From the NCBI RefSeq assembly GCF_030766725.1, contig NZ_JARQWR010000004.1, positions 292,318 through 356,317 on the forward strand: a DNA stretch of 64,000 nt, read 5' to 3'. Below are positions 1 through 64,000 of this stretch, piece by piece. The translations under genes were made by a program, and so were the position numbers. The DNA is from Flavobacterium aerium (GTDB lineage: Bacteria; Bacteroidota; Bacteroidia; Flavobacteriales; Flavobacteriaceae). Below the pieces are notes generated by a model. That model did no database searches, had not been told where the DNA came from, and was given only the letters and a program-made list of their open reading frames with translations. Position 1 is the first letter of the stretch. The number at the start of each line of letters is the position of its first letter.

Positions 1-450
1 GCTGACTGGACTCATATTGCGCGTGTAAAGAATAATCCACGCATTACGATGCCTATTTTTGGGAATGGAGATATCGATTCACCAGAAAAAGCCTTGAAAT
101 ACAAAAACGAATATGGTATCGATGGTATCATGATTGGTAGAGCAGCCATTGGATATCCTTGGATTTTCGATGAAATCAAGCATTACTTCAAAACCGGTGA
201 ACGCTTACCAGAACCAACAGTAGAGAACCGAGTAGAGGCAGCACGTAACCACTTGTTATGGGCTATGGAATGGAAAGGGGAGAAGCTGGGTATTTTGGAA
301 ACGCGTAGACATTATACAAATTACTTCAAAGGATTACCAAACTTTAAGGAATACCGTCAGAAGATGGTTTCCAGTGATGATATTTCGGTAATTTTAGGTA
401 CAATGGATGCTGTATTAGAACAATACGGGAACCATAATCTAGTGCGTTAA
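1..450 (+). CDS. dusB: tRNA-dihydrouridine synthase, C-terminal part (5' end outside window)
   Basis: This is the 3' part of a flavin-dependent enzyme that reduces uridine to dihydrouridine in the D-loop of tRNAs. The reading frame is open from base 1, so at least 16 codons precede the first internal ATG at 49. The end of the TIM barrel is visible: PIFGNGDI, then the FMN-phosphate binding stretch IMIGRAAIGYPWIF. A helical C-terminal tRNA-binding domain follows, with RRHYTNYFKG typical of the family. Assignment to the DusB subgroup rests on overall resemblance and is less certain than the Dus family itself. It converges on the permease gene on the minus strand. Confidence 0.9.
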   Translation, partial: ADWTHIARVKNNPRITMPIFGNGDIDSPEKALKYKNEYGIDGIMIGRAAIGYPWIFDEIKHYFKTGERLPEPTVENRVEAARNHLLWAMEWKGEKLGILETRRHYTNYFKGLPNFKEYRQKMVSSDDISVILGTMDAVLEQYGNHNLVR

Positions 451-451
451 C

Positions 452-540
452 ACGATCGAAAAGCCTTGGGTTAGTGACAGAAGCAAAGTACCTTGTACTG
501 CGGAAGGCACGACCTGACGGAGGAAGGTAACCCCAGAAAG
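452..540. other. GC-rich, self-complementary intergenic element
   Basis: The short gap between two convergent genes is about half G+C, clearly above its surroundings. It contains several complementary pairs: GGGTTA near 468 with TAACCC near 529, GCCTT near 463 with AAGGC near 505, and AGTAC/GTACT around 487-500. No open frame or poly-T tail accounts for it. It may be a structured interspersed repeat or a two-way terminator; the family is unknown to me. Confidence 0.4.
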
Positions 541-549
541 AATAGATTA

Positions 550-1749
550 TTATTCCATTAAACGTTTCGTCACTCGACTGGATGCGATTTTGGATGCAAT
601 ATAGCCTAATGATATAATAGTTAGAGCTACAATAATGATGTTTTCTACGGTGAATACCACAGGATACGGCAAATTGTCGGTAACCATGACTAGTCCGAAG
701 TTCTGCTGTAGCACTACAACAATAATCCCCAATATAATCCCTAGAATACAACCACCAATACTGAGTGATAATCCATGATAGAGGAATATTTTTCGGAGGT
801 CTTTAATTTCTGTTCCTAAGTTAAACAGCGTAATCAGATTACTTTTTTTGTCCAGAATCATCATAATGATGGCTCCAGCCAAGTTGAATAACGTTAGAAT
901 CACGACTAGGGTAAAAATAAGATATACGGCAACATTCTCCGTATTCAGCATTTTGTGTAGTGAATCGTTTAGTTGTGCTCGGTTACGAACGAGTGCTTTG
1001 TCTTTGAAGATGTTGTTTAAGGCAGCGATTACTTTATCTTCCGAAGCATTAGGTTTTAATCTGATTTCAATGGCCGATACTTGGTCGGGATTGATTTCCA
1101 GTAAATGTTGAGCAAGCGGAATATCGGTAAACACGTATTTTGAATCCAGTTCTTCCCCAATAGCATAAATGCCGATGGGACGAAGTGGTGCTTTGTTAAA
1201 AGCATTTTCAGGATTATCAATGGCTCCTTTTCCAGGCTTTGGAACATATACTTCCAAGGAGTTGGTGAAGTCAAATAAAGCAATGCTTAGCTTCTTATGG
1301 GTTCCATACCCTAATACAACTTCGTTGGTTTTGGGTGAAAGCCATTGTCCGATGTATATTTTCTTGTCCATGTTGTTAACCTTGACGTAGTTGCTATCTA
1401 CGCCCTTTAGGTAGGTAACCTGCTCTTTTTTGTTGAACATAAAAAGAACACGTTCCTCTACGGTTTTGCTATAGAAAGCAATCCCATCAATGGCTTTGAT
1501 TTGTTGTTCCTGGTCAGGATTTACAGTCAGGAATTTACCTTTGCTTGTGAGCACTTTCACATCGGGATCAAGTGCATCGGCAAAGGAAAGACTGAAATCT
1601 TTAAGTCCGCTGAAAACTGATAGCACTACAAATAATGCCATGGCGCTCACCACAATAGCCGATGCTGCAATTCTAGTAATAATGTTGATTGCATTATTTT
1701 TACTGGAAGTGAATAAATATCGCTTGGCTATGTAGAAGGGGAAATTCAA
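550..1749 (-). CDS. ABC transporter permease, LolC/LolE-FtsX family
   Basis: Inner-membrane permease of the lipoprotein-releasing/MacB type, 399 aa. It has the usual four-helix layout: one N-terminal membrane segment (about residues 22-45), a large periplasmic domain, and three C-terminal segments (about 273-298, 325-350 and 362-388). The N-terminus (FYIAKRYLF, then NAINIIT) matches the family. The start appears to be TTG at 1749, one base after the rbfA stop, so the two genes form one transcript. The family normally works with a LolD-type ATPase to extract lipoproteins for the outer membrane; no ATPase is in this window. Whether this is a true Lol permease or a relative is open. Confidence 0.85.
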   Translation of the reverse strand: MNFPFYIAKRYLFTSSKNNAINIITRIAASAIVVSAMALFVVLSVFSGLKDFSLSFADALDPDVKVLTSKGKFLTVNPDQEQQIKAIDGIAFYSKTVEERVLFMFNKKEQVTYLKGVDSNYVKVNNMDKKIYIGQWLSPKTNEVVLGYGTHKKLSIALFDFTNSLEVYVPKPGKGAIDNPENAFNKAPLRPIGIYAIGEELDSKYVFTDIPLAQHLLEINPDQVSAIEIRLKPNASEDKVIAALNNIFKDKALVRNRAQLNDSLHKMLNTENVAVYLIFTLVVILTLFNLAGAIIMMILDKKSNLITLFNLGTEIKDLRKIFLYHGLSLSIGGCILGIILGIIVVVLQQNFGLVMVTDNLPYPVVFTVENIIIVALTIISLGYIASKIASSRVTKRLME

Positions 1750-1750
1750 T

Positions 1751-2143
1751 TTAAAACTTCTTACGTTTGTCTAATAAATCTCTGTTTTCAATTGGATTTT
1801 CTTTTCCTGCAAGGGCATTGTCAATTTTCTCAATATAGTCCAATGAGTCATCGATGTAAAAGGTAAGATTTGGTACTTTACGCAATTGCATTTTTACTCT
1901 TTGTGCTAAATCATGCTTTATTAAAGGGCTGTTTGAACGTACAGCGGTCAAAATCTCTTCTGCTTTATCTTGTGGGAAAACACTAAGATAGACTTTTGCA
2001 ATCGACAAATCGGTTGTTACACTAACCTTTGAAACTGAAATTACTAAGTTCGTAATTCCGTTTTTTCTCACTTCACCTTGAAGAATATCTACAAGATCTT
2101 TTTGTAGCACTCCTCCTATTTTTTTCTGTCTGTTTGTTTCCAT
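1751..2143 (-). CDS. rbfA: Ribosome-binding factor A
   Basis: Small KH-fold assembly factor for the 30S subunit, 130 aa, the usual length. It needs to bind the helix 1/central region of pre-16S rRNA for late processing and cold growth. The family pattern is clear: an N-terminal helix (RQKKIGGVLQKDL), the strand-rich centre (LVISVSKVSVTTDLSIAKVYLSVF) and the end motif RKVPNLTFYIDDSLDY. It is the first gene of a two-gene unit with the downstream permease, with a single base between them. A TATTTTTG box lies only 4 bases upstream of the ATG, so the mRNA may be almost leaderless. Confidence 0.95.
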   Translation of the reverse strand: METNRQKKIGGVLQKDLVDILQGEVRKNGITNLVISVSKVSVTTDLSIAKVYLSVFPQDKAEEILTAVRSNSPLIKHDLAQRVKMQLRKVPNLTFYIDDSLDYIEKIDNALAGKENPIENRDLLDKRKKF

Positions 2144-2147
2144 CGTG

Positions 2148-2155
2148 CAAAAATA
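2148..2155 (-). promoter_or_regulatory. Candidate -7 box for rbfA
   Basis: Reads TATTTTTG on the minus strand (consensus TAnnTTTG). Its 3' end is 4 bases from the rbfA ATG, which would give a nearly leaderless transcript. No clear -33 TTG element is seen, so this is tentative. Confidence 0.4.
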
Positions 2156-2257
2156 CGATTTTTTAAAATACGATGGATGCCCGAATAGGAAGTGTCTGAT
2201 GGAATTCGTCGTAAAGTATTCTCTTTTGGGAGTGTAATTAGAATTCAGTAGAATTTC

Positions 2258-2265
2258 TATCTTTG
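2258..2265 (+). promoter_or_regulatory. -7 promoter box for methylmalonyl-CoA epimerase gene
   Basis: TATCTTTG matches the Bacteroidota -7 consensus exactly and lies 19 bases before the ATG at 2285. The -33 element is weak. Confidence 0.55.
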
Positions 2266-2284
2266 TTTTTTATATAAAAACACC

Positions 2285-2686
2285 ATGAGAAAAATAGAAC
2301 ATATAGGGATTGCAGTGAAGGATTTGGAAGTTTCAAATGCCTTATTCGAAAAGCTGTTTGGGGCTCCAGCCTACAAAATGGAATCGGTAGAAAGTGAAGG
2401 AGTGAATACTTCTTTCTTTATGAATGGTCCTAATAAAATTGAATTACTTGAAGCGACTAATCCCGATAGCCCGATAGCTAAATTTCTAGAGAAAAAAGGA
2501 GAAGGGATTCACCATATTGCTTTTGATGTGGAGGATATTGTAGCGGAAATTGCCCGATTGAAAGATGAGGGTTTCACGGTGCTAAATGAAACGCCAAAAA
2601 GAGGAGCCGATAACAAATGGGTTGCTTTTCTACACCCAAAAGGAACGAATGGTGTATTGATTGAACTTTGTCAAGAAATTGTCTAA
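2285..2686 (+). CDS. mce: Methylmalonyl-CoA epimerase
   Basis: Interconverts (2R)- and (2S)-methylmalonyl-CoA, linking propionyl-CoA metabolism to succinyl-CoA through methylmalonyl-CoA mutase. The 133-aa length fits the single-domain family. It has the glyoxalase/VOC fold with two beta-alpha-beta-beta-beta halves. Probable metal ligands are His6 (EHIGIAV), His76/77 (GIHHIAF) and Glu127 (VLIELCQ). The gene is monocistronic, with its own promoter and a tRNA gene downstream. No mutase subunit is in this window. Confidence 0.95.
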   Translation: MRKIEHIGIAVKDLEVSNALFEKLFGAPAYKMESVESEGVNTSFFMNGPNKIELLEATNPDSPIAKFLEKKGEGIHHIAFDVEDIVAEIARLKDEGFTVLNETPKRGADNKWVAFLHPKGTNGVLIELCQEIV

Positions 2687-2838
2687 CGATTGCGTTAAAG
2701 ATTGATTTTCTGATTTTTAGGTTTTGGATTGATTAAAGGATAATTTAGCGCCCAATTAAAATTTGAAATTCATTCCATCTAATTCGAAAAATAGTTGCAT
2801 GGTATTGAAAATAGTAGTAATATTGCAACCTCTAAACC

Positions 2839-2912
2839 GGTCCTATAGCTCAGCTGGTTAGAGCACCTGACTCATAATCAGGTGGTCCCTGGTTCGAGCC
2901 CAGGTGGGACCA
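2839..2912 (+). tRNA. tRNA with CAT anticodon (elongator Met or lysidine-modified Ile2)
   Basis: A 74-nt cloverleaf folds cleanly. The acceptor arm GGTCCTA pairs with TGGGACC (one G-U). The D stem is GCTC/GAGC, the anticodon stem CCTGA/TCAGG with loop CTCATAA, and the T stem CCTGG/CCAGG with loop TTCGAGC. The anticodon is CAT (2873-2875). It is not the initiator: the first acceptor pair is G-C and the anticodon stem lacks three G-C pairs. Sequence alone does not separate elongator tRNA-Met from tRNA-Ile(CAT). The CCA end is not encoded. A terminator follows at once. Confidence 0.93.
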
Positions 2913-2927
2913 CATCGGTTTAATAAA

Positions 2928-2957
2928 AGCCCTTACAGCAATGTAAGGGCTTTTTTG
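2928..2957 (+). terminator. Rho-independent terminator of the tRNA gene
   Basis: Nine-bp stem AGCCCTTAC / GTAAGGGCT with a six-base loop, followed by TTTTTT. Confidence 0.9.
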
Positions 2958-3432
2958 TTTGGATTTATGTTAAGTTCTACGTTACTTTTAAGGAACAAAT
3001 GAGGTCAAGTGCACCATTTTTTTTAGACTTAGTAATAATTTATAAAAATCAAATAACACAGAAATTAACTATATAACCCAATAAAAAAATATTAAGACAA
3101 ATTTCTAGAAGAGGTGAGAAGATCATGTTAAAAGCGATGTTATTTAGATAAGTAAGACTAGTTATAATTAATGATAATGAATATTTGATTGTATTTTCCT
3201 TTTCGATATTAAAAATAGAAATTAATAAAAAGTAAGTAAATCTTAAAGTGAGGTTCTTAAATATTAGTGAAAATGGATAAATTGAAAGAACAGATTCATT
3301 TGAAAATCAGATTTCCCCAATAATATAGCTATAAATAACTATCATGTTACGAGCCGTAATCATATAAATTTTCAACCCAGTTGTCTAGGTGCTCAAAGTC
3401 AGCGATTAAAAGTGAGGTAATATATATTAACG
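2958..3432. other. AT-rich stretch without a recognisable gene
   Basis: About 475 bases directly after the tRNA terminator, very A+T-rich. No complete gene is seen. A 13-bp palindrome TTACG-AGC-CGTAA lies at 3347-3359. On the minus strand a short open frame ending at 3347 (ADFEHLDNWVENLY, then stop) reads like the C-terminus of a protein, but no matching start region exists upstream. This may be the scar of a lost gene at the edge of an acquired segment. I found no copy of the tRNA 3' end further downstream that would mark an att site. Confidence 0.4.
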
Positions 3433-3467
3433 ACCACCCTAAATTAAGATCGGGTGGTTTTTCATTT
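3433..3467 (+). terminator. Terminator-like hairpin with no obvious upstream gene
   Basis: ACCACCC / GGGTGGT stem with a 12-base loop, followed by TTTTTCATTTTTC. It lies 55 bases upstream of the beta-helix gene start and inside any longer reading of that frame, which argues for the start at 3522. Confidence 0.6.
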
Positions 3468-3521
3468 TTCAGCAATAATTTGATTTCGTTTTTTTTTTTT
3501 TGTAGCTTTAATAAAAAAATT

Positions 3522-5354
3522 ATGATTACAATTAATAATGTATTTGATCTAAAAAACGTAAGCATAACTGAAAATATTATTTACTTAACAGGTTATTATG
3601 GAATTAATGATGGAGGTGGAGGTGTTTTTATATGGGATCAAAGTAATAATGATTATGAAGATTTAGGAGTGACCATAATTAGTAACCTAAGCAGTTCGGG
3701 AAGATGGAAAAGATTAATTAATAGTTCCTTAGTTAATGTAAATTGGTTTGGGGCTATACCAAATTGTAGTAAGTACACACAATGGGACGATAATCTAGGC
3801 TTAAATGTTATAGATAGTACAATTCCTATACAAAATGCGATTAACTTTTGTGAAAATAGCGGATTTACATTATTGTTTCCAACAGGAAAGAATTTATCTG
3901 GAAATTATTATTACCAGTATTTTGTATCCGATACTCTGAAAATAAATAAAACTATTAATATTATTGGACAGACTGGAACTAGTATCTTAGGAGATATTAA
4001 TAATAAACCAGTTTTTGAAATATCCAATTGTGTGAGAGGAAGAATAGAAAACCTAATAATTAGCGGATATAAATATAGACCAGTGTCAGGAATAAAATTT
4101 ATTTCTCCTGATAATCAGGCATTAGAATTAATTAACATTACTATTTATGGTTGTAAATATGGGGTCTACTGTATAACGCCTGAGACCATTAATAGATTAG
4201 TAGTAAATAAATGTGATTTTAGTTCAAATATACGTGCAGGTTTTTATTTAAATTCATCATTTGATCAAGCAAATGTTGGTCATAATACTCCTATCACTTT
4301 TATTCATACTATAATGAATTCTAATGGATATAATAGTTGGATGACAGATTTTAATTTAGATGATCCTTCCGATGGAGAGTTTTATCAATTATATATAAAT
4401 GGAGCTCATAATATTTCATATATAGCAGGCCAAATTTCGAATCATGGAAGTGATATGGGGTCTATAAATAAAAGTCTTATTTATATTTCCAATGGCGCAG
4501 GTGCAAATTTTAATGGAGTTGATATTGAAGATATTGGTAGTGGATCTGTAGCTGCTTTTTATGCTAATAATTTTATTGATGTTGTAGTTCAACAATCCCA
4601 TATATGGAAGATAAACTGTCGTACTGTTTTTTATTTTGAAGGATATTGTGGATATGTTTCTGTAAATAACGTAAACTTAGATAATAATAAATTATCACAA
4701 TTAGGTTCATTTGAATATGCTATTGATTTAGCAAACACCAATTTTTATAATAACCCTCCTATATCTATTCCAAATTATCTGAAACCTACTCATAATTATG
4801 TGACTACTTTTCTAGATTTTACAGGACCTGTTCATAAGTTGGCAGATAATGCATTAAAGGCATTAGATAAATCAAAAATGAAAACAATTACTAATGTTTT
4901 TGGGGGTATTTCTCCAAATAGTTTGCAAAATTCAATATGGAAAAATTATATAATAGATGGAGCAAGATATAAGCTTACAAATAATATTAATACATCTATG
5001 TATATAGAGAAAGAATTAATTAATAGTTCAATAGTTTTTTGTGTTTTAGAATGTACACAAGATTCTTTCGAAGGAGCTGGATTATTTTTTATTTTGGAAT
5101 ACCAAAATAATTCAGTAATTACAACAAAGACCTTTTCAACAAAAGGGACATTGAACTTAGGAGGTAAATTTTTCGCTTTTGCATCAATAAAAACAAGCAT
5201 GAATACTGATAAAATAAGATTTGGATTTTATAACTCAAATAGTGCTATATCAAATGCTTATATACCTGACCATGCAACTGTAAAGGGATTAACCGTTTAT
5301 ACAGATTTTCATAATCCGATTTCTAAAAACTTTTTACAAGAAGTAATTTTTTAA
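3522..5354 (+). CDS. Pectate-lyase/tailspike-like right-handed beta-helix protein
   Basis: 610 aa from the ATG at 3522. The frame is open further upstream, but that part crosses a hairpin terminator and a poly-T run and is probably not coding. The N-terminus has a glycine-rich stretch (GINDGGGGVFIW) and GRWKRL, as in phage tailspike and pectate-lyase-3 proteins. Next comes WFGAIPN with IQNAINFCENSG and LLFPTGKNLSG, the usual entry to a beta-helix, then many short Asn-rich rungs up to about residue 420. The C-terminal domain is unassigned. No signal peptide or sorting domain is visible. It is much more A+T-rich than its neighbours and lies in an accessory stretch. Enzymatic activity on a polysaccharide is possible but unproven. 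Confidence 0.7.
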   Translation: MITINNVFDLKNVSITENIIYLTGYYGINDGGGGVFIWDQSNNDYEDLGVTIISNLSSSGRWKRLINSSLVNVNWFGAIPNCSKYTQWDDNLGLNVIDSTIPIQNAINFCENSGFTLLFPTGKNLSGNYYYQYFVSDTLKINKTINIIGQTGTSILGDINNKPVFEISNCVRGRIENLIISGYKYRPVSGIKFISPDNQALELINITIYGCKYGVYCITPETINRLVVNKCDFSSNIRAGFYLNSSFDQANVGHNTPITFIHTIMNSNGYNSWMTDFNLDDPSDGEFYQLYINGAHNISYIAGQISNHGSDMGSINKSLIYISNGAGANFNGVDIEDIGSGSVAAFYANNFIDVVVQQSHIWKINCRTVFYFEGYCGYVSVNNVNLDNNKLSQLGSFEYAIDLANTNFYNNPPISIPNYLKPTHNYVTTFLDFTGPVHKLADNALKALDKSKMKTITNVFGGISPNSLQNSIWKNYIIDGARYKLTNNINTSMYIEKELINSSIVFCVLECTQDSFEGAGLFFILEYQNNSVITTKTFSTKGTLNLGGKFFAFASIKTSMNTDKIRFGFYNSNSAISNAYIPDHATVKGLTVYTDFHNPISKNFLQEVIF

Positions 5355-5548
5355 TAATTATATAGAAAGTAGATACTTGAGGTAAAGGCTTTCTCAGTCT
5401 TTTATATGTTTATTTAGAGAGTGAATCGCTATAAGTACATACCTCTCTTTCAAGTGAAAAATAATACAAATACCTGTAGCTTTGATTGATTGTGTTTACG
5501 CTTTAAAAGAAGAATAAAACATCCATCAAAACAATATTTATATAACGA

Positions 5549-5924
5549 ATGAAAGAATGTGATATACCAGAATTTAAGAGTTCAAGCAGGATTATCGGGA
5601 AAATCTGATGAGGCAGCCAAAATAGGATTGAATAATACTGTACATTTTGTAGGGATTAAAGACGATGCAAATGAATATATCGGAATGGGGAAGTCATTGG
5701 AGAAGGAGGGAATTTTTGTCAAGTAGTCGATATCTGTGTAGTAACAGCAAACCAAGGCAAAGGAATAGGGAAAAATAATTATGCAGAACGTCATGGATTT
5801 TATTGTTGGAAATTTGCCAGAAAGCTGTTACATCAGTTTAATAGCCAAGCTTATAAAGCGATACAAACATTATGAGTTTAAAGAAACATTCCTTAGATCA
5901 AGAGGAATATATTTCGCTAAATAA
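5549..5924 (+). pseudogene. Frameshifted GNAT-family acetyltransferase remnant
   Basis: No single frame is open, but the three frames together rebuild a GNAT protein. One frame gives NLRVQAGLSGKSDEAAKIGL and IGMGK before a stop near 5725. A second gives GEGGNFCQVVDICVV and the acetyl-CoA binding motif NQGKGIGK. A third gives MQNVMDFIVGNLPESCYISL and, to the stop at 5922, KETFLRSRGIYFAK. At least two frameshifts separate the pieces, with a probable third near 5850. The order of pieces matches an intact GNAT of about 125-140 aa. The 194 bases before it (5355-5548) hold nothing else except a possible -7 box TAGCTTTG at 5477. It is followed by an intact terminator, so decay is probably recent. 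Confidence 0.8.
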
Positions 5925-5932
5925 TAAAAAGG

Positions 5933-5966
5933 AAAACCAGTGATTCATAAAATTACTGGTTTTTTT
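5933..5966 (+). terminator. Terminator after the GNAT remnant
   Basis: AAAACCAGT pairs with ACTGGTTTT (extended by ATT/AAT after one mismatch) and runs into a T tract. Confidence 0.8.
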
Positions 5967-6116
5967 ATAACCAATAAACAGCAGAACGGTACTAAAAAAG
6001 AATCGGATTTTCAGAAATCTTGAATTTTAATAGTGGATGAATAAAAAGACTATATTTACGCTATAACATCAGGAAAGTAAGTGAATATAATATAAACCGT
6101 AAACTATTAGCATACA

Positions 6117-6548
6117 ATGGATAATGAGTTGATTGTTCAAGGAAGTTGGTGGAAACGAAATAGAAAATGGTTCATACCATTAGCCCTATTTATTGTGATT
6201 GCAGCTGTAGCAACACTAGCGGTATTAGAATCCATTACCGATTTCTCAAAAGTCTACACTGATGCGCCATTGTATGAAAAAGCATTGGAACAAGCAGGCA
6301 AGAACGAACGAGTTCACGAATTATTAGGCGATTTGTATACTGCTAATGCGATGGATATTTTAGAAGGAAATACACTGTATTCTGATAGTAATAATGAAGT
6401 TGCCGTAACACTACGCATACGCGGCAAAAAAGGAAAGGGGCGAATGGATATCACCGCTGTTCGGAATGGAATCGAATGGGACTACAAAACGATTACTGTT
6501 CGCATTAAAGAACCCAAAGAAGAAATTAAAGTTGTAGAAGAAAAATAA
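6117..6548 (+). CDS. Coa1-like membrane-anchored protein
   Basis: 143 aa. A short cytoplasmic N-terminus ends in WWKRNRKW, then one membrane helix (about 18-40) and an outside domain. That domain resembles the cytochrome c oxidase assembly factor 1 (Coa1) family: YEKALEQAGKNERVHELLG, a Gly-rich turn, and IRGKKGKGRMDI followed by strands. The family is named from mitochondria; bacterial members are mostly uncharacterised, so a role in oxidase assembly is only a possibility. It is transcribed alone; the 68-base gap to the next gene contains that gene's operator. A second Coa1-like domain is fused to an RDD protein at 11952. Confidence 0.7.
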   Translation: MDNELIVQGSWWKRNRKWFIPLALFIVIAAVATLAVLESITDFSKVYTDAPLYEKALEQAGKNERVHELLGDLYTANAMDILEGNTLYSDSNNEVAVTLRIRGKKGKGRMDITAVRNGIEWDYKTITVRIKEPKEEIKVVEEK

Positions 6549-6585
6549 ATTGATTTTGCTATTGCAGGATTAAAATATATTAATT

Positions 6586-6604
6586 TACTTTGTAATTCAA
6601 AGTA
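6586..6604 (+). promoter_or_regulatory. Palindromic operator of the winged-helix regulator (site A)
   Basis: TACTTTGTAATTCAAAGTA is a perfect inverted repeat with a 5-base centre. It overlaps a probable -7 box TTACTTTG (6585-6592), which has a TTG 20 bases upstream (6562-6564). The same core, ACTTTG-N5-CAAAGT, recurs at 7543 before the next transcription unit. Overlap with the promoter suggests repression. Confidence 0.65.
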
Positions 6605-6614
6605 CTTTACATCT

Positions 6615-7223
6615 ATGACAAAGAAAAATTACCTTCAAGATATTCATCACATTAAAGATATGATGAATAAATCCTCGCAGTTTTTGTCGCTTAGCGGGCT
6701 ATCTGGTGTATTGGCAGGTTGCTATGCTCTACTTGGAGCAGCCTATGCAAAGTACTTGTCAGATCAGAACACGTACCAATATATTACGTTAGAAAGTGTA
6801 ATTTTCAAAAAGATTTTGATTACAGCAGCGATAGTATTAGTCTTGTCTGTCTTTACAGGTTGGTTACTCAGTTCCAGAAAAGCAAAAAAAGCGGGAGAAG
6901 TACTTTGGAATTCAGCTTCACGACGATTGATGGTGAATTTCTTGATTCCTTTAGTAACCGGAGGATTATTAATTATGTTGATGCTTAAAAATGGTTCTTA
7001 TGGATTAGTTGTCCCTATGGCACTTATATTTTATGGACTGGCTTGTGTAAACTCTAGTAAATTCACATTCAGGCAAGTACGTTATTTAGGGATTACCGAA
7101 ATTATTTTAGGATTATTTGCAGTTGAATATTCAGGATATGGATTGTACTTTTGGGTGATGGGATTTGGAATTTGCAACATATTATATGGTGCAATCATGT
7201 ATTTTAAATACGATAGAAAATAA
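6615..7223 (+). CDS. Polytopic membrane protein co-transcribed with a winged-helix regulator
   Basis: 202 aa and no function known to me. About six membrane segments are visible, among them residues 26-45, 67-87, 106-124, 129-147, 154-171 and 175-193. A short cytoplasmic N-terminus precedes them (KKNYLQDIHHIKDMMNKSS). The gene stops one base before the likely TTG start of the regulator, so the two are one unit. It could act as a sensor or a partner of the regulator, but nothing in the sequence shows that. The palindromic operator lies 11 bases before the ATG. Confidence 0.75.
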   Translation: MTKKNYLQDIHHIKDMMNKSSQFLSLSGLSGVLAGCYALLGAAYAKYLSDQNTYQYITLESVIFKKILITAAIVLVLSVFTGWLLSSRKAKKAGEVLWNSASRRLMVNFLIPLVTGGLLIMLMLKNGSYGLVVPMALIFYGLACVNSSKFTFRQVRYLGITEIILGLFAVEYSGYGLYFWVMGFGICNILYGAIMYFKYDRK

Positions 7224-7224
7224 T

Positions 7225-7521
7225 TTGAAAGACATTTTAAAAAATATAAATAAGGTATTTGATCATCGCATCAGACTAGGCATTATGTCGGTACTGATGG
7301 TGAATGAGTATGCCGAATTTACAACTTTAAAAGAATTGTTGGGCGTGACCGATGGGAATCTTGCGAGCCATATAAAAGCACTGGAAACAGAAAAATATGT
7401 TGTGGTAGAAAAACAATTCATCGGGAAAAAGCCCAATACACGTTATGCGGCTACCCCTTTGGGTAAAAAAGCATTCCAGCAACATATTGAAGCCCTAGAA
7501 AAATTAATCCAAAAGAGCTAA
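7225..7521 (+). CDS. Winged-helix transcriptional regulator (MarR/ArsR-like, HTH_34 type)
   Basis: 98 aa from a TTG start at 7225. That start gives a protein of the family's length and begins at the conserved INKVFDHRIRLGIMS. An in-frame ATG at 7186, inside the upstream gene, is the alternative. The whole protein is one winged-helix domain: helix DHRIRLGIMSVLM, recognition region LKELLGVTDGNLASHIKALE, and a wing with EKQFIGKKPNTRYAATPLGK. It probably binds the two ACTTTG-N5-CAAAGT palindromes that precede its own operon and the Coq4-like/creD genes. Self-repression is inferred from the overlap of the operator with the promoter. Confidence 0.85.
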   Translation: MKDILKNINKVFDHRIRLGIMSVLMVNEYAEFTTLKELLGVTDGNLASHIKALETEKYVVVEKQFIGKKPNTRYAATPLGKKAFQQHIEALEKLIQKS

Positions 7522-7542
7522 GCGCTATTTTTTTATCTATAA

Positions 7543-7559
7543 ACTTTGAAATACAAAGT
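7543..7559 (+). promoter_or_regulatory. Palindromic operator of the winged-helix regulator (site B)
   Basis: ACTTTG-AAATA-CAAAGT is a perfect 6-5-6 inverted repeat, followed by ACTTTT as at site A. A 5-of-6 match to the -7 box (AAACTTTG, 7541-7548) sits in the left half exactly as at site A. It lies 39 bases before the Coq4-like gene. Confidence 0.65.
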
Positions 7560-7598
7560 ACTTTTAATTAATAATAAAAAATAATTAAAATCATTATT

Positions 7599-8054
7599 AT
7601 GAGAGCGTTAATCATCGAAAAGCTATATGATTGGAGCAAAATTCCCTATCAAAAATGGTTTAAAAATAATGTTCCTTGGCCTGTAAATGAGGAAAGCTTA
7701 CTGGGCTATGCTACAGATAGTTTGGGATTTCATTTGGGATTATTTCTACAGCGAAATCATTTTGAGATTCAGGCAAAATTAGAAGATCATGATGTTTTTC
7801 ATGTACTCACGCATACCGGCGTTACCGTACCTGAAGAAGTGGGAATGCAGTTTTATTTGTTGGGAAATGGAAAACGAAGCATATATCAATTTATGGTAAT
7901 TCTCCTCGGAGGCATATTGTACCCTGATAAAGGCATCTATTTCCGAAAACAATATCGTCGTGGAAAAAGTGCCCATCCATTCCATCGATTGGACTTTTTG
8001 AAACTACTGGAACAACCTCTAGTTTCCTTACAACGAACATTTAATATCCAATAA
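7599..8054 (+). CDS. Coq4-like protein
   Basis: 151 aa. The centre carries the signature of the Coq4 family, His64-Asp65-x-x-His68 followed by Glu79/80 (HDVFHVLTHTGVTVPEE). In eukaryotic Coq4 this motif forms a metal site linked to ubiquinone synthesis. The next stretch (GMQFYLLGNGKRSIYQF, then a hydrophobic helix) also fits. Bacteroidota generally use menaquinone, so a role in ubiquinone synthesis is unlikely and the true substrate is unknown. It lies 50 bases before creD, behind operator site B, and is probably co-transcribed with creD. Confidence 0.7.
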   Translation: MRALIIEKLYDWSKIPYQKWFKNNVPWPVNEESLLGYATDSLGFHLGLFLQRNHFEIQAKLEDHDVFHVLTHTGVTVPEEVGMQFYLLGNGKRSIYQFMVILLGGILYPDKGIYFRKQYRRGKSAHPFHRLDFLKLLEQPLVSLQRTFNIQ

Positions 8055-8104
8055 TAACATACAACGACAAGCAATCAATCATTAAAAACTTAATTTATTA
8101 GATC

Positions 8105-9472
8105 ATGGAAAATCAAAATCAAAATCCGCAACCCTCTATCAGTAGTACCTTTTTTCAGAGCCATACTGCCCGTATGATTATGGTCGGTATACTGACTCTC
8201 TTTTTATTAATTCCATTAGAATTGGTCAATAATTTGATTCACGAACGAGAATTACGTCAATCGGATGTAATGCATGAGATTACAGACAAATGGGGGAAAG
8301 AAGTTTATTTTTATGGACCTATTTTGAAAGTGCCATACACTGTTTTTTTTGAAAGTGAAGTGGTGAATGAGATAACAAAACAAGTTTCGAAAACAAGAAC
8401 TGCACAGACGCAATACGCCTATTTTTTTCCAGAAGAGTTGAAGAATAATGCTACGGTAGAAACTAAGCTATTAAAACGTAATAATTATGAAGCAGTTGTA
8501 TTTACTACCAAGATGAATTTCAAAGGAAATTATATTCAACCTGACTTTAGTTTGAAGAATATTCCAACGGAAAATGTGCAGTGGGATAAGGCAACAATTC
8601 TAATTCAAACAGAAAATCTGAAGAGCATTAAAGAAGAGGTGAAAATTAAATTTGGGACAGAATCTCTTACTTTCGAACCCGTTTACAACTCTGAAGAAAA
8701 TCCAAGAGCAGAGGCTTTGGAAACATCCTTTATGAATTTGACCAATTATAAAGGCGTAAAAAACATTGCATTTGATTTCACCATCCAATATGACGGTAGC
8801 AGTAGAATAAACATTGTACCGATTGGGAAAGTAACCGAAGCTAAAATGACATCGAATTGGGCTTCACCAAGCTTTAATGGGAATTTCCTACCGAGTGATA
8901 AAAACAAAACGATTTCTGCCAATGGTTTTGAAGCCAATTGGAAAATATTACACATTAATCGCCCTTTCTCTCAATCGTCTTTTGGAAGCCTTCCTAACTT
9001 ACAGCAATATGCTTTTGGGGTTGATTTCGTTATCCCAATTGATGAATATCAAAAGAATGAAAGAGCATCTAAATATGGGTTTTTGGTAATTGGACTTACG
9101 TTCTTGGTTTTCTTCCTGATTCAATCGGTCAGTAAAATAAAAATCCACATTTTTCAATACACCATGATTGGACTAGCATTGATTATGTTTTATACACTTT
9201 TGATTTCAATTACAGAACACAGTAGTTTCCGTACGGCTTATATCGTTTCAGCACTTTCGGTAATTATTTTAATTAGTTTGTACTCACTATCGATTTTGAA
9301 AAATAGAAAATTCCCGACGTTAATTGGAATATCATTAACGGCCTTATATGGTTTTATCTATGTCATTATTCAGTTGGAAAACTATGCTTTATTAGTGGGA
9401 AGTATTGGTTTATTTGCCATCCTGGCCGCAGTAATGTTTATTTCTAGAAAAATTGATTGGAATAAAAACTAA
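8105..9472 (+). CDS. creD: Cell envelope integrity protein CreD
   Basis: Inner-membrane protein, 455 aa, close to the family's usual length. One membrane helix (about 25-45) is followed by a large periplasmic domain with the family motifs YGPILKVPY and FNGNFLPS. A C-terminal bundle of about five to six helices starts near residue 322. In enterobacteria creD belongs to the CreBC regulon and affects envelope integrity and beta-lactam or colicin tolerance; its molecular action is not established. Here no CreBC is near, and control probably passes through the winged-helix regulator at 7225 and operator site B. A strong terminator ends the unit. Confidence 0.92.
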   Translation: MENQNQNPQPSISSTFFQSHTARMIMVGILTLFLLIPLELVNNLIHERELRQSDVMHEITDKWGKEVYFYGPILKVPYTVFFESEVVNEITKQVSKTRTAQTQYAYFFPEELKNNATVETKLLKRNNYEAVVFTTKMNFKGNYIQPDFSLKNIPTENVQWDKATILIQTENLKSIKEEVKIKFGTESLTFEPVYNSEENPRAEALETSFMNLTNYKGVKNIAFDFTIQYDGSSRINIVPIGKVTEAKMTSNWASPSFNGNFLPSDKNKTISANGFEANWKILHINRPFSQSSFGSLPNLQQYAFGVDFVIPIDEYQKNERASKYGFLVIGLTFLVFFLIQSVSKIKIHIFQYTMIGLALIMFYTLLISITEHSSFRTAYIVSALSVIILISLYSLSILKNRKFPTLIGISLTALYGFIYVIIQLENYALLVGSIGLFAILAAVMFISRKIDWNKN

Positions 9473-9493
9473 AATAATTGGAATTCAATACTT

Positions 9494-9524
9494 AAGGCTG
9501 TCTGATAAGACAGCCTTATTTTTT
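9494..9524 (+). terminator. Terminator after creD
   Basis: Ten-bp perfect stem AAGGCTGTCT / AGACAGCCTT with a GATA loop, followed by ATTTTTTG. Confidence 0.92.
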
Positions 9525-9542
9525 GCATCAAGGTGTTAAAAC

Positions 9543-10343
9543 TTAAAAAACATTTTGAACACGATAATCGTCGATTTCAAACTTATTGTTTTCCCACTTT
9601 GCGGCAATAGTTTTGAATTTGGTAAGGCTTTCATATTGTTTGTATGAAATTGTTTTAGTGTTGGAATCAAATGAGATTAGATTAACATCCTTAGGCGCTA
9701 ACATAGTAATTTCCATATCACACTCTAATGACAAAGCACTTCTTTTTTGCAGGAGTTTTTTTGCCTTGAAATTATTATCCAAATCATACCCTTTAAAAGC
9801 TGAAATAGTTTTCCAATCCTTTTTCTCAGCCGATAGTACGATTGCTCTTCGACTGGAATTAAAATCCCCGTTTTTTTCAATTAAAAGAAAATGTTGTTTG
9901 TCAATTAGGTACAAAGCATCAACATAAGGTTTGTTCGAACTTCCTTGATATACAATCTCATTGCTGTTGATGTTCTTTACAATGTAATTTGATTTGCTTT
10001 GTGAAGTATAACTATAGACTGCATAAACGATGTCATTGATTGTAAATGATTTTACATGAATGGAGAATCGAGGATCTAATCTAAAAAATTTAGTATTGTC
10101 TTTAGCAAGAATCAGTTTGTCGTAATTATCACTGTTGGGTTGTGCTACAAAAGTCTTAAAAGCGAGATCTACTTTTTTACTATACAACTTTTGACTGGTT
10201 GTGTTGATCGGAATAGAGTCGAATTTATTTAATTGAAAATCAATGTAAAAATTGAATTCTTTTTTAAAATCCTCAATTTCTTTTTCCTGAGCATGAATAG
10301 CAGTACCTAGTAAAAACAAACAGATTGCTGTTGCAATTTTCAT
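9543..10343 (-). CDS. Secreted protein of unknown function
   Basis: 266 aa from the ATG at 10343; an upstream in-frame TTG would add seven residues before the signal peptide and is less likely. The N-terminus (MKIATAICLFLLGTAIHAQ) is a clear Sec signal peptide with cleavage after Ala-Gln or near it. The mature part is rich in Lys, Asn and Ser and seems all-beta or mixed. I recognise no domain. It stands alone, convergent with creD and divergent from the Nudix region. Confidence 0.75.
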   Translation of the reverse strand: MKIATAICLFLLGTAIHAQEKEIEDFKKEFNFYIDFQLNKFDSIPINTTSQKLYSKKVDLAFKTFVAQPNSDNYDKLILAKDNTKFFRLDPRFSIHVKSFTINDIVYAVYSYTSQSKSNYIVKNINSNEIVYQGSSNKPYVDALYLIDKQHFLLIEKNGDFNSSRRAIVLSAEKKDWKTISAFKGYDLDNNFKAKKLLQKRSALSLECDMEITMLAPKDVNLISFDSNTKTISYKQYESLTKFKTIAAKWENNKFEIDDYRVQNVF

Positions 10344-10415
10344 AATGAATAGTTTTTTGATCAATTGTGGTTGATTTTTAATGCATTACAAACATAATTT
10401 ATTTTGAAATAGAAA

Positions 10416-10576
10416 ATGAATTATTCAGAGAATACTGAAATTGTAAAAAACTAGTTGCTCGTAAAAGAATAAATGATTTTACGAATGAAGAAGAAAAAGA
10501 AGTTGGTTTAGAAAAAATCGTACCTTTCCTACTAGAAGATTGCATTTCAAATAAAAAGACAAACAATGAATTATAA
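10416..10576 (+). pseudogene. Possible small gene with a poly-A frameshift, upstream of the Nudix gene
   Basis: An ATG at 10416 opens MNYSENTEIVK and hits a stop at 10452. One base more in the A6 run at 10445-10450 would join it to a second frame reading KKLVARKRINDFTNEEEKE and ending at 10576. The second frame looks protein-like, has no start of its own, and overlaps the Nudix start by 11 bases, as translationally coupled genes do. The joined product would be about 54 aa. It may be a broken gene, a programmed slip, a sequencing error in a homopolymer, or chance. Confidence 0.4.
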
Positions 10577-11135
10577 AGTAATAAAAGAAGAACTAGCATA
10601 CAAAGGTTTTTTTAAAATTAGAAAAGACATTGTAGAAGTTGATCGTTTTAAAGGAGATACAATTACAAAAACGGTTGAGGTATTCGAACGTGGTGATTCT
10701 GTTGCAATATTGTTGAAAGAACGCGATACAGGTACTTTTTTATTTACCAATCAGTTTCGCTATCCTACAGCACAAAAAGATAAAGGTTGGATTTTAGAGC
10801 TTCCGGCTGGTTCGATAGAACAAGATGAAGATTCTAAGGAATGTGTGAATAGAGAAGTAGAAGAAGAGTTGGGTTATGTACTGAATGATGCACCTATGTT
10901 TATTTCTAAATTCTATGTTTCACCCGGAGGTTCATCAGAACGAATTCATCTTTATTATTGCGAAGTGACATCGCGAGATAAAATATACGATGGTGGCGGA
11001 TTGGAAGAAGAGAGTGAAGATATAGAATTAGTTAAACTCGATATTGATGAAGCTATAAAAGCAATTGGGGATAAAATTATTGATGCCAAAAGTATCATTG
11101 CATTGCAGTGGTATCAATTGCATAAGAAGAAATAA
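10566..11135 (+). CDS. Nudix hydrolase, ADP-ribose/GDP-mannose pyrophosphatase type
   Basis: Hydrolyses nucleoside diphosphates linked to another moiety, giving a nucleotide and a phosphorylated product. 189 aa. The Nudix box is complete at residues 82-104: Gly82, Glu88, Arg96-Glu97, Glu100-Glu101 and Gly103. The upstream ELPAGSIE and downstream YVSPGGSSERIHLYYCE match the ADP-ribose/GDP-mannose (NudK/NudF-like) group. The preferred substrate cannot be told from sequence. Its start overlaps the small frameshifted frame before it. No terminator is seen directly downstream. Confidence 0.9.
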   Translation: MNYKVIKEELAYKGFFKIRKDIVEVDRFKGDTITKTVEVFERGDSVAILLKERDTGTFLFTNQFRYPTAQKDKGWILELPAGSIEQDEDSKECVNREVEEELGYVLNDAPMFISKFYVSPGGSSERIHLYYCEVTSRDKIYDGGGLEEESEDIELVKLDIDEAIKAIGDKIIDAKSIIALQWYQLHKKK

Positions 11136-11313
11136 TAATTCGAGGTATACGGACTTGTAAATCTTTAATTAACGTAAGATTAACGCATTGTAATTTATAT
11201 CTTGATGTCTAAATGTTAAATTTTTCGTACATTACAACTACGAAATGAACCCTGAAAATAATATTTTTTTAGTTCAAATTAACCTCAGATTATTAATTTT
11301 TAAATTATATAAC

Positions 11314-11790
11314 ATGAAAGCAAATATTGGAATTACAGACAGTAATAGACAGGTTGTCGCTGATCAATTAGCAAAAATTTTAGCCGATGAATATATACTG
11401 TATACGAAAACCAGGAATGCACATTGGAACGTTGAAGGAGCAGATTTTCATACCAAACATATATTTTTTGAAGGGCAATACAGAGAACTTGATGAAATTG
11501 TAGACTCAGTAGCCGAACGTATTCGTACTATCGGACATTATGCACCCGCAACATTAGACGCCTTTTTGAAATTAACACACTTAACAGAAGCGAATAGAAA
11601 AAAGAACGATAGTGTTAGTTTTATTACGGAACTCCTAGAAGACCATGAAAGCATTATTATTCATTTAAGAGAAAATGTAAATAGTTTTGCAAACGAACAT
11701 AAAGATGCTGGTACTAGTGATTTCATTACAGGATTAATGGAACATCATGAAAAGATGGCTTGGTTTTTACGAGCACACATTACCAAATAG
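11314..11790 (+). CDS. dps: Dps-family ferritin-like DNA-protection protein
   Basis: 158 aa from the ATG at 11314. The frame is open to 11245, but only this start gives a normal N-terminus. Dps forms hollow 12-mers that oxidise ferrous iron with hydrogen peroxide and store it, protecting DNA. The inter-subunit ferroxidase residues are present: His37 (NAHWNVEG), His49, Asp64 and Glu68 (DSVAERI). The N-terminus is short and not Lys-rich, so strong DNA binding is not obvious. The gene stands alone with a long A+T-rich leader and a strong terminator. Confidence 0.93.
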   Translation: MKANIGITDSNRQVVADQLAKILADEYILYTKTRNAHWNVEGADFHTKHIFFEGQYRELDEIVDSVAERIRTIGHYAPATLDAFLKLTHLTEANRKKNDSVSFITELLEDHESIIIHLRENVNSFANEHKDAGTSDFITGLMEHHEKMAWFLRAHITK

Positions 11791-11807
11791 TTTTAGAATC
11801 AAAAATT

Positions 11808-11852
11808 AAAAAGCTTCAAAAGAAATCCTCTTTCTTTTGAAGCTTTTTTTGT
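11808..11852 (+). terminator. Terminator after dps
   Basis: Long perfect stem AAAGCTTCAAAAGAAA / TTTCTTTTGAAGCTTT with a TCCTC loop and a T tract. Confidence 0.92.
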
Positions 11853-11951
11853 TATGTAAAGAGACCTATATAAATATTCATCATTTCCTAATAGTATCTC
11901 TTTGGAGAGCTTCGTATATTTGGAACTATATAAACATTTTAAATTTTTGTG

Positions 11952-12716
11952 ATGACCGAAAGTAATCAACAACCCTTAATGAAGTCCAGTAGAAAAAGAA
12001 GAATTGTAGCCTTTATGATTGACCATTTTGTCTTGTCAGTCATCAATGTCAGTCTTATTTTTTTAATCTTAGGGCCTAATTTTACTGATGAGGAAGATGC
12101 TGGGAAGTTGATGATAGCAATTTTTACCGTTATCCCAATAGGGATGTTTATCTATTTTGCCAAAGATAACATTAAAGGAATGAGTCTTGGAAAATGGATT
12201 ATGGGAATTATGGTTCGTGATGCGGATGATAATACAATAACTCCTTCATTTGGAAGACTATTACTTAGAAATCTATTACTGATTATATTACCCGTTGAAT
12301 TTATTGTTTTAGCGGCGAGTAATGACAAGAGAAGACTTGGTGATAAAGCAGCGAGAGCAGTCGTTGTAAAGAACCCGAATAAAGCGAGTAAAAGTATGAG
12401 AATAGTTATTTTACTACTAGTAATAATAGGGACATGTACTTTTGTTTTTTTACAATCCAGTTATACCATCAAGAATTCAGAAGCCTATAAAACAGCTATT
12501 CAAGAGATCGACCAAAATCAGGAAATTAGTACCGCTACAGGTGGAGTTGTAGGTTATGGAATGGTGCCAACGGGAGAAATTAATATACGAAATGGAAAAG
12601 GTATTGCCAATCTAAAGATAAAAGTAAAAGGGAAAAAGAAGGATAAAGAAGTTCAGGTTTATTTAGAAAAAGAACAAGGAGGGAAATGGGAAATGATAGA
12701 ATTATACCAAGAATGA
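11952..12716 (+). CDS. RDD-family membrane protein with C-terminal Coa1-like domain
   Basis: 254 aa from the ATG at 11952; a GTG one codon earlier is possible. The N-terminal half is an RDD domain: RRIVAFMIDH, two membrane helices (about 23-42 and 52-72), GMSLGKWIMGIMV, then a third helix and DKRRLGDKAARAVVV. A further helix near 153-172 leads to an outer domain that resembles Coa1: YKTAIQEIDQNQEI, GEINIRNGKGIANLKIKVKG, and GGKWEMIEL at the end. RDD proteins are poorly understood; some are linked to ion or compatible-solute transport. The stop overlaps the next start (ATGA), so both are translated together. Confidence 0.78.
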   Translation: MTESNQQPLMKSSRKRRIVAFMIDHFVLSVINVSLIFLILGPNFTDEEDAGKLMIAIFTVIPIGMFIYFAKDNIKGMSLGKWIMGIMVRDADDNTITPSFGRLLLRNLLLIILPVEFIVLAASNDKRRLGDKAARAVVVKNPNKASKSMRIVILLLVIIGTCTFVFLQSSYTIKNSEAYKTAIQEIDQNQEISTATGGVVGYGMVPTGEINIRNGKGIANLKIKVKGKKKDKEVQVYLEKEQGGKWEMIELYQE

Positions 12717-13225
12717 TAAAATTAGAATTGTTTGAACGAGAAGATTTCGACCGATTAATCGGTTGGATTCCTAATGAAGAATTATTAATGCAGTTTGCCG
12801 GACCGGATTTTACATATCCATTAACGACAACACAATTGGAAAAGTACGTTGATAACCCTAATGCAAAGATTTTTAAAGTTGTAGAAATAGACAGTAATAC
12901 TGTTGTAGGTCATGCTGAATTGATGGTTAATAATAAAAATCTGGTTAAGTTATGCCGGATTCTAGTAGGATCTACAGCACATAGGGGTAAAGGGTTAGGA
13001 CAACAAATTATCAATGCGCTGTTAGAATATTCGTTCACTCAATTAGAGTATACAAAAGCAGAATTAAATGTTTTTGATTGGAATACTTCAGCAATAAAAT
13101 GCTATGAGAAAGTAGGTTTTGTAATAAATCCATCGGCTACCCGAGTTACCCATTTTAAAGAAAATGAATGGTTAGCCATCAATATGCTTATCGATAAAGT
13201 AGATTGGCAAGGGAATCTCAGATAA
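12713..13225 (+). CDS. GNAT-family N-acetyltransferase
   Basis: 170 aa from the ATG at 12713, which overlaps the stop of the RDD gene. An earlier frame start would lie deep inside that gene. It transfers an acetyl group from acetyl-CoA to an amine. The GNAT core is clear: VVGHAEL (beta4), ILVGSTAHRGKGLGQQII with the pyrophosphate loop R-G-K-G-L-G, and NTSAIKCYEKVGF near the end. It resembles the RimJ/RimL-like branch. The substrate is unknown. It ends at a shared two-way terminator. Confidence 0.88.
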   Translation: MIKLELFEREDFDRLIGWIPNEELLMQFAGPDFTYPLTTTQLEKYVDNPNAKIFKVVEIDSNTVVGHAELMVNNKNLVKLCRILVGSTAHRGKGLGQQIINALLEYSFTQLEYTKAELNVFDWNTSAIKCYEKVGFVINPSATRVTHFKENEWLAINMLIDKVDWQGNLR

Positions 13226-13241
13226 AATTATAGAATACTAG

Positions 13242-13278
13242 AAAAAAGGGGCTTGTACACAGTACAAGCCCCTTTTTT
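13242..13278. terminator. Two-way terminator between convergent genes
   Basis: AAAAAAGGGGCTTGTAC pairs with GTACAAGCCCCTTTTTT around a short CA loop. A and T runs on both sides let it serve the GNAT gene and the aldo/keto reductase gene. Confidence 0.93.
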
Positions 13279-13279
13279 A

Positions 13280-14269
13280 TTAAAGACTAATTTGCTCTAG
13301 TGCAGTATTGATTAAGGTTAATTCTTCTACTGTAATTGTAAGATCCATTGCTTTCGCATTATCTATGGCTTGAGTCGCGTTACGAGCTCCAGTCAATACA
13401 ATAGAAATACCCGGTTGTACGGTAGTCCAACGCAATACTAATTGTGAAAGAGAAGCATTTTTGCTGGCTGCAATCGGTTCAATAGTATTTAAGAAGGTTT
13501 TTACTTTTTCAGGGTTAAACTGTCCAAAATAATCATTTCTATGATCATCAGATTTTAAGGTTGCATCCTTGAAGTATTTACCCGTTAGTAATCCACGTTC
13601 TAATGGACTATAGGCAATAATACCGATGTTGTGTTCTACGCTGTAAGGCACAAGGTCTTGTTCGATGCTACGATTCAGCATACTATAAGAAACTTGATTT
13701 GAAGCCAGATGAATGGTCTTCTCTGCTTCTTTCAATTGATCCAAACTATAATTGCTTACACCCGCAGCTAATATTTTTCCTTGCTGGATTAAAGACTGTA
13801 AGGCCTCCATTGTTTCGTCAATTGGAGTGGTAGCATCTGGCCAGTGTAATTGCAATAAATCAATATAATCTGTTCCAAGACGCTTTAAACCTTCTTCAAC
13901 TTCTTTAATAACATTGGCTTTGGAAGCATATTTGTAAACAGGGATGCTTTTACCATCGGATCCTGCATCAAAAAAGAATTCTCCCTTGCTATTATTACTT
14001 CCATCCCAAACTAAACCAAATTTATTTAACAATTGAATTTTAGTCCGGTCTTTTCCTTTAATAGCTTCTCCAATTAATTCCTCACTTTGTCCAAAACCAT
14101 AGAAAGGAGCTGTATCCAAACTAGTAACGCCATGATCCAATGAAGCATGAATCGCATTGATTGAATCTTTTTTCTCATTACCACCCCACATGGTTCCTCC
14201 AATAGCAAATGCGCCATAAGTAATAGCAGATAATTCCAAATCCGTACGACCTAATTTTCTATATTCCAT
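13280..14269 (-). CDS. Aldo/keto reductase
   Basis: NADPH-dependent oxidoreductase of the AKR superfamily, 329 aa, a (beta/alpha)8 barrel. The catalytic tetrad is visible: Asp52 and Tyr57 (LDTAPFYGFG), Lys83 (LLNKFG) and His142 (LLQLHWPD). AAGVSNYS and GIIAYSPLERGLLTGKY further match the family. It resembles the YajO/YghZ-like bacterial group; the natural substrate is unknown. It is monocistronic. Confidence 0.93.
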   Translation of the reverse strand: MEYRKLGRTDLELSAITYGAFAIGGTMWGGNEKKDSINAIHASLDHGVTSLDTAPFYGFGQSEELIGEAIKGKDRTKIQLLNKFGLVWDGSNNSKGEFFFDAGSDGKSIPVYKYASKANVIKEVEEGLKRLGTDYIDLLQLHWPDATTPIDETMEALQSLIQQGKILAAGVSNYSLDQLKEAEKTIHLASNQVSYSMLNRSIEQDLVPYSVEHNIGIIAYSPLERGLLTGKYFKDATLKSDDHRNDYFGQFNPEKVKTFLNTIEPIAASKNASLSQLVLRWTTVQPGISIVLTGARNATQAIDNAKAMDLTITVEELTLINTALEQISL

Positions 14270-14407
14270 AACTGTATTTTTTAATATTATTTCTTGATAA
14301 TCAATTGTGATATCAAATTCGAGGATGCAAAATTACAGCAGGAAGTAGTGTTATCAAAATAATGCAAATCATAACGATCTATTATAATTATGATGAATAT
14401 AGAGATG

Positions 14408-14450
14408 AAAAAACAGCGATATCACATCCAAAGGAATGTAATATCGCTGT
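14408..14450 (-). terminator. Terminator of the PorT-like gene
   Basis: On the minus strand ACAGCGATAT pairs with ATATCGCTGT, with an inner TACATTCC/GGATGTG extension (one mismatch), followed by TTTTTT. The rest of the 208-base gap up to the aldo/keto reductase start shows nothing else. Confidence 0.85.
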
Positions 14451-14477
14451 AGTAAGTAATAGAAATTGAACGAAGAA

Positions 14478-15131
14478 TTAAATATTAAAATTCCAGTTTA
14501 CAATTAAGTTGATTGAGTTTGTTTTTACACTACCATTATTAATAGTACGTAGTTTACTAATGTTCGATAGTCCTAAATTATTACGGATTTCAATATTTAA
14601 ATTATTAGTTTTATTTAGTTTGATACTAGTACCAGCACCAAATGCCCAACCGAAATCTATATTTTTGAAAATTGTTCCCCCTGCATCAAAATTTTTGCCA
14701 TCAATTTTAAAGGTATCATCAATAAAATTACCCATAAATGGTCCAGAGTTAATAAAGAAGTTTTTGTTATTTCCAAAACTATACTTTGCCAATATTGGAA
14801 TTGTAATGTAATTTAATGTAGTTTTTAGTTCATAACGTCTAGAGGACGTAGCGTCTAGGAAAGCATCTTTTTTAAAGCTTTTACGTTCATAGTTTAATTC
14901 CGTTTTTAATGCGAAAGATTCGGTAAACTGGTATTCATAAGATAGCCCGACTAAGAAATCCAAAGCACTATTATTTTCTTCTGCAACCTTATTTCCTCTA
15001 ATGTTAGATAAATTTGCTCCAGTACTGAAACCGAATAATGAAGTTCCATTTGTTTTTGGAGTTGCTGTTTCTTGTGCAAATCCAGTAGCAAATAAACCTA
15101 GTAATGTAATTAGTAAAGTAATTTTCTTCAT
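14478..15131 (-). CDS. Outer-membrane beta-barrel protein, PorT-like
   Basis: 217 aa. The signal peptide is MKKITLLITLLGLFATGFAQ. The mature part alternates short amphipathic strands and turns and closes with VNWNFNI, an aromatic C-terminal strand. FGFSTGANLSNIRG and LSYEYQFTESFALKTELNYE match the outer-membrane beta-barrel family (PorT type, PF13568). These are common in Bacteroidota and mostly of unknown function. It has its own promoter in the 81-base gap after the upstream lipoprotein gene and need not depend on the TACGG operator. Confidence 0.85.
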   Translation of the reverse strand: MKKITLLITLLGLFATGFAQETATPKTNGTSLFGFSTGANLSNIRGNKVAEENNSALDFLVGLSYEYQFTESFALKTELNYERKSFKKDAFLDATSSRRYELKTTLNYITIPILAKYSFGNNKNFFINSGPFMGNFIDDTFKIDGKNFDAGGTIFKNIDFGWAFGAGTSIKLNKTNNLNIEIRNNLGLSNISKLRTINNGSVKTNSINLIVNWNFNI

Positions 15132-15157
15132 GTATAATTTTCTTAAAATTTGTGGAC

Positions 15158-15187
15158 CAAAAGTACTTCTTTATTTTAAACAACAAA
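15158..15187 (-). promoter_or_regulatory. Promoter of the PorT-like gene
   Basis: On the minus strand TTTG (15187-15184), 18 bases, then TACTTTTG (15165-15158), an excellent Bacteroidota promoter 26 bases before the ATG. Confidence 0.7.
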
Positions 15188-15212
15188 TTTTTTTTGTACT
15201 AAATTTCTTAAC

Positions 15213-15641
15213 TTATTCTGGAACCATAAGTTGATAATATTGACCTAAAGAATCAATTGCTTTTAATTTTCCACGACTGGTCCATTCTGTCCGAACTTCC
15301 ATTTCTTTTCCTTCATCACTGTTCAGGAGCCCACTACCGTATCTTCCTTTTGTATTAATATTTCCCGTTACAGTATTACCCAATTCATCGGTACCAATTA
15401 CATCGTAATTATAGCAATAATTATGAGTCTCACCAGTTCGGTATTTGTATTTATAAGTAGGGTTGGTATGAAGCGTTTTTGCTTCTTTAATGGTATCATT
15501 AACCAAGCGTTCTCCTATGAAGAGTAAAGGTTTACTTTGTAAAACCAGAGGTTCGCTTTGAAGATTCTCCCGGCAACTTAATAATGAGAAAGTTAGGGCT
15601 GTGAAAAGGCCTAAATACAGTTTTTTAAATCGTAAATTCAT
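15213..15641 (-). CDS. Lipoprotein of unknown function under the TACGG operator
   Basis: 142 aa. The N-terminus is a lipoprotein signal with lipobox Leu-Leu-Ser-Cys at about residue 23, so the protein is anchored in the envelope. The mature part is small and hydrophilic, with YKYKYRTGETHNYCYNYDV and a run of Gly/Asn turns, probably beta-rich; no domain is recognised. Its promoter (TAAGTTTG) carries the palindrome TACGGTTTTCCGTA exactly 22 bases upstream, the same layout as at the nuclease operon and the regulator gene. Co-regulation with them is therefore likely. Confidence 0.75.
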   Translation of the reverse strand: MNLRFKKLYLGLFTALTFSLLSCRENLQSEPLVLQSKPLLFIGERLVNDTIKEAKTLHTNPTYKYKYRTGETHNYCYNYDVIGTDELGNTVTGNINTKGRYGSGLLNSDEGKEMEVRTEWTSRGKLKAIDSLGQYYQLMVPE

Positions 15642-15669
15642 GCTGTTAATTTGAGTATTTATAATACTT

Positions 15670-15713
15670 CAAACTTAGAATATACAATAAGCACAACATT
15701 ACGGTTTTCCGTA
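15670..15713 (-). promoter_or_regulatory. Operator plus -7 box before the lipoprotein gene (site 1)
   Basis: TACGGTTTTCCGTA (15700-15713) is followed on the minus strand by exactly 22 bases and the -7 box TAAGTTTG (15677-15670). The position upstream of -33 suits an activator. Confidence 0.75.
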
Positions 15714-15736
15714 TTTACAATACTAATGAAATGGGT

Positions 15737-16546
15737 TTATAGGATACTAAATTGCATGGTGATAGGAATATGATCGGAGATGTACTTGGCTTGTTTTAAG
15801 GAAGCAAATGCCTCATAAAACAAAATGGGTTTAAAATTTAAAACTTTGATTTTGGAAGAATGATAAAAGATATTGTCAAATTCTGAAGCGAGACATACTT
15901 CTTTTTTACACTCATTTTTAAGGGATGTTTTTTGGTTTACAAATACAGATTGATAGCCCATTTTCTTCAAAGGATTGAATACACTATGCGATTGTGGACA
16001 ATTGAAATCACCAACAAAAATCAAATTTTTATCAGGATATTGTTGTGGTAGATGTTTGAAATATTTAATTTCAGTTTCAGGTTGCTTTTTCTTGGTGATT
16101 GCATGAAAATTTACAACCGTAAATGATTTCCCTTTATATTGAAAGGTACAGAAATAAGGCTCTCGATCAATTTCCAGATGATATTTTTGTTCTAACCAAG
16201 CCTTACCTTTTTTCTGAACAGTTTTGCTTTTCCATAAAAAGGCATAACGCTCTTTTTTATAAGAATCTCCCGAAGTAGGGTCACTAACGGTGTAGTCCCA
16301 TTTTGTACCTGTTAGATTCAGTTCGTTGGCCAATCGGGCAACTGCCTGAGCACCGCCAGGACCAGCTACAACTTCCTGAATGGCGATTACATCGTAATTT
16401 TTTAAAGTTTTGGCAATGAAAGTAATCGTCGTATCAGCTTTGGATTTACCAAAATTTTTGAGGTTCCAAGAACAAAGCTTAACCTGAGCCAATGCTGATA
16501 ACTGAAAACAAACGATAAGGAGTAGAAAGATGATTTTTTTCAGCAT
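15737..16546 (-). CDS. Secreted endonuclease/exonuclease/phosphatase-family hydrolase
   Basis: 269 aa with a signal peptide (about 1-20, ending ALAQ). The DNase I-like fold is well marked: CSWNLKNFGKS, the metal-binding Glu in VIAIQEVVAG, VVNFHAI, the Asp-x-Asn in FVGDFNCPQS, and the C-terminal SDHIPI. It probably cleaves phosphodiester bonds in the periplasm or outside; nucleic acid is likely but phospholipid or phosphoinositide-like substrates are possible. It is the last gene of the six-gene operon, 22 bases after the vWA-like lipoprotein gene. Confidence 0.88.
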   Translation of the reverse strand: MLKKIIFLLLIVCFQLSALAQVKLCSWNLKNFGKSKADTTITFIAKTLKNYDVIAIQEVVAGPGGAQAVARLANELNLTGTKWDYTVSDPTSGDSYKKERYAFLWKSKTVQKKGKAWLEQKYHLEIDREPYFCTFQYKGKSFTVVNFHAITKKKQPETEIKYFKHLPQQYPDKNLIFVGDFNCPQSHSVFNPLKKMGYQSVFVNQKTSLKNECKKEVCLASEFDNIFYHSSKIKVLNFKPILFYEAFASLKQAKYISDHIPITMQFSIL

Positions 16547-16568
16547 TGGCGTAGAATAGAGCTATTAA

Positions 16569-17480
16569 TTATTTTTTATTTTCAATAAAGTTCTTGATTA
16601 TCTTGTCCATATTGGACGGTAAATCGGCATTTTTTATTTCAAAACGTTTCACATTCATTTTAGTGAACCAGTCTTTCCAATAGGCTTTAATGACATCCTC
16701 TTCATAAGGATTCTTCTTATCAGGATTAATGCCAATAACGAGAATTTCCAACTGAGATAAGTCTTCATTAGCAGGAATAAAACCAAATTTTTTATCCGTC
16801 ATTTTTTCTTTCCAATTGGCAGTATTTAATCCATTTTCACGAATTAATTCGGGTGTAATGTATGTGGTTTGATTACCTTCCTTTCTTTTGGAATTTTTAT
16901 GGTAAAGATAGCCATCTGTTAGTAGGATTAAAATATTTCGATATGAATCATCTATACAATAATCTTGGACTCTATTTTTAAAAAAACTCCATGTTTCTGA
17001 ACCTGGATAATTCTTATCCTTTATTGTAAGATCATATATTTTCGAAGGATTTGTATTATACGAGGTTTTAATCTCATCCATTAGCTCCTTTGAAGTATTA
17101 CTCTTATTTATGGAGTACTTTAATTGACTCGATAGAGTATTAATTTCATTGTTCTGTGGCTCTGGGTCAAAAAATAATTGAATTTTATCATTAGTTTGAA
17201 CAACTTTTTTGTTTCGTAAATGACTATCAAATGCTTCAGCAGCAGACTTAATATAACCAATATCTCTAATGTAAAATTCCATTGTTGGATTTGGGTATTT
17301 TAAAGGGTCAATACGATCAGATAAATCAAGCAGTAAACTAAGATTTATATTGTTCGAATGGTTGGATTTAGAAACAGAATTTTCTTGATGAGTTTTAGGA
17401 TTACCTAATACTGTTTCCGTTTTATTTCCACAAGATTGTAGTACTATGAAAATGAACGAGAGAATGTAAATTTTATTCAT
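16569..17480 (-). CDS. vWA-like lipoprotein
   Basis: 303 aa with a lipobox (VLQSC, Cys at about 17). The mature part looks like a von Willebrand A fold: NLSLLLDLSDRID at its start, where the usual metal motif D-x-S-x-S is D-L-S-D-R, and ILILLTDGYLY later, matching the family's hydrophobic-TDG strand. GFIPANEDLSQLEILVIGI and a final amphipathic helix follow. The altered MIDAS motif makes metal binding uncertain. It lies 5 bases after the coiled-coil membrane protein gene and faces the periplasm, so it could bind that protein's outer loops. Confidence 0.65.
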   Translation of the reverse strand: MNKIYILSFIFIVLQSCGNKTETVLGNPKTHQENSVSKSNHSNNINLSLLLDLSDRIDPLKYPNPTMEFYIRDIGYIKSAAEAFDSHLRNKKVVQTNDKIQLFFDPEPQNNEINTLSSQLKYSINKSNTSKELMDEIKTSYNTNPSKIYDLTIKDKNYPGSETWSFFKNRVQDYCIDDSYRNILILLTDGYLYHKNSKRKEGNQTTYITPELIRENGLNTANWKEKMTDKKFGFIPANEDLSQLEILVIGINPDKKNPYEEDVIKAYWKDWFTKMNVKRFEIKNADLPSNMDKIIKNFIENKK

Positions 17481-17485
17481 GACAT

Positions 17486-18751
17486 TTAATTTTTTGGATA
17501 CAGTAATAGTTGAAAATCAGATTGAACTAAATTTAAATTATTCAAATGAGTACTAGAGATAGATTCACAATCTTCCAGTAATTCTGTTTTCTGTTTATTT
17601 GGCAATGCCATTTCAGTATTAATAGCCTGAAACCAACCTTCTTTGTATTGTGAGTGATAGTGTAGGTATTCTTTAATAGGGAAAATAAATCCATCAATTT
17701 TAGCTTGTAATTCGGAAATAATTCCATTGATAGCCGTAATTTTTTGTTTACACTCATTGATCTTTTCTAAGACATCTTTTTTGTGTATTTCAAGGTTAAT
17801 AATTTCCTCTTTCTTTGCTCTAACGAAAGCTTTAATTTTATCAATATTCTCATATTCTTTCATTACGAAATCAAAGACGAGCCCCCAAATAATATATACA
17901 ACGAAACCTGCAAATATGATCATCCAAAATTCTGCTTCTCCTAGTGCAATTGTTAGATTGTAAGGAGAGGAGTCTATTGTTTTATTGAAATCGTAAATTT
18001 TCTTCTCTATTTGATAAGCTAATAAAGCATCGAATAAAAAAGTAATAAAGAAAAGAGCTGCAATTTTAAAAACATTAATTAAACCTTTTCCTTTTTGAAC
18101 CATATGAATTACATATCCTAGACCCATAAATACAAAAGGAATTGTAATGACAAGTACACCTTCTAGCCAGCTGGCTTTAAAAGCATTGTTTAAAGCATCA
18201 GCATCAAAGATGGCGGCTGTTAGGCTGATATCTGTAAACTCTTTAAAAAAAGCAGAATAAGAAGCAGAAATATAAAATACTAATAAATAAAGTGTTATAG
18301 GTAATAATAAAGATAATCCTATATAGAACTGAGCTTTTGGACGTTTGTCCGCCTCAATACCATGTTTTTCAGGATTGTGTTTTACCTCAATCATATCCTG
18401 TTTTGTAGTGTCGATGGCCTCAGTTAAATCTTGTTCTTTTTTCTCGAAAATAGCTATGGCAGTTTCATTTTTTTTAAGCTCAGACCTGTTTTTCTCTTGT
18501 TCCTCAATATAAGGTTGTTTTAATCTTATTTGTTCCTGTTTTTGCTTTCTACATTGATCTTCAAAGCTGTTGTAGACATTTTCAAGACAAGCTCTAAATG
18601 TAATCGGTCTTCCAGAAGCTTTTGTAGAGGCAGCAAATCCACTTTGATAATAAGTATATCGGATTTGTTCTCTATCTTCTTCTGGATCGATTGTTATCAT
18701 CATTTGTGGTTCAGTTTTTTTGATACTGAATAATTGTTTTAGTGATGTCAT
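17486..18751 (-). CDS. Four-helix membrane protein with flanking coiled coils
   Basis: 421 aa, family unknown to me. A cytoplasmic N-terminal part has a charged coiled coil (about 62-135). Four membrane helices follow at about 141-165, 195-217, 227-247 and 272-296. A second coiled coil (about 300-365) leads to a C-terminal tail. Both ends are inside, so long charged coils project into the cytoplasm, where they could bind the TerB-like protein encoded just upstream (3-base gap). No channel or enzyme motif is seen. It is the likely membrane core of the operon. Confidence 0.7.
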   Translation of the reverse strand: MTSLKQLFSIKKTEPQMMITIDPEEDREQIRYTYYQSGFAASTKASGRPITFRACLENVYNSFEDQCRKQKQEQIRLKQPYIEEQEKNRSELKKNETAIAIFEKKEQDLTEAIDTTKQDMIEVKHNPEKHGIEADKRPKAQFYIGLSLLLPITLYLLVFYISASYSAFFKEFTDISLTAAIFDADALNNAFKASWLEGVLVITIPFVFMGLGYVIHMVQKGKGLINVFKIAALFFITFLFDALLAYQIEKKIYDFNKTIDSSPYNLTIALGEAEFWMIIFAGFVVYIIWGLVFDFVMKEYENIDKIKAFVRAKKEEIINLEIHKKDVLEKINECKQKITAINGIISELQAKIDGFIFPIKEYLHYHSQYKEGWFQAINTEMALPNKQKTELLEDCESISSTHLNNLNLVQSDFQLLLYPKN

Positions 18752-18754
18752 CGT

Positions 18755-19162
18755 TTATGAGTTTAACTGATTAATAATTTCGTCTTTCTGAATTCCTTTT
18801 TGGACACAATCAATAAGATAGGTCGTAATATCATCTATGTTCTCTTCTAAAAAATCGAATTTTTTGCAATATTTTTTCAAAGCATTTTTTTCATCTTCTG
18901 TTACAATATCATCAACGAGTATCATACGCGTAAGATCATAGAGGTAATTAATTCGTTCGGTAATGTCGTTTGGAATAATCGATTCGTGTTGAGTTGGGTT
19001 TAATAATAATTTTTCCATTTCCGATTTAGGAACTCCACGCTCATCAGCAAAATGATAAAGCATTTGGAGTTCCAAAACTCCAAAATTGTCATCGGATAAA
19101 GCAATTTGGTAAAGTCGAAGAAAATGACTTTTTAGTTCTTCAGTGAGTATAGTATTTGTCAT
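18755..19162 (-). CDS. TerB-like protein
   Basis: 135 aa, all helical. LYQIALSDDNFGVLELQMLYHFADERGV and, in the second half, LTRMILVDDIVTEDEKNALKKYC give the two repeats with Asp-rich turns typical of the TerB fold. TerB proteins bind divalent metal and act in membrane-linked stress complexes; despite the name, many have nothing to do with tellurite. There is no signal peptide, so it is cytoplasmic. It sits between the Cys-rich SH3 gene (15 bases) and the coiled-coil membrane gene (3 bases). Confidence 0.75.
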   Translation of the reverse strand: MTNTILTEELKSHFLRLYQIALSDDNFGVLELQMLYHFADERGVPKSEMEKLLLNPTQHESIIPNDITERINYLYDLTRMILVDDIVTEDEKNALKKYCKKFDFLEENIDDITTYLIDCVQKGIQKDEIINQLNS

Positions 19163-19177
19163 AATTATGAGAGATGT

Positions 19178-19663
19178 TTATTGTAGATTACTTGAAAGAA
19201 TATATCCAATTATTTTAGTTTCCAATACTTGTACTTTAACCCATTCTTCTGTATTTCCTAAGATTTTTAAAGTATTCTTATTGCTGATTTTTGCAATAAC
19301 ATCGGAATCCTTACTAGGCTCTTTTCTTAGATTAACAGATCGTGCAATCGTAACGGTTTTTCCCTTTTTATACACATTAAAATTGAAATTGATATTGATG
19401 TCTTTAGATGAGTTTTTAGAAGTTGAGGATTTAGATTCAGTATAATTTGAATTTTTGCCAGAACTACATACTCCACAACTTCCGCCAGAGGAGCAGTGCT
19501 TACAACCGGAACAATTTGTACATGCAGTACAAGACATGGAGCCAGTGCATTTTCGAGCTTCAGTCGCACAACAGGAAGCTATAATTACATTTGATTTAGC
19601 AACTTGGGCGGTACAAAAGTTGATTGTAAATAGTAAAACGAAACAATAGAAAAGTGATTTCAT
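19178..19663 (-). CDS. Secreted Cys-rich protein with C-terminal SH3 domain
   Basis: 161 aa from the ATG at 19663, which begins a normal signal peptide; an ATG at 19699, inside the preceding gene, would add 12 residues before it. After the signal, about 36 residues hold ten cysteines, including five in a strict Cys-x-x-Cys ladder (CTACTNCSGCKHC). A Ser/Asn-rich linker follows, then a bacterial SH3 domain (VTIARSVNLRKEPSKDSDVI to GYILSSNLQ) that commonly binds peptidoglycan. The cysteines could bind metal or form disulfides. Second gene of the operon. Confidence 0.8.
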   Translation of the reverse strand: MKSLFYCFVLLFTINFCTAQVAKSNVIIASCCATEARKCTGSMSCTACTNCSGCKHCSSGGSCGVCSSGKNSNYTESKSSTSKNSSKDININFNFNVYKKGKTVTIARSVNLRKEPSKDSDVIAKISNKNTLKILGNTEEWVKVQVLETKIIGYILSSNLQ

Positions 19664-19688
19664 AAGAGGTATGGATGTTGAATTGAAA

Positions 19689-20756
19689 TTAGTTCTCATA
19701 TATTTCTAAGACTTTGAAAAGAGATTCGGAGTGATCGAAGATGTCGTCTAATGAATTTAATTCATGTTTAATTTCTTTCTTCTTTTCATCGAGGATAGCA
19801 ATGTATTTTTTGCTGCTGTTGAAATAAAGTCGGCAGATTGTTTTTCTATTATTATCGTCCAATAAGATTGCGAAATACGACTGAGCATCGCGGTATATAA
19901 CTCGATTAACAGCTATTTTTTGTCTCAAAATTGTTTTTACAATCATGAAACCTTCTAGTTCTTCTGCTGTTGTAATAATATTTGAGGTATCGTCTTTGAT
20001 GGTGTCAGAAAGTGCAGCATCTTGTTCTTTCGTAACTTCTCCTTCTTTGGTAAGAGCTGATTTAAGACGTTCTGTAATTAAATCACTGATGTATTGTTGG
20101 ATTGATTTTTTGGTAAGACTGGTGAATTGTTCTAAAATTTTTGCTGTAATAATGCTAGGATAGACTTGACGGGTAAAATGTTTTACAAATTCAGTACTTG
20201 GATTTGAAAATTCGGTATGAATAAGTTTTTTCAATTCAAATGTATATTTCAAATCGCTAGCAGTATTAACAATGTTTTCAAAATCGTAATACGCTTTATG
20301 AAATTTTTTCAGTTCTTCGATTTGATTATCCTTAACATCAGTGATGTCAAAAGCAAAAAAAGGCTTTTCATCCATTTTATTGGTTTCTACCAAATCGGTG
20401 TAAAAACGATATTCAATACCATTGGTCAAAATTGAAAACTTAGCCTTAGTTGTATGAAAATAACGGAAAAGTTGAGAAGCATTATTTACTGTAAGAGGAG
20501 CACCATGATGCTTACATTCAATCAAAATAATAGGCTCACCATTTTGCATAATTGCATAATCAATCTTTTCTCCTTGCTTTAAACCGATATCAGCAACAAG
20601 TTCTGGAGTTACCTCCGAAGGATTAAAAACATCATAACCCAATTCTTTAATGAAAGGCATGATAAAAGCATTCTTTGTTGCCTCTTCTGTATGTACTTGG
20701 CTTTTAAGTTTTGTTACTCGATCACCAAGAAGTTTTATTTGATCTTTGAAGTCCAT
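19689..20756 (-). CDS. Stand-alone HsdR N-terminal-type nuclease protein
   Basis: 355 aa. The first 180 residues resemble the N-terminal nuclease domain of type I restriction HsdR subunits. ThrGluGlu-Ala-Thr-Lys-Asn near 23-29 is followed by the PD-(D/E)xK core, Asp66 (KIDYAIM) and Glu80-Cys-Lys82 (IILIECKH), then FRYFHTTKAKFSILTNG. No helicase motor, HsdM or HsdS is present. The C-terminal half is unknown but ends in a compact domain (IYRDAQSYFAILLDD to YIAILDE). It may cut DNA or sense it. First gene of the six-gene operon; its promoter has operator site 2. Confidence 0.8.
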   Translation of the reverse strand: MDFKDQIKLLGDRVTKLKSQVHTEEATKNAFIMPFIKELGYDVFNPSEVTPELVADIGLKQGEKIDYAIMQNGEPIILIECKHHGAPLTVNNASQLFRYFHTTKAKFSILTNGIEYRFYTDLVETNKMDEKPFFAFDITDVKDNQIEELKKFHKAYYDFENIVNTASDLKYTFELKKLIHTEFSNPSTEFVKHFTRQVYPSIITAKILEQFTSLTKKSIQQYISDLITERLKSALTKEGEVTKEQDAALSDTIKDDTSNIITTAEELEGFMIVKTILRQKIAVNRVIYRDAQSYFAILLDDNNRKTICRLYFNSSKKYIAILDEKKKEIKHELNSLDDIFDHSESLFKVLEIYEN

Positions 20757-20804
20757 AATTGAATAGTATAATTAATTATAAGTTTGATGTAAATTTTCAC
20801 TTTT

Positions 20805-20848
20805 CAAACCTACTACCATTGTCAATGTTTTTTTTACGGATTCCCGTA
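20805..20848 (-). promoter_or_regulatory. Operator plus -7 box before the six-gene operon (site 2)
   Basis: TACGGATTCCCGTA (20835-20848), exactly 22 bases, then TAGGTTTG (20812-20805) on the minus strand. The -33 region is poor, as expected for an activator-dependent promoter. Confidence 0.75.
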
Positions 20849-20875
20849 AACCCATTTTATCAAAAATGAAGGCAT

Positions 20876-20905
20876 AAAAAAACCAGCTCAATTGAGCTGG
20901 TTTTT
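20876..20905 (-). terminator. Terminator of the response regulator gene
   Basis: Perfect palindrome AACCAGCTCAATTGAGCTGG(TT) flanked by A and T runs, 15 bases after the stop of the regulator gene. Confidence 0.9.
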
Positions 20906-20919
20906 AAAGAGAGAATATT

Positions 20920-21591
20920 TTAAATTAACCCCATATCCTTAGCAATGCTAACGAGATGAATAGAGTTTTTAGCTTTAAAAAAGATTTTTAGTTTATTGAT
21001 TCGTTTTTCAATACTACTTGTACTGGATGGAGTAACATCTTGTTTTTTAAATAAGAAACCAATTTCTTCTTGTCCTAAACCTTCAGAAAGATGCTTGATG
21101 AGTTGGATGTCATACTCATCGATTTCTAAGATAGATTTGTCCGTTAGAATATGTGCTAATTCGGGGGATATGTAGCGAGCATCTTCATCCTGTGCCACTG
21201 TGGTAACAGCTTTCGATAATTGAACAGAACCATCACGTCCTTTACTCACATAAGCATTGATATTAGAATCTTCAAATAAAGATTTTATAGTATAAGGACG
21301 ATTTTCAACAGAATAAACAATAACATTAATATCCGGTTGTTCCTTCTTTACAGCCTCTATAAGTTCTTTACCACTACTGAGTTTTGTTTCTCTATGGTCT
21401 TTTTCAAAAGAAAGATCACTAATTAATAAATCATAGGGAGCTTTATCAAATAGTGCTCTTTTAATTTTTAAAAAGGCATCATCACAATATTTAACATGAT
21501 CAATTTGAGCGGATGTAATTTGCTCTAAGATTGGGACAAGACCTAAATTCATCGTGTCAAAATCTTCGGCTATTAGAATTTTTTTAAACAT
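20920..21591 (-). CDS. NarL/LuxR-type response regulator
   Basis: 223 aa. The receiver domain (about 1-125) has the acidic pair Glu9-Asp10, the phosphoacceptor Asp59 (LLISDLSF), Ser94 and Lys117 (VSKG). After a linker, residues about 155-223 form a LuxR-type HTH: LSEGLGQEEIGFLF and, as recognition helix, SSIEKRINKLKIFFKAKNSI. No histidine kinase gene is in the window, so the partner is elsewhere. Its own promoter has operator site 3, and the only divergent gene has site 4. I infer that it binds TACGG-N4-CCGTA and controls itself and the neighbouring genes. Confidence 0.9.
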   Translation of the reverse strand: MFKKILIAEDFDTMNLGLVPILEQITSAQIDHVKYCDDAFLKIKRALFDKAPYDLLISDLSFEKDHRETKLSSGKELIEAVKKEQPDINVIVYSVENRPYTIKSLFEDSNINAYVSKGRDGSVQLSKAVTTVAQDEDARYISPELAHILTDKSILEIDEYDIQLIKHLSEGLGQEEIGFLFKKQDVTPSSTSSIEKRINKLKIFFKAKNSIHLVSIAKDMGLI

Positions 21592-21652
21592 AGGATACTT
21601 TTTTGAACTGAAAAATCAGATTACGTATTAATTCATATTTACGATATGAGGT

Positions 21653-21696
21653 CAAAAATAATCTTTCGATATACTGTCACAATACGGGTTTCCGTA
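21653..21696 (-). promoter_or_regulatory. Operator plus -7 box before the response regulator gene (site 3)
   Basis: TACGGGTTTCCGTA (21683-21696), exactly 22 bases, then TATTTTTG (21660-21653) on the minus strand. Confidence 0.75.
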
Positions 21697-21736
21697 CTCC
21701 GTCATTCATTTTTTAAAGATCGACTTTTTTATTGAA

Positions 21737-21780
21737 TACGGAAAACCGTAAAATGTTTTGCACTAAAAAAAGTTACTTAG
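21737..21780 (+). promoter_or_regulatory. Operator before the divergent membrane-protein gene (site 4)
   Basis: TACGGAAAACCGTA (21737-21750), 22 bases, then TTACTTAG (21773-21780), which keeps 4 of the 6 fixed -7 positions. It faces the plus-strand gene at 21840. Confidence 0.65.
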
Positions 21781-21839
21781 CGCTGTTTTTTTGGGAATAA
21801 AATAGAGAATATTTTTTATGAATTCAATTATGTAGATTT

Positions 21840-22838
21840 ATGGATAAAATTACTTTTGAAGATTATAGATTAGCTGTTAAAGCTAAATATGAAGAAGAAA
21901 AAAACGGTAAGAATTCGCGTTTTTTTGTGCCGTTAAAGCGTTCTAAATTAAAAGATTTATCGGTAATTCTTTATAAAGAAAAATTAAATGTAGACGATCA
22001 GGGGGCTTTTGATAATTTTTTTGATTTTAAAGAGGAGCATGGGAAATTACAACAACTGAGAAGATTTGATACAGATAAATTTCGAACATTACAAAATTTT
22101 TTAAATGGAATAACGACTGACCCTCAATGGGAAACGATAGAATTAATAGCAGTCTTAATAGATTTTTCATTACGTCCTTTTCGGAAATACCATAATTCAA
22201 TAAGTCAAGTAGAAGATGATATAATAGAAAAAAAAGGGAAAGAAGAAAAAAGCGGAAGTGATTTATATAATCAAAAGGAACCAATTGACGATATTGAGAA
22301 AGAAATAGTTGATGAACAAGATAAAGAGCTAATAGTTATCGATGGTATTATTGGAGATTGTAAAGATTTAGATAATCAAGAAAGTTTAGAAGCTAGAGAT
22401 TCAGAAAATAAACCTACTAAAAGGAAGTTTTTTTTAAGAGCAATAAAAAATAAAACGACTCATCGGGTAGGAGGTGTTTTTGCCGTACTACTTTCTAGTA
22501 GCTATATTATATCAGGGTTTATTTTTCCAAATAAAGATTGTATGGTTTGGAAAAGGGATCATTATGAAGCTGTAAATTGTGATGATGAAATTATAGGAAG
22601 TGGAGAGAAATTTGTAGCTCGAAATGATGAGTTGATAAAAAATATGCGAAAGGTTAATGTCTGCGATACGACTACATTTTTTAAATACAATAAACCGGTG
22701 CTCTGGTACGGGAAATCGGCACCTGGTGGAGATTATGAATTCTTTAGTTATCCAGGGCGCCATCCTATAACAGATAAAGCTTTGAAAGATGTAACAGGAC
22801 ACATTGTAAGTAATACAATTGCAACCCAAAATAATTAA
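21840..22838 (+). CDS. Single-pass membrane protein of unknown function, divergent from the response regulator
   Basis: 332 aa. The N-terminal 200 residues are charged and cytoplasmic, with a helical first part (to about 120) and an acidic linker (125-190). One membrane helix lies at about 210-229. The outer C-terminal 100 residues contain CMVWKRDHYEAVNCDDE, then YNKPVLWYGKSAPGGDYEFF and HPITDKALKDVT. I recognise no family. The layout (inside domain, TM, small outside domain) would suit a signal sensor or anchor. Operator site 4 lies before it, so it probably belongs to the same regulon as the nuclease operon. Confidence 0.75.
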   Translation: MDKITFEDYRLAVKAKYEEEKNGKNSRFFVPLKRSKLKDLSVILYKEKLNVDDQGAFDNFFDFKEEHGKLQQLRRFDTDKFRTLQNFLNGITTDPQWETIELIAVLIDFSLRPFRKYHNSISQVEDDIIEKKGKEEKSGSDLYNQKEPIDDIEKEIVDEQDKELIVIDGIIGDCKDLDNQESLEARDSENKPTKRKFFLRAIKNKTTHRVGGVFAVLLSSSYIISGFIFPNKDCMVWKRDHYEAVNCDDEIIGSGEKFVARNDELIKNMRKVNVCDTTTFFKYNKPVLWYGKSAPGGDYEFFSYPGRHPITDKALKDVTGHIVSNTIATQNN

Positions 22839-22953
22839 AATCTGTTATAGATCTAAAATTTATACTGTTTACTAAAATTTAATCGATTAAATTAGCGTAC
22901 CTCCTCCACTAAAAAAGAACGGTTATTGTAGTATGTATTTATTTTAGAGTAGT

Positions 22954-25443
22954 ATGATCAAAAAAATAAATGGATTTAGAGATTGGTGGAAGCAAGTGCA
23001 TTTGCCAAAATGGGTAAAAATTACCTTACGAGCACTCGGCGTAGTCTTTGTAATCATACTGATTGCTTATGTGTCAACTGCTTGGTATGTTAATGCAAAT
23101 AAAGAAAAGGTACTTGCCTTAATTACAACCGAATTAAATAAGAATATTAATGGTACCCTAACCATTAAAAGTATGGAGCCTTCTTTCTTGAAAGGATTTC
23201 CTAGAGTTTCTTTGGAATTAAAAGATATAATCTTGCGAGACAGCCTTTGGCAAGAGCATCAACATACTGTGTTAGAAGCGAAAGATTTTGAAGTAGCAGT
23301 TAATACATTAGCTTTATTAAGAGGGACAATTGAGATTAAAAAAGTAACCATCAACGATGCGACAATCTACCTTTATACTGATGAAAAAGGATACAGTAAT
23401 ACGGCAGTATTTGGTAAAAAGAAAAAAGAAACGAAAGACAAAGAAGATTCGGGTTCTTACCCAGAAATCCGAAAATTCCAATTGCAAAATGTAAATTTTA
23501 TTGCAGACAACAAACAAAACAATAAACGATTTGAGTTTGAAGTAAAGGAACTGTATGGCGTAATGGATTATAGTTTTGGTAATTGGGACGCAGATATCCA
23601 ACTTACTACAATGGCTAAGAGTTTAGCATTTAGTACGGTACACGGCAGTTTTATCAAAGATAAAATGGTGGAGGGGCGATTATCTGCTCATTTTAATAAA
23701 TCCAAAGAAATCATTACTGTAGACCCGAACGATTTGAATATAGGAGGAGATATATTTAATATAGGAGCCAAATTTAATGTTGGGCCAAAAAATGCAGACT
23801 TTACAATCAATATCATTGCCAGTAATATACTATGGAAAAGAGCATCCAATTTATTATCCAATAATATCAGCTCAAAATTAAATAAGTTCGATTTGAATCA
23901 GCCTATTTATGTTACTTGCGATTTGGTCGGGGATATGAATGCAGAAGGAGACCCCTATATTCATGTGAAAGCAGAAGTTAAAAATAATCGACTGAGCATT
24001 CCAGGAGGAGTAATTGAATCGTGTAATTTCTCAGGAGAATATACAAATGATTTTGTGAAAGGAGAAGGGTATACCGATGCTAATTCTGCGGTGAAATTAT
24101 TCCATTTGAAAGGAGAATACGAACAGATACCTTTTACAATTGACACCTTTTTTATTAATAATTTTGATAAACCGATAGCGACAGGTTTGTTTAAATCGAC
24201 TTTCGATTTGCCTAAATTAAACAATATGATAGGACATGATTTACTGAAATTTTCTAAAGGAACGGCTGATGTAAAATTAGCATACAAATCAGATGTGGTA
24301 GATTTCAAACTGACAAAACCTTTAGTTAGTGGATCCATAGAAATAAAAGATGCCGATTTAGATTATATACCCCGTCAGTTGAATTTTAAAAATACGGCGA
24401 TCTCATTATCTTTTAAAGACGATAATCTATCCATTAAAAATATCCGCTTACAAAGTGGAAAAAGTATAGTATTCTTGGAGGGAAATGTCGAGAACTTCTT
24501 AAATCTGTATTACACAGCCCCAGAAAAAATTGTTTTGAATTGGCAGGTATACAGCCCACAACTCCATTTAGCGGAGTTTTTAGGGTTTTTGGGGAGCAGA
24601 AGAATACAAGCCAATAAGAAGAAAAGCAAGCAAAGCAATTTTACAGAAGAGCTTAATGCTGTTTTCGAAAAGAGTAATGTAGCCATGCATTTGAAAGTAG
24701 ATAAAATATTTTACAACAAGTTTTTAGCGACAAATGCAACAGCCGATGTATTGCTTTCGGAATCGGGAATGTCAGTAGATAATGTAAGTGTTAATCATGC
24801 CGATGGAACATTAAAGATGAAAGGGAGTTTAGCACAAACAGGAGCTAGTAATCGATTTGCAATTCAGGCCAATGTAAATCATGTTGACATTCGGAAGTTT
24901 TTCGGTGCCTTTAATAATTTTGGATTAGAATCCCTGACAGCAAAAAACCTTAGAGGCTATTTATCCTCAACAACAACGATGTCTGGGAATATCTCAAATA
25001 AAGGAATAATGATTCCAAGATCAATGAATGGAGAAGTACAGTTTAATGTAAATCAAGGAGCATTAGTAGGTTTTGAATCTATAAAAAATGTGGGGAAATT
25101 TGCCTTTCCATTTCGAGATTTGGATAATATTACATTTAGTAAACTCAATGGGAAATTTGATGTAAAAGGAGAAAAAGTTACAATTAGTCCAATGCAGATT
25201 AATTCCAGTGTTTTAAATATGGATATTGCTGGAGTCTATTCCTTTGGATTAGGAACAAATATAGCCTTAGATGTACCGCTTCGGAATCCGAAAAATGACA
25301 AGGAAATAAAAGATAAACAAGAAGTAAAAGAAAGACGAAATAGAGGAATAGTTTTACATTTGTTAGTGACTGATGGAGACGATGGAAAGGTCAAAATCCG
25401 ATTAAATAAAAATAGAGATAAGAAAGATACTTCAAAACAATAA
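22954..25443 (+). CDS. AsmA-family envelope protein
   Basis: 829 aa. One membrane helix near the N-terminus (about 24-46) is followed by a very long periplasmic part made of repeated short beta strands. The AsmA signature is at both ends: NKNINGTLTIKSMEPSFLKG early, and GKFDVKGEKVTISPMQINSS with LNMDIAGVYSFG late. AsmA-like proteins form long hydrophobic grooves that carry phospholipid between membranes; the bacterial members are tied to outer-membrane homeostasis. The C-terminus is Lys/Arg-rich. It is transcribed alone. Confidence 0.85.
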   Translation: MIKKINGFRDWWKQVHLPKWVKITLRALGVVFVIILIAYVSTAWYVNANKEKVLALITTELNKNINGTLTIKSMEPSFLKGFPRVSLELKDIILRDSLWQEHQHTVLEAKDFEVAVNTLALLRGTIEIKKVTINDATIYLYTDEKGYSNTAVFGKKKKETKDKEDSGSYPEIRKFQLQNVNFIADNKQNNKRFEFEVKELYGVMDYSFGNWDADIQLTTMAKSLAFSTVHGSFIKDKMVEGRLSAHFNKSKEIITVDPNDLNIGGDIFNIGAKFNVGPKNADFTINIIASNILWKRASNLLSNNISSKLNKFDLNQPIYVTCDLVGDMNAEGDPYIHVKAEVKNNRLSIPGGVIESCNFSGEYTNDFVKGEGYTDANSAVKLFHLKGEYEQIPFTIDTFFINNFDKPIATGLFKSTFDLPKLNNMIGHDLLKFSKGTADVKLAYKSDVVDFKLTKPLVSGSIEIKDADLDYIPRQLNFKNTAISLSFKDDNLSIKNIRLQSGKSIVFLEGNVENFLNLYYTAPEKIVLNWQVYSPQLHLAEFLGFLGSRRIQANKKKSKQSNFTEELNAVFEKSNVAMHLKVDKIFYNKFLATNATADVLLSESGMSVDNVSVNHADGTLKMKGSLAQTGASNRFAIQANVNHVDIRKFFGAFNNFGLESLTAKNLRGYLSSTTTMSGNISNKGIMIPRSMNGEVQFNVNQGALVGFESIKNVGKFAFPFRDLDNITFSKLNGKFDVKGEKVTISPMQINSSVLNMDIAGVYSFGLGTNIALDVPLRNPKNDKEIKDKQEVKERRNRGIVLHLLVTDGDDGKVKIRLNKNRDKKDTSKQ

Positions 25444-25574
25444 AAGTGTAATCTATTGATTTTTAGTTATTAATGTCTTTGAAATAACGATTTTAACAAA
25501 GATTTTACTTTCTTTTATAATAGTAAGAATGAAATTAGTTGTACTTTTAAAATGCTAACCAAATCAAATTGATT

Positions 25575-25874
25575 ATGAAAAAGATGTTTCACTACGCACC
25601 GATGTCAGTAGCATTGAGTGAATTAGGAAAGAAAGGATATACGACCGATTTTAATTTACAAGAAGATCGTATAAAGAACAGCCCAGAAGAGTTTGAAATA
25701 GAAGAAATTTACCGTTACGAAGGCGATACAGATCCGGGAGATGAGGTTACCGTATACGGTATAAAATCATCTAATGGAGAACAAGGCGTATTTGTAGCAG
25801 GATTCGGAGCTTATACAGAAAAAAGTGCAGCCAAAGCATTACACAATATGAGCATTCGTGATTACGATGTTTAA
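25575..25874 (+). CDS. Small conserved protein of unknown function
   Basis: 99 aa from the ATG at 25575; a TTG two codons earlier is possible. It has FHYAPMSVALSELGKKGYTTDFNL, then a probable strand-turn-strand part (YRYEGDTDPGDEVTVYGI) and GVFVAGFGAYTEKSA. Small proteins of this look occur in many Flavobacteriia, sometimes labelled phosphoribosylpyrophosphate synthetase, but it is far too short for that enzyme and has no PRPP motif. Cytoplasmic; function unknown. Confidence 0.8.
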   Translation: MKKMFHYAPMSVALSELGKKGYTTDFNLQEDRIKNSPEEFEIEEIYRYEGDTDPGDEVTVYGIKSSNGEQGVFVAGFGAYTEKSAAKALHNMSIRDYDV

Positions 25875-25910
25875 TTGCAATAAAATTGTTTAATCTAATC
25901 TCAAAGGAGA

Positions 25911-26480
25911 ATGAAAATACTATATCTAATACCGTTGTTTATTGTTTTGTCTTCTTGTAATCAAGAGAAAAAAGTAGAAGTACAACCTACTGAAAAAATT
26001 TCTCCTGAAGAAGCCAAAAAAGAAATAGATCAAACGGTATTGTTATCCAATATTACCAAACATAAATTCTCAAATCCAACAGTAGAAGATGAATTTAAAT
26101 TAACCATCACAGGGAAATCTATTTTGGAAGGAGAGATGAATTTTACAATAACAGATGCAAAAGGAGTTCAGATTTTCACGAATACACTTTCTTCAGACTA
26201 TCTTATCGGATTTGGTTCCAATGATGGAGGATCAATGACAAATGAAGAGCAAGTAGCCTATATTACAAAGAGAGTTCAAGATTTTTTTAATGAAGAAAAT
26301 TTTGTGAAACCCGTTATAACAAAAGAAACCAAATTAGAAGGAGCCTCCGTAAATAAATTAACGTGGGAAGAATTTAAGTCAGAACCAAAACTTATCGGAT
26401 TTACCTATCTTTTAGGGAAAGAAGACCGTAGAAATATTATCTTTTCTAGAAATAGAGAAGTAGTGTTGAATTATAATTAG
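25911..26480 (+). CDS. Lipoprotein of unknown function
   Basis: 189 aa with a lipobox Leu-Ser-Ser-Cys at about residue 16, so it is an envelope lipoprotein. The mature part begins with a Lys/Glu-rich linker, then mixed strands (FKLTITGKSILEGEMNFTIT) and a C-terminal half with LTWEEFKSEPKLIGFTYLLG. No family is recognised. It follows the small protein gene by 36 bases and may share its transcript. A two-way hairpin separates it from riboflavin synthase. Confidence 0.75.
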   Translation: MKILYLIPLFIVLSSCNQEKKVEVQPTEKISPEEAKKEIDQTVLLSNITKHKFSNPTVEDEFKLTITGKSILEGEMNFTITDAKGVQIFTNTLSSDYLIGFGSNDGGSMTNEEQVAYITKRVQDFFNEENFVKPVITKETKLEGASVNKLTWEEFKSEPKLIGFTYLLGKEDRRNIIFSRNREVVLNYN

Positions 26481-26500
26481 CATGATTTAATTATAATTTA

Positions 26501-26537
26501 AAAGAGCTCGTGTTTGACATTCATCCACGAGCTCTTT
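26501..26537. terminator. Two-way hairpin between convergent genes
   Basis: AAAGAGCTCGTG / CACGAGCTCTTT, a 12-bp perfect stem with a 13-base loop. The T tail is short. Confidence 0.75.
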
Positions 26538-26542
26538 ATGAT

Positions 26543-27136
26543 TTAAGCAATATTCAATTGATGTAAGCGGCTAACATATTTTCCAATGACATCAAATTCT
26601 AAATTGATTTTTGTACCCACTTTAAAATCCTTGAAATTAGTGTGCTCATGTGTATAAGGGATAATGGCCACGCTAAAAGAATTCAACTTAGAATTCACTA
26701 CCGTTAAGCTTACTCCATTCACTGTAATAGAACCTTTTTCAATGGTAATATTATGCAATGTACTGTCGTATTCAAAAGTATAATACCAGCTGCCGTTAGC
26801 TTCCTCGATGCTTTCGCATACACCAGTTTGATCCACGTGTCCTTGCACAATATGACCATCCAAGCGGTCACCCAATTTCATAGCGCGTTCCAAGTTGACA
26901 ATATCACCCGTATTCCAATCACCAATATTTGTTTTTTCTATGGTTTCACGAATAGCAGTAACAGTATAAGAATCATCTTCTATCGCTACAACAGTAAGAC
27001 AAATTCCATTATGACTTACACTTTGGTCAATTTTTAGCTCATGCGTTATTACAGAAGATACTGTAATGTTAAGATTGTCGGCATCTTTTGTTATTTGTTT
27101 AACAATACCCAGCGTTTCAATAATTCCTGTGAACAT
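26543..27136 (-). CDS. ribE: Riboflavin synthase, alpha subunit
   Basis: Converts two 6,7-dimethyl-8-ribityllumazines to riboflavin plus the pyrimidine precursor, the last step of riboflavin synthesis. 197 aa, the family's normal length, with two lumazine-binding beta barrels. The start MFTGIIETLG is diagnostic. SHNGICLTVVAIEDDSYTV is repeated in domain 2 as TVNGVSLTVVNSKLNSFSV. GHIVQGHVDQTG lies at the domain join. Monocistronic, divergent from pdxA with 58 bases between the starts. No FMN riboswitch is visible upstream. Confidence 0.97.
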   Translation of the reverse strand: MFTGIIETLGIVKQITKDADNLNITVSSVITHELKIDQSVSHNGICLTVVAIEDDSYTVTAIRETIEKTNIGDWNTGDIVNLERAMKLGDRLDGHIVQGHVDQTGVCESIEEANGSWYYTFEYDSTLHNITIEKGSITVNGVSLTVVNSKLNSFSVAIIPYTHEHTNFKDFKVGTKINLEFDVIGKYVSRLHQLNIA

Positions 27137-27194
27137 ACCTTATTTATTTTTCGTAAATTTGCAATTCAAAATTAGTAATAAATAACCAGTACAC

Positions 27195-28232
27195 ATGATG
27201 AAAAAAGCAGAAAATATTATAGTTGGAATTTCAATTGGAGATTTAAACGGTATTGGAAGCGAAGTAATTCTTAAAACATTTGAAGACAATAGGATGCTTG
27301 AATTGTGTACTCCTGTTATTTTTGCCAATGTAAAAATTCTTTCATTTTTGAAGAAAAATCTTCAGTTAACCTCAATTATTCACGGTATAGATAAGCTAGA
27401 TCAAATCGTAGTAGGGAAGATTAATGTACTCAATGTATGGAAAGAAGGTGTTAATATCCAATACGGAATAAACGATATTAATGTAGGTAAATACGCTGTA
27501 AAATCATTTGTAGCGGCAACAAATGCTTTAAAAGAAGGAGCTGTAGACGTATTAGTAACAGCACCAATCAATAAATATAATATCCAAGCGGAAGATTTTA
27601 AATTCCCGGGACATACTGATTATTTAGATCAGGAATTAGACGGCAATGCACTAATGTTTATGGTGCAAGACAACTTGAGAGTAGGATTGATTACCGATCA
27701 TATTCCTATCAATGAAGTATCATCTCATTTAACAGAAGCCTTAATCCGTAAAAAAGTAGAGACTATAAGACAATCTTTAATTCAGGATTTCAGTATTAAT
27801 AAGCCTAAAATTGCTGTACTAGGGTTAAACCCACATTGTGGAGATAATGGAGTGATTGGAGAAGAAGACGATAAAGTATTAAAACCAACAATTAAAAAAA
27901 TGTTTGATGCAGGAACGATGGTTTTTGGACCATTTTCGGCAGATGGATTTTTTGGAAGCAATCAATATGAAAAATATGATGCAGTAATTGCAACATATCA
28001 CGATCAAGGATTAATTCCGTTTAAAACACTGTCATTTGGAAATGGCGTAAATTATACAGCAGGATTAGATAAGGTAAGAACATCGCCGGATCATGGTACA
28101 GCCTATGATATTGCTGGAAAAGGGATAGCAGATTTCACCTCATTTAAGGAAGCCGTTTACCTTGCAATTGACATTTTTAATGCACGAATGATGTATAAAG
28201 AGATCTCAAGTAACCCACTGAAAACCAAATAA
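27195..28232 (+). CDS. pdxA: 4-hydroxythreonine-4-phosphate dehydrogenase
   Basis: NAD-dependent oxidation of 4-phosphohydroxy-L-threonine in DXP-dependent pyridoxal phosphate synthesis. 345 aa, close to usual. Family motifs: VGISIGDLNGIGSEV at the start, VLVTAPINKYNI, FPGHTDYLD, VLGLNPHCGDNG, and the metal and substrate region VIATYHDQGLIPFK. DHGTAYDIAGKG closes it. The ATG at 27198 could equally be the start. Monocistronic; the next gene has its own promoter. Confidence 0.97.
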   Translation: MMKKAENIIVGISIGDLNGIGSEVILKTFEDNRMLELCTPVIFANVKILSFLKKNLQLTSIIHGIDKLDQIVVGKINVLNVWKEGVNIQYGINDINVGKYAVKSFVAATNALKEGAVDVLVTAPINKYNIQAEDFKFPGHTDYLDQELDGNALMFMVQDNLRVGLITDHIPINEVSSHLTEALIRKKVETIRQSLIQDFSINKPKIAVLGLNPHCGDNGVIGEEDDKVLKPTIKKMFDAGTMVFGPFSADGFFGSNQYEKYDAVIATYHDQGLIPFKTLSFGNGVNYTAGLDKVRTSPDHGTAYDIAGKGIADFTSFKEAVYLAIDIFNARMMYKEISSNPLKTK

Positions 28233-28267
28233 AAACAGTTATTAACAAAAAAATGTTTGTAACGCTG

Positions 28268-28295
28268 TTGGATTTCCGATAATTTTATATCTTTG
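28268..28295 (+). promoter_or_regulatory. Promoter of the DUF177-rpmF operon
   Basis: TTG (28268-28270), 17 bases, then TATCTTTG (28288-28295), a full Bacteroidota promoter. The leader is about 110 nt and can form GGAATT/AATTCC and ATGTAA/TTACAT hairpins. Confidence 0.75.
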
Positions 28296-28408
28296 CACGC
28301 TCAAAACTGTTGTTGCGGTAAAAGGAATTGAAATTCCATTTTGAAGCAAACCGGAAATCTATGTAAGTGAATTACATGTGACCTTTAAATAGTAATAAAG
28401 ATTTACAC

Positions 28409-28945
28409 ATGAAAGAGACCAAAGAATTTTTAATTCCTTTTATAGGATTAAAATTAGGGAAACATCAGTTTGAATATCAAATAAATAAAGCGTTCTTTGA
28501 AGGCTTTGATTATGACGAATTTAATGATGTCGATATCAAAGTTAATGTAGTTCTGGAGAAAAAAAGCACCATGTTGGAGCTTAATTTTAAACATAAAGGT
28601 ACTGTGAATGTACCTTGTGATTTGACCAATGAGCTTTTTGATTTACCTGTAAAAGGGAAAATGAGAGTAGTAGTTCAATTTGGACCAGACTATAATGATG
28701 ATAATGATGAGTTGCTCATTTTGCCGCATGGAGAACATCAAATAGATGTGGCTCAGCAGATTTACGAAATGATAGCACTTTCTGTTCCGACAAAAAGAAT
28801 TCATCCAGGGGTTAAAGACGGAAGCTTAAAAGTAGAAGGCTTAGACCAACAGAGTACATTGTCAGTAAAAGAACAACAAACTGAAAAAGAAGAAAATATT
28901 GACCCTAGATGGGACAAATTAAAACAACTATTAACGGATAAATAA
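28409..28945 (+). CDS. DUF177 (YceD-like) protein
   Basis: 178 aa. It fits the YceD/DUF177 family, found next to rpmF in most bacteria and in plants needed for 23S rRNA accumulation. The conserved core is around CDLTNELFDLPVKGKMRVVV, where many members have two Cys-x-x-Cys pairs; here only one Cys remains. The end LPHGEHQIDVAQQIYEMIALSVPTKRIH matches the family. The C-terminus ends in IDPRWDKLKQLL, also typical. rpmF follows after 9 bases. Confidence 0.88.
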   Translation: MKETKEFLIPFIGLKLGKHQFEYQINKAFFEGFDYDEFNDVDIKVNVVLEKKSTMLELNFKHKGTVNVPCDLTNELFDLPVKGKMRVVVQFGPDYNDDNDELLILPHGEHQIDVAQQIYEMIALSVPTKRIHPGVKDGSLKVEGLDQQSTLSVKEQQTEKEENIDPRWDKLKQLLTDK

Positions 28946-28954
28946 TATAGTAAG

Positions 28955-29149
28955 ATGGCACATCCTAAGAGAAAAACCTCAAAAACGAGAAGAGACAAGA
29001 GAAGAACGCATTACAAGGCGTCTGTTCCTCAAATTGCTACATGTCCTGTGACAGGAGAAGCGCATTTATACCACAGAGCTTACTGGCATGAAGGTAAAAT
29101 GTACTATAGAGGTCAAGTTGTAATTGATAAGCAAGAAGCTGTTGCTTAA
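28955..29149 (+). CDS. rpmF: 50S ribosomal protein L32
   Basis: 64 aa, basic. [19 protein letters not shown] is the standard start. The Bacteroidota-type zinc-less form is indicated because only one Cys ([17 protein letters not shown]) is left of the usual four. L32 sits near the peptide exit region of the large subunit. It is the last gene of its operon and is followed by a strong terminator. Confidence 0.97.
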
Positions 29150-29172
29150 TACGGTTTTTATAGTTAAAATTT

Positions 29173-29200
29173 AAACTCTCACACCGTGAGAGTTTTTTTT
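29173..29200 (+). terminator. Terminator after rpmF
   Basis: AAACTCTCAC / GTGAGAGTTT with a three-base loop and eight T. The next 210 bases before fabH hold no other gene. Confidence 0.93.
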
Positions 29201-29410
29201 GTTTACCCAAATTTACTCAGTAATTTTTCTTCGATTAGCCTGTTTTCAGCTTCTCGGGGCGATTTGATATTTTAAAGTTAGGGATGACAATTACGATTTA
29301 ATAATAGATTCGCGTTAAAAATGCTTGCATGAACTAACGTTTAGATTTTTTTTTGTAATTTCCACCTCTTTTCAAATCCCAAAAATTTGAGAAGAAAACA
29401 AACAGACTCT

Positions 29411-30409
29411 ATGAATACAATTACAGCCGCAATTACCGCTGTCGGTGCCTATGTGCCAGATTATGTGCTCTCTAATAAGGTCCTTGAGACTATGGTTGAT
29501 ACCAATGATGAGTGGATAACTACGCGTACCGGAATTAAAGAAAGACGCATTTTAAAAGAAGAAGGGGAAGGAACTTCCTTTATGGCTATTAAAGCGGCAG
29601 AAAATTTAATTCAAAAATCAGGTCTTGATCCAAAAGAGATTGATTTAATACTAATGGCGACTACTACGCCAGACATGCCAGTAGCTGCAACAGGTGTCTA
29701 TGTTGCCACAAAAATTGGTGCAACAAATGCATTTGCTTACGACTTACAAGCAGCTTGTTCAAGTTTCTTATATGCCATGTCAACAGCATCAGCCTATATT
29801 GAATCTGGACGATACAAGAAAGTATTAGTAATTGGAGCAGATAAAATGTCTTCTATTATTGATTATACAGACCGAGCAACATGCATTATTTTTGGAGATG
29901 GAGCAGGAGCAGTATTGTTCGAACCAAATAATGAAGGACTAGGATTCCGAGATGAATATTTAAGAAGTGATGGAGTCGGTCGTGAATTCCTGAAAATTGA
30001 AGCAGGAGGATCTATACTACCACCGTCTTTAGAAACGGTACAAAATAAGCAACACTATGTACACCAAGATGGTAAAACAGTATTCAAATATGCTGTAACC
30101 AATATGGCTGAAGTAAGTGAGCTAATCATGAAAAGAAATAATCTGACAGCAGACGATGTAAACTGGTTAGTTGCGCATCAAGCAAATAAGAGAATTATCG
30201 ATGCTACTGCAAGCAGAATGAACTTAGAAGAATCAAAAGTTTTAGTGAATATCGAAAAATATGGCAATACTACATCTGCCACGTTACCACTATTGTTAAA
30301 TGATTTTGAGAAGCAATTTAAAAAAGGAGATAATCTTATCTTTGCATCATTTGGAGGTGGATTCACATGGGGATCTATTTATCTAAAATGGGCTTATACA
30401 AAAAACTAA
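29411..30409 (+). CDS. fabH: Beta-ketoacyl-ACP synthase III
   Basis: Condenses an acyl-CoA with malonyl-ACP to start fatty-acid synthesis; in this phylum branched primers are often used. 332 aa from the ATG at 29411; an upstream TTG would add eight unrelated residues. The thiolase-fold catalytic triad is present: Cys in LQAACSSFLY, His in WLVAHQANKRI and Asn in YGNTTSATLP. EWITTRTGIKERR is also typical. It heads an operon with accB (23 bases) and accC, grouping the first steps of fatty-acid synthesis. Confidence 0.97.
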   Translation: MNTITAAITAVGAYVPDYVLSNKVLETMVDTNDEWITTRTGIKERRILKEEGEGTSFMAIKAAENLIQKSGLDPKEIDLILMATTTPDMPVAATGVYVATKIGATNAFAYDLQAACSSFLYAMSTASAYIESGRYKKVLVIGADKMSSIIDYTDRATCIIFGDGAGAVLFEPNNEGLGFRDEYLRSDGVGREFLKIEAGGSILPPSLETVQNKQHYVHQDGKTVFKYAVTNMAEVSELIMKRNNLTADDVNWLVAHQANKRIIDATASRMNLEESKVLVNIEKYGNTTSATLPLLLNDFEKQFKKGDNLIFASFGGGFTWGSIYLKWAYTKN

Positions 30410-30432
30410 ACTAAAACTAAAATACAAATACT

Positions 30433-30909
30433 ATGGATTTAAAAGAAATTCAAAACCTAATCAAATTTGTAGCCAAGTCGGGTGCAACGGAAGTAAAATT
30501 AGAAGTGGACGATTTTAAAATCACCATTAAAACTACTGCAGAAGGAAGCCAAGCTGAAACGACATATGTACAACAAGTATTGCCTGTATCAAATGCACTT
30601 CAACAAGCAGCAGCTCCTCAACCAACATCTCCTGTTGCTGCAACTCCAGTAGAAACTGTTGACGCGAAGTATATTACAGTGAAGTCTCCAATTATTGGTA
30701 CATTATATAGAAAACCATCTCCAGATAAAGCTCCTTTCGTAGAAGTAGGAACTACAATCGCAAAAGGTGATGTATTATGTGTTATTGAAGCAATGAAGTT
30801 ATTTAACGAAATTGAATCTGAAGTTTCTGGAAAAATAGTAAAAGTGTTGGTTGACGATTCTTCACCAGTAGAATTTGATCAACCTTTATTTTTAGTAGAT
30901 CCATCATAA
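30433..30909 (+). CDS. accB: Biotin carboxyl carrier protein of acetyl-CoA carboxylase
   Basis: Carries biotin between the carboxylase and transferase of acetyl-CoA carboxylase. 158 aa: an N-terminal helix-strand part (about 1-35), a Pro/Ala/Gln linker (about 50-75) and the biotinyl domain (78-158). Biotin is attached to Lys122 in EAMKLFNE. The family motif SPIIGTLYRKPSPDKAPFV precedes it. Operon position between fabH and accC fits. Confidence 0.97.
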   Translation: MDLKEIQNLIKFVAKSGATEVKLEVDDFKITIKTTAEGSQAETTYVQQVLPVSNALQQAAAPQPTSPVAATPVETVDAKYITVKSPIIGTLYRKPSPDKAPFVEVGTTIAKGDVLCVIEAMKLFNEIESEVSGKIVKVLVDDSSPVEFDQPLFLVDPS

Positions 30910-31002
30910 TAATACCCTAATTTCATCTCGACATTTCGAGGCAAAAAGAGAATCCTGAGATTCAATTTTTGTAATTGTAATTAATTGTAATTCAAAGAAA
31001 TT

Positions 31003-32349
31003 ATGTTTAAAAAAATTCTAATTGCAAATAGAGGCGAAATCGCCCTACGTGTTATCAGAACTTGTAGAGAAATGGGTATCAAAACGGTAGCGGTTTATTC
31101 CACTGCTGATGCTGAGAGTCTACACGTTCGATTTGCAGACGAAGCCGTATGTATCGGACCGCCAGCAAGTAGTTTGTCTTATTTAAAAATGTCAAGTATT
31201 ATTGCTGCTGCAGAAATTACAAATGCAGACGCAATTCACCCAGGATATGGTTTCCTTTCTGAAAATGCTAAATTTTCAAAAATTTGTGGTGAACACGGTA
31301 TTAAATTTATCGGTGCTTCTCCAGAAATGATTGACAGAATGGGAGATAAAGCTTCTGCCAAAGCAACAATGAAAGAAGCAGGAGTTCCTACAATTCCAGG
31401 TTCTGAAGGTCTTTTAGAGTCTTTTGAACAAACTAAAAAATTAGCCAAAGAAATGGGCTATCCAGTAATGTTAAAAGCAACTGCTGGTGGTGGTGGAAAA
31501 GGAATGAGAGCTGTTTGGAAAGCAGAAGAATTAGAGAAAGCTTGGGAAAGTGCACGTCAAGAAGCTTCAGCAGCTTTTGGAAATGACGGAATGTACATGG
31601 AAAAGTTGATCGAAGAGCCACGCCATATCGAAATCCAAATTGTTGGAGATGCATATGGTAAAGCATGTCACCTTTCTGAAAGAGATTGTTCAGTTCAAAG
31701 ACGTCACCAAAAATTAACAGAAGAAACACCTTCACCTTTCATGACAGATGAATTACGTCTGAAAATGGGAGATGCTGCCGTAAAAGCAGCAGAATATATT
31801 AAATACGAAGGAGCAGGCACAGTGGAATTCTTAGTAGATAAACACCGTAATTTCTACTTCATGGAAATGAATACACGTATTCAAGTTGAACACCCTATTA
31901 CAGAACAAGTTATTGATTATGATTTGATTCGTGAGCAAATTCTTGTAGCAGCAGGTGTGCCAATTTCAGGTAGAAATTATTTCCCGAAAATGCACTCTAT
32001 TGAATGTCGTATTAATGCAGAAGACCCATATCATGATTTCCGCCCTTCACCAGGTAGAATCACGACGCTTCATGCACCAGGAGGACATGGTGTACGCTTA
32101 GATACTCACGTATACTCAGGGTACTCTATCCCACCAAATTATGATTCAATGATTGCTAAATTGATTACTACGGCACAAACCCGTGAAGAAGCAATTAGCA
32201 AAATGAAAAGAGCATTGGATGAGTTTGTAATCGAAGGTGTAAAAACTACGATTCCTTTCCACAGACAATTAATGGATGAACCAGATTATGTTGCTGGGAA
32301 TTATACTACGAAGTTTATGGAAAGCTTTGTAATGAAAGATCCAGAATAG
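31003..32349 (+). CDS. accC: Biotin carboxylase subunit of acetyl-CoA carboxylase
   Basis: ATP-dependent carboxylation of biotin on AccB using bicarbonate. 448 aa, normal length. The N-terminal domain starts [19 protein letters not shown], the ATP-grasp has the glycine loop [12 protein letters not shown], and the active-site part has [13 protein letters not shown] and [16 protein letters not shown]. The C-terminal domain has [14 protein letters not shown]. It ends the fabH-accB-accC unit, followed by a terminator. Confidence 0.98.
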
Positions 32350-32361
32350 ATAAATATTTAT

Positions 32362-32393
32362 AAAGCCTTACAATTTGTAAGGCTTTATTTTTT
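32362..32393 (+). terminator. Terminator after accC
   Basis: AAAGCCTTACA / TGTAAGGCTTT stem with a three-base loop, followed by ATTTTTT. Confidence 0.92.
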
Positions 32394-32406
32394 AAGAGAT
32401 TCCCAT

Positions 32407-32440
32407 AAAAAAAGGCGCTTCAACATGAAGCGCCTTTTTT
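32407..32440 (-). terminator. Terminator of the C1 peptidase gene
   Basis: AAAAAAGGCGCTTCA / TGAAGCGCCTTTTTT; the T run needed for the minus strand is present. Because of symmetric A/T runs it can also act on the plus strand. Confidence 0.9.
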
Positions 32441-32456
32441 GCATTAAGAACCAGTG

Positions 32457-33653
32457 TTATAGGCTTAATTTTTTAGCAATTGGCGATGGAATTGCTCCTT
32501 TGTTTACTAAGATTGTAGTTGTTTTGTATTTTACAAAATTCTTAGTTACATAAAGATATCCTTTGTAATCGTTTGTTGTACCCCAAGAGTTTTTAACGAT
32601 ATAATATTCTTTCCCTGTTTGATCTTTAGCCAAACCGATAATGTGCATTCCGTGATCATCTGTAGTTTGATAATTATCGTATGCTTTTTGGCGTAATTCT
32701 TCTGTGATTTCAAGTTCCGGTTTTGGCCCGTTGAATAAATCATCTTTCTCTGCTTGTGTCATATCAGCGAAGTTCTTTGCAGGAACATAAGCAACACCAT
32801 TTTTCCAACTAAATCCTTTTTCACTTACATCTGTTGCCCAAGCTACAGTATATCCTTTTTTCAATGCATTATCAATAATATCAGTCATATCATTCATCTT
32901 TACATTGTATACCTGATCTAATGACCAGTTGTCTGGTACCATCATTGTGAATTTGCTGTAATATGGATTATCTGTGAAAGAAGTAAGTTCAACATACTCA
33001 TCAGGATTAATACCTACAACATCTTTTGCAAAAGATTGTGGAGTGTATTTACGACCGTTGTAGTTGAATTCTTTAGGAATATCACCTAAATAAGCATCAA
33101 TTACAGAAGTGTATGCTTTTTCCCAGTTAGGAGTAAGTTCTCCGTTAGGATTTTTCACTACAGCCGCTAGGACAGCTTCCATGATCGTACTCATTTCGCT
33201 AAATTTATTATTAGCAGTACCATAATTCAATCCAGTGTATAGTTCTTGTGGAACAGTACCGTATTTTTTATACATGTTGATTACATCATGTAAAGCACCA
33301 CCATCCCCTAAAGTAATAGCACCATGCATACGCACATAATTTTTCCCTTTGTCTACATAGGCATTACGCACAGTGTACATTTGAGAAAGAGGAATAGGTT
33401 GTTTTCCTAAACGGCTCATTTCAGATTCGATAAAAGAATTGGCAGAATAACTCCAGCAAGTTCCAGAAGAACCTTGACTTGCGACAGGTGTATTCGTTAG
33501 ATTAATTAATTCTGTAAACTGGAAAGATTTTTTGCTGTTAGCGCTTTCGTTGTTCTTTAGTGAGTTGACCAAATTATCTTGAGCAAAACTGCTGCCCATT
33601 CCTACAAATAATGCCGAAGCAAGAAGTAGGGGTCTCAGTGGTAATTTATACAT
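32457..33653 (-). CDS. Secreted C1-family cysteine peptidase (bleomycin hydrolase-like)
   Basis: 398 aa from the ATG at 33653, which opens a signal peptide ending SSFAQ. A farther frame start at 33701 lies upstream of the likely -7 box and is rejected. The papain-type active site is complete: Gln and Cys in ASQGSSGTCWSYS, His in DDHGMHIIGLA, and Asn in VKNSWGTTNDYKGYLYV. The insertions and order match the aminopeptidase C/bleomycin hydrolase branch, which in Bacteroidota is often exported. Monocistronic. Confidence 0.93.
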   Translation of the reverse strand: MYKLPLRPLLLASALFVGMGSSFAQDNLVNSLKNNESANSKKSFQFTELINLTNTPVASQGSSGTCWSYSANSFIESEMSRLGKQPIPLSQMYTVRNAYVDKGKNYVRMHGAITLGDGGALHDVINMYKKYGTVPQELYTGLNYGTANNKFSEMSTIMEAVLAAVVKNPNGELTPNWEKAYTSVIDAYLGDIPKEFNYNGRKYTPQSFAKDVVGINPDEYVELTSFTDNPYYSKFTMMVPDNWSLDQVYNVKMNDMTDIIDNALKKGYTVAWATDVSEKGFSWKNGVAYVPAKNFADMTQAEKDDLFNGPKPELEITEELRQKAYDNYQTTDDHGMHIIGLAKDQTGKEYYIVKNSWGTTNDYKGYLYVTKNFVKYKTTTILVNKGAIPSPIAKKLSL

Positions 33654-33677
33654 TGTTTTTGTTTTATAATATGCCCG

Positions 33678-33685
33678 TAAAGTTA
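33678..33685 (-). promoter_or_regulatory. Probable -7 box of the C1 peptidase gene
   Basis: TAACTTTA on the minus strand, one mismatch from TAnnTTTG, 24 bases before the chosen ATG; it excludes the farther start at 33701. Confidence 0.4.
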
Positions 33686-33765
33686 AAAAAAATGTTTCCA
33701 AAAAAGAGAAACTAATCTGTTAACATGTTCCTGTTACAAAGGAATTGAGACAATTTTAACGCATA

Positions 33766-33799
33766 AAAAAACTCCCAACGTAAATTTGGGAGTTTTTTG
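33766..33799 (-). terminator. Terminator of the S9 peptidase gene
   Basis: AAAAAACTCCCAA / TTGGGAGTTTTTT stem with a T run in the minus direction. Confidence 0.9.
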
Positions 33800-33814
33800 T
33801 AGTAAAAAATAAGT

Positions 33815-35719
33815 TTATAGAGTTTCTTTCAACCATTTGAAATATTCTCGCTGCCATACTAAAGCATTTTGTGGCTGTAATACCCAGTGATTTTCTTCAG
33901 GGAAATATAACAATCTACTTTTAATACCTCTTAATTGTGCTGCTTGGAAAGCTTCTTGTCCTTGCCCTATTGGCACTCTAAAATCCTTACCACCCTGGAT
34001 AATTAATATTGGTGCATTCCATTGGTCTACATAATTAATCGGATTGAATACCGTGTAGGCTTTTTGAGCTACTTTATTATCCTTTTCCCAATATGGTCCA
34101 CCAAAATCCCAGTTGTTAAAGAATAACTCTTCAGTCGTTCCATACATACTTTGAGTATTGAATACACCATCATGAGCAATGAATGTTTTGAATCTGTTTT
34201 TGTGAATACCTGCTAAGTAAAATACAGAGTAACCACCATAACTAGCACCTACAGCAGCCAATCTTGATTTGTCTACATAAGATTCTTTGGCTACATCGTC
34301 AATTGCCGATAAGTAATCTTGCATTACCTGTCCACCCCAGTCTTTACTAATCTGTTGATTCCATTCTACACCATGACCTGGCATACCACGTCTGTTTGGT
34401 GCTACTACAATGTATCCTTGTGCTGCCATAACTTGGAAGTTCCAACGGAAAGAATAGAATTGTGTTAAAGCAGATTGAGGTCCACCTTGGCAATATAATA
34501 ATGTTGGATATTTCTTTTTAGCATCAAAATTTGGAGGTAAAACAACCCATACCAGCATTTTTTTACCATCCGTAGTTGTTACATATCTTTTTTGGAATTG
34601 ACTCATAGCCAATGTATCTACCGTAGATTTATTTACAGTAGTAAGTTGTTTCCAACTTTTCTTTTTTAAGTCATAACTGTATAATTCAGCAGCATGATTA
34701 AAATCGGTACGGCTTACGATAACTTCATTTCCTTCAATAGAAATCAAACCAGCAACGTCAAAATCTCCTTGCGTTAGTTGAACTACATTCGGCATAATTC
34801 TCGTTAGTCCAGGGAAATTCACTTCAAATAATTGAATTGTTCCATCAACTGGAGCCGTGAAATATACTTTTTTACCATCTGCACTCCATTTGAACTCGTT
34901 TACAGTACCATCCCAGTTTGCAGTAAGGTTTTGTGTAATCCCTTTAAAACTTACAATGATATCATTTTTATCGGCCTCATAACCATCATTCTTCATTTGA
35001 AGCCATGATAAATCTCCTTTTGGAGAAAATTGAGGAGCTACATCATATCCAAGATTGTTCTCTGTACGATTTACAGTTTTACCAGTGGCAAGGTTGTACT
35101 CGTATAAGTCAGTGTTAGTGCTAGTAGCATAAGCAGTACCAGCTTTCTTTTTAGCAACATAGATTATGCTTTTGCTATCAGGTGACCAGATGTAATCTTC
35201 ATCACCTCCAAAAGGCTTTTGTGGACTATCATACGGTTCTCCTTTTAATACATCGATACCTGTAGATCCGTCTTTATTTTCTTTGTAAAAAACATGATTA
35301 AATTTCCCTTCATTCCAAGTGTCCCAATGACGGTAATCTAAACCATTATAAACCTGCACATCTGATTTTTGTAATTCAGGATAAAAATCTTTCCCGTGTA
35401 CTTTATCAATTTTTACTTCTTCATTATAGACGATGTATTTACCATCTGGAGAAATATTTTTATCAGTTAGAAGATTTTTATAATCCTCAATAGCTACTGC
35501 TTTTCCACCGCTTACGGGTACTGAATAATATTTTGAATTGGATTTGTTTTCCTCCATTACTGGAGTGGAAACCTTGTAAATGATGTTTTTTCCATCTTTG
35601 GAAATACCCATTGCGCTTACACGACCCAGTTTTAATAATGCTTCTGGAGTCATAACTTCTTGTGCCATAGTGGAGTTAATGCTGATGATGCCTAATGCTA
35701 AAAACAATAATTTCTTCAT
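33815..35719 (-). CDS. S9-family serine peptidase (dipeptidyl/acylaminoacyl peptidase type)
   Basis: 634 aa with a signal peptide (about 1-19, ending TMAQ), so periplasmic. A WD40-like propeller domain (about 30-370; ISPDGKYIVYNEE, WSPDSKSIIYVA) is followed by an alpha/beta hydrolase domain. The catalytic Ser is in GASYGGYS, Asp in GGKDFRVP and His in ENHWVLQP. GGPQSALTQFYSFRWN precedes the Ser. It releases dipeptides or acylated residues from peptides; which of these is not clear. Monocistronic, with a terminator. Confidence 0.93.
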   Translation of the reverse strand: MKKLLFLALGIISINSTMAQEVMTPEALLKLGRVSAMGISKDGKNIIYKVSTPVMEENKSNSKYYSVPVSGGKAVAIEDYKNLLTDKNISPDGKYIVYNEEVKIDKVHGKDFYPELQKSDVQVYNGLDYRHWDTWNEGKFNHVFYKENKDGSTGIDVLKGEPYDSPQKPFGGDEDYIWSPDSKSIIYVAKKKAGTAYATSTNTDLYEYNLATGKTVNRTENNLGYDVAPQFSPKGDLSWLQMKNDGYEADKNDIIVSFKGITQNLTANWDGTVNEFKWSADGKKVYFTAPVDGTIQLFEVNFPGLTRIMPNVVQLTQGDFDVAGLISIEGNEVIVSRTDFNHAAELYSYDLKKKSWKQLTTVNKSTVDTLAMSQFQKRYVTTTDGKKMLVWVVLPPNFDAKKKYPTLLYCQGGPQSALTQFYSFRWNFQVMAAQGYIVVAPNRRGMPGHGVEWNQQISKDWGGQVMQDYLSAIDDVAKESYVDKSRLAAVGASYGGYSVFYLAGIHKNRFKTFIAHDGVFNTQSMYGTTEELFFNNWDFGGPYWEKDNKVAQKAYTVFNPINYVDQWNAPILIIQGGKDFRVPIGQGQEAFQAAQLRGIKSRLLYFPEENHWVLQPQNALVWQREYFKWLKETL

Positions 35720-35962
35720 AATGTAAAGTAAAAATTAAAGCTTAAAAGTACTGATAATATTTCAAAAAAGAAGAGGATTCCCTGTACTTGATGTTAAATA
35801 TTGTTTGGAGTATAGAGATTCCTTTTGTTCAATAAATAGTAGATCTATAGTAGCATTCCAACTTTATATAGCCGTAAATAGATGGTAATAAGCTGGTTTA
35901 GAATTGAAAATTAATTTAAAAAATAGGAGTCAAAATAGTACTTTTATAAAAATTTTCTTCAG

Positions 35963-37075
35963 ATGCAATTAAGTTATTGGGAACTCAAAAATTGGTTCAC
36001 GAATGTAGATTTCACAATTATAGGAAGTGGAATAGTTGGGATAAACACTGCTTTGCGTCTGCGTGAAAAATATCCAACGCATAAAATTTTAATTTTAGAA
36101 AAAGGGATGTTACCGCAGGGAGCTAGCACCAAGAATGCAGGTTTTGCCTGCTTCGGAAGCTTATCTGAAATCAATGAAGATTTAAGAAATCATACAGAAG
36201 AAGAAGTAATCCAATTGGTTGATAAACGTTGGAAAGGATTGCAACAATTGCGAAAAAGAGTGGGAGATTCTGCTTTGGATTTCAGGTTGTATGGAGGATA
36301 TGAAATGTTTCTTCAAGAAGATGAAGATACGTATGAAGAATGTTTGCGAAGAATGCCCTTTGTAAACGATGTCTTAAAGCCATTATTTCATACAGAAGTA
36401 TTTTCAAAGGAAATGGACCGTTTTGCTTTCAAAGGCATACAAGAATATTTGATTTTTAATCCATTTGAAGGACAAGTGGATACAGGAAATATGATGCAAG
36501 CCTTATTGAAATTGGCTGTATCAGAAAATATATTGATCTTAAATCAGCAAACGGTAACAGGTTACCAAGAGTATCAAGACCATGTAGAAGTGACGCTAGG
36601 AGATTTTAGTTTTAAAACCCAAAAATTATTTTTAGCGACCAATGGATTTGCAAGGCAACAAGGAATTAAAAATGTAAATCCGGCAAGAGCGCAGGTACTG
36701 ATTACAAAGCCAATAGCTAACTTAGATATAAAAGGAACTTTTCATTTGGATAAAGGCTATTATTACTTCCGAAATATTGAAGACCGAATACTTTTAGGAG
36801 GAGGAAGAAACCTAGATTTTGAAGGAGAAACAACCACAGATTTAGGACAAACGGATTTAATACAACAACGCTTAGAATTTCTATTAAAAGAAGTAATTTT
36901 ACCAAATCATTCTTTTGAGATAGAACATCGATGGAGTGGGATTATGGGCATAGGTTCAGATAAGAAACCGATTGTTGAACAATTGTCCAGTCATGTTTTT
37001 TGTGGTGTGAAATTAGGAGGAATGGGAGTGGCAATAGGTACTGCGATTGGAACAGAATTGGCCGATTTACTATAA
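35963..37075 (+). CDS. FAD-dependent oxidoreductase, DAO family
   Basis: 370 aa. The dinucleotide motif Gly-x-Gly-x-x-Gly is in FTIIGSGIVGINTALRL, followed by LILEKGMLPQGASTKNAG, the typical DAO start. The C-terminal Gly-rich motif VKLGGMGVAIGTAIG closes the FAD site. HRWSGIMGIGSDKKPIVE is shared with amino-acid oxidases such as DadA. It oxidises an amine or amino acid; the substrate is unknown. The protein is cytoplasmic. The mtgA gene follows after 45 bases, possibly on the same transcript. The 243 bases upstream contain no gene. Confidence 0.88.
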   Translation: MQLSYWELKNWFTNVDFTIIGSGIVGINTALRLREKYPTHKILILEKGMLPQGASTKNAGFACFGSLSEINEDLRNHTEEEVIQLVDKRWKGLQQLRKRVGDSALDFRLYGGYEMFLQEDEDTYEECLRRMPFVNDVLKPLFHTEVFSKEMDRFAFKGIQEYLIFNPFEGQVDTGNMMQALLKLAVSENILILNQQTVTGYQEYQDHVEVTLGDFSFKTQKLFLATNGFARQQGIKNVNPARAQVLITKPIANLDIKGTFHLDKGYYYFRNIEDRILLGGGRNLDFEGETTTDLGQTDLIQQRLEFLLKEVILPNHSFEIEHRWSGIMGIGSDKKPIVEQLSSHVFCGVKLGGMGVAIGTAIGTELADLL

Positions 37076-37120
37076 GGCTCAAATAGGATAATTCATTAAT
37101 GCATTTGTAAAATAGAATTT

Positions 37121-37801
37121 ATGTTAAAAAAAATACTTCGATTTTTAGGTAAAGTAGCCCTTTGGTTTTTTGGACTCTCTATTGTTTCCGTGATTCTATT
37201 TCGGTTTATCCCTATTCCAGTTACTCCTTTAATGGTAATTCGAGCAGTGGAGCAGAAAGTAGATGGAAAAGAACTAAAGTTTAGTCATGATTGGGAACCG
37301 ATTGAAAATATTTCTAAAAATTTGCAAATAGCTGTAATAGCGAGTGAAGATCAGAATTTTCTAACACATAGTGGATTTGATTTCAAAGCGATAGAGAAAG
37401 CGATGAAAAATAACAAGAAAGGGAAAAAGATAAAAGGGGGAAGTACAATTTCACAACAAACAGCAAAGAATGTTTTCCTTTGGCCAGGACGTAGTTATAT
37501 CCGCAAAGGATTTGAAGTATATTTTACCTTTTTGATCGAAATATTTTGGGGGAAAGAGCGCATCATGGAAGTTTATTTAAACAGTATCGAGATGGGTGAT
37601 GGTGTATATGGTGCAGAAGCAGCAGCACAATTTTGGTACAAGAAAAGTGCAACAAGTTTAACCCGTCAGGAAGCAGCAGGAATTGCAGCAATTTTACCCA
37701 ACCCAAGAAAATATAAAGCCAGTAATTCATCCGCCTATATCAATAAAAGAAAAAACAGAATAGTGCGACAAATGGGTTATATGGGGAAATTAGAATATTA
37801 A
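37121..37801 (+). CDS. mtgA: Monofunctional peptidoglycan glycosyltransferase
   Basis: Polymerises lipid II into glycan strands at the outer face of the inner membrane. 226 aa, with one membrane anchor (about 13-32). The GT51 motifs are all present: the catalytic Glu in [14 protein letters not shown], then [12 protein letters not shown], the second Glu in [15 protein letters not shown], and [15 protein letters not shown]. There is no transpeptidase domain. A terminator follows. Confidence 0.96.
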
Positions 37802-37813
37802 CGATAAGTATAT

Positions 37814-37848
37814 AAAAAAGGGATAATCGATAAGATTATCCCTTTTTT
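37814..37848 (+). terminator. Terminator after mtgA
   Basis: AAAAAAGGGATAATC / GATTATCCCTTTTTT with a GATAA loop. Confidence 0.93.
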
Positions 37849-37986
37849 ATTTCCGTTAGAAAAGAAAGATCTTTTTTTAGCATAAATAAGACTTAAAATG
37901 AATTGAACTATTCATGAGATCAAATAATTTTACAATAGAAAAAATTGTAAAGTATGTATTTATAAGCATACAAAGAATAAATAGAG

Positions 37987-38940
37987 ATGAGAAAAAAAAT
38001 AGTTGTAGCTGTAGTATGCAGCCTTTGGTCAACATTAATATATGCTCAAAATAGTAAAACAATAGAAGCCGGATTTGTAACAGACAATGATCTTTATATT
38101 TCAACTTCACGAGATCAATATTATACGAATGGAATAGAACTGTATTATCGGTATTTAACCCATAAAAAGTCAGAAACATTAGAAAAGAAAACAGTTGAAT
38201 TCAGAGCGGGACAATATATGTATAATCCGCAAACAGTTCGGGCAGTTTCAATCTCTTTGCATGACCGACCATTTGCAGGTTATTTATTTGCGGAAGCAGG
38301 GATTAGCAATTTCTATAAAGATGAATCGGTGTTGAAATTCAGTGGGCAGTTGGGAATTTTAGGACCAGGTGCTGGAGCAGAAGGACTTCAGAAAGAATTG
38401 CATAAAGTATTAAAATTGGATAGTATTTCAGGTTGGGAATACCAAATAAAAAAAGCAGTAGGAGTTCAGGTAAATGCTTTTTACTCACGTAAAATTTTAC
38501 CCCAAACATTCAGTCAAAATATTGATTTTAATTTTACTTCCAAAGCAAATTGGGGAACCATTTGGACAGGCGCACAAGTTGGAATTATGACACGAATCAG
38601 TATTGCAAAATTACTACCCGTTTTTGATTCAAATTTGTTTGGAGCTTCCGTCAGTAGAACAGCAAAAGAAAAGAATAGGGAGTTTTACCTTTATTTTACT
38701 CCAAATTTAAATTACCAAATCTATGATGCAACAATTCAAGGGAGTATGTTTAACAATGATAGCCCTATTGTATTTGATGTAAAACCATGGCGTTTTATAG
38801 GCGAGGTAGGATTAAAGTTCAGACGAAATAATTGGAATCTTTCCTATAGTTTTATATACAAGTCAAAAGAATTAATTAATAATGCAGTAACCAGTCATTA
38901 TTATGGATCAATCACAATATCACGCTTGTTTGGCAGTTAA
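37987..38940 (+). CDS. Lipid A deacylase LpxR-family outer-membrane protein
   Basis: 317 aa with a signal peptide (about 1-21, ending IYAQ). The LpxR family (DUF2219) removes the 3'-acyloxyacyl group of lipid A at the outer membrane. The diagnostic N-terminal motif has Asn and Asp residues in DNDLYIST, then DQYYTNGIELYY. Next are the strand HDRPFAGYLF and GILGPGAGAEGLQKELHKVL with GWEYQI, where known members carry active-site residues. The last strand ends in FGS. Monocistronic with a terminator; activity on Bacteroidota lipid A is inferred. Confidence 0.87.
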   Translation: MRKKIVVAVVCSLWSTLIYAQNSKTIEAGFVTDNDLYISTSRDQYYTNGIELYYRYLTHKKSETLEKKTVEFRAGQYMYNPQTVRAVSISLHDRPFAGYLFAEAGISNFYKDESVLKFSGQLGILGPGAGAEGLQKELHKVLKLDSISGWEYQIKKAVGVQVNAFYSRKILPQTFSQNIDFNFTSKANWGTIWTGAQVGIMTRISIAKLLPVFDSNLFGASVSRTAKEKNREFYLYFTPNLNYQIYDATIQGSMFNNDSPIVFDVKPWRFIGEVGLKFRRNNWNLSYSFIYKSKELINNAVTSHYYGSITISRLFGS

Positions 38941-38960
38941 GCAACAAGTTGTAAATGAAT

Positions 38961-38994
38961 AAAAAAAGCCTTCTCAATGGAGAAGGCTTTTTTG
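38961..38994. terminator. Terminator between convergent genes
   Basis: AAAAAAAGCCTTCTC / GAGAAGGCTTTTTTG; serves the LpxR-like gene and, by its A run, the S9A gene opposite. Confidence 0.93.
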
Positions 38995-39011
38995 TTTATT
39001 ATAAATAAGTA

Positions 39012-41141
39012 TTATACTTTATTTGGTAATGTTTTATATCCCATGTTGAATAAAGTAAAGGCTTGAATATCAGCAGCCTCTTCAATTGTTTTTGAAACCG
39101 GTTTACCAGCACCATGACCTGCGTTTACTTCAATTCGGATTAATACAGGATTTTTTCCTGTTTGTTTCTCCTGTAATTCAGCAGCAAATTTAAAACTGTG
39201 AGCCGGAACAACACGATCATCATGATCTCCAGTTGTTACCATTGTTGCAGGATATTGTGTTCCTTTTTTCACATTGTGAACAGGAGAATAACCTTTTAAG
39301 TAATTGAACATTTCTTTGTTGTCCTCTGCAGTACCATAATCGTAAGCCCATCCTGCACCAGCAGTAAAAGTATGGTAACGCAACATGTCTAGTACACCCA
39401 CAGCAGGTAAAGCTACTTTGAAAAGCTCGGGTCTTTGTGTCATTGTTGCACCTACTAATAAACCACCATTAGATCCTCCGCGAATCGCTAAGAAATCTGA
39501 AGAAGTATATTTTTGATCAATTAAATATTCAGCAGCAGCAATGAAATCATCAAATACATTTTGTTTTTGTTGTTTCGTCCCTGCATCATGCCATTTTTTA
39601 CCATATTCTCCACCACCTCTTAAGTTGGCTACTGCATAAATTCCGCCTTGTTCCATCCATACTGCATTAGCAACACTAAAGCTAGGTGTTAAGCTAATAT
39701 TGAATCCACCGTACGCGTATAAAATCGTTGGGTTTTTACCATCTAATTTAGTTCCTTTTTTATACGTGATAATCATTGGAACTTTTGTTCCGTCTTTAGA
39801 AGTGTAGAATACTTGTTTTGATTCATAATCCTCGCTTTTGAAATCAACTTTTGGTTTTTGATACACCGTAGATTTTCCTGTTTTAGGATCATAAGAATAA
39901 ATAGTTCCTGGAGTCACATAATTAGTGAAAGAATAGTATAAAACTTTGTCCTTGATTTCACCACTAAAACCACCCGCACTACCTACACCTGGTAATTGGA
40001 TATCACGAATTAATTTTCCGTTATAATCGTATTGTTTGATTAAGGATACGGCATCTTTCATGTAATTAGCGAAAATGTAACCACCACCTGTAGAAGGAGA
40101 TAAAACATTGTCAGTTTCTGCAATAAAATCTTTCCAGTTTGCTGGAGTTGGATTTGCAGCATCTACAGTTACAATTCTCTTATTCGGAGCATTTAGATTA
40201 GTAAGAAGATATAATTTACTCCCTACACTTTCAACTAAATCAACATCATTGTTATAATTATCAACGATAGTAACTATTTTGCTGTTAGGGTTTGTAAGAT
40301 CTTTAATATATAATTCATTTCCAGAAGTTGAGTTAGCAGCAGAAATAACTAAGTATTTGTTATCCTCTGTTACACCAGCCCCAACATAACGACGTTTTTC
40401 TGTTTCACCAAAAATAACTTTATCCTCTTTTTGGGCAGTACCCAATTTGTGGAAATATAATTTATGCTGATCTGTTTTTGCAGATAATTCACTTCCTTTT
40501 GGTTTCTCATAACTAGAGTAGAAAATACCTTCATTTCCTTTCCAAGATAATCCACTGAATTTAATATCAATTAAAGTATCACCGATAACTTTTTTCGTTA
40601 CAGCATCCAATATGATAACTTTTCTCCAGTCACTTCCTGCTTCAGAAATTGAGTAAGCTACTTTTGTACCATCTTTTGTGAAAGAAATTCCATCCAAAGA
40701 TGTCGTACCATCTTTTGAAAATGTATTAGGGTCTAAGAAAATTTCTTCTTTTCCATTTTTATCTTTTCTCATTAAAACAGACTGATTTTGAAGTCCATTA
40801 TTTTTATAGAAATACGTGAAATCACCCTTTTTGAAAGGAGCAGAAATTTTTTCGTAGTTCCATAATTTTTCCATTCTTTCCTTAATTTGCTTACGGAAAG
40901 GTATTTTTTCAAGGTAACTGAATGTTACTTCATTTTCGGCTTTTACCCAATTAGCAGTTTCTGTAGAACGGTCATCTTCTAACCAACGGTAAGGATCACT
41001 TACTTTAGTACCAAAGTATACATCTTCAGTAGCTACTTTTTTAGTTTCTGGATATTTTAACACAGTAGATTTTGCATTTTGTGATTGTCCGTAGGTAAGA
41101 GCGGAGCCTAAAACAACCATTGTTGTGATGATTTTTTTCAT
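39012..41141 (-). CDS. Prolyl oligopeptidase (S9A), exported
   Basis: 709 aa from the ATG at 41141, the first residue of a signal peptide ending TYGQ; the ATG at 41150 would add three residues. The farther start at 41210 lies upstream of the -7 box and is rejected. It cleaves after proline in short peptides. The N-terminal part has [11 protein letters not shown], typical of the family, followed by a beta-propeller. The catalytic Ser is in [11 protein letters not shown], Asp in [12 protein letters not shown] and His in NAGHGAGK. It works in the periplasm. It is monocistronic. Confidence 0.95.
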
Positions 41142-41164
41142 TAATGTCATTTTTTGGTTTAAAA

Positions 41165-41172
41165 CAAAAGTA
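41165..41172 (-). promoter_or_regulatory. -7 box of the prolyl oligopeptidase gene
   Basis: TACTTTTG on the minus strand, 23 bases before the ATG at 41141. It decides against the start at 41210. Confidence 0.55.
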
Positions 41173-41268
41173 AGGAAAACATTTGGTTCTTTTTGATTTA
41201 AAATGAGCACTTAGGAGTGATTTTTAAAGGAAAAATTCAAATATTTTGTGTTTTTTTAATAAGTAAAA

Positions 41269-41295
41269 GAGGTTGCCAAAACAAAGACAACCTCA
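41269..41295 (-). terminator. Probable terminator of the large adhesin-like gene
   Basis: GAGGTTG / CAACCTC stem, followed in the minus direction by TTTTACTTATT. The T tail is imperfect. A closely similar hairpin ends the DUF4625 operon near 45423. Confidence 0.6.
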
Positions 41296-41318
41296 TTTGA
41301 TTCTAATAAGTATTTATT

Positions 41319-44300
41319 TTATTGTTTTATGATTTTAATTGATTTAGTTTGATTACCAGAATTAACTTTTACAAGGAATACCCCAGTCTTTAAAGAAGAG
41401 ATATCAATTTGAGATTGTGTGGCATTTACTGTTTTTTGAATTACTTTTTGGCCCATGATATTGAATATAGAAATGGTGGATATTTTTTCTGAATAGGATA
41501 GATTCAAAATGTCTTTTACAGGGTTAGGATAATAACTGAAATTCTCATCGTTAAATGTTTCTGTTTCTAAAGTACCTGTAATAGTTAAAGTATACGCTGT
41601 AGATTGTGGTGGTGTTAAGGAAGAAATCATAATATAGAAAGTCTGACCTGCTTCAATACTAAGCCCATTAATATTTATTGGGTTACTATTTGTATCATTT
41701 ACTGCGCCAGCAATACAAGTATTACCAATTAAATTACAAGCACCATAAACAAATAGACTAACATTACTCTCTTGTGGATTTAGCTCAATATTAATTGTAC
41801 CATCATTAGTAGCGGTGTAGGCATATACTACATTATTACCATTTAGGAAATTTGTTGATATTCCACAATTTATTCCTGCGACTCCTGAATAATGATTACC
41901 ATAGTTACTGGTGTTATCATTAGTTGTATAAGGTAGATCCGAACTGATTATGGGAATGGCATTCTCACAGGTTGAACCAGTTCCTATTTGTAATGTGTTG
42001 AAAAACAATGCTGATGACCAATCACTTACTTCAGTTTCTGAACAAACAGAGCGAAGATAAACTTCATAATTTGTACCAACAGAAAGATTAGTTATATCGA
42101 CAGAAGACATGGAGGTAGATACACCTATCATTGGAGAAGATCCTGTACTTATCGGTTGAATAACATATTCCCAGGAAGTTTCAACTCCAGCAGGTGCCCA
42201 AGAAATTGTAGCACTATTGTGTGTAATTGCAGAGGAGCTAATCGCTGTTGGAACAGTACAAATAGTACTTTTTTCTATTATAAAATTATCAATATAAAAG
42301 TAAATATCGGGTGAAGAATTGAAAGTTTCAGCATAGAAACCGATTTTCACAATTCCTGTATAACCAGTTAATGCGATTGTTTCCGTTTGTCTTGTATCTG
42401 AAACTAAGCTTGAATTATCATAGGTTTTAATAGTATTTGCATTTTCCCAAGTTATACCTCCATCTGTTGAGATTATAACTTTTACAATATGATTACCAAA
42501 TTCGATCATTCTATAATCGGAATCAAGATAAGTAGTTAAAGCAACATCATATTTTAATTGAAAAGGAATAGATCCATCACCTAAATCAATTTGATTTGAA
42601 ATGAACCAGTCTTTACTAGTGGAGCGTAGATTAATTCTGGCAGAATTAGAGTTACCGAATGTTCCAGCAAATGTTTCATTAGTCCATTTCCCATTTTCTA
42701 TGGTTAAAGAAGTGGGAATAGTTTGTAATGTTCCTTTAGATTCTGACCAGCACAATGGATTTGGTGCATTAGAAATATAGGAATCAAAGGTCTGAACTAA
42801 TGTTGGCGCTATTTCTGGGCCACAGAGCGTCATGAAAGTTATAGGTTCTGAATATGAACTACTATCCGTAAGTGAACATTCTTCTTTGACATGGAAAGAG
42901 TAAGACCTGGTATTGTCTAATCCAGAGATATTCATAGGAGGTGTTACATTAGATTGAGTTACTCCTGTGCCTGGTATAAACCCAATTGGGCCATATTCTA
43001 CAGTATAACTTGTTCCTGTTCCTACCCAAGATAAAGTAGCGGAATTTGAAGTGATGTTTTCAGCGGTAAGCGTTGTAGGTATAAGACATGAAGGAGTTAC
43101 TTCTAGTTTAAAATCATCAAAAACAATATACCACGAAGACTCATCAGGTTGGTAAACCTGAATAGTAAAGGTATAAACTCCAGAGGTGGTAGGCACAAAA
43201 ATTCGTTTTATTTTCTGATATGGTTGTTGACTAATTATCCCAGTACCCATAGGAGTATATATTTCTCCTAATAAAAACCCAGTTGTGTTGGATTGACTTG
43301 TATTGGAGTATAGCCCGACTTGCCATCCTGTACTTCCATCACTTTGTGCATAAAAACTAAAATCATAAGAAGTACCTGCTTCTAATTGAAAACTCGGTGT
43401 ATGGATATATTCGTTGGTAGTAGAATCTGATTTTTTCAGATAGTTAGAGCCTGTTCTAGGAGTGTGGTAATTAGATGTATTAGATGTTTGCCAATTTCCG
43501 TTTTCTTTTTTCCAGCAAAATGGGAAAATATCTGGTCCGAGAGGTTCAATGTTTTCAAAGCCCTCTTCCCAAGGTAAATCTAGGATAGGAGTACAGCCAG
43601 TTGTAAAATTATGAGGACCAGACCACATGCTTTTCCCATCTATACCACAATCTTGTCGTACATAAAAAGAATAATTTGAATCATAATCCAATTCATTTAT
43701 TCCGTTTAGTTCAAAATGATTGTTTACCCCTTCAAGTAAGGCGCCGTTACCTTGTGTAAACCCGGAAGGACCATACTCGATATCGAATAGATTACCACTG
43801 CTAGTCCATGATAATTTGGTTGTAGTAGCTGTAATGTTATCCGCTTTTAAAAGTGATGGTTGAATACAAGGAGCTACAGCGTCTATTTTAAAGTTATCAA
43901 TAAAAAAGCTTATGTTCTGAGTCATTGATATACTATAAGCATAGAAGCCTATTTTTACTACACCAGTATAACCGGCAAGAGATATCATTTCATGTTTTCC
44001 TCCAGTAGGAATATTTGTGTTATCATAAGTAGAAATAACATTTGCAATGGACCATGTTGCACCATTATCGGTAGAGACAATAACTTTTACAAATTTCTCT
44101 TCCATTGTAGTAATACTAGGCAGTATTGCAGTAGTATATTCTATCATAAATTCTGTTGACCCATTTCCTAAATCAATAGAAGGCGAAATTAACCAGTCGT
44201 TATTTGTGCCGTATAATTGAACCATTGCTGCTCTGTCATCTGGATTAGTAGTGGAATTAGTATAATCACCTCCTTTCCATTGACTCGTTGTGCCAGTTAG

Positions 44301-45344
44301 AACAAGTGGTGTTAATCCTAGTATATCAGATGATTTCGACCAACACATAGGGCTTGGTATTGAATTGGTATAGTTAGAAAAATCTTCTATTTCTGTTGGA
44401 GCAATTTGATTTATACAAAGAGTATTGAAAGAACCAATATTTTGCCATTCAGAAGATGTAGTAGTAGAGCACAGAACACGGACAAATACGGAATACGTTG
44501 TGGATGGGATTAAATTTGTAATTGTCTGTGTGTCGGTGATAACGGAGCCTGTGTCTACTAAGCCTGAGTTACCACTTTCTGCATTTCCGGAAGTACGAAT
44601 TTCATATTGATATCCATTTGTAGGGATTATGGAGGGTACCTGCCATGCTATTTTTGCGGAAGTTGTTGTTATGCCTGCAGTAGTTAAACCATTGGTTGAT
44701 AGACAAGCAGGAATTTCTACTTGAACAATATTGATGTTATCAAGGATTATAGAAGAACTACCTGCCCCCTTTTTTATGAAGAAGCGAATAAATAAATTGC
44801 CTGGAGTAGTGTTAAATGTAACTGTTTTAGTATTGCCACATGCGGCAATAGGAACGTGATTTGCAGAATCAACGGTATATATTGTTGTCCAAGGACCATT
44901 TGTGGAATAGGAATACTGTAGGTCTATTGTTCCAAAACTAACAGGACTAGCCTCAAATGGAAAAGCAGAATTAATAATTTTATAATCAAAACGCATAGTG
45001 ATATTTCCTCCTTCAGAGATTCCAACAGAAGGAGATGATATAGTTTTTATAGTATTTGGAGGTAAGGTAGTTGAAAAAGAGCCACTATTAGTTTGACATG
45101 CTATATCGGTAAGCCTATCACCGCCAATCCAGTCTGCATTCCCAGGAATGTCCCAATTTTGGGTATAATTGACTTGTGCTATAGAAATTGAACTGGGTAA
45201 AATAAAAAATAATAGTAATGCTAATGAATTTGATTTTAGATGACAAAGCCCTCTTTTAAGAGGGGTATTTGTAACGACTCTTTGCCCAAAGAAATTATAA
45301 TTTAATATGAAATTATAAACTTCTGTAATTGTAATTATTTTCAT
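41319..45344 (-). CDS. Large secreted adhesin-like protein with T9SS sorting domain
   Basis: 1341 aa. The signal peptide seems to lie at about residues 37-57 (LALLLFFILPSSISIAQ), after an unusual N-terminal extension; no later Met is available, so the true start may be a non-ATG codon. The body alternates jelly-roll domains of the cleaved-adhesin/MAM type (at about 60-210, 320-490, 585-750 and 840-1010) with fibronectin III domains (for example about 213-310, 495-580, 753-835 and 1025-1110). A Cys-containing domain near 1120-1250 recurs in the gene at 62903. The end is a type A T9SS signal (YYPNPVKDIL to SIKIIKQ). It is exported to the cell surface or medium. Confidence 0.88.
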   Translation of the reverse strand: MKIITITEVYNFILNYNFFGQRVVTNTPLKRGLCHLKSNSLALLLFFILPSSISIAQVNYTQNWDIPGNADWIGGDRLTDIACQTNSGSFSTTLPPNTIKTISSPSVGISEGGNITMRFDYKIINSAFPFEASPVSFGTIDLQYSYSTNGPWTTIYTVDSANHVPIAACGNTKTVTFNTTPGNLFIRFFIKKGAGSSSIILDNINIVQVEIPACLSTNGLTTAGITTTSAKIAWQVPSIIPTNGYQYEIRTSGNAESGNSGLVDTGSVITDTQTITNLIPSTTYSVFVRVLCSTTTSSEWQNIGSFNTLCINQIAPTEIEDFSNYTNSIPSPMCWSKSSDILGLTPLVLTGTTSQWKGGDYTNSTTNPDDRAAMVQLYGTNNDWLISPSIDLGNGSTEFMIEYTTAILPSITTMEEKFVKVIVSTDNGATWSIANVISTYDNTNIPTGGKHEMISLAGYTGVVKIGFYAYSISMTQNISFFIDNFKIDAVAPCIQPSLLKADNITATTTKLSWTSSGNLFDIEYGPSGFTQGNGALLEGVNNHFELNGINELDYDSNYSFYVRQDCGIDGKSMWSGPHNFTTGCTPILDLPWEEGFENIEPLGPDIFPFCWKKENGNWQTSNTSNYHTPRTGSNYLKKSDSTTNEYIHTPSFQLEAGTSYDFSFYAQSDGSTGWQVGLYSNTSQSNTTGFLLGEIYTPMGTGIISQQPYQKIKRIFVPTTSGVYTFTIQVYQPDESSWYIVFDDFKLEVTPSCLIPTTLTAENITSNSATLSWVGTGTSYTVEYGPIGFIPGTGVTQSNVTPPMNISGLDNTRSYSFHVKEECSLTDSSSYSEPITFMTLCGPEIAPTLVQTFDSYISNAPNPLCWSESKGTLQTIPTSLTIENGKWTNETFAGTFGNSNSARINLRSTSKDWFISNQIDLGDGSIPFQLKYDVALTTYLDSDYRMIEFGNHIVKVIISTDGGITWENANTIKTYDNSSLVSDTRQTETIALTGYTGIVKIGFYAETFNSSPDIYFYIDNFIIEKSTICTVPTAISSSAITHNSATISWAPAGVETSWEYVIQPISTGSSPMIGVSTSMSSVDITNLSVGTNYEVYLRSVCSETEVSDWSSALFFNTLQIGTGSTCENAIPIISSDLPYTTNDNTSNYGNHYSGVAGINCGISTNFLNGNNVVYAYTATNDGTINIELNPQESNVSLFVYGACNLIGNTCIAGAVNDTNSNPININGLSIEAGQTFYIMISSLTPPQSTAYTLTITGTLETETFNDENFSYYPNPVKDILNLSYSEKISTISIFNIMGQKVIQKTVNATQSQIDISSLKTGVFLVKVNSGNQTKSIKIIKQ

Positions 45345-45422
45345 AAAATTAGAGTAAATTAATTAATCTTAATATTCTTAATTTATGGGGGAGGAGTGTT
45401 TGATTTTTATGAAGTAATAAAA

Positions 45423-45447
45423 GAAGTTGCCGTTTTTTGACAACCTC
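45423..45447 (-). terminator. Terminator of the DUF4625 operon
   Basis: GAGGTTG / CAACTTC stem on the minus strand (one G-U pair), followed by TTTTATT. Confidence 0.55.
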
Positions 45448-45487
45448 TTTTATTTTCAATGATTTAAAAATTAGTTCACAATGAATA

Positions 45488-46009
45488 CTATGAATTTGTT
45501 TTATTGTGATCGTGATTATGGTCATGACCATGTCCGCCTTCACCAATAGCGATTTCAATAAACAATTTTTGTTCGTTACCGGCTTTATCAATACAGAAAA
45601 CACCAAGGTGATAATGACCCTCTTTAATTGGTTTACCATTTACAATGGTTGGTACAGCAATATGATGGTGGACCGATTTTGTTTTTAATCCGGCCTCAAT
45701 TTGCCATGATTGATTATGTGACCATGGATTTGTTGTTTCATCTGCAAGACCACGCCCATGAGTATGCCCATCTGAAGCATCATGAATATCGACTTTATAA
45801 GAAGCCAATTCTACATTATCCGTGAATACAGCGTCAAAATGGATATCAGAACCCGGTGCAATAACTTCATCATCTACAGGATCATTCAAGGTAATAGTTG
45901 GTTTCTCTGTATCTAAAATTACAGCAATAGCATCATCATCATTATTACATGATGTCATTAATAAAGAAGAAGTGATAGCGAATAGACTTAAAAATTTATG
46001 ATTTTTCAT
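45488..46009 (-). CDS. DUF4625 lipoprotein with His-rich tail
   Basis: 173 aa. The lipobox is Met-Thr-Ser-Cys at about residue 21, followed by an Asp/Asn-rich linker. The body matches DUF4625: PTITLNDPVDDEVIAPGSDI, HFDAVFTDNVELASYKVDIH and the end FCIDKAGNEQKLFIEIAI, an Ig-like beta sandwich. It is rich in His (DASDGHTHGRG, KSVHHHIAVP) and ends in GHGHDHNHDHN, so metal binding, for example zinc or copper, is likely. It is the last gene of a TonB-receptor operon; its start overlaps the preceding stop (ATGA). Confidence 0.85.
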   Translation of the reverse strand: MKNHKFLSLFAITSSLLMTSCNNDDDAIAVILDTEKPTITLNDPVDDEVIAPGSDIHFDAVFTDNVELASYKVDIHDASDGHTHGRGLADETTNPWSHNQSWQIEAGLKTKSVHHHIAVPTIVNGKPIKEGHYHLGVFCIDKAGNEQKLFIEIAIGEGGHGHDHNHDHNKTNS

Positions 46010-46389
46010 TTTTTATATTTTATAGATTTTACTTTTAATGTGTATTGATAATTTTGTAGAATCGATAAAATGGGAGGTCCGCGTTTATTTTGAAAATTAA
46101 AAAAACGCTCTATGATTATTTGATTAGTCACAGGAAAGGAACGTACTCTAAATACAGTTAGGACGACATTTTTTAGAACCAGAAAATCAAAAGACAGAAA
46201 AGGCGGTAATTTTAGAACAAAATCATGGCAACTATGATGCTTATGATTAGTCGATACCAATACAGTACTGCTTGATTTTTTTAAATTAAAATCATGCGGC
46301 ATCAAATAATGGAGACTACTGATTCCCTGAGGAATAATGAATCCAATGAGTAATATTAGGACGATATGTTGTCTAATACTTTTATGCAC
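46006..46389 (-). CDS. Small membrane protein with His-rich loop and RGPP end motif
   Basis: 127 aa. An N-terminal hydrophobic helix (about 8-25) is followed by a His/Cys loop (STNHKHHSCHDF), a second hydrophobic stretch and the motif KRGPPILSI near the end. It is a divergent relative of the small proteins at 48862 and 52363, but its loop lacks the Cys-x-x-Cys. The design recalls DUF2946 proteins, which lie beside metal-linked TonB receptors. It overlaps the receptor gene by 8 bases and DUF4625 by 4, so all three are translated together. Confidence 0.65.
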   Translation of the reverse strand: MHKSIRQHIVLILLIGFIIPQGISSLHYLMPHDFNLKKSSSTVLVSTNHKHHSCHDFVLKLPPFLSFDFLVLKNVVLTVFRVRSFPVTNQIIIERFFNFQNKRGPPILSILQNYQYTLKVKSIKYKK

Positions 46390-48775
46390 CTGTTTTTGTA
46401 TTGAATGGGATAATAATCATTAATTGAATGTTTCTGCCAATCTCAGGAATTTCGAGAGCTCTGTAGAAACTGATGTGATTATAGTATTTACGATTCAAGA
46501 GATTTGTAACTTGAAGATGAACTTTGGCGTTGAAATTATTTAATTTGATTGTGCTTTTAATTCCACCACCCCATATAGTATATCCAGCAGTGATAGCTTC
46601 ATTTTGAGCAATATTATTCTGCTCCAAACTGAATTTAGTATTCATATAAATTTCAGAATTATGGAACATCTTCCTTTTTTCGAAAAAAGAATAACCAATC
46701 TCAACATATCCATTGGCAGGAGGAGAGAAAGGCAAAGGGAAATTTTTGGATTTATCGGGTGAAATCTGACGATTATACAGATACTCCAAAACAACCTGTG
46801 TTTTAATTTTTTCAAAAAAGGTTTTTTGGAAATCAAATTCAATTCCAGATAAAAAAGCCTTCGTTTGTTTATACTGATAAATTTGGCCTGCATGAGGTAA
46901 AATAGAAAAAGTACCAGACGGATTTAGAAAAATATAATTGTCGAAATAGTATAGGTACGGACTTAAAGAGAAATACAAAGACTCTTTTGTATAGCTCAAT
47001 TTAGTATCAAAAACGAATCCTTTTTCGGGATTGAGATTTGCATTTCCTTGTTCATGTCTAAAAGAACCATGATGAATACCATTTGCACCCAACTCAATGG
47101 CAGTGGGAAGTCGGAAGCTAGTTCCTGTATTCAAAGAAAATCCCCATCGATTAGAGAACTGATAGGTGATGCCACCCATGATATTAAAATTAGTATATTC
47201 TTTATGTACAGTGGCACTTCTTTCAGCATAACGATTGGCTGTAGTACTTGTTTCATTATTTGAGATTAAATAGTTGTAGAGAATAGGGTCATAAAAACGT
47301 TTTATATCCATCTGACTATAATCAAATCGAGCGCCAATGGAATATTTTGTCTTTTCGGAATACTCATAATCGTGAGTGATGAAGAAACCATAATTTTTAC
47401 GATTGTACTCGGGTAATAAAAAATTAAACCCCTGAACCGTATTTTGCTGCCATTGCCCTTGTAGGCCAAAGGTTGTTTTATGTTTTTCGGAGAATTGGTT
47501 ACTATACTTTATCTGCGCATCATAAGTATTTAAGTTGAATTCCAATTCTAAATCAGGATTTGTTGCTGGTCGAGTCTGACCAGTATAATGAGTATGAAAT
47601 TCACTCCATTCTTGGCGTAGATTATTTTGATAACTGAATTGGAAATTCCATTCAGAGGTATCTAATAACCATCGGGTATGACTAGTAACTTTAAAATGAT
47701 TAACCCGTTGGTAAGGATAATCGATGTTTCGATCGTTCCCATCATCCTGAACTCTATACAAGGAGGGAATACCATGAGAACCGGGGAAAAAACCAGATTT
47801 TTGATATACAGTACTAAAGCTTAAAGTAGATTTTATAGCATCCGATAAATAACCAATTTGCCCGAACCAATTTAATTCTTTGCCCGCTGTATTTTTTAAT
47901 TTTCCATTATAAATGGGGATTTTTCGAGTTAAATAAAGAATTTGATCCGTAGGAACTCTATAATCAGCATATTCTGAAATTGTGTTTTTTAGTTTATAGA
48001 AAAAATGATTTTTGCGGTACTGTAAATTTAAAGATGAGGTAAGCCCTTTGTTAACGGTTTTCCCAAGAGTTGTCCATTCACCTACAAGAACGTTTTCTTC
48101 TGGAATACTTTCGTTTTTGATGTTAATTACACCGCCTATTGCATCACTTCCATATTCAATACTTCCTACGCCTTTAAGGATCTCTACATTTTCTACCGTT
48201 AGAGCATCCATCTCTAATCCATGATCAGCGCCCCATTGTTGACCTTCATGCTTTATTCCGTTTTCAGCTGCCACAACGCGGTTGAATCCTAACCCTCTAA
48301 TCATGGGTTTGGATGAACCTGCACCAATTTCCATAGCATTAATACCCGGTAGTTTTTCTAATGATTTAGAAAGTGAACCTGCAAATTGATCTTGAATGTA
48401 TTTCTGATTGACGGTTTCTTTATTTGTAATGCTTTTTTGTAGAACAGATGTTTTTATTAATACATCCTTCAAATTAGAAATGGCAATTTTTAATTTAATA
48501 TTTAAGAAAGTAGGATGGTGAAGAACAATCAATGTATCCTTAGTAATATATCCCACATGAGAAATTACAATGCGATGCTTCCCTGTTGGAATATTATTTA
48601 TGGAATACTCGCCCTGCTCGTTTGTGTGAACATTGAGAGAGTGAAATTGAATTTTACTACCCAATAAAGGAGTATTATATTCATCGGTAATTTTACCACG
48701 TACAGTGATTCCTTGAGAATAAGCGATTGTGTATCCTCCAATTATGAAGTATACCAAGGCAAATAAATAGCGCAT
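46382..48775 (-). CDS. TonB-dependent outer-membrane receptor (module 1)
   Basis: 797 aa with a signal peptide (about 1-20). A carboxypeptidase-like domain (22-110; VRGKITDEYNTPLLGSKIQF) is followed by the plug (about 115-225; GLGFNRVVAAENGIKHEGQQ, then GSIEYGSDAIGGVI) and a 22-strand barrel ending in an aromatic C-terminal stretch. The substrate is unknown; His-rich proteins encoded in the same operon suggest a metal or metal complex. It is a paralogue of the receptor at 49882, with identical length. The small His/Cys gene lies 86 bases upstream. Confidence 0.9.
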   Translation of the reverse strand: MRYLFALVYFIIGGYTIAYSQGITVRGKITDEYNTPLLGSKIQFHSLNVHTNEQGEYSINNIPTGKHRIVISHVGYITKDTLIVLHHPTFLNIKLKIAISNLKDVLIKTSVLQKSITNKETVNQKYIQDQFAGSLSKSLEKLPGINAMEIGAGSSKPMIRGLGFNRVVAAENGIKHEGQQWGADHGLEMDALTVENVEILKGVGSIEYGSDAIGGVINIKNESIPEENVLVGEWTTLGKTVNKGLTSSLNLQYRKNHFFYKLKNTISEYADYRVPTDQILYLTRKIPIYNGKLKNTAGKELNWFGQIGYLSDAIKSTLSFSTVYQKSGFFPGSHGIPSLYRVQDDGNDRNIDYPYQRVNHFKVTSHTRWLLDTSEWNFQFSYQNNLRQEWSEFHTHYTGQTRPATNPDLELEFNLNTYDAQIKYSNQFSEKHKTTFGLQGQWQQNTVQGFNFLLPEYNRKNYGFFITHDYEYSEKTKYSIGARFDYSQMDIKRFYDPILYNYLISNNETSTTANRYAERSATVHKEYTNFNIMGGITYQFSNRWGFSLNTGTSFRLPTAIELGANGIHHGSFRHEQGNANLNPEKGFVFDTKLSYTKESLYFSLSPYLYYFDNYIFLNPSGTFSILPHAGQIYQYKQTKAFLSGIEFDFQKTFFEKIKTQVVLEYLYNRQISPDKSKNFPLPFSPPANGYVEIGYSFFEKRKMFHNSEIYMNTKFSLEQNNIAQNEAITAGYTIWGGGIKSTIKLNNFNAKVHLQVTNLLNRKYYNHISFYRALEIPEIGRNIQLMIIIPFNTKTGA

Positions 48776-48861
48776 GATTAATCTAATCTAAATGATAATA
48801 ATAAGACCAAGTATCACGATTGCGATAAAGTCAGAGAGTAATTGGCAGAGCCAAAAAAGTA

Positions 48862-49215
48862 TTAACAAATAGAAATAGGAGGTCCTCGATGCGAAAATAA
48901 ACTGCCCGAAAAGAAAACAGTTGATTCATTGGTTTTAAAGCAGTAATGTATTGCTTTAAAGAGTGTAGTAGTTTGAATGGAAAAATGATCAGGAGTAATC
49001 ATTGGGCTTAATGTAAAAGCACAAATCGTACACTGATGGTGTTTTCCTTTAAAGTTTAAATATTGTAATTGATCATTATGATGAACAACAACGGTAGTAT
49101 CATCTTGAAGATATTCTTCCCATAAATGTTCTGTTGTATGAATAGACTGGAAGAGTATTGTAAACAATACTGCCAGCATCAAACAGAAATTTAATATAGA
49201 GAAAGTTTTCTTCAT
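48862..49215 (-). CDS. Small HxCxxC membrane protein with RGPP C-terminus (module 1)
   Basis: 117 aa. The first helix (about 7-25) is a signal or anchor. SIHTTEHLWEEY and then KHHQCTICAF give His residues and a Cys-x-x-Cys, and the protein ends SHRGPPISIC. This plan (helix, His/Cys loop, weak second helix, R-G-P-P) is that of DUF2946-like proteins. Close similarity to the protein at 52363 shows they are duplicates. It precedes the TonB receptor gene by 86 bases and is the first gene of its operon. A role in metal handling is inferred from motif and context. Confidence 0.72.
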   Translation of the reverse strand: MKKTFSILNFCLMLAVLFTILFQSIHTTEHLWEEYLQDDTTVVVHHNDQLQYLNFKGKHHQCTICAFTLSPMITPDHFSIQTTTLFKAIHYCFKTNESTVFFSGSLFSHRGPPISIC

Positions 49216-49235
49216 TAAGCTTAAACTAGGATTTT

Positions 49236-49277
49236 ATAAAACTTAAAGACTGTTTCTATAACAGTCTTTAAGTTTGA
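49236..49277 (-). terminator. Terminator of TonB module 2
   Basis: AAACTTAAAGACTGTT / AACAGTCTTTAAGTTT, a 16-bp stem with a short loop, between the two modules. The tail for the minus strand is TTTAT. Confidence 0.8.
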
Positions 49278-49287
49278 ATGATTATAA

Positions 49288-49860
49288 TTATTGAACAGAT
49301 ACTGGAAATGTAGCTTCAACATCAGTTTCCCCTGCAGCATTTGTAATGTCTCCATTAGGAACATTTGCACCGCTTTTATTAGGTTGATGTCTAAGTGTAA
49401 TCGTTAATGTTCCGGTGAAAGGAGTTGCTCCAGCAATAAATTTGAAGGCCAAACCAATTGGTTTTCCATTTGCATCGGCATCACTATAACTGAAAGCGCC
49501 TAAGCTTGTTGAGGATTGGAAAAAGAACTGATGATCTACACCTTCTTGTGTGATTTCAGTAGTAATATTATCAACAGGATTCGCTAATTCATTTAATAAG
49601 GTAAGGTTCCCGTTATATGTTTTTCCTGCAATAAAACTTCCAGATACAGTAACAACAGGAGCATTTGGACCATCACCATCTAAATCCTGAGTTTTTAATG
49701 TAATAGCTGTTCCACCACCTTCTGGTGTGAATACTGCCGTAAGTGTTGAGATTACTTCTTCCTCATTTACTGGCGGGGCAGGAGTATCATCACTATTGCT
49801 GCATGATGCAAATAATACTACGGCTAATAGACTGGTAGATAATAGCTTGAATTTTTTCAT
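49288..49860 (-). CDS. Lipoprotein of TonB module 2
   Basis: 190 aa. The lipobox is Leu-Phe-Ala-Ser-Cys at about residue 20, followed by an Asp/Pro linker. The body (STLTAVFTPEGGGTAITLKT, then TYNGNLTLLNE and FTGTLTITLRHQPNKSG) is all beta. Similar proteins in Flavobacteriia are often labelled type 1 periplasmic-binding-fold, but nothing of that fold is visible. It follows the TonB receptor by 21 bases and occupies the place that DUF4625 has in module 1. It may capture the same ligand at the surface. Confidence 0.8.
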   Translation of the reverse strand: MKKFKLLSTSLLAVVLFASCSNSDDTPAPPVNEEEVISTLTAVFTPEGGGTAITLKTQDLDGDGPNAPVVTVSGSFIAGKTYNGNLTLLNELANPVDNITTEITQEGVDHQFFFQSSTSLGAFSYSDADANGKPIGLAFKFIAGATPFTGTLTITLRHQPNKSGANVPNGDITNAAGETDVEATFPVSVQ

Positions 49861-49881
49861 AATAAGAGATGTTGTAATTTG

Positions 49882-52275
49882 TTAGTAATTAAATTTTAGT
49901 TGAATAGAAAAATTTCGACCGATTTCATCCGCATAGAAACGCTGACGGTTTAAGTAATCGCGATAGTTTGTATTAAAAATATTTTGGATGTTGAATCCAA
50001 CGGTAATTTTGGAAGCCGTTAAAGCATTGAAGCTTACTTCCGAATTAAAATGGAATAAGGAATATCCTTTTGGTGGCTTACTGATATTTACCAGAGTACT
50101 AACAGCTGATCCATTTACGATTACATCGGCGTAGAAATCATTGTTAGGGTAACGTTGTTGGGTAAATACGTTTTCGTTTTTTAGACTTAACATTAGATGA
50201 TGCCAATTTTTATTTTTATACGAAATGGTATTTACCCAATTCAAAGGAGGCATATCAATTAAAGGTCTGTTTTTATCAAGATCTTTTCCATAAACATAGG
50301 AAACAGCCATACTTTGACTGAATTTATCACTGTAGTTCCAAGTGGTATTCACATCAATACCAAATAAACGAGCATCAACCTGGCTATATTCCCATACAGG
50401 AAATGCACCACGATTAGTGTATTCAAGCCCTGTAGGTTGAATAATCATAAAATCATTGATGAAGTTGATATAAGGATTAATATCAAACGTAAATCGATCC
50501 GACCTGTGCGAAAGCGTAGTCGATAACTTTAGGGCTTTTTCCTTTTTCAAACGTAAGTCCCCCAATTCGATAATTCCTAAAGAATGATGTAGTCCGTCAC
50601 TGAAAAGTTCGGATGGATTTGGACTTCTGTTCGCTAAACTTACATTGGTATATAAGCTTAATCCAGTATTGATTTGGTATTTTGCTCCTAAGGTACCAGA
50701 GAAATTATGGTAGGTAAACTCAGGTTTTGTTAACCATTGTGAATCAAAATCACCAACAATGATTGAGGAAAAATCCTGACTGTAACCGCGTTCATTCCAT
50801 CTGGATTTCAGGTAATATTTAGTGGCATTAATTTTACTGTAATCATAACGTAGGCCAGCTTCTAAGGTTAGGTTATCATTCGCTTTATAGGTACTAATTC
50901 CATAAACACCAAAATCATATTTATCATAATTGGGTATTAATGGACGGACATTTGTTCCGGGGTTGGCAAAGTTTTTTTGGTACGAACCACTTGTTCCAAA
51001 TTTGAAAATATAATTTCCTTTTTCTTCTGTCACAAAATCAAGATTTACAGCATGCGTGGTTAACGTTAAATCTAAAGCTGCGTTATCTCTATTCTGCCCA
51101 CGACGAATATCATATTCTAAACGCTCATTACGTTGAAAAGCATATTGAACATTCAGCTTACCAAATCCTGAAAAGTTTTTGTAGAAATTTATTTTGGCTA
51201 AATGATGCTGTACTTCTTGTTTTGGATAACCAATATTGTATGTTCTATCCGCAATGAATTGTGGTTGTTGGCTATTTATAGCCCGTACTAAATCACTAAT
51301 GTTTCCAATGTGAGAAGCGCGAAGAATGCCAATTTCACTGTTGGTATAACTATAATTTGCAGAAAATCCATAATCAGTTCCTTTGTATCCAAAGCTACCT
51401 GAGAAATTTTTTGCACGATTTCCGGTATTAGAAAGCACATAATCAGGAGCACTCACATCACCTAAGTATTTGAAAGTCCCCAATACATTCCAATTCCATC
51501 CCGATTGATAACTTTTGGTTAGGCTAGAGCTAATACTTCCTCCACGACCATTTGATGATCCATTAAGGATTGTCTTTCCATATATAGTGTCCATTACAGG
51601 GATGTGCTGAGGTTCGATAACAACTGTTCCACCAACGGCATCTCCACCGTATTGTAGCCCGGCAGCACCTTTTATAACCGTAATCTCGCCTGCAGCATTT
51701 ACATCAAAATTTGGAGCATGTTCTGCTCCCCACTGTTGATCTTCTAAACGAACATTATTGTTAATGATTAAAACACGACTACTGTGTAATCCATTAATTA
51801 CAGGTTTCACAACAGAACTCCCTGTTTTTAAAGCTGAAACTCCACTTACTTCCTTCAGTAAATCCCCCAATGATGCACCCGAATACTGCTCAATCGTTTC
51901 TGTTTTTAGCTTTGGAGCAGTAGTAGTAGTTGTAGATCGAATTACCTGATCTTTAATGGTTACTTCTGCCAATTGTGCTCTATCGAGTACTAAGCTAATG
52001 TTTAGAACTGTATTTCCTTGAATAGTAACAAGAGTATCAATTGTTTTATAACCCACATAGGAGAATTCTACCTTCTGTGGACCAGAAGATAAATTGTTTA
52101 AAGTATAGAAACCCTCCGAATTACTATTGACATAGATGGCATTACTATGTATATGACCACCTACTAGGGGTTTGTTGTTTTCATCTGTAATTCGACCGGT
52201 TAGGGTACCATTTTGGGAATAAAGCATTGATGTTCCACCCAAAAAGAAATAGAAAAACACTAATAAATATCGCAT
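49882..52275 (-). CDS. TonB-dependent outer-membrane receptor (module 2)
   Basis: 797 aa with a signal peptide (about 1-20). It has the same domain order as the receptor of module 1: carboxypeptidase-like domain (GRITDENNKPLVGGHIHSNA), plug (KPVINGLHSSRVLIINNNVR, then LQYGGDAVGGTVVIE) and a barrel ending NFSIQLKFNY. Its sequence resembles that of module 1 clearly in the first 200 residues. Ligand unknown. Operon: small HxCxxC gene, this receptor, lipoprotein. Confidence 0.9.
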   Translation of the reverse strand: MRYLLVFFYFFLGGTSMLYSQNGTLTGRITDENNKPLVGGHIHSNAIYVNSNSEGFYTLNNLSSGPQKVEFSYVGYKTIDTLVTIQGNTVLNISLVLDRAQLAEVTIKDQVIRSTTTTTAPKLKTETIEQYSGASLGDLLKEVSGVSALKTGSSVVKPVINGLHSSRVLIINNNVRLEDQQWGAEHAPNFDVNAAGEITVIKGAAGLQYGGDAVGGTVVIEPQHIPVMDTIYGKTILNGSSNGRGGSISSSLTKSYQSGWNWNVLGTFKYLGDVSAPDYVLSNTGNRAKNFSGSFGYKGTDYGFSANYSYTNSEIGILRASHIGNISDLVRAINSQQPQFIADRTYNIGYPKQEVQHHLAKINFYKNFSGFGKLNVQYAFQRNERLEYDIRRGQNRDNAALDLTLTTHAVNLDFVTEEKGNYIFKFGTSGSYQKNFANPGTNVRPLIPNYDKYDFGVYGISTYKANDNLTLEAGLRYDYSKINATKYYLKSRWNERGYSQDFSSIIVGDFDSQWLTKPEFTYHNFSGTLGAKYQINTGLSLYTNVSLANRSPNPSELFSDGLHHSLGIIELGDLRLKKEKALKLSTTLSHRSDRFTFDINPYINFINDFMIIQPTGLEYTNRGAFPVWEYSQVDARLFGIDVNTTWNYSDKFSQSMAVSYVYGKDLDKNRPLIDMPPLNWVNTISYKNKNWHHLMLSLKNENVFTQQRYPNNDFYADVIVNGSAVSTLVNISKPPKGYSLFHFNSEVSFNALTASKITVGFNIQNIFNTNYRDYLNRQRFYADEIGRNFSIQLKFNY

Positions 52276-52362
52276 GATAATTTAAAATCTAAATGATAAT
52301 AAATAGAGCTTATTACTCGATAAGAGAATAAGTCCGAAAGTATAGCTGAGCTATTGTATTTA

Positions 52363-52725
52363 TTAACAGATAGTTGTGGGAGGTGCTCTTAAAGCAAATA
52401 AACTTCCTGCAAAGCTGTTTGCAACCGTTGCAGTAGTTGTGAAACTATAATGTATAGCTTCAAAAGTAGAATGAGATTTAAATGTAAAAATTTCAGGAAG
52501 AATCGTAGCGCTTAATGTATATTCACAAATAGAACAAGTGTGTTTTTTTACAGTAAGGTTCTGAAAATGGGTGCTATCGTCTTCTGGTGAATGATGCGAT
52601 ACAGCAGTAGCGGAATCAGTAAAATACTCATCAAATAAGTGCTCAGAGGTATGCACAGATTGAAACAGCATTGTAAACAATACTGCCAACATCATACAAG
52701 CATTTATGATTTGAGCTCTTTTCAT
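52363..52725 (-). CDS. Small HxCxxC membrane protein with RAPP C-terminus (module 2)
   Basis: 120 aa. N-terminal helix (about 8-25), then SVHTSEHLFDEY, a His/Asp loop (SHHSPEDDSTHF) and KKHTCSICEY. The end is ALRAPPTTIC. It aligns over its length with the protein at 48862, including the first 30 residues. It is the first gene of its operon, 87 bases before the receptor gene. The gap contains AATCTAAATGATAATA, also present at the same place in module 1, so the leader was duplicated too. Confidence 0.72.
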   Translation of the reverse strand: MKRAQIINACMMLAVLFTMLFQSVHTSEHLFDEYFTDSATAVSHHSPEDDSTHFQNLTVKKHTCSICEYTLSATILPEIFTFKSHSTFEAIHYSFTTTATVANSFAGSLFALRAPPTTIC

Positions 52726-52749
52726 TGCCTACAAAAATATAAAACGAAA

Positions 52750-52806
52750 AAAGAAAACCACCTCTTTTTAACAAAATTTCAATAATCGTGTAAAAAGAAG
52801 TGGTTG
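52750..52806 (-). terminator. Terminator of asd
   Basis: On the minus strand AACCACTTCTTTTTAC pairs with GTTAAAAAGAGGTGGTT (one G-U and a bulge), followed by TTCTTTTTT. Confidence 0.75.
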
Positions 52807-52824
52807 ATTGTATGTGTAATAGCC

Positions 52825-53814
52825 TTAAACTAGCTTATGTGCAAGCAAATACTCTGCAATTTGAATTGTGTTTGTAGCAGCACCTTTTCTTAAATTATCA
52901 GAAACAATCCACATGTTTAATGTGTTTGGTTGTGATTCATCTCTACGGATACGTCCTACAAAAACATCATTTTTTCCTTCTGCATACAAAGGCATTGGAT
53001 ATGTTTTTGTTTCCGGATTATCTTGTAGTACGATACCTTCAGTATTGTGAAGAATTTTTCGAACCTCATTGATATCAAAATCTTTTTCAAATTCGATATT
53101 TACAGACTCACTATGACCTCCTACAACGGGAATACGAACAGCTGTTGCTGTAATGGCAATAGTATTATCTTCTAATATTTTTTGAGTTTCACGAACAATT
53201 TTCATTTCCTCTTTTGTGTATCCATTTTCTTCGAATACATCACATTGAGGAATAGCATTACGGTGAATTTGATAGGGATAAGCCATTTCACCTTTTATGC
53301 CATTATATTCGTTTTCCAATTGTTTTACTGCTTTTACTCCAGTTCCAGTAATGGATTGGTAAGTAGAAACAACAAGCCTTTTGATGCGGTATTTTTTATG
53401 TAAAGGAGCCATCGTCATTACCAATTGAATGGTAGAACAATTTGGATTAGCAATAATTTTATCTTCTTTTGTTAAAGTAGAAGCATTGATTTCTGGAACA
53501 ACCAATTTCTTTGTAGGATCCATTCTCCAAGCGGAAGAATTGTCAATTACAGTAGTTCCTGCTGCTGCAAATTGAGGAGCCCATTCTAGTGAAGTATTTC
53601 CACCGGCTGAGAAAACAGCAATGTCCGGCTTCATCGCAATGGCCGTTGCCATTCCTACCACAGGATATTTTTTATCATTATATACTATTTCTTTTCCTAT
53701 AGATCTTTCTGAAGCTACAGGAATCAATTCAGTTATAGGAAAGTTTCTTTCGGCTAAAACTTTCAACATAACTTCGCCTACCATACCAGTGGCACCTACA
53801 ACAGCAATTCTCAT
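52825..53814 (-). CDS. asd: Aspartate-semialdehyde dehydrogenase
   Basis: NADPH-dependent reduction of aspartyl phosphate to the semialdehyde, the branch point to lysine/diaminopimelate, threonine and methionine. 329 aa from the ATG at 53814; an ATG at 53850 lies upstream of the probable transcription start. The nucleotide motif is VVGATGMVGEVML, the catalytic Cys lies in NPNCSTIQ, and the substrate Gln in STYQSITGTG. VPVVGGHSESVNI also fits (His). Monocistronic. Confidence 0.97.
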   Translation of the reverse strand: MRIAVVGATGMVGEVMLKVLAERNFPITELIPVASERSIGKEIVYNDKKYPVVGMATAIAMKPDIAVFSAGGNTSLEWAPQFAAAGTTVIDNSSAWRMDPTKKLVVPEINASTLTKEDKIIANPNCSTIQLVMTMAPLHKKYRIKRLVVSTYQSITGTGVKAVKQLENEYNGIKGEMAYPYQIHRNAIPQCDVFEENGYTKEEMKIVRETQKILEDNTIAITATAVRIPVVGGHSESVNIEFEKDFDINEVRKILHNTEGIVLQDNPETKTYPMPLYAEGKNDVFVGRIRRDESQPNTLNMWIVSDNLRKGAATNTIQIAEYLLAHKLV

Positions 53815-53847
53815 AATAATGTATTTTTTTGGTCGTGTTTTGTGCTG

Positions 53848-53855
53848 CAAAAGTA
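53848..53855 (-). promoter_or_regulatory. -7 box of asd
   Basis: TACTTTTG on the minus strand, 33 bases before the ATG at 53814. It overlaps the alternative ATG at 53850, which is thereby unlikely. Confidence 0.5.
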
Positions 53856-53926
53856 CATATTAAACCTGTGAAAATCACCACAAAATATTTTTATCACAAA
53901 ATGTTATAAAAATATTCTAAATATAG

Positions 53927-53960
53927 AAAAACCGCCTAAATTTTCATCAAGGCGGTTTAG
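53927..53960 (-). terminator. Terminator of mscL
   Basis: AAACCGCCT / AGGCGGTTT stem with a T run (TTTTTCTA) in the minus direction. Confidence 0.85.
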
Positions 53961-53981
53961 TTAGAATACGTGTGTAGCGGA

Positions 53982-54359
53982 TTATTTTTTAAGTAAATCT
54001 CTAATTTCTGCTAAAAGTTGTTCTTGAGTTGGACCTGCTGGAGCAGCTGGTGCCGGTGCTTCTTTTTTCTTTGCAGAGTTTATTCCTTTAATAAGTAAAA
54101 ACAATACAAAAGCCACAATGATGAAGTTAATTATAGCTGAAAGAAACAGGCCGTATTTTACTCCTCCAAAAACAGTAAGCTCCTCGATTTTGGATAAATT
54201 AGCGGCTTCAAGTGCGGGTTTTAATAACAATGGAGTAATCACATCATCAATAAACGAACTAATGATTTTACCAAAAGCTCCACCAATAATAACCCCAATT
54301 GCTAAGTCAACTACGTTGCCCTTCATGGCAAATTCTTTGAATTCTGAAAGCATTCCCAT
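53982..54359 (-). CDS. mscL: Large-conductance mechanosensitive channel
   Basis: Opens under membrane tension to release solutes after osmotic downshock. 125 aa, normal. The N-terminal helix FKEFAMKGNVVDLAIGVIIGGAFGKIISS is the conserved TM1, and IINFIIVAFVLFLLIKGIN the TM2. The C-terminal bundle is preceded by an Ala/Pro linker (APAPAAPAGP). It lies 82 bases after the murF-alr gene. Confidence 0.97.
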   Translation of the reverse strand: MGMLSEFKEFAMKGNVVDLAIGVIIGGAFGKIISSFIDDVITPLLLKPALEAANLSKIEELTVFGGVKYGLFLSAIINFIIVAFVLFLLIKGINSAKKKEAPAPAAPAGPTQEQLLAEIRDLLKK

Positions 54360-54441
54360 ACCTAAATGTTTTTAGTTAATAAATTTGTCACCACTAAAGT
54401 ATAAAATGCAAACGAGATTTTAACATATTTAAACGTGTTTT

Positions 54442-56877
54442 TTACTCTTTATAGAAGATGCGTTTTACACGATGTGATATGCTTGTTAGAATTTCATAAG
54501 GTATTGTCCCTACAGTTTCAGCGATTTCTGTAACTCTAGGCGTTGTCCCAAAGACGATTACAGTGTCACTCTCTTGGCAGTCAATAGTGGATATATCCAC
54601 CACCATCATGTCCATACTAATGTTACCAATAATTTCGGCTTTTTGGTTATGAATCATAACATATCCCTTTTCATTGCCCCAACTTCGCGGAATACCATCG
54701 GCATATCCTATAGGAAGTGTTGCTGTTTTGATAGGATGTGTTACCATATAAGCTCTGCTATATCCTACACTATCTCCAGGGTTGATTTCTTTTATTTGTA
54801 AAATGATCGTTTTTAAAGTTCCTACACTTTGTAGGTTTTTCATTTCATCCTTGTCATTTCCTACACCATACAGACCAATTCCTAAACGAACCATGTCAAA
54901 TTGATATTCAGGGAAATTATAAATCCCCGATGTGTTTAGAATATGTCGAATCGGATGAATCGATAATTCATTCATGATACGAAGCGACCATTGATCATAT
55001 AATTTAATTTGCGATAAAGTAAAATCATTAAATTGAGGATCATCGCTAGCAGAGAAATGAGAAAATATACTTTTTATAGCAATGAAATTATTGTTTTTCA
55101 GTAGCCTGATGAGTTCCTCTAAAGCTTTTTCTTCAAAGCCTAAACGATGCATTCCAGTATCCAATTTGATATGAACAGGATAATTGGAAAGATTTTTTTG
55201 TTGTGCAATTGCCAAGAAAGTTTTTAGGACTTTAGTAGAATAGATTTCAGGTTCCAATTTGTAAGCAATCATAGCCGAAAATGCACTGATTTCGGGATTC
55301 ATAACGATAATTGGCATTTCGATACCAGCTTTGCGCAAAGCAATACCTTCGTCAGCAAATGCAACACCTACATAATTTACATTGTGATGGGCAAGAAGTT
55401 TTGCAATTTCAAAACTGCCACTACCATAACCGAAGGCCTTCACCATTACCATTATCTTAGTAGCAGGTTTTAGTTTTGATTTATAGAAATTCAAATTATG
55501 ACTAATAGCATTCAGATTAATTTCTAATACTGTTTCATGAGTTTTCTCTTCCAATAGCACTACAATTTCATCAAAAAAGAAATTGCGGGCTCCTTTTATC
55601 AATATCGTTTCATTTTCAAATGAACTAGCATTGAATTGATTAAGGAAATCCGAAGTGTTTTTGAAAGAAATAAAATTTGGAAAATCGTTTAGATGATGAC
55701 CAATTGTATCACCAATACCAATCACACGATTTATTTTATTGTTTGTAAGTAATAAAGCAACTTTAGAATATAACTCCTCTACAGGAAGACCACTTTGAAA
55801 AATGTCCGATAGTATTACTGTTTTCTTTGGGTGTGTTTTATGCTGTTCTAAAAAATCTAATGCAATTTTTAAAGACTGATAATCGGAACTATAACTATCA
55901 TCAATGATTGTACAATTGTGAATACCATTTTTTACCTGCAAACGCATCTCTACAGGGTAAAGGTTATGAAGACGTTCCTGTATTGTTTTTTGGTCATATT
56001 TAAAATGTAATAAAACTATTAAACATGTAATGATGTTTTCTATTGAAGCCTTATCTTGGAACGGAATATCAATAGCAAAAGAATCATTCTGATATAGAAT
56101 AGTAAGAGTGGATGCGTTTTGTAAGTGAACAAAAACATCAGCCGATTTGTCGGTTAAGCTCCAAGTGAACGTTTTGATTTTTGGGTCAAGTACTGCTTCA
56201 ATCTGATCATTTTTCTGACAGATTAAAACGCTAACATTTTTGAAAAGTTTTAGTTTTTCAAGTGTTTTCTGTTCTATATTTTCAAACCCTTCATCATGAG
56301 CAGAACCAATATTTGTCAATATCCCTAAGGTAGGTTGAATCATGGTTTCCAATTTACCCATCTCACCAACCATTGAAATTCCAGCTTCAAAAATACCGAG
56401 ATTATGCTTTTCATTAATCCCAATTAAGGAAAGAGGTACACCTACTTGTGAGTTATAACTTTTAGGGCTACGTATAATATTGTATTCGGGGCTTAATAGA
56501 AAGTTCAGCCATTCTTTGACAATAGTTTTACCATTACTTCCTGTGATTCCGATGATTGGGAAAGAAAATAATTTTCGGTAATAACGAGCAAAGTTCTGTA
56601 AAGCTTCGAGCGTATTCTCGACCACTAAAAAATTAGCTTTAGCTTCCAAATCCTGAGGGATATGATGAACAACAAAGTTTTTTACCCCTTTAGCAATCAA
56701 TTTGGAAATATAAAGGTGGCTATCATGATTTTGACCAACCAGAGCAAAGAATAAAGTGTGATTATTATTTTGAAGAGAACGACTATCGATAGAAACGTTG
56801 TCTATTAGACATGTCTCATCGATCCCAAACCATTTGGCGTTAATGACGTGGGATATATTTTGTATAATTAGACTCAA
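54442..56877 (-). CDS. MurF-alanine racemase fusion
   Basis: 811 aa bifunctional enzyme. The first 430 residues are UDP-MurNAc-tripeptide:D-Ala-D-Ala ligase (MurF); the P-loop is in GITGSNGKTIVKEW, and the central domain has GIFEAGISMVGEMG. From about 450 it is alanine racemase: PLP-binding Lys in VMVKAFGYGSG, then HIKLDTGMHRLGF, and the catalytic Tyr in DSVGYSRAYMV. Together they make D-Ala and add D-Ala-D-Ala to the peptidoglycan precursor. The fusion is common in Bacteroidota. The MurF domain keeps the ATP loop, so it seems active. tdk lies 3 bases upstream. Confidence 0.96.
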   Translation of the reverse strand: MSLIIQNISHVINAKWFGIDETCLIDNVSIDSRSLQNNNHTLFFALVGQNHDSHLYISKLIAKGVKNFVVHHIPQDLEAKANFLVVENTLEALQNFARYYRKLFSFPIIGITGSNGKTIVKEWLNFLLSPEYNIIRSPKSYNSQVGVPLSLIGINEKHNLGIFEAGISMVGEMGKLETMIQPTLGILTNIGSAHDEGFENIEQKTLEKLKLFKNVSVLICQKNDQIEAVLDPKIKTFTWSLTDKSADVFVHLQNASTLTILYQNDSFAIDIPFQDKASIENIITCLIVLLHFKYDQKTIQERLHNLYPVEMRLQVKNGIHNCTIIDDSYSSDYQSLKIALDFLEQHKTHPKKTVILSDIFQSGLPVEELYSKVALLLTNNKINRVIGIGDTIGHHLNDFPNFISFKNTSDFLNQFNASSFENETILIKGARNFFFDEIVVLLEEKTHETVLEINLNAISHNLNFYKSKLKPATKIMVMVKAFGYGSGSFEIAKLLAHHNVNYVGVAFADEGIALRKAGIEMPIIVMNPEISAFSAMIAYKLEPEIYSTKVLKTFLAIAQQKNLSNYPVHIKLDTGMHRLGFEEKALEELIRLLKNNNFIAIKSIFSHFSASDDPQFNDFTLSQIKLYDQWSLRIMNELSIHPIRHILNTSGIYNFPEYQFDMVRLGIGLYGVGNDKDEMKNLQSVGTLKTIILQIKEINPGDSVGYSRAYMVTHPIKTATLPIGYADGIPRSWGNEKGYVMIHNQKAEIIGNISMDMMVVDISTIDCQESDTVIVFGTTPRVTEIAETVGTIPYEILTSISHRVKRIFYKE

Positions 56878-56880
56878 AAT

Positions 56881-57510
56881 TTATTCGGGATTTTTTTTGT
56901 TCTTAGAATGAATGCTTTCTTCACGTTCATGCATTTCTTTCATAGCATTGAAATAAGCAGCGCGACTCAATGGTTCGTATTCTTCGGTTTCACCAAGTAA
57001 AACTAAATTATCATTATGCGCTTTTCGGAAGCTATAATTGGCCAAGTTTCCAGTTCGGGTACAAACAGCATGTACTTTGGTAACATATTCTGCTGTTGCC
57101 ATTAATGCAGGCATAGGGCCAAAAGGATTACCTTTAAAATCCATGTCCAATCCAGCAACAATTACGCGGATACCACTATTTGCAAGGTCATTACAAACAG
57201 ATACAATTTCATCATCAAAAAATTGTGCTTCATCAATTCCAACTACATCACAACCATCCGCTAAAAGACGGATATTAGCCGCAGCGGGAACAGGTGTAGA
57301 ACGAATTTCGTTCGAGTCATGAGAAACAACCATCTCATCGTGATAACGGGTATCGATGGAAGGTTTGAAAATTTCGACTCTTTGTTTGGCAAATTGAGCT
57401 CTTCGTAATCGTCGGATTAATTCTTCGGTCTTACCGGAGAACATAGAACCACAGATCACTTCGATCCAGCCAAATTGTTCTTTATGATTTACTGTATTTT
57501 CGAGAAACAT
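56881..57510 (-). CDS. tdk: Thymidine kinase
   Basis: Phosphorylates thymidine with ATP in nucleoside salvage. 209 aa, type II (TK1-like). The P-loop is GSMFSGKT (residues 21-28), followed by [14 protein letters not shown] with the catalytic Glu/Asp, then the lasso region [11 protein letters not shown]. Zinc-binding Cys pairs found in many relatives are absent: the first reads C-T-R-T and no pair occurs near [12 protein letters not shown]. It heads a unit with murF-alr (3-base gap). Confidence 0.95.
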
Positions 57511-57712
57511 TTTGTATTTTTCAGGCTGTAAACAGCATTCTTTTCTGTTACTTTTGTAACTGAAACAAATTTATTAAAAAACACAAGCATTACAAGCATA
57601 TTGTCGAAGAATAAAATGAACAACCGTTAAATTATTTTTCACAAGGACTTATAATTTTTAAAGTAATCCTGAAAATAAGAAAAGCAGTCGAAAAAAAATA
57701 AATATAAAACAG

Positions 57713-58813
57713 ATGAAAAAAAAGTTAGAAGCTGATTTAATTAGCATTGCACATAGAGTTTTAAAACTTAAAAATAAATCTGATCTGATTCAATTGCACC
57801 AGGAGGCACAAAAATTATATGAGAAGTTATCAGTACTACGATTTGTAGAAGAGAATTTTGGAGAAATCCAGCCTACTATCGGTAGAGCAGCAATTGAAGA
57901 GAAAATTGAAGAAGCCTTTGGTTTGTTAGAACAAACATTAGAAGAAACTCCAGCAGAAGAAACGGCACCAATTGTTGAAAATACAACAGACAAAGAAGAA
58001 GCTAAACCAGAAGAAAAAGAAATTGAAGAAGAGGTTTTAGAAGTAAGTGCGGAAGAAAAAGTGGAAGATGAAATTCCTGTTGAAACGATAGAAGCCCCTG
58101 TAGCGGAAGTGATTGAGCATAAATTATATGATACAGAAGAAGAGCAAGAAGATGGAGATGAAGAGGAAGTAACATCACCAGAAGAAGAAGAAATTATTGC
58201 AGAAGAAGATAATTTGAATGAACAAGTTATAGAAGAGAATGAAAAAGAAGAACCGATAGAAGAAGTTGAAGAGAAAAAAGAGGAAGAAGAAAGAGCTTCT
58301 TTTACCTCTTATCTTGAAAATTTCAAAAGTGAACCTATTGAAGAAGATAAACCGAAGGTTACAGAAAAAAAACAAATTACATTAGAAGATTTATTGGATA
58401 GTGTTCATCCAGATCCAATTTTTGTAAGAGCAGAAGAAATTGAAAAAATCGAAACCACTACGACAACTACCAATAATGAAGTGGAAGAAATTGTAAAGGT
58501 TGTAGAAGTTACGCATACTACCCGTACTGAGATTGCATTAGAAAAGCAAGAAGAAAAAATAGTGTCATTAAATGATCGTTTGAAAAAAGGAATTAACATT
58601 GGATTAAATGATAAAATTGCTTTTGAAAAACACCTTTTCGGAAACAGTGGAGAAGATTTGAATCGTGTGCTTTCGCAATTGAATACGTTTGATAATTTTG
58701 AAGATGCTAAAAACTTCATTGAAGATTTAGTAAAACCAGATTATAATAATTGGGAAGGAAAAGACGATTATGCAAATCGTTTCATGGAGATTGTAGAAAA
58801 TAAGTTTTTATAG
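57713..58813 (+). CDS. Acidic conserved protein with Glu-rich centre
   Basis: 366 aa, no known function. The N-terminal helical part (1-80; LDADLISIAHRVLKL-like, actually EADLISIAHRVLKL) is followed by a very Glu-rich, probably disordered centre (about 80-250). A short conserved C-terminal domain covers about 285-366: SLNDRLKKGINIGLNDKIAF, then HLFGNSGEDLNRVLSQLN. The C-terminal domain is widespread in Bacteroidota next to rsmI or similar genes. It is cytoplasmic. rsmI follows after 8 bases, so they share a transcript. The 202 bases upstream are A+T-rich and hold only the divergent promoters. Confidence 0.85.
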   Translation: MKKKLEADLISIAHRVLKLKNKSDLIQLHQEAQKLYEKLSVLRFVEENFGEIQPTIGRAAIEEKIEEAFGLLEQTLEETPAEETAPIVENTTDKEEAKPEEKEIEEEVLEVSAEEKVEDEIPVETIEAPVAEVIEHKLYDTEEEQEDGDEEEVTSPEEEEIIAEEDNLNEQVIEENEKEEPIEEVEEKKEEEERASFTSYLENFKSEPIEEDKPKVTEKKQITLEDLLDSVHPDPIFVRAEEIEKIETTTTTTNNEVEEIVKVVEVTHTTRTEIALEKQEEKIVSLNDRLKKGINIGLNDKIAFEKHLFGNSGEDLNRVLSQLNTFDNFEDAKNFIEDLVKPDYNNWEGKDDYANRFMEIVENKFL

Positions 58814-58821
58814 AAATAAAT

Positions 58822-59499
58822 ATGTCCAAACTATACATAGTTCCTACACCAATAGGTAATCTTGAAGACATGACTTTTAGAGCGATTAAAGTTTTAAAAG
58901 AAGTAGATCTGATTTTAGCAGAAGATACCCGTAATAGCGGGAAGCTATTAAAGCATTTTGAGATTGGAACGCATATGCAAAGTCATCATATGCATAATGA
59001 ACACAAGACGGTTGAAAATCTTATAAAACGATTGCAAGCAGGAGAAACAATTGCGCTAATATCAGATGCAGGAACTCCAGCGATTTCTGATCCTGGGTTT
59101 TTGTTGACGCGCGCTTGTGTAGAAAATAAAATTGCGGTAGAATGTTTACCAGGAGCAACAGCTTTTGTACCCGCATTAGTAAATAGTAGTTTGCCGAATG
59201 ATAAGTTTATTTTTGAAGGTTTCCTACCCGATAAAAAAGGGAGACAAACCCGTTATTTAGCGTTGGCAGAAGAGACAAGAACAATGATTCTATATGTGTC
59301 ACCACATAAATTAGTCAAAACTTTGGGCGAATTTATTACCTATTTTGGAGAAGAACGTCCAGTATCTGTTTCCAGAGAATTGTCTAAACTACATGAAGAG
59401 ACCATTCGAGGAACGGCTAAAGAAGTTTTAGAACACTTTGAAAAAATAGCCCCAAGAGGAGAAATAGTTGTCGTTGTAGGTGGTAAAAGCGGAAAGTAA
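58822..59499 (+). CDS. rsmI: 16S rRNA 2'-O-ribose C1402 methyltransferase
   Basis: SAM-dependent methylation of C1402 in the 16S rRNA decoding centre. 225 aa; the shorter Bacteroidota form without the C-terminal HTH. Motifs: YIVPTPIGNLEDMTFRAI, ILAEDTRNSGKLLKHF, LISDAGTPAISDPGFLL and FEGFLPDKKGRQTRYL. The C-terminus GEIVVVVGGK is complete. Confidence 0.97.
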   Translation: MSKLYIVPTPIGNLEDMTFRAIKVLKEVDLILAEDTRNSGKLLKHFEIGTHMQSHHMHNEHKTVENLIKRLQAGETIALISDAGTPAISDPGFLLTRACVENKIAVECLPGATAFVPALVNSSLPNDKFIFEGFLPDKKGRQTRYLALAEETRTMILYVSPHKLVKTLGEFITYFGEERPVSVSRELSKLHEETIRGTAKEVLEHFEKIAPRGEIVVVVGGKSGK

Positions 59500-59545
59500 T
59501 ACTACATTATAAACGACAAACATCAGAATTTATATTATCAATTCA

Positions 59546-59590
59546 TTCCTCTTTCTTAAGCGAAATTAGTTTGAGAAAGAGGAACTTTTT
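59546..59590 (+). terminator. Terminator after rsmI
   Basis: TTCCTCTTTCT / AGAAAGAGGAA with a 17-base loop, followed by CTTTTTATT. Confidence 0.75.
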
Positions 59591-59601
59591 ATTACAAATC
59601 A

Positions 59602-61302
59602 ATGCGTTGGACTTTAAAAACTAAACCAGATTCTGAAAAAGTAAAAACATTAGTTGAAGCACTTGGTGTTGACGTATTTATTGCCCAGTTGTTAGTACAA
59701 CGAGGTGTAGAAACTTTTGAAGAAGCAAAACGATTTTTTAGACCATCCCTAGCCGATTTGCATGATCCATATTTAATGAAGGACATGGATAAAGCGGTGG
59801 AACGTATTGAACAGGCCATTGCAAGTAATGAAAATATATTAGTTTTTGGAGACTATGATGTCGATGGTACAACCGCTGTTTCATTAGTTTCCTCCTATTT
59901 AAGAACTTATTATTCAAATGTTGACACCTATATTCCTGATCGTTATGATGAAGGATATGGCGTTTCCTATAAAGGAATTGATTATGCGATGGACAATGGT
60001 ATTTCATTGATTATTGCTTTGGATTGTGGAATTAAATCGATTGACCATGTTGCCTATGCAAACGAAAGAAATATCGATTTCATTATTGGAGATCACCATA
60101 GACCAGGAGATTTGTTGCCCGATGCTGTGGCTATTTTAGATCCCAAACGCGACGATTGTTTTTATCCCTTTGATGAATTATGTGGATGCGGTATTGGTTT
60201 TAAATTAATACAAGCTTTGGCGGGGAATAGAAATCAGACTATAGATGATCTAACACCCTATTTAGATTTAGTTGCTACGGCTATAGCTGCCGATATTGTT
60301 CCTATTATAGGAGAGAACCGAATTTTAGCCTACTATGGATTAAAGATTATTAATTCAGATCCACGTCCAGGGATTAAAGCCTTAATCAGTCAGATAAAAA
60401 AGGAAACACTAACGATAACCGATGTTGTTTTCGTTATTGCACCCCGTATTAATGCAGCAGGACGTATCAAACATGGTAATTATGCAGTTGAATTATTAAC
60501 AGAGTTTAATTTAGAACAAGCTTCTGCTTTTGCTGCTGACATCGAAATTTTTAATTCAGACCGTAAAGGATTTGATAAAAAAATTACAGAAGAAGCTTTG
60601 CAGCAAATTAAAAACAATAATGAACAAGAATGCCTTTCCACCGTTGTATTTCAGGAAGATTGGCACAAAGGCGTAATCGGTATTGTAGCTTCTCGATTAA
60701 TAGAGACCTATTATAGACCAACCTTAGTTTTTACTAAAAGTGGTGACAAGTATGCCGCCTCAGCAAGATCTGTAAAAGATTTTGATGTTTACAATGCTCT
60801 CGAAGCCTGCTCAGATTATATAGAACAATTTGGAGGACATAAATATGCTGCTGGGCTAACCCTTTTGCCAGAGCAATATGAGAATTTCAAAAATCAGTTT
60901 GAAAAAGTGGTTTCAGACACCATCGATAGAGCATTGTTGATTCCAGAAGTATTAATAGATGCAGAAATTGACTTGAGTGACATTACACCAAAATTGGTTA
61001 GAATATTAAAACAATTTGAACCCTTTGGACCTTCAAATATGACTCCTGTTTTTGTTACAAAAAATCTGAATGATACGGGTTATGCCAAAACATTAGGAGC
61101 CAACGATGAACATTTAAGACTATTTGTAAAACAAAATCAGTCGGAAGGAATAGCAGCTATTGGGTTTAATTTGGGGAATAAACTTGCGATAACAAAAAAT
61201 CAAAATGTATTTCAGGCAGCCTATTGTATTGATGAAAATGTATGGAATGGCACTGTAAGTTTACAATTACGACTAAAAGATATTCGTTCTGAAGAATCGT
61301 AG
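59602..61302 (+). CDS. recJ: Single-stranded-DNA-specific exonuclease RecJ
   Basis: 5'-3' exonuclease acting on single-stranded DNA in recombination and mismatch repair. 566 aa, normal. DHH-family metal motifs: GDYDVDGTT (Asp84, 86, 88), LDCGIKS, and the Asp164-His165-His166 in IIGDHHRPGD. RINAAGRIKHGNYAVELL and, in the DHHA1 domain, QFGGHKYAAGLTL follow. The C-terminal OB-fold ends LQLRLKDIR. Monocistronic. Confidence 0.97.
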   Translation: MRWTLKTKPDSEKVKTLVEALGVDVFIAQLLVQRGVETFEEAKRFFRPSLADLHDPYLMKDMDKAVERIEQAIASNENILVFGDYDVDGTTAVSLVSSYLRTYYSNVDTYIPDRYDEGYGVSYKGIDYAMDNGISLIIALDCGIKSIDHVAYANERNIDFIIGDHHRPGDLLPDAVAILDPKRDDCFYPFDELCGCGIGFKLIQALAGNRNQTIDDLTPYLDLVATAIAADIVPIIGENRILAYYGLKIINSDPRPGIKALISQIKKETLTITDVVFVIAPRINAAGRIKHGNYAVELLTEFNLEQASAFAADIEIFNSDRKGFDKKITEEALQQIKNNNEQECLSTVVFQEDWHKGVIGIVASRLIETYYRPTLVFTKSGDKYAASARSVKDFDVYNALEACSDYIEQFGGHKYAAGLTLLPEQYENFKNQFEKVVSDTIDRALLIPEVLIDAEIDLSDITPKLVRILKQFEPFGPSNMTPVFVTKNLNDTGYAKTLGANDEHLRLFVKQNQSEGIAAIGFNLGNKLAITKNQNVFQAAYCIDENVWNGTVSLQLRLKDIRSEES

Positions 61303-61442
61303 TTATTAGCTCTTTCTAGTGTAAAATAAACCTTTATTTCAAGACCAGTTAATTTACTTTCTATTATAGAGGGCTGTATTACTATGGCTTAAATCTTTAT
61401 TTTAAATAATTAATTTATTTAGAATGATTATAAATAAATTAT

Positions 61443-61450
61443 TATATTTG
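61443..61450 (+). promoter_or_regulatory. -7 box of the small protein gene
   Basis: TATATTTG, 16 bases before the ATG at 61467; no clear -33 element. Confidence 0.45.
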
Positions 61451-61466
61451 TTCAAAATTCAATCAT

Positions 61467-61820
61467 ATGGAGCAAATTGAACAAATATATTTTAATGAAT
61501 TCGGGGTTTCTTTTTATTGGAAAAAAGGAGAAGAAACCTTGTCAGATAGAGTACAATTAGTTTTTAAGGAAACTGGTTTTTATTTTTCTTCAGAAGAATT
61601 AGATTGTTTTATTGATCTGATTGATGCCTCCTATTATAGAATGAAATGTGAAGGATGTAATTTTAGAAATAGCTGTGGCAAGTTTTTATTAAAAACACCC
61701 TTTGAGCATATCGACCTAGCAGTATCGGTTAAAGAATTAACGGAAATAAAAGATTTAGTAGAGGGAACTTTATTCCAAATACGATTAGACACCTATTTAA
61801 ATGATATCTGTAAAAATTAA
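61467..61820 (+). CDS. Small conserved protein of unknown function
   Basis: 117 aa. It begins with a beta-rich half (QIYFNEFGVSFYWKKGEE, VQLVFKETGFYFSSEEL) followed by helices. One Cys-x-x-Cys motif is in KCEGCNFRNSCGKFLLKTP, with a third Cys, which could bind metal. The last part (LDLVEGTLF-like) is helical. I recall similar small proteins in Flavobacteriia without function. It is cytoplasmic and transcribed alone. Confidence 0.8.
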   Translation: MEQIEQIYFNEFGVSFYWKKGEETLSDRVQLVFKETGFYFSSEELDCFIDLIDASYYRMKCEGCNFRNSCGKFLLKTPFEHIDLAVSVKELTEIKDLVEGTLFQIRLDTYLNDICKN

Positions 61821-61918
61821 ATTTTACGTTACGTTCTTAAATATATTGTCTGGAATAAATAGAGATCGTTTTTGTGGAAACGATACTATAGAATAATAAG
61901 AGTACACTCGAATTAATT

Positions 61919-62677
61919 TTAAAGTTCAAACTTTTTCAATTCAAATGTGGTACCATCAAAGACACCATAGGTAAAGTAATTAATCCAATCTCCCAGGTTA
62001 ATATATTTTGATTTTTCGTTTAATTGGATTTCCATAGGTAAGTGCCTATGTCCAAAAATAAAATAATCATAGTGTTTTGTTTCTAATTTTCTTTTAGAAT
62101 AAAGCACTAGCCATTCTTGATCTTCCCCTAAAAATGTGACATCTTCACTACCCGATATTAATTTGTTTTTAACAGATAAATATTGGGCTAAGCGAACCCC
62201 TAAATCAGGATGTAACCATCTAAAAAACCATTTTGAAACAGGATTTTTAAATACTTTTTTCATGCGTTTATAACCATTATCACCAGGGCCTAAACCATCA
62301 CCATGACCAATAAAAAAAGAAGTGTTGAAGAAAGTAAATTCTTTTGTAGTATGGTAAACAGGAATGTCAAGTTCTTTTTGAAAATAATCCTCCATCCATA
62401 AATCGTGATTTCCTACAAAAAAATAGATTGGAATTCCACTGTCCCGAAGTTCAGCAAGCTTTCCTAGAACTCTAATGAAGCCTTTTGGGACAACCATTTT
62501 ATATTCAAACCAAAAGTCAAATAAATCCCCTAATAAAAAAATTGCTTCAGCATCCTCTTTAATCTGATCAAGCCAAGCTACAAACTTTTTTTCTCGAATG
62601 ATACTCTTTTCAGGAGTAGGTGCACCTAAATGTTGATCGGAAGCGAAATATACTTTTTTAGTAATAGGAAAACTCAT
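61919..62677 (-). CDS. lpxH: UDP-2,3-diacylglucosamine diphosphatase (LpxH-type)
   Basis: Hydrolyses UDP-2,3-diacylglucosamine to lipid X in lipid A synthesis, using two metal ions. 252 aa from the ATG at 62677; longer starts lie upstream of the promoter. Metallophosphoesterase motifs: ASDQHLGAP (Asp14, His16), LLGDLFDFWFE, FVGNHDLWM, IGHGDGLGPGDNGY and FGHRHLP. The W at DFWFE fits the LpxH group. Monocistronic. Confidence 0.93.
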   Translation of the reverse strand: MSFPITKKVYFASDQHLGAPTPEKSIIREKKFVAWLDQIKEDAEAIFLLGDLFDFWFEYKMVVPKGFIRVLGKLAELRDSGIPIYFFVGNHDLWMEDYFQKELDIPVYHTTKEFTFFNTSFFIGHGDGLGPGDNGYKRMKKVFKNPVSKWFFRWLHPDLGVRLAQYLSVKNKLISGSEDVTFLGEDQEWLVLYSKRKLETKHYDYFIFGHRHLPMEIQLNEKSKYINLGDWINYFTYGVFDGTTFELKKFEL

Positions 62678-62695
62678 GAAGTGATTTTTAAAAGA

Positions 62696-62703
62696 CAAAG
62701 ATA
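62696..62703 (-). promoter_or_regulatory. -7 box of lpxH
   Basis: TATCTTTG on the minus strand, 18 bases before the ATG at 62677; excludes the farther start at 62746. Confidence 0.55.
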
Positions 62704-62902
62704 GTAATAGTTGTATAAAATACAGAATAGAACGCAGAAAAGGCATTTTGTGACAAAAGTTTAAATTTGTAACATATTCTTAAAAATTTGTTTATTTATA
62801 TGAAAAGCAGCTGTTTATTTTAACAAATAATTCACAGATGTGAAAAAATTGTTACTTTAGGGCGCTTAAACAACAACCCAAAATTATATTAAAACTGAAT
62901 TT

Positions 62903-64000
62903 ATGAAAAAAATTACTTTATTGATTTTATTAACCCTTTTATCCTTTGCGAGCTATGGCCAGCAGCAGTTGACCGAAGGATTTGAAGGAGCCGTTTTTCC
63001 GCCACCCGGATGGACCGTTACGGATAACGGAGTAGCGACCAACGTAAGTTGGGTTTCTACATCAGTACCTAATTTTGTCCATTTAGGTACTAAAGCAGCT
63101 TATTTGAATACAGAGAATACTGGAGGACCGCTTAGTCAAGACTGGTTGATTACGAAACCAGTTAATTTAGCAGGAATCACGAATGCTCAATTAAAATTCT
63201 TTACCAGACAAGGAACTTTTGGCGACCAAGGAGGAAAATTTCAGATTAAAGTAGCGACTTCAGCTACTAACGTAATGCCACCTTTAGCCAGTTTCGTACA
63301 GGCTCAAGAATGGGATGAAACTAGTTTGAATACCCCTTTTGACCTTTACCAACAAAAAACAGTTTCTCTAAATGCCTTTGCAAATCAACCATTTGTTTGG
63401 GTTGCCTTTGTTGGTGTTAGAAACCCTACGGGTGACCGTTGGTTAGTAGATGATATTCAGATTGAAGAGCTATGTTTTGAGCCAACAAACTTAGCAATGA
63501 ATATCCCAACTTTAATCTCTGCAAACTTAACGTGGACGGCAAATAGTGGTGAAACAACATGGGATATTAATGTTGTGGCTCAAGGAGCACCAAATGATCC
63601 AGCAACTGTTACATCAAATATTACCACAAATAACTATTTAAAAGGAGGATTAACACAAGGTACAGCCTATGATTATTACGTTCGTGCAGCCTGTACTTCA
63701 GGTTCATATAGTAACTGGGTAGGACCATTTAGTTTTAGTACTCGTTTTTATGGAGAGACTTGTGAAGCACCTATAACAGTACCTTCTTTACCATACACTC
63801 ACTCGAGTAATACGGCAAATTATGGTAACCATTATACCGGTAGTCCAGGAACTTCTTGCGGAGTAACAGGAGTTTACTTAAATGGAGATGATGTAGTGTA
63901 TGCATATACACCAGACTTTACAGGAGCAATCAATATGACGATGACTCCACAAGGTCAGAAAACAGGTATGTTTGTTTATACAAACTGTGCTGATATTGGA
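62903..64000 (+). CDS. Secreted adhesin-like protein, 5' part (3' end outside window)
   Basis: The first 366 codons of a gene running off the window. The signal peptide (1-20, SYGQ) is followed by a jelly-roll domain of the choice-of-anchor/cleaved-adhesin type (LTEGFEGAVFPPPGWTV, then SQDWLITKPVNL and DRWLVDDIQIEELC; to about 192). A fibronectin III domain (about 195-282) comes next. The following domain (CEAPITVPSLPYT, NYGNHYTG, NGDDVVYAYT) is clearly similar to residues near 1120-1220 of the protein at 41319. A T9SS sorting domain is expected at the missing C-terminus. Confidence 0.88.
   Translation, partial: MKKITLLILLTLLSFASYGQQQLTEGFEGAVFPPPGWTVTDNGVATNVSWVSTSVPNFVHLGTKAAYLNTENTGGPLSQDWLITKPVNLAGITNAQLKFFTRQGTFGDQGGKFQIKVATSATNVMPPLASFVQAQEWDETSLNTPFDLYQQKTVSLNAFANQPFVWVAFVGVRNPTGDRWLVDDIQIEELCFEPTNLAMNIPTLISANLTWTANSGETTWDINVVAQGAPNDPATVTSNITTNNYLKGGLTQGTAYDYYVRAACTSGSYSNWVGPFSFSTRFYGETCEAPITVPSLPYTHSSNTANYGNHYTGSPGTSCGVTGVYLNGDDVVYAYTPDFTGAINMTMTPQGQKTGMFVYTNCADIG

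Follow-up and report, generated by a model that had tools for sequence, protein, structure and literature searches.

What reads a palindrome that recurs at one fixed distance from the promoter? An earlier note on the 64-kb stretch of Flavobacterium aerium DNA analysed here (the window) had pointed to four perfect copies of TACGG-N4-CCGTA, each 22 bases from a candidate -7 box, and had proposed that a nearby response regulator (RR) binds them. Here, we investigated the palindromes in the window, in the whole genome, and in relatives, together with the RR and the genes that the sites precede.

The palindrome and the 22-nt rule

A scan of the window found the four perfect palindromes where they had been described and no others, the next best match being one with a single mismatch at 63427. 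Operator 1 (15700..15713, minus strand; TACGGAAAACCGTA) is separated by 22 nt from the -7 box TAAGTTTG (15670-15677, minus strand) and lies upstream of a lipoprotein gene. Operator 2 (20835..20848, minus strand; TACGGGAATCCGTA) has the same spacing to TAGGTTTG (20805-20812, minus strand) upstream of a six-gene operon, and operator 3 (21683..21696, minus strand; TACGGAAACCCGTA) to TATTTTTG (21653-21660, minus strand) upstream of the RR gene. Operator 4 (21737..21750, plus strand) repeats the sequence TACGGAAAACCGTA and, again after 22 nt, is followed by TTACTTAG (21773-21780, plus strand) upstream of a divergent membrane-protein gene. The claimed spacing thus holds at all four sites. The sigma-A -7 box TAnnTTTG, whose background in the window is 0.00074 per position on each strand, is present at three of them, and the fourth box keeps 4 of 6 consensus bases, as the earlier note had it.

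We counted homologues of the neighbouring genes by tblastn near the RR, within the available DNA, in the best 80 of 449 named loci. The operon begins with an HsdR N-terminal (HSDR_N, type I restriction enzyme) protein of 355 aa (19689..20756, minus strand; homologues at 15 of 80 loci), followed by a 173-aa bacterial SH3-domain protein (19178..19699, minus strand; 1 of 80) and a 135-aa TerB-like protein just below the Pfam cut-off (18755..19162, minus strand; 14 of 80). Next are a 421-aa protein that reads as membrane and coiled-coil (17486..18751, minus strand; 14 of 80) and a 303-aa lipoprotein-like protein that reads as vWA-like (16569..17480, minus strand; 14 of 80), both with no family above cut-off. 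The last gene encodes a 269-aa protein of the endonuclease/exonuclease/phosphatase family (15737..16546, minus strand; 41 of 80). Family searches of the operon returned little beyond HSDR_N, SH3, TerB, and the endonuclease family. Behind operator 1 lies a 142-aa lipoprotein-like protein (15213..15641, minus strand; 21 of 80), and behind operator 4 a divergent 332-aa protein with a hydrophobic stretch and no family match (21840..22838, plus strand; 39 of 80).

In the whole genome (4,008,990 bases, 56 contigs), the perfect palindrome occurs seven times and the reversed control pattern not once. Three of the seven lie outside the window; they had not been used in making the 22-nt rule and serve as a blind test of it. 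All three passed, with TAGATTTG, TACGTTTG, and TAAGTTTA following after 22 nt as boxes of the form TAnnTTT[G/A], the last one base off the consensus. The genome-wide scan that the earlier note had called for therefore finds the spacing kept at all seven perfect palindromes, and the predicted regulon is larger than the four units first described. The three additional sites precede a 46-aa ORF, an 833-aa protein, and a 76-aa DUF4177 protein. The 833-aa protein matches CHAT weakly at its C terminus (E 2e-4, below cut-off), and this CHAT-like target matched no PADLOC model. The 46-aa ORF adjoins an apparent IS3-type element (L008, 8200-9840; 100-aa and 287-aa ORFs), which lies directly behind the operator and the ORF; L205, a sibling of this locus, retains the same 46-aa ORF.

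Relaxing the pattern added little. A search for the palindrome alone that tolerated one mismatch gave 47 places in the genome, and the control gave 41; imperfect palindromes taken on their own are thus mostly noise, and they were rejected as regulon members. The 44-bp pattern with up to three mismatches gave 24 forward and 26 reverse matches versus 27 and 18 for the control. Within that set, only C33:401989 and C55:20185 are a single palindrome base off with spacing and box kept, and the genes behind them are a DUF3892 gene and a CBS-domain gene.

We then turned to relatives, using the best 80 of 449 named loci from an RR-alignment scan of named genomes; these are mostly Flavobacterium, with Aquimarina, Leptobacterium, Hanstruepera, Algibacter, and Seonamhaeicola also represented. 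In this set (1.50 Mb), 82 palindromes are spread over 59 loci, and TAnnTTTG boxes 0-60 nt downstream of them sit at spacing 22 in 67 of 71 cases, the other four falling one each at 11, 23, 25, and 41. The same spacing is thus found in relatives that carry the RR, where the earlier note had suggested looking for it. Seven control palindromes gave 0-4 oriented matches each in these 80 loci, none with a box. Among 60 distal stretches, picked with a pattern that allowed spacings of 14-30, 61 of 70 boxes at 10-33 nt sit at 22, and 60 control stretches from the same genomes, 300,540 bases in all, contained a single palindrome. Chance as the source of the pattern was rejected on the three blind sites together with the control palindromes in the genome and in the 80 loci. 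What emerges from these comparisons is a conserved, predicted regulon with a rigid operator-promoter rule, and new genomes can be scanned for its members with one 44-bp rule.

Some variants recur. A spacing-23 site (TACGGGAAACCGTATTGAAT...) is present in about a dozen genomes among the matches listed, and at L164 (G006:C12:83056) it lies upstream of UDP-sugar dehydrogenase and nucleotidyl-transferase-type genes. In several genomes (L172, L187, L188, and L327), the -7 box is followed within a few bases by the start of a 53-57-aa ORF (M[KNH]..YQ...DREK-like) whose end is hydrophobic.

The response regulator and its predicted promoters

The RR gene (20920..21591, minus strand) encodes a protein of 223 aa. 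Against Pfam, it matched Response_reg and, weakly, DUF5932, both below cut-off; neither GerE nor PF19192 was among its matches. The receiver has the acidic pocket, the phospho-acceptor Asp, and the Lys, and two alignments, of 24 and of 41 RRs, show no variation at D10, D59, or K117. The predicted fold is RcsB-like (mean pLDDT 89.1), and the best PDB matches of the model are full-length RcsB structures with a TM score of about 0.5-0.7. The earlier label of a NarL/LuxR-type regulator is supported by the predicted fold and finds no counterpart in a Pfam GerE match. In family f5, several genomes have two neighbouring RR paralogs, for example at G053:C1:2855793-2857546.

The palindromes are very probably the operators of this RR. 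Phosphorylated by a TPR-type histidine kinase, the 223-aa regulator would bind them as a dimer and, from a class II position with the operator centred at -41.5, activate sigma-A promoters. Class II activators, of which CRP is an example, occupy this position, and the Bacteroidota sigma-A promoter also has a TTTG element at -33. The F. psychrophilum sigma-A box TAnnTTTG is placed at -12 to -5 (PMC9723704). With the 22-nt spacing, that box position puts the spacer at -34..-13 and the palindrome at -48..-35, so the centre falls at -41.5 and the operator keeps a class II location at fixed distance. Across 184 unique sites, no conserved TTTG signal was seen at the -33 place, whether in the spacer or at the operator end. 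The extra signals at these sites flank the palindrome: TACGG is preceded by a T (0.83), and CCGTA is followed by an A (0.89) and, more weakly, by a G two bases further on, in third place (0.53). The earlier description of activator-like promoters with fixed geometry and weak -33 regions fits this comparative picture, in which the 22-nt rule is kept in two families of the order sample (see below). The missing -33 element suggests activator dependence. It could also be read the other way, since the palindrome ends where that element, not conserved here, would lie: the RR would then bind and repress, its operator against the -33 region blocking RNA polymerase until a signal relieves it. Activation and repression look alike at the level of sequence alone, but a rigid 22-nt distance would be expected of an activator contact and is more than a repressor needs, and we consider repression improbable.

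Control by the RR also accords with where the sites occur. In a genus sample of 121 genomes, with the RR called at E below 1e-70 and a site defined as palindrome plus box at spacing 14-30, sites are present in 61 of 66 RR-positive genomes versus 8 of 55 RR-negative ones; one RR copy, in G136, is broken by stops. In an order sample of 246 genomes, with the RR called at E up to 1e-30, the figures are 72 of 79 versus 3 of 167. The Fisher p values (1.9e-19 for the genus sample and 8e-50 for the order sample) ignore shared ancestry and are inflated because the sampled genomes are related. Within the order sample, families f1 and f5 have both RR and sites, and none of the genomes from the remaining families listed has a site. 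Perfect sites are missing from 5 of the 66 RR-positive genomes in the genus sample and 7 of the 79 in the order sample. In most of the best 80 of 449 named loci, sites lie at or within the genes that flank the RR. This co-occurrence supports the palindrome-RR regulon that the earlier note had put forward.

The sites in the 8 and 3 RR-negative genomes would suit a different binder of the palindrome, a DNA-binding protein that accompanies the RR and for which the RR is just one target. Among the eight from the genus sample, four are listed at spacing 20 or 21, and G081 and G117 have sites at 22; for G091 and G115, the spacing is absent from the matches listed. Against such a protein, searches of the conserved island for families and homologues turned up no further DNA-binding family, and the site embedded in the kinase gene (see below) lies directly upstream of the RR gene. 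Furthermore, the palindrome is an inverted repeat, a form suited to a NarL/FixJ dimer. We regard a separate binder as very improbable, more so than repression.

Individual genomes differ in how their sites are distributed. G081, where no RR was found, has four spacing-22 sites, three with near-identical spacers, and its sites at L189 and L190 lie upstream of unrelated genes. The sites of L168 are in G117, a genome where the RR was likewise not found. G101 (L201-L209) has ten full-rule sites, all of the TACGGAAAACCGTA form and mostly ahead of unrelated genes.

The kinase gene and its predicted embedded operator

The gene order in relatives is divergent gene, kinase, RR, and operon. Among the best 80 of 449 named loci, 76 have an ORF of at least 200 codons ending beside the RR gene; the single one scanned is a TPR-HATPase_c histidine kinase, and the rest share its C-terminal motif. 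The coding ends carry T..GG....CCGTA in 75 of 76 cases and TAnnTTTG at the 22-nt distance in 74; the two occur together in 73, and the embedded palindrome is perfect in only 5. The RR's own predicted operator is thus located, in relatives, inside the coding end of the preceding kinase gene. L036 and L038, from genus genomes with the RR and no perfect site, have degenerate versions of the operator at the kinase end.

Codon choice at this end is strikingly uniform. The second codon encodes different residues (V 43, M 15, A 13, and T 5 among the 76 kinase ends), yet it ends in G in 61 of 61 non-Met cases versus 7.6 expected. Arg is encoded by CGT in 75 of 76 (background 0.12) and Asn by AAC in 67 of 67 (background 0.30). 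In an alignment of 73 genes with 66 conserved degenerate columns, the columns where a single codon reaches at least 97% are those of the operator and box and two others nearby (GGA 0.97 and AAA 0.98), and the other three Arg columns have mixed codons. Because synonymous choice is fixed there, it is the DNA, and not the protein alone, that is conserved at the kinase end. That the motif is a by-product of a conserved protein motif, with no promoter, is the least probable of the alternatives and was rejected: the residues are themselves conserved as part of the ATPase domain end, but synonymous positions are fixed at both operator and box, the variable V/M/A/T codon always ends in G, and an orphan kinase (see below) has a similar protein motif without the DNA motif. 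A promoter embedded in the kinase end would give the RR positive feedback. With a predicted operator fixed at its synonymous sites, the kinase end clearly illustrates dual coding and offers a direct handle on autoregulation.

The window itself departs from this order, as no kinase lies beside the RR, between it and the divergent gene. In our preferred reading, with the RR as activator, the kinase gene would have been lost from this interval and the operator would have stayed with the RR. Operator 3 may be a fossil-like remnant of the kinase 3' coding end, because its frame reads TETRIVTVYRKIIFDLIS and then a stop. Its spacer has a mean identity of 0.52 to the embedded spacers versus a maximum of 0.49 for any of 119 distal sites, although spacer identity is a weak measure because operator 4 read in reverse also reaches 0.49. 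The closest kinase relative in the genome is an orphan at G000:C33:236192-237844 (43% identity), which keeps a similar protein motif and has no operator DNA motif at the same codons. As the best sequence match, we infer that this orphan could be the partner of the RR.

Distal targets and known systems

The distal loci number 114, as 57 plus 57 stretches in two sets, three of the first set at spacing 23. At least 14 of the 114 include genes of a kind known from anti-phage defence: type I methylase or restriction genes (L183, L331, and L343), type IIG restriction (L198), type III restriction (L370 and L375), Drt2 (L194), TIR/ThsB (L167, L206, L212, and L332), a DrmD-like helicase (L341), GajA-GajB of Gabija (L346), and JetA and JetC of Wadjet (L374). 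L167, counted here as TIR, lies in G117, where no RR was found. Five loci (L183, L194, L198, L370, and L375) were assigned by reading the sequences because the PADLOC results gave families only, and L162, a kinase with E 7e-63 to a PADLOC model, was left out because kinase models are generic. Most other distal targets are lipoproteins, small membrane proteins, or unknowns.

Two sets of 100 target proteins gave PADLOC family totals of 237 and 515, and two control sets of 100 gave 13 and 114, a contrast that is overstated because a single methylase or helicase is hit by dozens of models. We therefore counted loci, under three rules. Hand judgement gave 14 of 114 versus 1 of 58 control loci (p 0.015), named models at E up to 1e-40 gave 13 versus 2 (p 0.066), and inclusion of candidate models gave 14 versus 4 (p 0.21). 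The target counts are lower bounds, as single scans covered 28 distal target proteins (10 + 8 + 10) and the others were seen through truncated family listings. Because p ranges from 0.015 to 0.21 with the rule, the excess of defence genes among targets over controls is only suggestive. In the fullest reading, the anti-phage arsenal of Flavobacteriales would answer to a common switch, the one conserved kinase-RR pair. Systems gained horizontally (type I, III, and IIG restriction, TIR/Thoeris, Gabija, Wadjet, and DRT) would enter the regulon with a ready-made -41.5 operator-promoter, and the feedback operator of the pair would be hidden in the kinase gene. We offer this tentatively and with somewhat less than even confidence. 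If the defence link is true, one chromosomal signalling pathway would control many unrelated mobile anti-phage systems, and the inducing signal would become a directly testable question.

A literature search that covered few subscription papers returned no description of the TACGG-N4-CCGTA operator. To our knowledge, few activator operators have been mapped in this bacterial group. NarL sites are inverted repeats of the TAC...GTA type in a 7-2-7 arrangement; the operator described here shares the TAC...GTA repeat and differs in being 5-4-5. Like RcsB, VraR, LiaR, and NarL, members of the NarL/FixJ group, the RR is predicted to have a receiver followed by a helix-turn-helix, and its model is closest to full-length RcsB. 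Unlike in that group, its output domain has no Pfam GerE match and matches DUF5932 weakly.

The predicted geometry resembles class II activation by CRP, the operator centre being likewise at -41.5 for a box at -12..-5 (PMC9723704). Here, the promoter is of the Bacteroidota sigma-A type, and activation is predicted. PMC8011034 describes Response_reg_2/HEF_HK pairs, two-component-like genes that adjoin restriction-modification genes, and a link between two-component genes and restriction-modification is common to both cases. Those pairs have PF19192, which the RR described here does not match. They are also neighbours of their restriction-modification loci in that account (PMC8011034), whereas the kinase-RR pair described here would be linked to distant loci through its predicted operator.
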